Shown here one piece after another: positions 1 to 21,540 of a stretch of DNA of 21,540 nucleotides. Source of the DNA: a virus; IMG/VR virus record IMGVR_UViG_3300046458_000168, positions 1 to 21,540 of that record, one strand, 5' to 3'. Position 1 is the stretch's first letter. The number at the start of each line of letters is the position of its first letter. The notes beneath the pieces were generated by a model that saw nothing but the letters and a program-made list of their open reading frames with translations, had not been told where the DNA came from and did no database searches. The translations under genes were made by a program, and so were the position numbers.

Positions 1-1011
1 CTAGGGTGTGGACGTTATGTGGACGTTCTGTCCACCGCTTTCACCCTTTAATGGGTTGAGCAAAATCGCATCCTGCAGGTACTGCGGAGCGAAGTGCGCA
101 TAGACCATTGTCTGTGCAATTTTCGTGTGACCCAGAATCCGCTGTAGTGTAATGATGTTGCCTCCGTTAATCATAAAGTGCGTTGCAAAAGAGTGTCGCA
201 GCGCGTGCGTTGCTTGCCCGGCGGGTAAGTCAGGTTTAACCGCTTTGAGGATTTTCCTGAATACTTTATAGCTAGCATCAGGAAACAGAAATCCTCGCGT
301 ATTACCGACAATGTAAGCCGTAACTTCTTCGGAGATCGGAACCGTGCGCGGGGTGTTGGTTTTCGTCTTCACGAAAGTCACCCGGTTATGAATCACGTTC
401 TCCGCTTTCAGTCGCGCTGCTTCGCCCCATCTCGCACCGGTGCTCAAGCACAAAACCGCGATCTTGCGATTTCCACCCGATAGCGCCGCCAGAAGTGCGT
501 CAATCTCATCAAGAGTGAGATAGCCCGTTTCGGCAGTCTGCTCTTTCAGTTTTTTAAACCCTCTGAACGGATGCTCACCGTTATACAGCTCTGACTCAAT
601 CAGGGTGGTGAACATACCGCCCAGCGTGATGAGGTCCCGGTTTATGGTGGTTGGCTTAATGCCATCACCCCGTCGCTGTGCGCAATACTGCGTTATCAGA
701 CTTTTGGTGATCTGAAAGGCACATGGGTTGCCGGTCATCTTTTCAAATCGCTCAATTTTATTGAGATACGATTGGCCGTGTTCCTCATGCTGACCTTTTA
801 GTTTCCACCACAACTCTTTCAGTTCGGACAGATGGCGTTTGTCCGTTGGTTTTGAAAGCCATTCCTTTGAGTGATGGTTATATTGAGTATGCTTTTCAAA
901 AGCCATCGCCTCGCTTTTCTTGTCGAACTTCCGACGGATGCGTTTTCCGTTACGCCCGGTCGGTCTAATGTCCACTTCATATCGACCATCATCGAGCTTT
1001 TTAATAGACAT
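1..1011 (-). CDS. int: P2-type tyrosine recombinase integrase
   Basis: Site-specific recombinase that inserts the phage into the host chromosome and, with Cox, excises it. The 336-residue protein is close to P2 Int from its first residues (MSIKKLDDGRYEVDIRP) to its end. The tyrosine-recombinase catalytic set is visible: R194 in TGARWGEAAR, H269 and R272 in HALRHSFATH, H295 in LGH and nucleophile Y304 in MVYAH; a lysine of the KTKT segment (215-219) probably completes it. The N-terminal part is the arm-binding and core-binding region. The frame is open for 11 more codons upstream, but the start at 1011 is chosen because it matches P2 Int and has a good ribosome site (GGGAGG) just before it. 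The stop codon is the first three bases of the window. As in P2, int is followed by C on the same strand and probably shares the Pc transcript. Confidence 0.96.
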   Translation of the reverse strand: MSIKKLDDGRYEVDIRPTGRNGKRIRRKFDKKSEAMAFEKHTQYNHHSKEWLSKPTDKRHLSELKELWWKLKGQHEEHGQSYLNKIERFEKMTGNPCAFQITKSLITQYCAQRRGDGIKPTTINRDLITLGGMFTTLIESELYNGEHPFRGFKKLKEQTAETGYLTLDEIDALLAALSGGNRKIAVLCLSTGARWGEAARLKAENVIHNRVTFVKTKTNTPRTVPISEEVTAYIVGNTRGFLFPDASYKVFRKILKAVKPDLPAGQATHALRHSFATHFMINGGNIITLQRILGHTKIAQTMVYAHFAPQYLQDAILLNPLKGESGGQNVHITSTP

Positions 1012-1107
1012 AAAGCCTCCCGATGATGTTACTGCGTACTTCAATATCCTGATTTAAATAACAAAAACTCACTCTGCATTGACTGCACAAATAAGCGCCG
1101 TAAATGG

Positions 1108-1404
1108 TTAGCCAGTTTTCTGGTCTGAGTGGGGTGACGTTGTTGTCTGCTGCCCAAAGTGCGCGAGAGCCGGTGCAATTTGCCCAGCTTCAGGTGATAT
1201 CGTCTCTGTCATGAACCACATAGTGTATTTTTTGAACTGAGGATGGTTCAAAATCTTCATTACTGCTTGTATGCCCATATCTTTTACTCCCTTCTCATAA
1301 CTCGAAAGAGAGCTATACGGAACTCCAGTTAAGTCACTGAATTCTTTTCTATTCATACGTTCCGACTCGCGCATGATGGCCAGTTTCTCGTTGACGGGTA
1401 TCAT
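1108..1404 (-). CDS. C: P2-type immunity repressor C
   Basis: Small repressor that keeps the prophage silent by blocking the early promoter in front of cox. The product is 98 residues (P2 C is 99). It has a helix-turn-helix in the first half (about residues 16-40, LTGVPYSSLSSYEKG) and a conserved tail (residues 76-98, from GQIAPALAHF to TSPHSDQKTG) that is nearly the same as in P2 C. The recognition-helix region differs from P2 (SSLSSYEKGVKD), so immunity specificity may differ. The start at 1404 is chosen because MIPVNEK aligns with the P2 N-terminus; an upstream in-frame start at 1491 would run through the switch region. This is a P2-type C, not the larger CI of phage 186. Confidence 0.93.
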   Translation of the reverse strand: MIPVNEKLAIMRESERMNRKEFSDLTGVPYSSLSSYEKGVKDMGIQAVMKILNHPQFKKYTMWFMTETISPEAGQIAPALAHFGQQTTTSPHSDQKTG

Positions 1405-1423
1405 CGTAATTAACACTCCACTA

Positions 1424-1452
1424 TTGATAGAAAAACGATAACGGAGTAATCT
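1424..1452 (+). promoter_or_regulatory. Candidate early promoter Pe (toward cox)
   Basis: TTGATA at 1424-1429 and TAATCT at 1447-1452 with 17 bases between them give a plausible sigma-70 promoter reading right, start near 1459, about 80 bases before cox. The -35 is strong and the -10 keeps the key T, A and final T. An 8-base inverted repeat (1436-1443 and 1459-1466) flanks the -10, a suitable place for repressor C. Position and orientation match P2 Pe; the exact boxes are an inference. Confidence 0.5.
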
Positions 1453-1466
1453 TCGTTTCGTTATCG
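1436..1466. repeat. 8-bp inverted repeat, candidate C operator
   Basis: CGATAACG at 1436-1443 and its perfect reverse complement CGTTATCG at 1459-1466, 23 bases start to start (about two helical turns). The arms bracket the -10 of the candidate early promoter. A dimeric HTH repressor such as C could bind both arms and block Pe. No other perfect repeat of this length was seen around Pe. Confidence 0.45.
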
Positions 1467-1487
1467 CAGATTTATGGCTCCAATATC

Positions 1488-1517
1488 GCAATTAAAAGCC
1501 ATTAGGAGCAATTAAAA
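1488..1517. repeat. 10-bp direct repeat at the C promoter, candidate Cox or C site
   Basis: GCAATTAAAA occurs at 1488-1497 and 1508-1517, exactly 20 bases apart (two helical turns, same face). The second copy overlaps the -10 of the candidate Pc promoter. P2 Cox binds directly repeated boxes related to TTAAAGNCA near Pc; the stretch ATTAAAAGCCA beginning at 1491 resembles this. The likely role is Cox repression of Pc, by analogy with P2. Confidence 0.4.
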
Positions 1518-1539
1518 CACTAACGAGGAATAGTCACAA
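1511..1539 (-). promoter_or_regulatory. Candidate lysogenic promoter Pc (toward C and int)
   Basis: Read on the minus strand, TTGTGA (1539-1534) is followed after 17 bases by TTTAAT (1516-1511), five of six matches to the -10 consensus. Transcription would start near 1504 and reach C at 1404 with a leader of about 100 bases. With Pe starting near 1459, the two promoters face each other and their transcripts overlap, which is the known P2 arrangement. Confidence 0.45.
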
Positions 1540-1815
1540 ATGAATAGGGTTATTGAGAGTGCGAGCGACGCCGTCCCTTATCAGGAATTCGCGCGTCTTA
1601 TTGGTAAAACCCCAGCAGCCGTGAAAGGCATGATTGAGAAGGGAAAGCTGCCAGTGGTTGAGATGACAGATCCGCAGTCGACCAGTGGGAGAGCAGGAGA
1701 GTATTGGGTCTACCTGCCAGCATGGAACAAAGGAATGAAGATGGCTTATGACAGTCGTCCGAAAGAAATTCGTGACGGTTGGCTGATGTGGCTCGGATTA
1801 GGAGAGCCAGCATGA
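1540..1815 (+). CDS. cox: Cox: excisionase and repressor of Pc
   Basis: Cox of P2 directs excision with Int and represses the C promoter, committing the phage to lytic growth. The product is 91 residues, the same as P2 Cox, and shares its conserved blocks: VPYQEFARLIGKT near residues 12-24 (the start of the winged-helix DNA-binding part), GKLPVVEMTDPQS (35-47), SGRAGEYWVYLPAWNKG (49-65), and the nearly identical end RDGWLMWLGLGEP. A ribosome site GAGGAA sits 9 bases before the ATG. It is the first gene of the early operon, and its TGA overlaps the ATG of the next gene. Confidence 0.95.
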   Translation: MNRVIESASDAVPYQEFARLIGKTPAAVKGMIEKGKLPVVEMTDPQSTSGRAGEYWVYLPAWNKGMKMAYDSRPKEIRDGWLMWLGLGEPA

Positions 1816-1985
1816 AAAACGAACCTCGATGCATTGCTCAGCTACTGCGTAGAGAAAGCCCTAATCGGATTAACTTCACCATCACACACGGGCGCGGTCG
1901 CAAAGGCATCATCATTCGTACCCGTAAGCCTGGTTTTATCGAGAAGCTTCGCCACCTGGTCAAAAAGAGAGGGCTGTGGTTATGA
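1812..1985 (+). CDS. Small basic early protein at the P2 orf78 position, possibly Fil-like
   Basis: A 57-residue basic protein between cox and B, the slot of P2 orf78. The ATG at 1812 overlaps the cox stop (ATGA), and its own stop overlaps the B start in the same way, so the three are probably translationally coupled. The pattern IAQLLRRESP followed by HGRGRKGIII resembles small P2-family early proteins annotated as Fil (DUF2724), which in phage 186 interferes with host cell division. That family call is tentative, from remembered motif shape only. An in-frame ATG at 1779 lies inside cox and is less likely. Confidence 0.7.
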   Translation: MKNEPRCIAQLLRRESPNRINFTITHGRGRKGIIIRTRKPGFIEKLRHLVKKRGLWL

Positions 1986-2482
1986 CCGTTATGACTCTTG
2001 AAGTGATCCAGAAACAACCGACTGCGCTTCGTGGCTTGGTCTGTAAGTACCTGGCTCAACCTCGCTGGCAAGATACCTGCGATTTTTACAATCAGATGAT
2101 GGAGCGGGAACGACTCACCGTTTGTTTTCACGCTCAGTTAAAGCAACGTCACTCAGTCATGCGGTTGGAGGAAATGGACGAAGCAGATCGCGAGCGTCTC
2201 GTCTGTGCGCTTGATGAATTGAGATTTGCCTTTAGCCGGTTTCGCCAGCATGGCGCAACTAAGGCGACCTTCATTAGCCGCCTCACAGTAAGCCAAAGGC
2301 GATCGCTCTTTCTTCATGCCGGGCTTACAGAGCAGGAATTCAGTATGCCGCACTGGCGATTAAATGATGAAGACTGCTACTGGCGTGACAAGCTTTTCCG
2401 CGCGCTGCGAGAACTGTTTAGCCTTTTTGAATACGCACCAACCATCTTAACCTCGGTAAAACCTGAGCAGTATTTACATTAA
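1982..2482 (+). CDS. B: Replication protein B (helicase-loading type)
   Basis: P2 B is needed for phage DNA replication and interacts with the host helicase DnaB, acting as its loader for lagging-strand synthesis. This product is 166 residues, the P2 length. It keeps the P2 blocks PRWQDTCDFYNQMMERERLT (about 28-47), VCFHAQLKQRHS and the C-terminal end YWRDKLFRALRELFSLFEYA through TSVKPEQYLH. The start at 1982 (MTVMTL) matches P2 and overlaps the previous stop; a GTG two codons upstream is possible but less likely. Confidence 0.92.
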   Translation: MTVMTLEVIQKQPTALRGLVCKYLAQPRWQDTCDFYNQMMERERLTVCFHAQLKQRHSVMRLEEMDEADRERLVCALDELRFAFSRFRQHGATKATFISRLTVSQRRSLFLHAGLTEQEFSMPHWRLNDEDCYWRDKLFRALRELFSLFEYAPTILTSVKPEQYLH

Positions 2483-2548
2483 TTAGTCTGGATTCGTTTT
2501 ATTACGCACCTTACAGCGTGGGAACTCCTTTTGTCTGGAGATAAGCAA

Positions 2549-2758
2549 ATGCAAAAACAAAATACAGCGCAGCGGGGCATGTTTTCAGCACTTCTGGCGC
2601 AGGCCGTAAGAGAAGCCCAGCGCGATACGGCAACTCGGATTTCGTCACACTTTGATGGGCTTATCGCTCATATCAGTAAATCTGAGCTAAACCGCACCGA
2701 GATTATCGAGCTTCTGGGGCAAGAGTCCGTGAAGTTGCACAACTCAATTTCAGTCTGA
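2549..2758 (+). CDS. DUF2732 family small early phage protein
   Basis: A 69-residue, probably alpha-helical protein of unknown function in the P2 orf80-83 interval. The patterns [15 protein letters not shown] and [25 protein letters not shown] look like the DUF2732 family found at this place in P2-like phages (family call from memory). The ATG at 2549 is preferred to the upstream TTG at 2531 because a GGAG ribosome site at 2537-2540 is correctly spaced for it. It lies 66 bases after B and 31 before the next gene, inside the early operon. Other P2 small genes of this interval are absent, which is common among relatives. Confidence 0.8.
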
Positions 2759-2789
2759 GTTGGCTATTAACTTTTAACAGGAAGCAAAA

Positions 2790-3065
2790 ATGAGCATCCG
2801 TATCGAGATAAATCACCAGTACGTCATTACCAGCGACCGCTATCAGTTTATTTTGCAGGAAAAGAAAACTGCTACCTCTGGAAAGAACGAAGGAAAGGAA
2901 TGGCTGGATGTTGTGGGTTACTACCCAACTATTCCTAAGCTCGTCTCAGGTCTTGCCTTGCATGACCTTTTAACGGGAAACGCAACTCGTTTCTCAGCGC
3001 TTGAAAATCAGATTGAGCGCATAGCGAAGCAATGTCTGGATGCCTTCACTTCAAATGGCCGTTGA
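2790..3065 (+). CDS. DUF5405 family early phage protein
   Basis: A 91-residue protein of unknown function. The sequence MSIRIEI..YVITSD.YQFIL.EKK followed by GKEWL.VVGYYP and LVSGL..HDLLTG is the pattern I recognise from proteins annotated DUF5405 just upstream of gene A in P2-like phages. An AGGA ribosome site precedes the ATG. Its last 11 bases overlap the start of A, so A translation is probably coupled to it. No catalytic motif, signal peptide or membrane segment is visible. Confidence 0.82.
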   Translation: MSIRIEINHQYVITSDRYQFILQEKKTATSGKNEGKEWLDVVGYYPTIPKLVSGLALHDLLTGNATRFSALENQIERIAKQCLDAFTSNGR

Positions 3066-5142
3066 ACCTCGGGGGCGTATTGCCCCCTCGCCACCGCCTC
3101 CGTTCTCGAAACACACCGATGATACATTCGTCGGTGCTTACCCCTGGAATGCACCACGCTCTGCAATTGGCCGTGACAGACCCCTTACACGTGGCGAATT
3201 CCGTCAGGTGCAAGGCGTTTTAGGCAAAGTTAATCGCCTGCCATATGTTTTAAAAACGTTGTTTAACTCCCGGTATGACTTCATCCGTCGTACTAAAAGC
3301 CCACTTCATGGTTTCTATTTCCTCAAGAACACCGTAGAGCAAAGGGTGGGGCCGCGTCTTGAGCGGGTGAATCAGCTAAACGGAATGAACGAGACGGCAT
3401 CGCTTCTCTTCATGAGCGAGCGTGAAAGCTATTCACGTTTAGCGGGTATGAGTGACAAGGCACTCAAAAAATTTGCCGCCCGTATCGCATCGCAGCTCTA
3501 TGTCGCTTACGAGGAACTTAGCGACGCATGGGCAGATGCTCACGGCGGTAAAGAGACCCTTTTCACAGATGAAGCGCAGGCGCACTTATATGGTCACGTT
3601 GCCGGTGCAGCTCGCGCATTCAACATCACCCCGATGTTCTGGAAGAAATACCGCAAAGGACAAATCACGATCCGCCAGGCATTTTCCGCTATCGCTCGTC
3701 TGATTAACGATGAATGGTGGATTAACCAGTTTAAGGCGCAGCGTATGCGCTGGCACGAGGCCTTGCTGATTGCTGCCGGAGAGGTGAACAAAGACCGCTC
3801 CCCATACGCCAGCAAAACGGCGATCCGCGACGTTCATTCTCGCCGCCTGTCTAATCTCGAATACCTCAAATCATGCGAGCTGGAAAACAAAGTAACCGGC
3901 GAACGCATCGATCTCATCAGCAAAGTCATGGGCAGTATTTCAAACCCCGAAATTCGTCGTATGGAACTGATGAACACTATCGCCGGGATTGAGCGCTATG
4001 CGGCCGGTCAGGGTGACGTCGGGATGTTTATCACTATCACCACGCCATCGAAGTATCACCCGACGCGTCAGGTTGGAAAGGGCGATAAAAAAACAGTGCA
4101 ACTCAATCACGGATGGAATGAAACCGCCTTTACGCCTAAGGATGGACAGCGATATTTGTGCCGCATCTGGAGCCTGATGCGCACAGCTTTTAAAGATAAC
4201 GATCTGCATGTCTACGGAATGCGCGTTGTTGAGCCGCATCATGACGGAACACCACACTGGCACATGATGCTATTTTGCAAACCAGAGCAGCGCAAACAGA
4301 TCACAGAAATCATGCGCCGGTATGCCTTAAAAGAAGACGGCGATGAAAAGGGTGCAGCAGCACAGCGCTTTGAAGCGAAGCACCTCAATCAAGGTGGAGC
4401 AGCCGGTTACATCGCAAAATACATTGCGAAGAATATCGACGGTTACGCGCTCGATGGTCAGGTCGATCACGACACCGGCAAGCCTCTCGCCGATACAGCC
4501 GCAGCTGTAACCGCATGGGCTTCTACGTGGCGAATCCCGCAATTCAAATCGATTGGCCTGCCGACGATGGGCGCATATCGCGAGCTGCGCAAACTGCCTC
4601 GTGGGGTGAGCATTGCTGATGAATTCGATGAGCGTGTCGAGGCGACAAGAGCTGCAGCTGATGAAGGTGGGTTTGACCTGTATATCGCAGCGCAGGGTGG
4701 GGCGAATGTTCCACGTGATAGCCAGACCGTCCGTGTGGCTCGTAACGTGACTGACGAGGTCAACGCCTACGAAGAGGATATAGAGAGAGTCGTGGGCATC
4801 TACGCCCCGCACTTGGGCTCTGAGCTGGTACGTGTTACCCGTACAGCCGACTGGCGCATCGTTCCAAAGCTCTTGGCCGTTGAGCCTTTGACTTTAAAAA
4901 GCGGCATTGCCGCGCCTCGGAGTCCTGTCAATAACTGTGGAAAGCTCACTGGCGATGGCGATCCAGTTATGACAGCTACACCGACTGAGCAAGCCGCAGC
5001 GGTGTTAAATCTGATTGATAGAGGGGTCATCGGCTGCGATGAGCCCGACGTTATGAGGATGCTCTGGGCTGCCTCAAAAGACGGCGAGCCTTCCAAAAAC
5101 CGTCAGCAAAGAAATGCGGCTCCGCTCAAACTAGGGGAATGA
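3055..5142 (+). CDS. A: Replication initiator A: HUH rolling-circle endonuclease, short C-terminus
   Basis: A nicks one strand at ori and starts rolling-circle replication by covalent attachment to the 5' end. The product is 695 residues. The metal-binding HUH motif is H401-W-H403 in DGTPHWHMMLF, and the catalytic tyrosine pair is Y452 and Y456 in AGYIAKYIAKNIDGY, spaced exactly as Y450/Y454 of P2 A. The N-terminal two-fifths and the NHGWNE...QRYLCRIW region are close to P2. The start at 3055 (MAVEPRG) matches P2 (MAVKASG) and overlaps DUF5405; an ATG at 3040 is in frame but unsupported. The C-terminus stops at RQQRNAAPLKLGE, where P2 A (about 760 residues) continues for about 65 more residues. 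The break coincides with the AT-rich cargo. The catalytic region is intact, so function is probably kept. Confidence 0.95.
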   Translation: MAVEPRGRIAPSPPPPFSKHTDDTFVGAYPWNAPRSAIGRDRPLTRGEFRQVQGVLGKVNRLPYVLKTLFNSRYDFIRRTKSPLHGFYFLKNTVEQRVGPRLERVNQLNGMNETASLLFMSERESYSRLAGMSDKALKKFAARIASQLYVAYEELSDAWADAHGGKETLFTDEAQAHLYGHVAGAARAFNITPMFWKKYRKGQITIRQAFSAIARLINDEWWINQFKAQRMRWHEALLIAAGEVNKDRSPYASKTAIRDVHSRRLSNLEYLKSCELENKVTGERIDLISKVMGSISNPEIRRMELMNTIAGIERYAAGQGDVGMFITITTPSKYHPTRQVGKGDKKTVQLNHGWNETAFTPKDGQRYLCRIWSLMRTAFKDNDLHVYGMRVVEPHHDGTPHWHMMLFCKPEQRKQITEIMRRYALKEDGDEKGAAAQRFEAKHLNQGGAAGYIAKYIAKNIDGYALDGQVDHDTGKPLADTAAAVTAWASTWRIPQFKSIGLPTMGAYRELRKLPRGVSIADEFDERVEATRAAADEGGFDLYIAAQGGANVPRDSQTVRVARNVTDEVNAYEEDIERVVGIYAPHLGSELVRVTRTADWRIVPKLLAVEPLTLKSGIAAPRSPVNNCGKLTGDGDPVMTATPTEQAAAVLNLIDRGVIGCDEPDVMRMLWAASKDGEPSKNRQQRNAAPLKLGE
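4912..4931 (+). other. ori: P2-type replication origin (A nick site) inside gene A
   Basis: The run GCGCCTCGGAGTCCTGTCAA is, as I remember it, the same as the region cut by P2 A protein, which also lies inside the A gene. Here it encodes the conserved AAPRSPVN segment. A cis-acting initiator that nicks within its own gene is characteristic of P2. The identity rests on memory of the P2 sequence. Confidence 0.72.
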
Positions 5143-5240
5143 TTATTTAGTAATCTTACAATAAAATTGAGTCTATTGATCAATGAATTGGGAGTACTTA
5201 CATTAGTAGTTATTGTCTATTAGACATAGCCTGATGAATA

Positions 5241-5263
5241 AAGCGGTAGATTTCCTACCGCTT
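5241..5263. terminator. Bidirectional hairpin between A and the HEPN gene
   Basis: AAGCGGTAG (5241-5249) pairs perfectly with CTACCGCTT (5255-5263) around a 5-base loop. It sits between two convergent gene ends (A stop at 5142 and HEPN stop at 5270) and lies 6 bases past the HEPN stop. There is a partial T-run on the plus side and a weak one on the minus side. It probably ends both transcripts and isolates the cargo from the early operon. Confidence 0.75.
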
Positions 5264-5269
5264 CAGATT

Positions 5270-6055
5270 TTAGTTATGACATAACTCTGAGCAAATAATT
5301 AAAAGAAAAGAAAGTTGCAATATCATAGCCTTATCTTTAAGTTCGATTAAGGTATTGATATCAATGACATTATTAAAATCATTTCCATGGGCGATTGTGT
5401 GTCGCTTCATATTTAAATCATCAAGAAAGGTTTGCCATAATGTTCGACCTTTGTATTTTTTCGATTCTGTCCCATAGGGTTCTTTGCCCACTTGATAAGG
5501 AAAATTGATAACCATTCTTTTTATTTTTTTTGATGCTATTGGGAGGATTCTTTTAATTCTTGGGGATGTCATTGAGAAAACCTCATCGAATAAAGAACCA
5601 TTTAAATTTTTGAATATGTCTGAAACTCCAAAACGAGATGCTATTGATTCAAGAGTATCAGGTTTTGGATTTCTGTTTTTATTAAAGGTAAATGCTTCAT
5701 GAGTGATTTTAAAGTCACTAGATCTTTCTAAATCTGAGATGAGAGTTTTTATTCTCTCATGATAATTGGGAAAAGCAGTTTCATCAAAACCTAAGTGTCT
5801 TTTGCAATAAGTTATCTTTACTGCGTTTGGCAAGTTTTTAAACTCAACCGATGAATAATCACTAATTATATTTTTTGCAGCACCTTTAATGAACCCTTCC
5901 ATATGAGCAACTATGAGAATAGTTATTGAACGACAAAGAACATTGTATAGTTCAGTATTAGATGTTTCTACTCTGATAGCTTCTTGAGCTAGTATGTCAA
6001 TTTCTTTCCATTGAAGATCTACAGTATTTAGATAATCTGCAATGAACGTTGCCAT
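5270..6055 (-). CDS. HEPN-domain protein (MAE_28990/MAE_18760-like), putative RNase of a defence pair
   Basis: A 261-residue, AT-rich protein. The C-terminal part carries RHTIAHGND (R218, H223), the R-x4-H signature of HEPN ribonucleases, with helices on both sides. Near the N-terminus, ITILIVAHMEGFIKGAAKN (about 44-62) matches the helix typical of MAE_28990/MAE_18760-type HEPN proteins (H-x-E-G-F-x-K). Members of the HEPN group cut RNA in toxin-antitoxin, Abi and CRISPR systems, so this is the likely effector. Its ATG shares one base with the stop of the DUF262 gene (TAATG), so the two are almost certainly co-translated. The location, where P2 carries tin and old, suggests phage exclusion. 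The family is fairly sure from motifs; the function is inferred. Alternatively it could be a non-catalytic HEPN partner. Confidence 0.82.
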   Translation of the reverse strand: MATFIADYLNTVDLQWKEIDILAQEAIRVETSNTELYNVLCRSITILIVAHMEGFIKGAAKNIISDYSSVEFKNLPNAVKITYCKRHLGFDETAFPNYHERIKTLISDLERSSDFKITHEAFTFNKNRNPKPDTLESIASRFGVSDIFKNLNGSLFDEVFSMTSPRIKRILPIASKKIKRMVINFPYQVGKEPYGTESKKYKGRTLWQTFLDDLNMKRHTIAHGNDFNNVIDINTLIELKDKAMILQLSFLLIICSELCHN

Positions 6056-7137
6056 TAGAAAGCTCCCTTTGCTTTAGCAATCCTTGTGTTTAGCTTGGCA
6101 ACATCATTTACGCTACCTTCACAGGCAGAGAAAAATTCTGGGTCACTAAACATGTCGATAATCATATCTTCACTTACTGGTTTGTCTTTAAGGATGCTAA
6201 TTATGAATAAATGAGTTATAGCATCAAAAACTGCAGCATTAAAGTCAGACATTTTTTTAACCGTTTTACCGGTAACTCTGTACTTTGCAAATGGGATAGA
6301 TATATTGGATGCCCCAATCTTTCTAAATGTGTGAACGAATAAACGCTCCATCTTTTTTAGTGATTCATCATCTAGATCATTGAAATTACTCATTTTTGTT
6401 GTTAGGAATTGTTTGAATTTTCCTTTATAATCATCATGGCCATTTTTGAAATTAATCGCAAAAAAACGTAGGACTAATTCTTCGTCTTCCATTTTTTTCA
6501 CCCTTTTACTTTCAGGTGCTAATTTACAGGCTGTGAGAAAGTCATTATTGCAAACTAGTTTTTTTACCAAGTCTTTAAATGGTCCACGACAGGTGGCATT
6601 TCTCAGTTCTTGAGACTCTAATTTAACTGACCCTGAATTAAGGCGTTCAAAAATATCATATTTGACTTGAGGATCCACTGTGGAGTCGATTCGTAGGCAG
6701 CGAATGCTCCTTTCCTCTAATCGGCGAATCAAAAATGAAGGTAAATCCTTGTAAAAGGAACCATTTAATTTATCTAAAACCTCAAGTCCTTCCAATTGAT
6801 ATTCATTCTGAAAGAAATTATAAATGGCCGTAAGTCGTTGCTGTCCATCGATTACTGAAAATCGAGATGATTCAGTATCCACTTCAACATCCACATCAAC
6901 GTCCTGCGAGATATAAATAAATGGAATAGGGATGTTTAATATCAAGCTTTCAATAAGTCGAGATGAGTTCTCATTGCTCCAGCGATGTTTTCTCTGATAT
7001 TCGGGGTTGAGTTTAATAACATTTTTTTGTATTTTTTTGACAAGTGTTTCCAAGTCGTACTCTATAGTTTGAGTTTTTACAGTACGTTCTTTAGCTATTT
7101 GTTGAAGCTCATCAAGATTATGCTTGAGAGTAACCAT
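6055..7137 (-). CDS. DUF262 (GmrSD N-terminal/ParB-like) protein, first gene of the cargo operon
   Basis: A 360-residue protein with the clear DUF262 motif series: LNPEYQRKHRWS (43-54), the NIPIPFIYI block (68-76), VIDGQQRLTAIYNF (95-108) with the ParB-like DGQQR nucleotide-binding core, and FERLNSGSVKLESQELRNA (163-181). DUF262 domains occur in modification-dependent restriction enzymes (GmrS/BrxU type), where they bind and hydrolyse nucleotides. Here the usual C-terminal DUF1524 HNH nuclease is absent: after about residue 230 no H-N-H motif is visible. The next gene encodes a HEPN protein, so the nuclease activity may be supplied in trans. A TAAGGA ribosome site precedes the ATG. Composition is strongly AT-rich beside the GC-rich backbone, a sign of separate acquisition. 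Role as sensor or regulator is an inference. Confidence 0.88.
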   Translation of the reverse strand: MVTLKHNLDELQQIAKERTVKTQTIEYDLETLVKKIQKNVIKLNPEYQRKHRWSNENSSRLIESLILNIPIPFIYISQDVDVDVEVDTESSRFSVIDGQQRLTAIYNFFQNEYQLEGLEVLDKLNGSFYKDLPSFLIRRLEERSIRCLRIDSTVDPQVKYDIFERLNSGSVKLESQELRNATCRGPFKDLVKKLVCNNDFLTACKLAPESKRVKKMEDEELVLRFFAINFKNGHDDYKGKFKQFLTTKMSNFNDLDDESLKKMERLFVHTFRKIGASNISIPFAKYRVTGKTVKKMSDFNAAVFDAITHLFIISILKDKPVSEDMIIDMFSDPEFFSACEGSVNDVAKLNTRIAKAKGAF

Positions 7138-7186
7138 TTGGATTCCTTACTTTTGCCTAAAGGTTTAAGAGTGCTGATAATTAGAC

Positions 7187-7252
7187 ATCATAAAGCAACT
7201 TGAGCATCTTTTTAAGATGTGCGTTCATATTATGCATCAATTTGCATCAATT
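7187..7252 (-). promoter_or_regulatory. Candidate promoter and operator of the DUF262-HEPN operon
   Basis: On the minus strand TTAAAA (7215-7210) and TATGAT (7192-7187) are 17 bases apart, giving a start near 7180 and a leader of about 43 bases to the DUF262 ATG. A palindrome CATCTT-TTT-AAGATG (7205-7219) overlaps the -35. Upstream is a perfect tandem repeat, TGCATCAATT at 7233-7242 and 7243-7252. The core GCATC occurs at 7204, 7234 and 7244, spacing 30 and 10, so all copies face the same side of the helix. This looks like a controlled promoter, but no binding protein is identified. Confidence 0.42.
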
Positions 7253-7353
7253 TTTTTCTTTGAATCTCTTCCTGTGAGACAGGGAGTAACGTGGGCTTTT
7301 TCTGCAAAATTATGTCGATGCACCTGCATTAAAACCGACCCATCAAGCGGGCA

Positions 7354-7372
7354 GGCGTGGCGGGGAAAGCAT
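7354..7372. other. cos: cos site, phage 186 type
   Basis: GGCGTGGCGGGGAAAGCAT is, from memory, identical to the 19-base cohesive end of phage 186, and differs at two positions from P2 (GGCGAGGCGGGGAAAGCAC). It lies between the early-side cargo and the portal gene, exactly where P2-family cos lies. Terminase P/M cuts here to make linear DNA for packaging. Confidence 0.88.
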
Positions 7373-7529
7373 TGCGCGCTAAGTCGGTAAATGGATTAAA
7401 TCATCCGAACGTCTGAGCGCGTTTGTGCCCATCTCAAACTATTAAATCTATGGTTGCTTACGGTCATTTCTCACTACGTTGTCAGGAAGGGCTACGACAG
7501 CATTTCATGCATAAAGAATAGGGGGCACT

Positions 7530-7736
7530 ATGGCATTTAAAGAGGGTAATGTAGTTACGTTGAATTCTGGAGGTCCACCGATGACGGTTTTAGGTATCGC
7601 CAAAGATATGGGCGCTGCGTGGAATCATGTGCCGGGAGACCATGTAATTGCGAGATGGATGACTGAAAACGGGGATATCAAAACTGACGCATTTGATCCT
7701 GATACTCTCAGTTTTGCAGATCCCGACATCGATTAG
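7530..7736 (+). CDS. Small DUF2158 (YodC-like) protein
   Basis: A 68-residue acidic protein between cos and Q, convergent with Q. The beginning FKEGNVVTLNSGGPPMTVLGI matches the DUF2158 pattern (a short beta-rich domain as in E. coli YodC: G-D/N-x-V-x-L-x-S-G-G-P-x-M-T-V). The second half, VIARWMTENGDIKTDAFDPDTL, fits the rest of that domain (x-C/R-x-W-F/M). The function of DUF2158 is unknown. A strong ribosome site (AGGGGG) precedes the ATG; no convincing promoter is visible. P2 has no gene here as far as I recall, so this is an accessory gene. Confidence 0.8.
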   Translation: MAFKEGNVVTLNSGGPPMTVLGIAKDMGAAWNHVPGDHVIARWMTENGDIKTDAFDPDTLSFADPDID

Positions 7737-7744
7737 GCTTACAT

Positions 7745-7777
7745 TTGGCAATAGCCGTGATAAGCGGCTATTGCCAA
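7745..7777. terminator. Bidirectional 13-bp hairpin between the DUF2158 gene and Q
   Basis: TTGGCAATAGCCG (7745-7757) pairs perfectly with CGGCTATTGCCAA (7765-7777) around a 7-base loop. It lies between two convergent stop codons (7736 and 7785). No clear T-run follows on either strand, so it may act as a strong stem or need Rho help. It is the natural end of the Q-P late transcript. Confidence 0.75.
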
Positions 7778-7784
7778 TGCATCA

Positions 7785-8795
7785 TTAGTCCTTATCAAGC
7801 TCGTAAGGCTTAAAGCGGATCACCTCCACTCCGACCCAGTCGTTGATCTCTTTAAATCGCTCCTGCAGCGGCGTCAGTTCGTTACGCACGAACACCCGCG
7901 CAACCTTCTCGACATCCCCTAATGAGCCGATATTCTCGGGCTTGCCGCCCATCAGCTGGAACGGCACGCGATGCGCATCGAGCAGGTCGGCGGCGCTTAC
8001 CTTTTTGATATTGAAAAAATCATCCTTCGTGGCGACTTCACTCAGCGGCACGATCTTGATGCCGTCCGGTTTCCCGTTGGGCGCGTAGAAAAACAGATTC
8101 TTAAAATTCCCGAGTCCCTTTGAATTACGCATGGCATCACGCAGCGAATCGACGTCGGTGCTGCTTTGCGCCGCGTCGGTGACGTACATGATGTACCCCG
8201 CGTGCGCGCCGTTCTGGTAATACTTGCGACGAAACAGCGTGGCGGATTCATTCAGCCAGGCGGAATTGAGTGCGCTCAGGTATTCCGGCATCCCGTAAAG
8301 CTCCTGATTGATATCAGGCTCAAGCAGATGGAACACTGAGCCGGGCGCAAATTCGTGCGGGTGGGTGAAGCTCGACACGTACCAGTAAACGCCATCCTCG
8401 ACGCCACGGCGGGTGTATTTGGCCGGGGAGGTTTCCAGTTTCAGGAGCTGGCCGGTTACGCTCATTCGCTTCTCAAGATAGCCGTTGGCAAAGACCAGAT
8501 AATCGAGCACGAGGCGGCTGAAATCCTGACGCGACAGCAGCTGGTGAGGGATGTAGGTGCTCGCCAGAATGTTACGCTTCACGTAAATCGGTGAGCTATG
8601 GTGGACGGCGGCGCGCAGGCTTTTCGCCAGCCCCGAGAAGTTGACCGGCGGCTCGTACCATTTCCCGTTATGAATACACTCGACATAGTCGAGGATGTCG
8701 CGGCGATCCATGACGGCGGAAGGCTCACCAAAGGTGAACGCCTCCATCTTTTGCGGCTTGCTGACTGCCTGCTGAGTAGTTTTTTGTTTTGCCAT
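7785..8795 (-). CDS. Q: Capsid portal protein Q
   Basis: Portal protein: a ring at one capsid vertex through which DNA enters and to which the tail is joined. The 336-residue product is close to P2 Q (344), with the conserved stretches FTFGEPSAVMDRRDILDYVE (20-39), PIYVKRNILASTYIPHQLL (70-88), LEPDINQELYGMPEYLSALN (about 169-188) and VSAADLLDAHRVPFQLMGG (about 280-298). It follows P on the minus strand with a one-base gap, so the pair is one late operon read from the P-O intergenic region. The lysine/glutamine-rich N-terminus is typical. Confidence 0.95.
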   Translation of the reverse strand: MAKQKTTQQAVSKPQKMEAFTFGEPSAVMDRRDILDYVECIHNGKWYEPPVNFSGLAKSLRAAVHHSSPIYVKRNILASTYIPHQLLSRQDFSRLVLDYLVFANGYLEKRMSVTGQLLKLETSPAKYTRRGVEDGVYWYVSSFTHPHEFAPGSVFHLLEPDINQELYGMPEYLSALNSAWLNESATLFRRKYYQNGAHAGYIMYVTDAAQSSTDVDSLRDAMRNSKGLGNFKNLFFYAPNGKPDGIKIVPLSEVATKDDFFNIKKVSAADLLDAHRVPFQLMGGKPENIGSLGDVEKVARVFVRNELTPLQERFKEINDWVGVEVIRFKPYELDKD

Positions 8796-8796
8796 C

Positions 8797-10566
8797 TTAA
8801 TAAATTTCCAGAATAGAGTTTGAGTGCATCCCGCTCCCGGCGGAAAGCGGCTCGTTTAACAGGGCGTGCATGGTCGCCCATGCGATATCCGCGTGGCTGG
8901 CCTCTTCACTGCGACTCGCTTCATAGGTCGAGCTGCGGCCACTGCTGGTCATGGTTTTACGGATTGCCATAAACGACTGCGTGATATCGGTCGCACCGGC
9001 GTCATATTCCAGACACCCGCGTCGGATGGTGTCTTTCGCTTTCAACACCATCGCGGTTTTCATTTCGGGCGTGTAGCGGATGGCGCGCGCCGCCGGGAAG
9101 AAGGAGCGCACGAGCTGGTAAACACCCTGGCCGATGCCGGTCGCATCGATGCCGATGTAGTCGACGGTGTATTTTTCGGTGAGTGAGCGGATGGCCTCGG
9201 CCTGTGCCGCAAAGTCCATGCCTTTCCACTGGTGACGCTCAAGGATGCGGAACTTGCCACCGGCAACCAGTGGCGGAGCCAGTACCGCACAGCCTGCGCT
9301 GTCGCCGGTGTGTGACGGGTCATAACCAATCCAGACCGGACGCCAGTTAAACGGACGGTCGGCAAACTGTTCGAAATCCTCCCACTCCTCCATCGCATCG
9401 ACCATGCAGCGCTGCAGCTCCTCGAACGGGAATACCGACGCCTTGTCATCGACGAACTCGCACATAAACAAATTGCGGAAATCGTCGGCGCTGTTTTCCT
9501 GTTTCAGCTGATCCAGATTGAACAGCGTGCAGCCCCCGGCGAGTGCATCCTCGATGGTGACAATCTGCCGCCACTGTCCATCCGGGCACAGCACGCCACC
9601 GGCGAGCGCCTGGTGGCTGATATCGATGTCGACCCGTTCGTCGCGGTTGCTGCGCCCCCGGTTAAACAGCTCGCCGGACCAGAACGGATATGCGCCGTGC
9701 GCCAGCGTCGAGGGCGTCGAGAAATAGGTGGTGCGCAGGTGCGACTGTGATGCCATCCCCGACGCCACTTTGCGCAGCCGCTGAAAGTTGGGTATCCAGA
9801 AAATTTCATCGACGTACAGGTCGCCGTTGTGGCTCTGCGCGGTGTTGGAGTTTGTCCCAAGGAAAATCAGCTCTGCGCCGTTGTTACCGATGACAATCGG
9901 GTCGCCTGACAGGTCAACGTCTACCAGCCGCGCGAAGGCGATGATGTACTTACGGAACACATACGCCTGCGTCTTACTCGCCGACAAAAATATCTGGTTC
10001 TGCCCGGTCTTGAGGGCGCGCAGCAGTGACTCACGCGCAAAGTAAAACGTCGCGCCAATCTGACGCGATTTGAGGATGTGGCGGATACGGTGCTCTAATC
10101 CGGCTTTATGCCAGTTGAGCTGATACTCAAATGACTGGTCGAGGAAAATCTCTTCCAGCTTCTCGATGGCCTCGTTGCTGAAATAATTGCGTTTCGGTTT
10201 TTTGCGATCCCCTTTGTTGCGGCTCGCAATGTTGGGGTTTAAATCCACTTCATTTCCGGTCTGGCCGTAGCGGTTGATGCGTGCGAACCGTTCCATCTGA
10301 CGCGACAAAAAATCAGCGACCTTAAAATCATGCGGTGTCAGGTCAGGTTTGGCGTAGAGCTGAATCAGCCGCGCTTCAAGTGTCGTTTCCACGCGGTTGA
10401 GCGGCGCGGTTTCTTCCCATCCGTCGCGCTGCTTCCAGCTCTGCACCGTCGGGCGCTTCACCTGCAGCGTGTCGGCGATTTGCGGCACAGAAAATCCCTG
10501 CCAGAAGAGCAGGCGCGCCTGTCGTCGCGGGTCGTGTAACAGGGAGAGGTCAGTCGAAAGGGTCAT
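8797..10566 (-). CDS. P: Terminase large (ATPase/nuclease) subunit P
   Basis: Motor of DNA packaging. The 589-residue product (P2 P is 590) begins with a helix-turn-helix (about 24-45, GFSVPQIADTLQVKRPTVQSW) for cos binding. The ATPase has a Walker-A-like loop KSRQIGAT (166-173) and Walker B LYVDEIFW (250-257; D253, E254). A nuclease fold follows with acidic residues in GYDPSHTGDS (D416) and GIDATGIG (D474), and a late aspartate in ASHADIAW. The start at 10566 (MTLSTDLSLLHDPRRQ) matches P2; an in-frame ATG at 10596 is less likely. With M it cuts at cos. Confidence 0.95.
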   Translation of the reverse strand: MTLSTDLSLLHDPRRQARLLFWQGFSVPQIADTLQVKRPTVQSWKQRDGWEETAPLNRVETTLEARLIQLYAKPDLTPHDFKVADFLSRQMERFARINRYGQTGNEVDLNPNIASRNKGDRKKPKRNYFSNEAIEKLEEIFLDQSFEYQLNWHKAGLEHRIRHILKSRQIGATFYFARESLLRALKTGQNQIFLSASKTQAYVFRKYIIAFARLVDVDLSGDPIVIGNNGAELIFLGTNSNTAQSHNGDLYVDEIFWIPNFQRLRKVASGMASQSHLRTTYFSTPSTLAHGAYPFWSGELFNRGRSNRDERVDIDISHQALAGGVLCPDGQWRQIVTIEDALAGGCTLFNLDQLKQENSADDFRNLFMCEFVDDKASVFPFEELQRCMVDAMEEWEDFEQFADRPFNWRPVWIGYDPSHTGDSAGCAVLAPPLVAGGKFRILERHQWKGMDFAAQAEAIRSLTEKYTVDYIGIDATGIGQGVYQLVRSFFPAARAIRYTPEMKTAMVLKAKDTIRRGCLEYDAGATDITQSFMAIRKTMTSSGRSSTYEASRSEEASHADIAWATMHALLNEPLSAGSGMHSNSILEIY

Positions 10567-10732
10567 GGTTGCCTCGTGTCGGTGAATACGGGGCAAGGCT
10601 AAGGAAATGGCCGGGGATTATCGCTAAGCCCCTGTTGTGTCGGGGGTTGCACTTCTGCAAGCGGTAGCTGATGCGGGACGGAGTCGGGAAACTACACCCG
10701 AACCGAAAACCCAACATCAGGACACCTGAACA
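10567..10732. promoter_or_regulatory. Divergent late promoter region between P and O (Ogr/Delta-type site candidate)
   Basis: In P2 the PP and PO late promoters lie here and are activated by the zinc-finger protein Ogr at sites near -55 (TGT-N12-ACA). The best match is TGT (10636) -N12- ACT (10651), one base off, inside CTGTTGTG (10632-10639). The same 8 bases occur upstream of V at 17572-17579. A short palindrome TTGCA-CTTC-TGCAA (10647-10660) overlaps the right half. If this is the Ogr box, O transcription would begin near 10699. Boxes are inferred. Confidence 0.42.
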
Positions 10733-11587
10733 ATGGCAAAGAAAGTTTCTAAATGGTTTCGCATTGGCGTCGAGGGCGACACCTGCGATGGCCGCGTCAT
10801 CAGTGGCGATGACATTCAGGACATGGCCGACACCTTCGATCCGCGTGTCTATGGCTGTCGCATCAACCTCGAACATCTCCGCGGCATTCTGCCCGACAGC
10901 GTGCTCAAACGTTATGGCGACGTGACCGAAGTCAAAGCCGAAATCATCAGCGATGACTCTGCGCTTAACGGCAAGAAAGCGCTGTTTGGCAAAATCGCAC
11001 CGCTCGACGAGCTGGTCGGCATGGTGCGCGCCGGTCAGAAGGTTTACACCTCGATGGAGATCCGCCCGAACTTCGCCAACAGCGGAAAATGTTACCTCGT
11101 GGGCCTCGCAGTGACCGATGACCCGGCAAGCCTCGGCACCGAATACCTCGAATTCTGCAGCCGGGCGACGCAGAACCCGCTCGCCGGTAAAAAGGCCCAT
11201 CCTGACGACCTGTTTTCCGTTGCCTCGCTGGCGGAGCTGGAGTTTGAGGACGTCCCCGACACCGTGCTTAACAGCCTGACCGACAAAGTCAGAGCCATTT
11301 TCAGCCGCAAACAGGTCAGCGATGACGCGCGTCTGGCGGATGTGCATGAAGCAGTGACGGTAGTTTCCGAGCAGGTGCAAACCAGCCTGAGTAACACCGA
11401 GACCCGTGTGAAGGAAATGGAAACCGCGTTCGCGCAGCTGCAGCAGGATATGACCCGCCATACCGAAGAAAACGCGCAGGCGTTTACCTCCCTGAAAAGC
11501 TCCCTCGATAACACCGAAAGCCAGCGCCAGCCGCGCCGTGAACTCTCGAAGGGCGGGACGGGCGACGAGCTGCTGACTAACTGCTGA
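10733..11587 (+). CDS. O: Capsid scaffolding protein and maturation protease O
   Basis: O guides capsid assembly and, through its N-terminal serine protease domain, cleaves capsid, portal and itself. The product is 284 residues, exactly as in P2, and the catalytic triad reported for P2 O falls at the same numbers: D19 (DTCDGR), H48 (NLEHLRG) and S107 (VYTSMEIRP). The C-terminal part (about 195-260) is a helical scaffold region with coiled-coil character (ETRVKEMETAFAQLQQDM), followed by a basic tail. First gene of the plus-strand late operon, divergent from P. Confidence 0.96.
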   Translation: MAKKVSKWFRIGVEGDTCDGRVISGDDIQDMADTFDPRVYGCRINLEHLRGILPDSVLKRYGDVTEVKAEIISDDSALNGKKALFGKIAPLDELVGMVRAGQKVYTSMEIRPNFANSGKCYLVGLAVTDDPASLGTEYLEFCSRATQNPLAGKKAHPDDLFSVASLAELEFEDVPDTVLNSLTDKVRAIFSRKQVSDDARLADVHEAVTVVSEQVQTSLSNTETRVKEMETAFAQLQQDMTRHTEENAQAFTSLKSSLDNTESQRQPRRELSKGGTGDELLTNC

Positions 11588-11643
11588 TAACGCGCCGGGC
11601 GCGCTGCCCGGCCAGAACCCTATTTTGAAAAACAGGAATACCC

Positions 11644-12738
11644 ATGCGTAAAGAAACCCGCTTTAAATTTAATGCCTACCTGTCCCGCGTCGCGGAGCTG
11701 AACGGCGTCGAGACCGACGACGTGGCGAAAAAATTCACCGTCGAGCCGTCCGTCACCCAGACCCTGATGAACACCCTGCAGCTGTCATCTGCGTTTCTGA
11801 CCCAGATTAACATCGTGCCGGTCGACGAGCTGAAAGGCGAAAAGGTCGGCGTGGGCGTTAACGGCACCATTGCGAGCACCACCGATACCGCCGGGGATGA
11901 CGAGCGTAAGACTGCTGACTTCACCGCGCTTGAATCCAACCAGTACGAGTGCGCGCAGATTAACTTCGACTTCCATATCCGCTACAAACAGCTCGACCTG
12001 TGGGCGAGATTCCAGGACTTCCAGACCCGTATCCGCGACGCGATCATCAAGCGCCAGTCGCTCGACTTCATCATGGCCGGTTTCAACGGCATCGAGCGCG
12101 CGGCGACCTCCAACCGTAAGCAGAACCCGCTGCTGCAGGACGTCGCCACCGGCTGGCTGCAGAAGTATCGCAATGAAGCCCCGGCGCGTGTGATGTCAAA
12201 AATCACCGGCGAAGATGGCACGGTCATTTCCGACGTGATCCGCGTGGGTGAAAACGGCGACTACAAAAACCTCGATGCGCTGGTGATGGACGCCACCACC
12301 AACCTGATTGACGAGATTTATCAGGACGACCCGGAGCTCGTGGTCATCACTGGTCGCAAGCTGCTCGCTGACAAATATTTCCCGATCGTCAACAAGACCC
12401 AGGAAAACAGCGAGACGCTGGCCGCTGACATCATCATCAGCCAGAAGCGCATCGGCAATCTGCCTGCCGTGCGCGTGCCGTACTTCCCGGCCAATGCCCT
12501 GATGATCACCCGCCTCGATAACCTGTCGATTTACTTCATGGATGACGCGCACCGCCGCGCCATCATCGAGGAGCCGAAGAAAGACCGCATCGAAAACTAC
12601 GAGTCGATGAATGTCGATTACGTGGTTGAAGCCTATGCGGCCGGTGGCCTGATTGAAAACATCACCCTCGGCAAATTCGCGGCCCCGGCGGAGCCTGAAA
12701 GCGATGCTGCGCCTGCCGACCAGACCGCCGGAGAGTAA
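11644..12738 (+). CDS. N: Major capsid protein N
   Basis: The main HK97-fold shell protein. At 364 residues it is slightly longer than P2 N (357), with the extra residues in a low-complexity C-terminal tail (APAEPESDAAPADQTAGE). Conserved P2 blocks are MRKETRFKFNAYLSRVAELNG (1-21), the FTVEPSVTQTLMNT segment, IKRQSLDFIMAGFNG, GWLQKYRNEAPARVMSK, QKRIGNLPAVRVPYFPA and ENYESMNVDYVVEAYA. O removes the first about 30 residues in P2; the same region is present here. A ribosome site AGGA precedes the ATG. It follows O by 56 bases and M by 3. Confidence 0.96.
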   Translation: MRKETRFKFNAYLSRVAELNGVETDDVAKKFTVEPSVTQTLMNTLQLSSAFLTQINIVPVDELKGEKVGVGVNGTIASTTDTAGDDERKTADFTALESNQYECAQINFDFHIRYKQLDLWARFQDFQTRIRDAIIKRQSLDFIMAGFNGIERAATSNRKQNPLLQDVATGWLQKYRNEAPARVMSKITGEDGTVISDVIRVGENGDYKNLDALVMDATTNLIDEIYQDDPELVVITGRKLLADKYFPIVNKTQENSETLAADIIISQKRIGNLPAVRVPYFPANALMITRLDNLSIYFMDDAHRRAIIEEPKKDRIENYESMNVDYVVEAYAAGGLIENITLGKFAAPAEPESDAAPADQTAGE

Positions 12739-12741
12739 GCC

Positions 12742-13497
12742 ATGACGAGCCCCGCAGCGCTTCACATGATGCGGGTCTCGGCCTCTGAAACCGCGCGGCG
12801 GGCTGCTGCTCCGCTGCGCAATGCAACTGCCTATGAGCAGATGCTGGTAAAGCTGGCCGCAGACTGTCGCACGTTAAAACAAATCCGATCCACTGAGCGT
12901 AAGGCCGACAAAAAGCGCGAACTGCTGCCGTTTTATCTGCCGTGGGTGGCGGGTGTGCTCGCGAACGGCAAAGGCGCGCAGGATGACATTGTCATGACCG
13001 TCATGCTCTGGCGTCTCGATGCGGATGACATTGCCGGGGCGCTGGAAATTGCCCGTTACGCGCTGACATGGGGACTTACGATGCCGGTCGGCGGTCATCG
13101 CCGTACCACGCCGTATCTGCTGGCCGAAGAGGTGGCACTCGCCGCGCAACGCCTGCGTGACGGTAAGCAGCCGGTCGAACTGGCAAACCTGCTCGATACC
13201 CTCGCGCTGACTGAGCGTGCAGATATGCCCGATATCGTGCGTGCGAAGCTGCACAAAATCACCGGCTACGTGCTGCGCGACGCGGGGAATCTGCCCGACG
13301 CACTGTCGCACCTGCAGCGTGCCATTCAGCTGGAGCGCACTATCGGCGTGAAAAAGGATATCGAACAGCTTGAGCGTCAGCTGAAACCGAAGCCCGAACC
13401 CGCACCGAAAACCAATAAACCACGCACGCGCAAAGCCACCGCTAAACCAGCGGCACGGCGCGGGCGTCCTCCCAAAGCGGCAAAAACCGCAGGTTAA
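12742..13497 (+). CDS. M: Terminase small (endonuclease) subunit M
   Basis: Partner of P; in P2, M carries the cos-cutting activity. The 251-residue product (P2 M: 247) shares the stretches TAYEQMLVKLAADCRTLKQI, KADKKRELLPFYLPWVAGVL and GAQDDIVMTVMLWRLDADDI, and the C-terminal helical repeat-like part GYVLRDAGNLPDALSHLQRA. The tail (about 210-251) is very rich in K, P, R and A, probably DNA-binding. The start lies 3 bases after the N stop. The 99-base stretch that follows up to L has no gene. Confidence 0.93.
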   Translation: MTSPAALHMMRVSASETARRAAAPLRNATAYEQMLVKLAADCRTLKQIRSTERKADKKRELLPFYLPWVAGVLANGKGAQDDIVMTVMLWRLDADDIAGALEIARYALTWGLTMPVGGHRRTTPYLLAEEVALAAQRLRDGKQPVELANLLDTLALTERADMPDIVRAKLHKITGYVLRDAGNLPDALSHLQRAIQLERTIGVKKDIEQLERQLKPKPEPAPKTNKPRTRKATAKPAARRGRPPKAAKTAG

Positions 13498-13596
13498 CCG
13501 AACGCTCCCCGAGCCGGGCGGCACGCCGGTCAATGCGGGTATCACTTGCCCTGACTGCGACCGGCGTCCACCGCCCACCTATTACCCGAGGTTGTC

Positions 13597-14103
13597 ATGA
13601 CGACACTGATTATTGAGCCCACTACAGCGCCGCAGGACGTGCCGGGCGTGGTGATACCGCCACCGGGCGTGAGCGAGCCGGTGATTAAAAACACGGGCTT
13701 TTTTCCCGATGTTGACCCGCAGCGCGTGCGTGAAGAAATGCGCCTTGAACAGACCGTTTCGCCTGTGCGCCTGCGCCGGGCGATTAAGACCGCTATTGCG
13801 GAAACCAATGCGGAGCTGCGCGACTGGCGCGACCGCCAGCTCGACGCCGGTCACGCCACGCTCGCGGATGTCCCGACCGACGAGCTCGACGGCGAAAGTG
13901 TTCGCTGTTTCCACTACTTCAACGCCGTGTGCTCGATGACCACCGCCACGCTGTACGAGCGTTATCGCGGCGTGGATGCGACCAGCAAGGGCGACAAAAA
14001 AGCCGACAGTATCGACAGCACCATCGATGAGATGTGGCGGGATATGCGCTGGTCAGTGGCGCGTATTCAGGACAAGGCGCGCTGCATCGTGGGGCAAATC
14101 TGA
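13597..14103 (+). CDS. L: Head completion protein L
   Basis: Joins the filled head, completing the connector beneath the portal. The 168-residue product has the P2 L length (169). The proline-rich N-terminus is variable, and from about residue 30 it is conserved, with FPDVDPQRVREEMRLEQTV, RLRRAIKTAIAETNAELRDW and HYFNAVCSMTTATLYERYR, ending RWSVARIQDKARC. The GAGG ribosome site is 8 bases upstream. Its TGA overlaps the ATG of X (TGATG). Confidence 0.92.
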   Translation: MTTLIIEPTTAPQDVPGVVIPPPGVSEPVIKNTGFFPDVDPQRVREEMRLEQTVSPVRLRRAIKTAIAETNAELRDWRDRQLDAGHATLADVPTDELDGESVRCFHYFNAVCSMTTATLYERYRGVDATSKGDKKADSIDSTIDEMWRDMRWSVARIQDKARCIVGQI

Positions 14104-14306
14104 TGAAGGTTTACGCGATGCAGGGCGACACCCTCGACGCGATTTGCGCCAGGCATTACGGGCGCACGGAGGGCGTGGTCGAGACGGTGCTGCAGTCGAA
14201 TCCGGGGCTATCAGAGCTGGGCGTCATCCTACCGCACGGCACGGCGATAGAATTGCCTGAGACCGACAGCGCGCCGAAAACCGAGACGGTGAATCTATGG
14301 GACTGA
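14103..14306 (+). CDS. X: Tail protein X (LysM-like)
   Basis: Small tail protein of the P2 X family. The 67-residue product equals P2 X in length, and MKVYAMQGDTLDAICARHYG, TEGVVETVLQSNPGL, LPHGTAIELP and ETVNLWD match it almost throughout. The GDTLDAICARHYG turn is the LysM-like signature. The start at 14103 overlaps the L stop; an upstream in-frame ATG at 14034 lies inside L and is rejected. Its stop overlaps the start region of the holin gene. Confidence 0.94.
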   Translation: MKVYAMQGDTLDAICARHYGRTEGVVETVLQSNPGLSELGVILPHGTAIELPETDSAPKTETVNLWD

Positions 14307-14308
14307 GC

Positions 14309-14518
14309 ATGGAAAAAATCACGACGTTCGTCGCGTACTGGCTGGCTGTGGGGCTGGCGTATTTCGGGGCGATGTCGCCTGAAAAGCTGGCGCTGTATGT
14401 GGGCAGTGCCTGCGCCATTTTTACCGCGCTGACCAATTTCTGGTTTAAGCGCAAAACCTATCGTTATCTGAAATCCCTCGGACTGGATAAGGGGGCCATT
14501 CGTGAGCTCAATCATTAA
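14309..14518 (+). CDS. Holin, two TM (HP1/Fels-2-like), not P2 Y
   Basis: A 69-residue protein with two hydrophobic segments (about 6-22, FVAYWLAVGLAYFGAMS, and 29-48, LYVGSACAIFTALTNFWFKR) separated by a short turn, and a basic C-terminal tail. This is a class II holin pattern, and MEKITT followed by this topology resembles the HP1-type holin of Fels-2-like phages. P2 Y is a different, longer protein. The start at 14309 is chosen by that resemblance; the in-frame ATG at 14297 would add MGLS. It probably releases or depolarises the membrane so that the SAR endolysin activates. Its end overlaps the endolysin start by 17 bases. Confidence 0.83.
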   Translation: MEKITTFVAYWLAVGLAYFGAMSPEKLALYVGSACAIFTALTNFWFKRKTYRYLKSLGLDKGAIRELNH

Positions 14519-15011
14519 ACGCTGCAGTGTGGCCGCCGTGCTGGCGCTGGCCGTACTGGTGCCTGACTTTCGTCTGCTGAACACCTCGTCCGAGGGTCTG
14601 GCGCTGATTGCAGACCTCGAAGGATGTCGCCTGACGCCTTATCAGTGCAGCGCGGGCGTCTGGACGTCAGGCATCGGCCACACTGCCGGTGTCACGCCGA
14701 AAGGGAAGATCACCGAGCGACAGGCGGCTACGAACCTCGTCGCGGATGTACTGAACACCGAGCAACGGCTCGCGGTGTGTGTGCCGGTGGCGATGCCGCC
14801 ACGCGTATATGACGCGCTGGTCAGTTTTGCCTTTAACGTGGGAACCGGCGCGGCCTGTCGCTCGACGCTGGTCTCGTTTATCAAGCGTCAGCAGTGGTGG
14901 CAGGCGTGCGACCAGCTCACCCGCTGGGTGTATGTGAACGGTGTCAAAAACAAAGGGCTGGAAAACCGCCGCGCGCGGGAACGGGCTTATTGCGTGAAGG
15001 GGATGCCATGA
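14502..15011 (+). CDS. SAR endolysin, GH24 muramidase
   Basis: Lysozyme that cuts the glycan strands of peptidoglycan. The 169-residue product starts with GTG. Residues about 8-27 (CSVAAVLALAVLVPDFRLLN) form a weakly hydrophobic signal-arrest-release segment. The catalytic pattern is E40-x8-C-x5-T in the stretch DLEGCRLTPYQCSAGVWTSG, i.e. the E-C/D-T triad of the R21/P1 Lyz group with Cys at the middle position. Further GH24 blocks are VSFAFNVGTGAACRS and the C-terminal LENRRARERAYC. P2 K belongs to another family, so this cassette has been exchanged. Several cysteines could take part in disulfide control of activation. Confidence 0.9.
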   Translation: MSSIIKRCSVAAVLALAVLVPDFRLLNTSSEGLALIADLEGCRLTPYQCSAGVWTSGIGHTAGVTPKGKITERQAATNLVADVLNTEQRLAVCVPVAMPPRVYDALVSFAFNVGTGAACRSTLVSFIKRQQWWQACDQLTRWVYVNGVKNKGLENRRARERAYCVKGMP

Positions 15012-15433
15012 AAGTGCTGATGATTGTGCTGGCCGGGTTGCTCGCCGTGGTGCTGTGGCTGCGCCACGATAACGCGACTTTATCCCGCTCCTTTGAGAAA
15101 GCGAACCGGGTCGCCAGTGAGCAAAAGACGACTATCGGGATGCTTAAAAATCAGCTTGCCGTGTCACAACGCAACGCCAGGACGAATGAAAGCGCGCAGG
15201 TCAGGCTCAGTGATGAGCTGACCGCTGCCGGTGAGCTGGCGGCAAGACGGGAACACACCATCACGAGGTTACTGAATGAAAACGAAGAATTGCGCCGCTG
15301 GTATCGCGCTGATTTGCCTGATGCTGTGCGCCGGTTGCACACCCGAACGGCCTGCGCCTCCGCCGGTCATTGTTTACAGCGCCTGCCCGACGGTGAGCCT
15401 CTGCCCGATGCCGGGAGGCGAACCCACAACTAA
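15008..15433 (+). CDS. lysB: Inner-membrane spanin, Rz/LysB type
   Basis: Disrupts the outer membrane with its lipoprotein partner in the last step of lysis. The 141-residue product has one N-terminal TM (about 2-17, VLMIVLAGLLAVVLWL) and then a long helical periplasmic part with coiled-coil spacing (RSFEKANRVASEQKTTIGML...LNENEELRRWYR), ending in a loosely structured tail. P2 LysB has the same length. The start at 15008 overlaps the endolysin stop (ATGA); upstream in-frame starts lie inside the endolysin gene. The lysC gene overlaps its 3' end in the +1 direction. Confidence 0.88.
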   Translation: MKVLMIVLAGLLAVVLWLRHDNATLSRSFEKANRVASEQKTTIGMLKNQLAVSQRNARTNESAQVRLSDELTAAGELAARREHTITRLLNENEELRRWYRADLPDAVRRLHTRTACASAGHCLQRLPDGEPLPDAGRRTHN

Positions 15434-15566
15434 CGGCGACCTGAGTGCTGATATCCGCAGGCTTGAGCTCGCGCTCGCATCCTGCGCGCTCAAGGTCGAG
15501 ACCATCAAAGACTGTCAGGACAAAACCGATGCAGAAAATGAAAAGCCTGCGCAGGGCGCTCACTGA
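15276..15566 (+). CDS. lysC: Outer-membrane spanin lipoprotein, Rz1/LysC type
   Basis: A 96-residue lipoprotein whose gene begins inside lysB in another frame, the nested Rz/Rz1 arrangement. A signal peptide (residues 1-20) ends in LCAGC with C21 as lipidated residue; the -3 position is Cys rather than the usual Leu. Then comes a proline-rich stretch (RPAPPPVIVYSACPT). The section NGDLSADIRRLE...CALKVETIKDCQD is typical of P2 LysC. It overlaps the start of R by 38 bases. Confidence 0.88.
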   Translation: MKTKNCAAGIALICLMLCAGCTPERPAPPPVIVYSACPTVSLCPMPGGEPTTNGDLSADIRRLELALASCALKVETIKDCQDKTDAENEKPAQGAH

Positions 15567-15996
15567 CGCCGTACCGCAGCTAAAAACCAACCCCGAAATG
15601 ATGCGCATCTTTGCCGACGAGGGGAATATCGATGCGCGTCTGGCAGCGTCGTTGTCGCACGAAAAGATTTACACCCTGAATGTGATCGTGTGTGATTTTG
15701 TGGGCGACCCGGATTTGATATTCGTGCCGGTCGCCGCGTGGCTGCGTGAGAACCAGCCGGATATCTGCACCACGGATGAGGGGCGGAAAAAGGGCTATCG
15801 GTTCCAGATGGATTTGAACGACGGGGACAACGTCGATATCAGTATCAGTCTGCAACTCACCGAGCGCACGCTCGTCAGGGATGAAAACGGCGCACTGCAC
15901 GTCAGCTATGCGCCTGAGCCGCCATTGCCCGAGCCGGTGACGCGTCCGACCGAGCTGTATATCAATGGCGAGCTGGTGAGCAAATGGGATGAGTGA
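15529..15996 (+). CDS. R: Tail completion protein R
   Basis: Needed to finish the tail or its junction. The 155-residue product has the P2 R length and the blocks KSLRRALTDAVPQL, SLSHEKIYTLNVIV, VPVAAWLRENQPDICTTDEG and LTERTLVRDENGALHVSYAP, ending ELYINGELVSKW. The start at 15529 (MQKMKSL) aligns with P2 MMKLKSL; an open stretch upstream lies inside lysB/lysC. It overlaps lysC and, by 8 bases, S. Confidence 0.93.
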   Translation: MQKMKSLRRALTDAVPQLKTNPEMMRIFADEGNIDARLAASLSHEKIYTLNVIVCDFVGDPDLIFVPVAAWLRENQPDICTTDEGRKKGYRFQMDLNDGDNVDISISLQLTERTLVRDENGALHVSYAPEPPLPEPVTRPTELYINGELVSKWDE

Positions 15997-16441
15997 ATTT
16001 AAACCCTTTGACGATAAGCTGGCCGGGCTGATTGGGGCGTTGTCACCGGCGGGACGGCGCAAGCTCGCTGCTGAGATTGCGAAGGAACTGCGTAAATCGC
16101 AACAGCAACGCATCAAGCAGCAAAAAGCTCCCGATGGCTCGCCGTATCAGGCCAGAAAGCGCCAGCCGCTCAGGGCAAAGAATGGGCGAATCAAAAGGGC
16201 GATGTTCCAGAAGTTGCGAACCAGTCGCTATATGAAAGCCAGTGGCCGTAATGATACGGCTGTGGTGGAGTTTACCGGCAAGGTGCAGCGAATTGCTCAG
16301 ATTCATCAGTTAGGACTCAAAGATCGACCAAGTTTACACAGTCGGGAAGTGAATTATCCTGAAAGAAAATTATTAGGAATAAGTAATGCTGATTTAAACA
16401 TCATTGAACATCTTCTTTTTAAAAACATGACAAGAAATTAA
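15989..16441 (+). CDS. S: Tail completion protein S, with AT-rich 3' end
   Basis: P2 S is required for tail completion. At 150 residues the product has the P2 length. The first 110 residues are GC-rich and close to P2 (RKLAAEIAKELRKSQQQRIK, QKAPDGSPYQARKRQPLRAK, MFQKLRTSRYMKASG, AVVEFTGKVQRIAQIHQLGL). From about 16330 the DNA turns AT-rich while the protein still resembles the P2 S end (LLG...D...IE). Hence the 3' end came from a relative with AT-rich DNA, together with the cargo behind it. The gene ends only 9 bases before a hairpin shared with the convergent cargo gene. Confidence 0.9.
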   Translation: MSEFKPFDDKLAGLIGALSPAGRRKLAAEIAKELRKSQQQRIKQQKAPDGSPYQARKRQPLRAKNGRIKRAMFQKLRTSRYMKASGRNDTAVVEFTGKVQRIAQIHQLGLKDRPSLHSREVNYPERKLLGISNADLNIIEHLLFKNMTRN

Positions 16442-16449
16442 ATGTAAAA

Positions 16450-16480
16450 ATTAAAGGTGGATTAAAGCCCCACCTTTAAT
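16450..16480. terminator. Bidirectional terminator between S and the membrane-protein gene
   Basis: ATTAAAGGTGG (16450-16460) pairs perfectly with CCACCTTTAAT (16470-16480), an 11-bp stem with a 9-base loop. It lies between convergent stops (16441 and 16485). For the minus-strand gene it is followed by a U-tract (complement of the A-run at 16446-16450), a good intrinsic terminator. For S it may also stop late transcription before V. Confidence 0.82.
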
Positions 16481-16484
16481 AATA

Positions 16485-17555
16485 TCATTTTGGTTTTATC
16501 GCTGATATTAGCGATGCAATTTGTTCAATGCCATCAAAGGTTGAAGGTATTTTTTCTTGGTTTGGCATTATATTGGAGAATATGACATCTTCAAACTTCA
16601 TAAGAGAGTTTGGGTTTGAGTCCTTTATTGACTTAGAGTAGTCTGCATAGCTTTGAATAAACTGACACAGGCTTTTCCTTAAATCAATTTGCAATGTTTG
16701 CGCCTTCAAGGATGTATGGTTATTAAGTGCCACTCTGAAGTAGTAAATCAAAATTAAAGTGAGGGAAAATAATGGGATAAATGTAATTAATTTATTTAAT
16801 GAGCTGGCTTCATTTGTTTTAAGGACTGTATAGATGATCTCAATAATCAAAGGGCAAGGGATTGCAATAGCTAGTGCAACCAAAAGTAATCTTGACCAAA
16901 AAATCTCCCTGCCTTTTTGATCACCTAATAATTTGAACCCTTCGTACAACCCAACGAAGTTAAAAGCGCTTTGATACCCTTCTAATTTTGATTTTATCTC
17001 ATTAATGTTATTTTCTTTTTCTTCAATGTACATCTTCCAATTAGCCGCAAAATCTTTTGCCGATCTAACATTGTTCATGAAATCTCTGAATGTATGAATT
17101 TCATCACCATTAAAAGTTGCTCTAATTAGATTAAGAGGCATCTCACGCAGAGCATAATCTATCTGCCCCTTGCTTCTGTCATCAAACTCATTATATCGAT
17201 ATATGCCAAAGTTTTTTATTTCTTTAATGGTGTTGAAGGGGGCGTCTAAGGCTTCATCAAAAATTGTTGGTTCAACGCAGAAACGAAAGCAAGACGTAAA
17301 AATGATGTTTAAAGATTGCGTGGTTAATAACTTATCCTCTAACTCGCTTGCAAATACATCTCCGATATTTTCAATGTTAAATTCCGCTTTTTCATCCCAC
17401 TCCTCGGATTTTTTTAAAAATATGTCAAAGATGCTAACTAGCAAAGCGTTTCTTGTTTTCTCAAATTCACTAGTTATCTCTAGCGATTCTAAAGTTTTCA
17501 TATAATCGCGCATCAACTGCTGTATGCGTGGTGTAGAAAAAAATTTAGTGGTCAT
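16485..17555 (-). CDS. AT-rich accessory membrane protein, unknown function, putative phage-exclusion cargo
   Basis: A 356-residue protein I do not recognise. Residues 1-220 are hydrophilic and mostly helical with no catalytic motif I can name; 176-195 could form a coiled coil. Two TM segments follow, about 222-245 (RLLLVALAIAIPCPLIIEII) and 256-274 (LITFIPLFSLTLILIYYF), separated by a 10-residue loop, then about 80 soluble residues. Both large domains would therefore lie on the same side of the membrane, presumably in the cytoplasm. The gene is minus-strand, AT-rich, alone, and sits between S and V, where P2 carries the small orf30. It has its own terminator. A soluble sensor on a two-TM anchor fits an abortive-infection or superinfection-exclusion protein; this is inference from context and topology only. 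Confidence 0.85.
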   Translation of the reverse strand: MTTKFFSTPRIQQLMRDYMKTLESLEITSEFEKTRNALLVSIFDIFLKKSEEWDEKAEFNIENIGDVFASELEDKLLTTQSLNIIFTSCFRFCVEPTIFDEALDAPFNTIKEIKNFGIYRYNEFDDRSKGQIDYALREMPLNLIRATFNGDEIHTFRDFMNNVRSAKDFAANWKMYIEEKENNINEIKSKLEGYQSAFNFVGLYEGFKLLGDQKGREIFWSRLLLVALAIAIPCPLIIEIIYTVLKTNEASSLNKLITFIPLFSLTLILIYYFRVALNNHTSLKAQTLQIDLRKSLCQFIQSYADYSKSIKDSNPNSLMKFEDVIFSNIMPNQEKIPSTFDGIEQIASLISAIKPK

Positions 17556-17639
17556 CTAATTTCATCCGTTTCTGTTGTGCGATGAATGGCAAATCTATGT
17601 TGGATTTATATCTTATTGGAAGGGGAACATTATGCCCAT
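17556..17639. promoter_or_regulatory. Divergent region between cargo gene and V; candidate PV site and V leader
   Basis: Holds the starts of both genes. CTGTTGTG at 17572-17579 repeats the 8 bases seen between P and O and could be part of an Ogr site (TGT-N12-AAA from 17576, one base off); but a box centred there would put the transcript start at the V ATG, so the match may be chance. GGAAGGGG at 17618-17625 is a strong ribosome site, 6 bases before the ATG of a three-codon frame (17632-17643, MPI-stop) whose TGA overlaps the V ATG at 17640. Confidence 0.4.
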
Positions 17640-18275
17640 ATGAAAACTCAACTCAATGACATCATGCGCATTTTGCGCAACCTCATCCGCACCGGCATTG
17701 TGACCGACGTCGACCACGTCGAGGGGCTTTGTCGTGTCCAGACCGGCGGGATGCAAACCACGTGGCTAAACTGGCTGACCTCACGCGCCGGTCGCTCGCG
17801 TTTGTGGTGGGCTCCTTCCGTTGGCGAGCAGGTGCTCATTCTTGCCATCGGTGGCGAGCTCGACACCGCCTTTGTGCTGCCCGGCATTTTCTCGGATGAC
17901 CATCCCGCGCCGTCTGCCTCGCCTGATGCGCTTCATATTGCCTTTCCTGACGGGGCGGTTATCGAGTACGAGCCCGACAGCGGGGCGCTTACCGTGTCCG
18001 GTATCAAAACCGCTGACGTCATCGCGTCGGATTCCATTACTGCCACCGTGCCGGTGGTGCTGGTGAAAGCCTCAACCCGTATCACGCTCGATACACCCGA
18101 GGTGGTGTGTACCAATAAGCTCATCACCGGGACTCTCGAAGTGCAGAAGGGCGGGAAAATGTATGGGGATATCGAGCACACCGGCGGGAAACTGACCTCC
18201 AACGGCGTGCAGGTGGATGACCACGACCACGGCGGCGTGAAGCGCGGCGATGACAGAACGGTGGGGACACAATGA
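17640..18275 (+). CDS. V: Baseplate assembly protein V (central spike)
   Basis: Forms the trimeric membrane-piercing spike at the tip of the P2 tail. The 211-residue product has the P2 length. CRVQTGGMQTTWLNWLTSRAG, LWWAPSVGEQVLILAIGGEL, ALHIAFPDGAVIEYEPDSG and VQKGGKMYGDIEHTGGKL are conserved; the latter belongs to the beta-helix. The C-terminal VQVDDHDHGG has the histidines (HxH) that bind the apical iron in P2 V. The start at 17640 matches P2; another in-frame ATG at 17586 lies in the AT-rich intergenic part. V overlaps W by 4 bases (ATGA). Confidence 0.95.
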   Translation: MKTQLNDIMRILRNLIRTGIVTDVDHVEGLCRVQTGGMQTTWLNWLTSRAGRSRLWWAPSVGEQVLILAIGGELDTAFVLPGIFSDDHPAPSASPDALHIAFPDGAVIEYEPDSGALTVSGIKTADVIASDSITATVPVVLVKASTRITLDTPEVVCTNKLITGTLEVQKGGKMYGDIEHTGGKLTSNGVQVDDHDHGGVKRGDDRTVGTQ

Positions 18276-18622
18276 CGGTGCGATATCTCGGTATGAACAG
18301 CCACACCGGGCTCAGTATTTCTGAGACCGATCACATCAGGCAAAGCGTGCGCGACATTCTGCTCACGCCGGTTGGCTCGCGGGTGATGCGCCGTGAATAC
18401 GGCTCGCTGCTGTCGGCGCTGATTGACCAGCCGCAGACCCCGGCGCTGCGCCTGCAGATTATGGCCGCGTGTTATTCCGCGATCCAGAAGTGGGAGCCTC
18501 GCGTCAGTCTTTCGACCATCACCTTTGAGCGCGGAGAGGCTGACGGCGCGCTGTATGTCGATATGACCGGCACGCGATCCACCTCAAACCAGCCCTTTTC
18601 ACTCACCATTCCACTGAGTTAA
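18272..18622 (+). CDS. W: Baseplate protein W (gp25 family)
   Basis: Baseplate wedge protein with the T4 gp25-like fold. The 116-residue product (P2 W: 115) has the family core ISETDHIRQSVRDILLTPVGSRVMRREYGS (about 17-46, split here only for description) and the LID...LR turn. It starts at the V stop (ATGA) and ends 5 bases before J; all are one transcript. No unusual feature. Confidence 0.94.
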   Translation: MTVRYLGMNSHTGLSISETDHIRQSVRDILLTPVGSRVMRREYGSLLSALIDQPQTPALRLQIMAACYSAIQKWEPRVSLSTITFERGEADGALYVDMTGTRSTSNQPFSLTIPLS

Positions 18623-18627
18623 ACGCT

Positions 18628-19536
18628 ATGGCTATTGTTGACCTGAACCAGCTCGCTGCGCCCGATGTCGTGGAGGAGCTGGATTTTGAAACCATCCTGA
18701 CCGAGCGCAAGGCGACGCTGGTCTCGCTCTATCCCGAAGACCAGCAGGAGGCGGTCGCGCGCACGCTGATGCTCGAATCTGAGCCGATGGTGAAACTCCT
18801 GCAGGAGAACGCCTATCGGGAAGTTATCTGGCGACAGCGTGTCAATGAGTCGGCCCGCGCGGTGATGCTGGCGTATGCCGCAGGGCATGACCTCGATAAC
18901 CTCGGAGCAAACTACAACGTTGAGCGCCTCGTTATCACGCCTGCTGATGAAACCACGCTGCCGCCGACACCCGCCGTCATGGAGTCGGACACCGATTATC
19001 GACTGCGTATTCAGCAGGCCTTTGAAGGTATGAGCGTGGCCGGGTCGACCGGTGCGTATCAGTTTCATGGCCGCAGCGCTGACGGACGGGTCGCTGATAT
19101 TTCCGTCATCAGCCCGGAGCCTGCCTGCGTGACCGTGTCGGTGTTGTCCCGCGAGACTAACGGCGCGGCGTCCGACGAGCTGCTCGCCGTGGTGCGTGCC
19201 GCGCTGAACGATGAGGACGTGAGGCCGGTCGCTGACCGCGTTACCGTCCAGTCGGCGACCATTGTCGACTACACCATCGACGCGGCGCTTTACCTTTATC
19301 CCGGCCCCGAAAGCGAGCCGGTGCTCAGTGCGGCAAAAGCGAAGCTGCAGGCTTATATCAGCGCGCAGCACCGGCTCGGGCGGGATATCCGCAAGTCAGC
19401 CATTTATGCCGCGCTCCACGTCGAGGGTGTGCAGCGTGTCGAGCTGGCCGCGCCGGTGGCCGATATCGTGCTCGATGATACACAGGCGTCTTATTGCACC
19501 GCGTACAGCGTGACGGTCGGGGGTAACGATGAGTAA
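18628..19536 (+). CDS. J: Baseplate protein J (wedge)
   Basis: Wedge component at the edge of the baseplate, linking the hub to the tail fibre region. The 302-residue product equals P2 J. Conserved blocks are MAIVDLNQLAAPDVVEELDFE (near 1-20), YREVIWRQRVNESARAVMLAY, AAGHDLDNLGANYNVER and SDTDYRLRIQQAFEGMSVAGS, and the C-terminal LGRDIRKSAIYAALHVEGV. It overlaps I by 8 bases. Confidence 0.95.
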   Translation: MAIVDLNQLAAPDVVEELDFETILTERKATLVSLYPEDQQEAVARTLMLESEPMVKLLQENAYREVIWRQRVNESARAVMLAYAAGHDLDNLGANYNVERLVITPADETTLPPTPAVMESDTDYRLRIQQAFEGMSVAGSTGAYQFHGRSADGRVADISVISPEPACVTVSVLSRETNGAASDELLAVVRAALNDEDVRPVADRVTVQSATIVDYTIDAALYLYPGPESEPVLSAAKAKLQAYISAQHRLGRDIRKSAIYAALHVEGVQRVELAAPVADIVLDDTQASYCTAYSVTVGGNDE

Positions 19537-20059
19537 TAACCAACTGCTGCCGCTCGGCTCGTCACCGCTTGAGGTGGCGGCGGCGCGCGCCTGTGCGGAT
19601 ATTGAAAATACCCCCGTCCCGCTGCGCCGCTTGTGGAACGCTGACACCTGCCCGGCGAATTTGCTGCCGTGGCTTGCCTGGGCGTTTTCTGTTGACCGCT
19701 GGGATGAGAGCTGGCCGGAAGAAACGAAACGCGAGGTGATCCGTAGCGCGTGTTTTATCCATGCGCACAAAGGGACGATTGGTGCGGTGCGCCGTGTGGT
19801 CGAGCCGCTCGGGTATCTGATTAACGTGACGGAATGGTGGGAAACGAACGACCCGCCCGGCACATTCCGCCTCGATATCGGCGTGTTAGAAACCGGTATC
19901 ACCGAGGAAATGTATTACGAAATGGAGCGGCTGATTGCTGATGCCAAACCCGCGAGCCGACATCTAATCGGCCTGAATATTATTCAGGATATTCCGGGGC
20001 ATCTGTATTACGGCGCCCTGACCTATGACGGCGATATCACCACGGTTTACCCCGGATAA
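19529..20059 (+). CDS. I: Tail protein I
   Basis: P2 I links the baseplate to the tail fibre. The 176-residue product has the P2 length. Conserved blocks are LLPLGSSPLEVAAARACADI, NADTCPANLLPWLAWAFSVDRW, FIHAHKGTIGAVRRVVEPLG and TYDGDITTVYP at the end. It overlaps J at its start and is followed by H after 11 bases. High GC and no anomalies. Confidence 0.95.
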   Translation: MSNNQLLPLGSSPLEVAAARACADIENTPVPLRRLWNADTCPANLLPWLAWAFSVDRWDESWPEETKREVIRSACFIHAHKGTIGAVRRVVEPLGYLINVTEWWETNDPPGTFRLDIGVLETGITEEMYYEMERLIADAKPASRHLIGLNIIQDIPGHLYYGALTYDGDITTVYPG

Positions 20060-20070
20060 GTGAGAGCACA

Positions 20071-21540
20071 ATGACAATAAAATATAAAACCGTTATCACC
20101 AAAGCCGGTGCGGAGAAACTGGCGGCGGCGAGTGTCCCGAACGCGAAGAAAGTGAATTTTTCGGCGATGGCCGTCGGGGATGGCGGCGGGAAACTGCCCG
20201 AACCGAACGCCAGTCAGACAAAGCTGGTCAATGAGGTCTGGCGTCATGCGCTGAATAAAATCAGCCAGGACAAAAAGCACAAAAACTATGTCGTCGCGGA
20301 GCTGGTGATTCCGCCAGAGACCGGCGGTTTCTGGCTCCGTGAAATGGGGCTTTACGATGACACTGGCACGCTGATTGCGGTCGGTAATATGGCAGAGAGC
20401 TACAAGCCCGAGCTGACGGAAGGATCGGGACGCGCGCAGACCCTGCGAATGGTTATCATGGTGAGCGATATCGAGACGGTCGAGCTGTCCATCGATACCA
20501 CACTGGTGATGGCGACGCAGGATTATGTCGACGATAAGCTCGCGGAGCATGAGCAATCCCGTCGCCATCCCGACGCCACACTGAAAGAAAAGGGTTTCAC
20601 GCAGTTAAGCAATGCAACCGACAGCACGTCTGAGACGCTCGCCGCGACGCCGAAAGCGGTTAAGGCGGCGTATGAGCTTGCTGATGGTAAATATACGGCT
20701 CAGGACGCCACCACAAAGCAGAAGGGCATTGTCCAGCTCAGTAGTGCGACCGACAGCACCTCGGAAGCGCTGGCGGCGACCCCAAAGGCGATAAAGGCCG
20801 TTAATGATGACCTGACCAAAGTTAAGGAGAGCCTCGGAACGGCGGCAAAAGCAGATGTCGTCACGTCGATGACAGACACGACAGCCGGGCGAGTGCCGGT
20901 GACGGGCTGGCACGGGCTGGGAGCTGTGGCACCTCGCACGCCTGCCGTAGCGAGTAACAATTACGACAATATCCCGACGGATTTACCTTCCGGTTTCTGG
21001 ACGCACGCTGTTAGCGGTGGACCTTACGCCTATACCTTTACGCTTTATCAGGATGGTGGGGCGGTAAAGCAAAGTCGTCACCTGATTATTCCATCCGATC
21101 CAAAAGGTAAAATCGCGTTTCGATGGGATGGCGCAACGGGGACGGGTAGCAAGGATTATCAGTATTTTTACACCGATAAAAACAAGCCATCAGCGGCGGA
21201 TGTTGACGCCGTTTCTGCATCGCAGGGCGGGACATTCCAGAAAGGGATTGCCGTCAAAGGTAATGGGGCAACGGTAGCGCTCTGGCCGCTTGCTGCGGGT
21301 CAATCTACCTATCTTCTGGGTAAAGATTACAACGGGGATAACTTATTTTATGTGGGGCGAGGGAGCGCAAATTACCATGTATCGCTTTTTAATTATAAGG
21401 GCGGCAGTGGAATAGTTTTAGGTGAAGATGGTTCTATTTCTGTAACCACAGCCAATGGCAGGGCCGTTAATTTGAGTGGCCCCATGAAAGCCACGGGTGA
21501 AATGCAAAGCTCAAGCGCTAATAGTTTCCGAATAGCTTAC
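20071..21540 (+). CDS. H: Tail fibre protein H, 3' end outside window
   Basis: The adhesin that recognises the host receptor. 490 codons are visible with no stop to the edge (P2 H is about 670). Residues 1-160 are the conserved attachment domain (DUF3751 type: SAMAVGDGGGKLP, NEVWRHALNKISQDKKH, ELVIPPETGGFWLREMGLYD, MATQDYVDDKLAEHEQS). Two tail-fibre repeats begin at residues 175 and 219 (QLSNATDSTSETLAATPKAVK and QLSSATDSTSEALAATPKAIK). From about residue 280 it no longer resembles P2 H; GWHGLGAVAPRTPAVASNNYD and the following glycine-rich beta-type sequence would be the host-specific part. The DNA becomes less GC-rich near 21300. The gene G for the chaperone should follow outside. Confidence 0.94.
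   Translation, partial: MTIKYKTVITKAGAEKLAAASVPNAKKVNFSAMAVGDGGGKLPEPNASQTKLVNEVWRHALNKISQDKKHKNYVVAELVIPPETGGFWLREMGLYDDTGTLIAVGNMAESYKPELTEGSGRAQTLRMVIMVSDIETVELSIDTTLVMATQDYVDDKLAEHEQSRRHPDATLKEKGFTQLSNATDSTSETLAATPKAVKAAYELADGKYTAQDATTKQKGIVQLSSATDSTSEALAATPKAIKAVNDDLTKVKESLGTAAKADVVTSMTDTTAGRVPVTGWHGLGAVAPRTPAVASNNYDNIPTDLPSGFWTHAVSGGPYAYTFTLYQDGGAVKQSRHLIIPSDPKGKIAFRWDGATGTGSKDYQYFYTDKNKPSAADVDAVSASQGGTFQKGIAVKGNGATVALWPLAAGQSTYLLGKDYNGDNLFYVGRGSANYHVSLFNYKGGSGIVLGEDGSISVTTANGRAVNLSGPMKATGEMQSSSANSFRIAY
20593..20811 (+). repeat. Tandem coding repeat in tail fibre H, 132-bp period
   Basis: Two imperfect copies begin at 20593 and 20725, period 44 codons. Each has the form G-x-x-Q-L-S-x-A-T-D-S-T-S-E-x-L-A-A-T-P-K-A-x-K, the phage fibre repeat found in many enterobacterial phages. 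The second copy is incomplete after about 29 codons. The repeat is a natural place for unequal crossing-over between fibre genes of different phages. Confidence 0.88.

Follow-up and report, generated by a model that had tools for sequence, protein, structure and literature searches.

Through a DG-QR pocket, DUF262 domains bind NTPs, hydrolyse them and couple the recognition of infection to a nuclease, as in GmrSD, BrxU and SspE (PMC10952713). HEPN proteins are generally known as an RNase family acting through an R-x4-6-H motif, and operons that combine them with ParB-fold genes were noted in 2013 (PMC3710099). The two families are combined in PD-T4-2 (Vassallo et al. 2022), in which a HEPN-motif gene comes after the DUF262 gene (PMC10952713) and which blocks T4 both in its native strain and in E. 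coli K-12 (PMC9519451).

Here we describe a DUF262-HEPN gene pair in a viral sequence of 21,540 nucleotides (IMG/VR record IMGVR_UViG_3300046458_000168, positions 1 to 21,540; hereafter the window). The pair is best read as an unnamed lineage of a broad DUF262-HEPN class. We consider it probable (roughly 0.72) that it is an intact anti-phage cassette of a P2-like temperate phage, in which a DUF262 NTP-binding sensor or gate releases a HEPN RNase. The features of the locus are collected in Table 1.

Table 1. Features of the DUF262-HEPN locus and its P2-like surroundings (window coordinates).
Feature	Position	Strand	Basis and remarks
P2 replication endonuclease A, left flank	3040-5142	+	PF05840, 8.2e-114
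Hairpin, 11-bp stem, just 3' of HEPN stop; possible transcript end	5239-5265	-	Fold z = -3.7, 0/200 shuffles equally stable
HEPN gene	5270-6055	-	261 aa; R218-x4-H223; conserved E53; predicted RNase effector
TAATG, DUF262 stop and HEPN start sharing one base	6053-6057	-	From sequence
DUF262 (GmrSD_N, ParB/Srx-like) gene	6055-7137	-	360 aa; VIDGQQR at residues 95-101; predicted sensor/NTPase subunit
Promoter-like match TTAAAA-17-TATGAT, upstream of DUF262 gene	7187-7215	-	9/12 consensus
Cargo slot, interval unshared with P2-like phages of other cargo	5114-7317		blastn breakpoints against L137, L138, L139, L072, L080 and others; low GC
Conserved 62-base block, right border of slot	7318-7379		85-94% identity in all compared P2-like loci except L140
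P2 portal protein (gpQ), right flank	7785-8795	-	phrog_68, 4.1e-171

The upstream protein matches the DUF262 family (PF03235, E 4.9e-28), and its downstream neighbour matches PF18735 (E 2.7e-18, 67 bits against a cut-off of 28.4) and also PF18737 (E 2e-7). The latter carries RHTIAH at residues 218-223 and so shows both the profile of the HEPN RNase superfamily and its R-x4-6-H motif. H223 is invariant and E53 nearly so in the alignment of HEPN partners, while D97, G98, Q100 and R101 are invariant in a 21-row alignment of DUF262 proteins, in which the third position of DGxQR varies and DGSQR is the commonest form. These alignments point to D97, Q100 and R101 of the DUF262 protein, and H223 and R218 of the HEPN protein, as the probably informative residues; Q99, previously proposed for mutation, is a poor target because DGxQR varies at that residue. 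AlphaFold models of both proteins (pLDDT 51 and 52, from alignments containing just 5-6 close relatives) were too poor to show either fold, and the HEPN assignment therefore rests on the profile matches and the motif. A fold search with the low-confidence HEPN model returned nothing at E < 1 and carries no weight here, and sequence searches of the PDB returned no HEPN relative.

All solved structures that the profile search returned are DUF262 proteins (e.g. 7p9k), which, together with the DGQQR motif, would suit a type IV restriction system cutting modified phage DNA in the manner of GmrSD or BrxU. We regard this as quite improbable: neither protein contains a DUF1524/HNH nuclease domain (a Pfam search gave no match to the DUF1524, or His-Me finger, nuclease in either), and the sole nuclease-type domain present is HEPN, an RNase family.

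The GC content of the gene pair is 31-37%, against 50-57% in the flanking backbone. The TAATG overlap makes translational coupling of the two genes likely, and the intact closest relatives have an identical one-base DUF262/HEPN overlap. A reading made from the sequence alone (the sequence-only reading) had described an AT-rich minus-strand operon of a DUF262 and a HEPN gene with a start-stop overlap, the VIDGQQR and RHTIAH motifs, a hairpin end and a promoter candidate of its own. The genes, their overlap, composition and motifs were confirmed, as was the hairpin, although its U-tract is weak and it is absent from the terminator-scan list. The promoter candidate does not stand out: 12 sites of this kind were found against 9.7 in shuffled sequences, no better than chance.

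The same reading correctly placed the pair between A and cos of a P2-like genome. Homology to the P2-like backbone ends at about 5113 and returns at the conserved 62-base block, which we take to be the P2-type cos region, with the portal matched from 7810 (blastn). As a variable insert between gpA and cos/portal, the DUF262-HEPN pair is P2 A-cos cargo, and its slot is the tin/old hotspot described previously (PMC9122126, PMC9519451). In related P2-like phages and prophages this slot holds other defence-like cargo (PMC9122126); among those compared here it contains a reverse transcriptase with an ATP-dependent nuclease, a large ATPase, or a DUF262-HEPN pair in the opposite orientation. Enterobacter phage ENT4 encodes a 742-aa ATPase in the slot (L139:3259-5487, minus strand). 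This protein presumably resembles those of the PrrC/RloC type.

Several other features of the window were recorded. Between the cos block and the portal, on the opposite side of cos from the cargo, lies a 68-aa DUF2158 ORF (PF09926, 1.5e-13; 7530-7736, plus strand). No tRNA gene that could serve as an integration cue is found in the window. A second AT-rich cargo gene (16485-17555, minus strand, 356 aa, 34% GC) lies between P2 S and V; its match is to phrog_9373 (2.8e-82), a family of unknown function, without a significant Pfam or PADLOC match, and a 40% identical counterpart occupies the S-V interval of a Yersinia P2-like phage. It is a candidate for an undescribed defence or moron gene.

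The window pair resembles PD-T4-2 in gene order, a DUF262 gene with a HEPN-type gene next to it on its downstream side, and its DUF262 protein is 32% identical to the PD-T4-2 A protein over 246 aa. A true PD-T4-2 locus, found through the PADLOC B model, encodes a 362-aa DUF262 protein and, after it, a protein of 167 aa with RNRVAH, against 261 aa for the HEPN protein of the window. This true member scores 527 bits on the A model and 209 bits on the B, and matches three PD-T4-2_B models; its B protein has a sub-threshold match to PF18735. The window DUF262 protein scores 138 bits on PD-T4-2_A (E 1.3e-40), below its score on the model for NsnA of the Menshen system. The window HEPN protein has no match to the PADLOC PD-T4-2_B models at E up to 1, and its hhalign comparison with the true PD-T4-2_B is not significant (E 0.23), aligning around the motif only. 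In a quick tree, whose long branches are to be placed with caution, the window is one of the nine members of a starred clade; the PD-T4-2 row sits on a long branch in another part of the tree, and the three Menshen sequences group in a separate starred clade. We conclude that the pair is PD-T4-2-like in architecture but, with no B model match, not a member by the family-model test. Distant E. coli and Salmonella DUF262-HEPN pairs considered as PD-T4-2 were likewise rejected, having no PD-T4-2 B model match.

The preference for NsnA (2.6e-76, 255 bits, versus 138 for PD-T4-2_A) might suggest a Menshen-type system (NsnABC) that has lost or swapped its other subunits, and the DUF262 subunits of the two are indeed homologous (30% over 254 aa). 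A true Menshen NsnA, however, scores 362 bits, and NsnA outranks PD-T4-2_A in every DUF262-HEPN pair tested except the true PD-T4-2, so that the NsnA match is a general DUF262 signal. Menshen has the ATPase NsnB and NsnC as partners, as in the real Menshen locus L022; the window pair adjoins neither and has HEPN downstream instead, and the Menshen trio in its separate clade has the ATPase partner. A Menshen origin is accordingly very remote.

The two-gene arrangement is widespread. In a scan of viral contigs with the DUF262 alignment, HEPN lies directly downstream of DUF262 in 67 of the 80 best loci by a strict rule and in a further six by inspection (73/80); in these six the DUF262 ORF was called too long and runs >60 bp into the HEPN ORF, and the background control had classed them as non-adjacent although HEPN is immediately downstream. 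The sequence-only reading had named a lack of co-occurrence of the two families as what would refute it, and the outcome was strongly the reverse. Of the 80 loci, 22 occupy the interval from P2 gpA to portal and fall into 10 groups at 90% identity and 5 at 50%; some of the 80 are near-copies, which makes the independent cases fewer. The arrangement recurs in genomes and plasmids, where 24 of the 25 scanned non-Menshen partners match PF18735. Pairs L013 and L024, which occupy the P2 slot in E. coli phages, adjoin a convergent DNA cytosine methyltransferase gene, whose product may protect the phage or may be separate cargo. In a 59-kb viral contig (L060:1827-4498), a further DUF262 gene and a gene for an AAA_21/AbiEii-type ATPase come before the pair, so that two DUF262-based units adjoin.

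The close relatives have DUF262 proteins of 76-84% identity (inner) and 57-59% (two outer), with HEPN proteins of 66-82%. They occur in two other P2-like contigs (in the same slot) and in further phage contigs; a conjugative Klebsiella aerogenes plasmid also carries the pair, as do chromosomes of Enterobacter and Serratia. All intact copies have the HEPN gene right behind DUF262; the Serratia copy is interrupted by stop codons. Scanning genomes with the HEPN sequence by itself returned no relative, and scanning with an alignment returned two; no DNA-level match to the pair was found among the complete E. coli genomes in the collection.

Distances between DUF262 proteins and between their HEPN partners are strongly correlated across 90 pairs (Mantel r 0.94, the best of 999 permutations giving 0.14), with r 0.86 for pairs below 50% identity. 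R-x4-6-H is present within the C-terminal half of all 90 HEPN partners. Purifying selection on both genes is strong, with dN/dS of 0.03-0.07 in the measurable pairs and saturated synonymous sites elsewhere. Co-occurrence, co-variation and purifying selection establish that the two proteins form a functional unit, but taken alone they do not demonstrate defence.

Such a unit might also be an addiction pair of the toxin-antitoxin kind, in which DUF262 neutralises a constitutively toxic HEPN RNase, retention of the element is the main benefit and phage defence is secondary. The presence of DUF262-HEPN on a conjugative plasmid and in non-P2 phage contigs would fit this, and HEPN toxins with a partner are common (e.g. 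HEPN/MNT; PMC7641770). We nevertheless give addiction only a small chance. The DUF262 gene is the upstream one and encodes a 360-aa NTPase-type protein, neither a small antitoxin nor an MNT; by Pfam the MNT nucleotidyltransferase partner of HEPN/MNT toxin-antitoxin pairs is absent, its place being taken by DUF262. Moreover, the best tested DUF262 relatives (GmrSD, BrxU, SspE, PD-T4-2, Menshen and Dazbog) are all defence systems (PMC10952713), and the slot is known for defence cargo.

The preferred reading, an anti-phage cassette, draws its predicted defence role from an architecture shared with PD-T4-2, which blocks T4 (PMC9519451); nucleotide binding, RNase activity and complex formation are likewise predicted from the families. 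The DUF262 protein would bind NTP via its DG(Q)QR pocket and act as sensor and gatekeeper, and the HEPN protein would be the effector RNase, active as a dimer via R-x4-H. In the lysogen, the pair would be expressed at a low level and kept inactive as a complex. A trigger from a superinfecting phage (a phage protein or a nucleic acid, the latter perhaps modified DNA) would alter the state of DUF262 and free HEPN, which would then cut RNA and stop the infection, probably by abortive infection. In the open-licence literature we found no report of an experimental test of this lineage.

With the window pair, a widespread two-gene architecture gains a lineage that is clean and intact, and the interest lies in the breadth of a class missed by PADLOC models rather than in the single locus: the tested models give a generic NsnA match for DUF262 and miss the HEPN partner. 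Because it recurs as a unit not only in P2 slots but also in other phages, on a plasmid and in chromosomes, the pair is tractable for study, and a DUF262-HEPN system could show what DUF262 senses when the effector is a predicted RNase and not a DNase.

Stand-alone DUF262 proteins of ~175 aa are encoded by the virulent T4-like phages Margaery (Citrobacter phage; L143:2462-2989) and RB49 (L144:1501-2019), with no HEPN gene annotated alongside. Their match to the window sensor is confined to its N-terminal domain (29% over 165 aa), with DGKQR kept in Margaery, and they are possibly decoys. A wider proposal, to which we allow a slim chance, is that DUF262-HEPN constitutes one large, mostly unnamed defence class with PD-T4-2 as a single outlying branch, and that RB49, Phi1, JSE and Margaery counter it with ~175-aa DUF262 N-domain decoys or dominant-negative subunits.

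The sequence-only reading was right in kind as to domains, operon and A-cos cargo, and under-informed on precedent. Its suggestion that the pair may be undescribed holds in part: the hotspot and the DUF262-HEPN architecture are already known, the latter having been tested as PD-T4-2, with operons of HEPN and ParB-fold genes noted in 2013, and what is new is a lineage outside the PADLOC PD-T4-2 B models. With GmrSD, BrxU and SspE the pair has in common an N-terminal DUF262 domain that contains the DG-QR pocket (PMC10952713), and differs from them in having a HEPN partner instead of the DUF1524 nuclease. With P2 tin and old it shares the A-cos slot and differs in protein families, the Pfam content of the pair being DUF262 and HEPN only. 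The pairs of DUF262 and MAE_28990/RiboL-PSP HEPN genes in P2-like phages (e.g. Peduovirus P24B2, E. coli 1002W03 and E. coli S42) have the same slot, gene order and two domain families; their DUF262 proteins, however, are only ~27-33% identical to that of the window and their HEPN proteins are shorter (~200-243 aa), some adjoin a cytosine methyltransferase, and S42 lies in the opposite orientation.

Follow-up and report, generated by a model that had tools for sequence, protein, structure and literature searches.

A two-TM protein family without assigned function, exchanged as a cassette at the S-V accessory site of P2-like phages

INTRODUCTION

In P2-like phages, some accessory genes with anti-phage function sit between conserved phage genes but are encoded on the opposite strand. 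The accessible text of PMC9122126 describes a hotspot of this kind between A and Q (old/tin), and that of PMC9519451 presents the fun locus as a second. The available part of PMC3091744 names the TO region, Z/fun and orf30 as three regions whose genes were acquired horizontally; because the orf30 region is on this list, the interval between genes S and V was already known as a variable locus. The accessible text of PMC9122126 and PMC9519451 does not treat S-V as a hotspot of defence genes, and we found no statement to that effect about S-V/orf30 in the literature searched; the Egorov et al. preprint on variability hotspots of phage genomes, as cited in the available text of PMC11850299, may list the site. 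In P2 itself, the slot holds Orf30 (9439-10224, minus strand), which is annotated as nonessential and has the O-operon terminator on one side and the pV activator site on the other.

Here we describe the S-V site of a viral DNA stretch of 21,540 nucleotides (IMG/VR record IMGVR_UViG_3300046458_000168, hereafter the window). As at old/tin and fun, a gene on the opposite strand separates conserved P2 genes here, although the site is a different one. The gene shares with P2 Orf30 the site and the antiparallel strand, and the longest member of the Orf30 cluster has one hydrophobic segment; yet it is a separate gene in the same slot, as homology to Orf30 was rejected by both BLASTP (E 2.2) and hhalign (probability 0.1%, E 0.59).

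Two groups of membrane proteins offer architectural comparisons. SLATT and other two-TM defence effectors have two TM helices and helical soluble parts, a build that the window protein shares, and a SLATT_5 protein is present at the same S-V site in another phage. No SLATT or putAbiC model matched the window protein at E <= 10, and none was among the first 25 of 34 families matched by 62 members of its family at E <= 0.05. CorA/MCU-type channels, for which GMN and DIME are the motifs, resemble the predicted arrangement of a long helix leading into TM1, a short turn and TM2, and one of the 62 members hits CorA weakly (E 5.3e-4). Unlike these channels, the window protein lacks GMN and DIME and has about 80 conserved residues after TM2.

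RESULTS

The sole gene between the P2-type S and V genes of the window is an intact ORF on the minus strand, which runs from ATG to TGA and encodes 356 amino acids. Its neighbors on the plus strand were identified as S (TIGR01635, E 2.5e-40) on the left and V (TIGR01644, E 2.7e-68) on the right. The features of the locus are as follows.

15989..16441, plus strand: gene S, left flank; last 105 bases AT-rich (GC 0.28 vs 0.54)
16450..16480, minus strand: terminator of the 356-aa gene, a 12-pair hairpin with a T-run (hairpin scan)
16485..17555, minus strand: phrog_9373-family gene, 356 aa; stop codon at 16485-16487
17575..17593, plus strand: TTGT-N11-CAAA dyad, within a stretch aligning to the annotated P2 pV activator region
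17629..17656, minus strand: weak sigma-70-like site (9/12), candidate promoter of the 356-aa gene, overlapping the start of V
17640..18275, plus strand: gene V, right flank; the ORF opens at 17586 and the start at 17640 is by P2 homology

GC content is about 0.34 throughout the gene, compared with about 0.54-0.63 on either side. A preliminary description of the sequence had noted a lone, AT-rich antiparallel gene with its own terminator at the position of P2 orf30, and the ORF calls, the composition, the hairpin at 16480-16450 and the minus-strand location of Orf30 in the same slot bear this out. The terminator is assigned by its position and not by the site count, as a scan of 1.7 kb for hairpins with a T-run found 2 sites vs 1.1 expected. 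Sigma-70-like sites (6 found vs 4.8 expected) are not significant alone, and the dyad, with 3 occurrences in the window vs 1.0 expected, is weak alone as an activator-site motif.

The protein belongs to phrog_9373 (PHROGs v4), a family with no function assigned, which it matches at E 2.8e-82 over residues 31-355 of 356; all 62 aligned members match the same family. The preliminary description had recognized no known family. In that respect, it stands for the curated libraries and fails for PHROGs: no Pfam family scored above its curated cut-off (best BrkB, E 0.014, 15.4 bits vs 33.7), nor did any NCBIfam model (best 15.9 vs 69.35), and PADLOC-DB 2.0.0, a library that lacks systems described later, gave 0 families at E <= 10. 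At the outset, kinship with a tail protein or with a metabolic or housekeeping family had been named as grounds for abandoning the defence idea. The searches found nothing above the cut-offs; the weak hits were the one to BrkB and one of residues 6-42 to phrog_11933, a head maturation protease (E 0.0047). Searches by family number, phage names and accession found no paper on the phrog_9373 family.

Scans with the single protein gave one viral and 0 genome relatives, and scans with the alignment gave 79 viral and 80 genome loci, each from the best 80 of 83. Among these 79 viral loci, 58 have the gene at S-V, antiparallel in 56, and 16 have no P2 late gene detected in the DNA examined. In one of the latter (L073), the gene has a DUF2303 gene on one side and a lambda-type integrase on the other; in Klebsiella phage-plasmids, it adjoins a DNA primase gene on the opposite strand. 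Relatives also occur in Yersinia, in two P2-like phages with four records, and in four records of Klebsiella phages. Matches to 225 plasmid records, 223 of them from Klebsiella, nearly all cover less than half of the protein, and in E. coli, prophages of 59 among 5426 genomes show nucleotide matches that span a quarter of the gene; both E. coli loci that we opened (L007 and L008) have it at S-V. The 80 genome loci are mainly proteobacterial, with titles that include Geotalea, Sulfuricurvum and Nitrospirales, and 71 of them have no P2 late gene near the family gene (best 80 of 83). Presence is patchy, at 8 of 295 genomes of one order, of which two were known beforehand and one is a weak match.

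Some P2-like elements depart from this arrangement. At four S-V loci (L070, L071 and, from Aeromonas, L140 and L142), the gene and the late genes share a strand, and in L070 and L071 other ORFs come before it. In L064 and L125 (Marinobacterium iners), a P2-like element carries it between D and ogr, perhaps another accessory junction; a 674-aa HATPase protein adjoins it in L064.

Most viral relatives keep intact frames, with breaks in at least 5 of 79 (L022, L045, L065, L067 and L069). dN/dS was 0.06-0.24 in the 8 of 11 pairs with estimable dS, indicating purifying selection; dS was saturated in the other 3, including the window's own pair. Given the mostly intact frames and these ratios, we conclude that the gene is maintained.

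We surveyed the S-V site more broadly with three viral scans from V and S proteins, keeping the best 80 each, which gave 240 loci, 216 with both S and V and 186 distinct. Because of this seeding, the proportions are not population frequencies. The S-V gap falls into two classes with no intermediates: it is 69-95 bp in 69 loci, which we call empty, and at least 700 bp in 117, and all 117 inserts are AT-richer than their flanks. ORFs of at least 80 aa, found at 115 of 186 loci, form 78 clusters, of which 50 are singletons and 55 supply the main insert ORF. The largest cluster is that of P2 orf30, with 17 phage ORFs, followed by the phrog_9373 family, with 13 ORFs at 11 loci; in 28 of the 78 clusters, the longest member has at least one predicted TM segment. 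Representatives of 75 of the 78 clusters (those of at least 100 aa) were scanned at 1e-5, without a control set of their own. The first 25 of 312 PADLOC families include PtuA (Septu; E 7e-144), AriA (PARIS) and AbiLi among others; the first 25 of 57 Pfam families include AAA_21 (AbiEii-type AAA) in 7 representatives, SIR2_2 in 2, and SLATT_5, RVT_1, GmrSD_N, HEPN_RiboL-PSP and PIN_12 in one each, together with the non-defence cargo alkyl sulfatase and MASE4/GGDEF. These tallies, like those for chromosomal neighbors below, cover the first 25 families by family rather than by protein, and since the ATPase models overlap and a single protein may match a number of them, there are fewer systems than models at S-V. 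The preliminary description had proposed such a survey to see whether defence genes cluster at the site; defence-like genes do cluster there, with PtuA, AriA, SIR2_2, RVT_1 and HEPN among the matches listed. The 78 insert clusters (loci L209-L448) may also hold defence genes beyond the known models.

Comparison of similar phages shows that the gene moves between them. From a list of discordant pairs, we chose five with contrasting identities, including the window and L017. Nucleotide identity between these two is 0.92 in R, 0.93 in J and 0.88 both in V and in the 5' part of S, but only 0.53 in the family gene as well as in the S 3' part. The pairs L028/L029, L028/L032, L026/L066 and L010/L034 repeat this pattern, with 0.52-0.56 in the gene and 0.83-0.94 in R and V. 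With flanks 83-94% and genes 52-56% identical in the five pairs, we conclude that the gene has been exchanged as a cassette. For the window and L010, the difference is milder, with 0.66 in the gene compared with 0.85 in R and 0.81 in V, and L037 and L002 are identical throughout. Across 40 loci, distances of the gene correlate with those of S, V and J at 0.58-0.63 (Pearson), compared with 0.74-0.84 for S, V and J among themselves; the gap is smaller by Spearman correlation (0.37-0.50 vs 0.51-0.59).

The 3' end of S also differs in composition, with a GC content of 0.43 at filled sites vs 0.53 at empty ones and 0.28 in the window. The exchange junctions therefore seem to reach into S, and in the window the junction seems to lie inside S, whose last 105 bases are AT-rich. 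Separately, we observed that the S 3' end (16330-16441 in the window) varies with the insert among S-V loci L209-L448 and has low identity in the discordant pairs. It seems that the C terminus of this tail-completion protein is exchanged along with the cassette.

The protein itself is divided into parts that differ in conservation, as listed here in the order of the polypeptide.

17106..17555, minus strand: all-helical N-terminal domain (residues 1-150), which evolves fast; E95 is near-invariant
16905..17105, minus strand: long helix, residues 151-217; near-invariant NFVGLxxGFxxLxxxK right before TM1
16821..16904, minus strand: TM1, about residues 218-245 (hydropathy and model helices)
16725..16793, minus strand: TM2, about residues 255-277 (hydropathy; model helix 252-313)
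16488..16724, minus strand: C-terminal module, residues 278-356; near-invariant Q286, Q289, R293, L296, C297, F299, Y303, F321, F326, P337, D341 and G342

Hydropathy identifies two hydrophobic segments, with peaks at residues 223-241 and 259-277 and a TM1-TM2 loop of only about 9 residues, so the layout given in the preliminary description, 220 soluble residues, two TM segments and 80 soluble residues, was right. By the same rule, 55 of the 62 aligned proteins have two segments and 7 have one. This alignment comprises the window protein and, after removal of near-duplicates and broken frames, those from 61 viral loci out of 79; adding 71 of the 80 genome loci (best 80 of 83) gave a set of 133 proteins for conservation. 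In this set, at least 97% of the proteins share one residue at E95, N199, F200, V201, L203, G206, F207, K214, Y271, F273 and each of the positions listed above for the C-terminal module. Mean identity in the N-terminal domain is 27% among 50 P2-type members and 14% between these and 12 others, compared with 62% and 43% in the C-terminal stalk and 59% and 37% in the tail, and dN of the N-terminal domain exceeds that of residues 190-356 in 10 of 11 pairs. The suggestion of a sensor-like membrane protein thus stands in part: this is a membrane-anchored accessory protein, but its conservation peaks in the membrane-proximal and C-terminal module, and the N-terminal "sensor" part evolves fast.

An AlphaFold2 model of the full protein, built from 62 sequences, is all-helical (mean pLDDT 79, pTM only 0.46): a helix of about 80 residues enters TM1, a second long helix contains TM2, and the tail is uncertain, with pLDDT < 50 at residues 328-356. 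Modelled alone, the N-terminal domain (residues 1-152) is confident (pLDDT 92.6, pTM 0.88). Among solved structures searched by sequence, nothing scored below E 0.5. Foldseek searches with the full model gave microtubule-doublet proteins with long helices as the top rows in the PDB (best E 0.038) and nothing at E <= 0.001 in BFVD. VIA-align matches to the full model reached Z 10.8 and were discarded because the tool gives about 13 for long helices; many of the 50 rows were coiled coils, and some were alpha-pore-forming toxins and IpaB. For the N-terminal domain alone, the best Foldseek E was 1.1 and the best VIA Z 5.4 (rmsd 6.3, 116 aligned). None of these fold matches is convincing, and none of the solved structures searched is a convincing counterpart of the near-invariant two-TM module; this absence does not prove a new fold.

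Copies in bacterial chromosomes also stand alone and are rich in AT. In all 72 measured genome loci outside S-V, the gene is AT-richer than its context (median -0.14). We scanned 143 neighbors from 45 genome loci (137 of the first 150 of 221 candidates, plus six added from L144, L148, L154 and L160; 12 loci with similar contexts or short contigs were skipped) and, as a control, all 142 proteins from regions that we placed well away from the gene, for the most part on its own contig; these came from 39 of the same 45 genomes. At 1e-8, the neighbors matched 103 PADLOC families and the controls 58. The first 25 families include HamA, ThsB1, AbiP, HEC-06 and Orf5 models for the neighbors, and are mainly restriction-modification, RtcR-type regulators and MotB-like ZorB for the controls. 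Since the matched control also yields defence models, the chromosomal enrichment is modest. The sole full HamA in the 45 genomes lies 0.7 kb from the family gene and the sole ThsB1 match 1.5 kb from it, and 2 of 7 putAbiC and 2 of 43 GmrSD_N stretches lie within 2 kb, where the 2.5 kb on each side of the 45 genes amount to about 0.12% of 188 Mb in total; these four models were picked after they had appeared among the neighbors. Two tyrosine integrases among the matches listed lie at most 1.3 kb from the gene (G020 and G028), but integrases occur in every genome, and we give these two no weight. Some copies adjoin housekeeping genes, namely thiolase (Acinetobacter), ribonucleotide reductase (Psychrobacter) and succinyl-CoA ligase (Aeromonas), which by themselves are no argument for defence. 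A strong claim that chromosomal copies lie in defence islands is weakened by the matched control and these housekeeping neighbors.

Two chromosomal sites recur, judged by gene lengths, with gene identities taken from one annotated locus per set. In Acinetobacter (L144, L147, L150, L151 and L168), the gene lies beside 390-aa and 717-740-aa genes, with the thiolase in L144; in Psychrobacter (L160 and L163-L166), it lies beside a 758-aa gene, with the ribonucleotide reductase in L160.

The window carries a second AT-rich insert, at the old/tin site (5270-7137, minus strand). There, a 360-aa GmrSD_N protein (PADLOC NsnA, E 2.6e-76) adjoins a 261-aa RiboL-PSP-HEPN protein that has no PADLOC match. 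The pair resembles a defence system of two genes, of which PADLOC lacks the HEPN partner.

DISCUSSION

The 356-aa gene is a probable P2-type conversion gene of an unnamed family. It is placed like lysogenic-conversion (moron) genes of the P2 type: it stands alone outside the late operons, is antiparallel in 56 of 58 S-V viral loci and has a terminator-like site, and 69 of 186 loci leave the site empty. The structure of the locus, the exchange of the gene as a cassette and the conserved membrane module are established here. What the protein does must be judged from these properties and its company, and from them we consider it probable that it serves defence or exclusion in some form. Several observations count against a defence reading: the window protein lacks a PADLOC match, the enrichment of defence models near chromosomal copies is modest, S-V also accepts cargo such as alkyl sulfatase and GGDEF genes, and some chromosomal copies have housekeeping neighbors.

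The last two of these observations favor a lysogenic-conversion role unrelated to defence, for instance in membrane stress or as host-fitness cargo, since MASE4/GGDEF and alkyl sulfatase genes share the S-V site and thiolase, ribonucleotide reductase and succinyl-CoA ligase genes adjoin some copies. Nevertheless, a physiological gene would not usually be AT-richer than its context at every genome locus measured outside S-V, present in so few genomes of one order, or so rapidly divergent in its N-terminal part, and we regard this role as unlikely. A contribution to phage structure, lysis or late regulation might be imagined for a gene that sits between two late operons, but such a role is highly improbable for one that lies on the strand opposite to those operons at nearly all S-V viral loci (best 80 of 83), shares its site with the nonessential Orf30, is dispensed with wherever S-V is empty, and has copies with no P2 gene detected nearby.

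The protein could also act at entry, with an inner-membrane two-TM protein that blocks injection and leaves the cell unharmed, its alleles excluding different phages. The two-TM layout and the location in a phage accessory site suit such superinfection exclusion, and allele exchange between similar backbones fits a shifting exclusion specificity. Against this, a mostly soluble helical protein with a TM loop of about 9 residues would be an odd build for an entry block, and most chromosomal copies (71 of 80 loci, best 80 of 83) have no P2 gene detected nearby. We therefore consider exclusion at entry rather unlikely.

The reading that we tentatively place first, at somewhat less than even confidence, is that of a stand-alone lysogenic-conversion gene that protects the lysogen from other phages by membrane damage. 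Independently of the late operons, a promoter of its own would drive the gene in the lysogen. Both the N- and the C-terminal part of the protein would face the cytoplasm, and the short turn between the TM segments would lie in the periplasm. The N-terminal domain may recognize an infection cue, which would explain why it evolves fast and is exchanged. Recognition would rearrange the conserved module around the TM hairpin, the hairpin would then multimerize or open in the inner membrane, and depolarization or growth arrest would stop the infected cell before the phage matures. The low pTM of the full model (0.46) and the lack of a structural match that tells the mechanism count against the membrane-damage version.

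It is conceivable, though we would not yet favor it over the contrary, that phrog_9373 is an undescribed, widespread class of single-gene inner-membrane anti-phage effectors, in which an exchangeable helical sensor is joined to a near-invariant two-TM module and alleles are swapped at S-V as a third hotspot beside A-Q and fun. Our analysis offers a testable function for a nameless family found in three kinds of phage and many, mainly proteobacterial, genomes, and it points to S-V, with 78 ORF clusters at 115 of 186 loci, as a rich place to seek defence genes in P2-like prophages.
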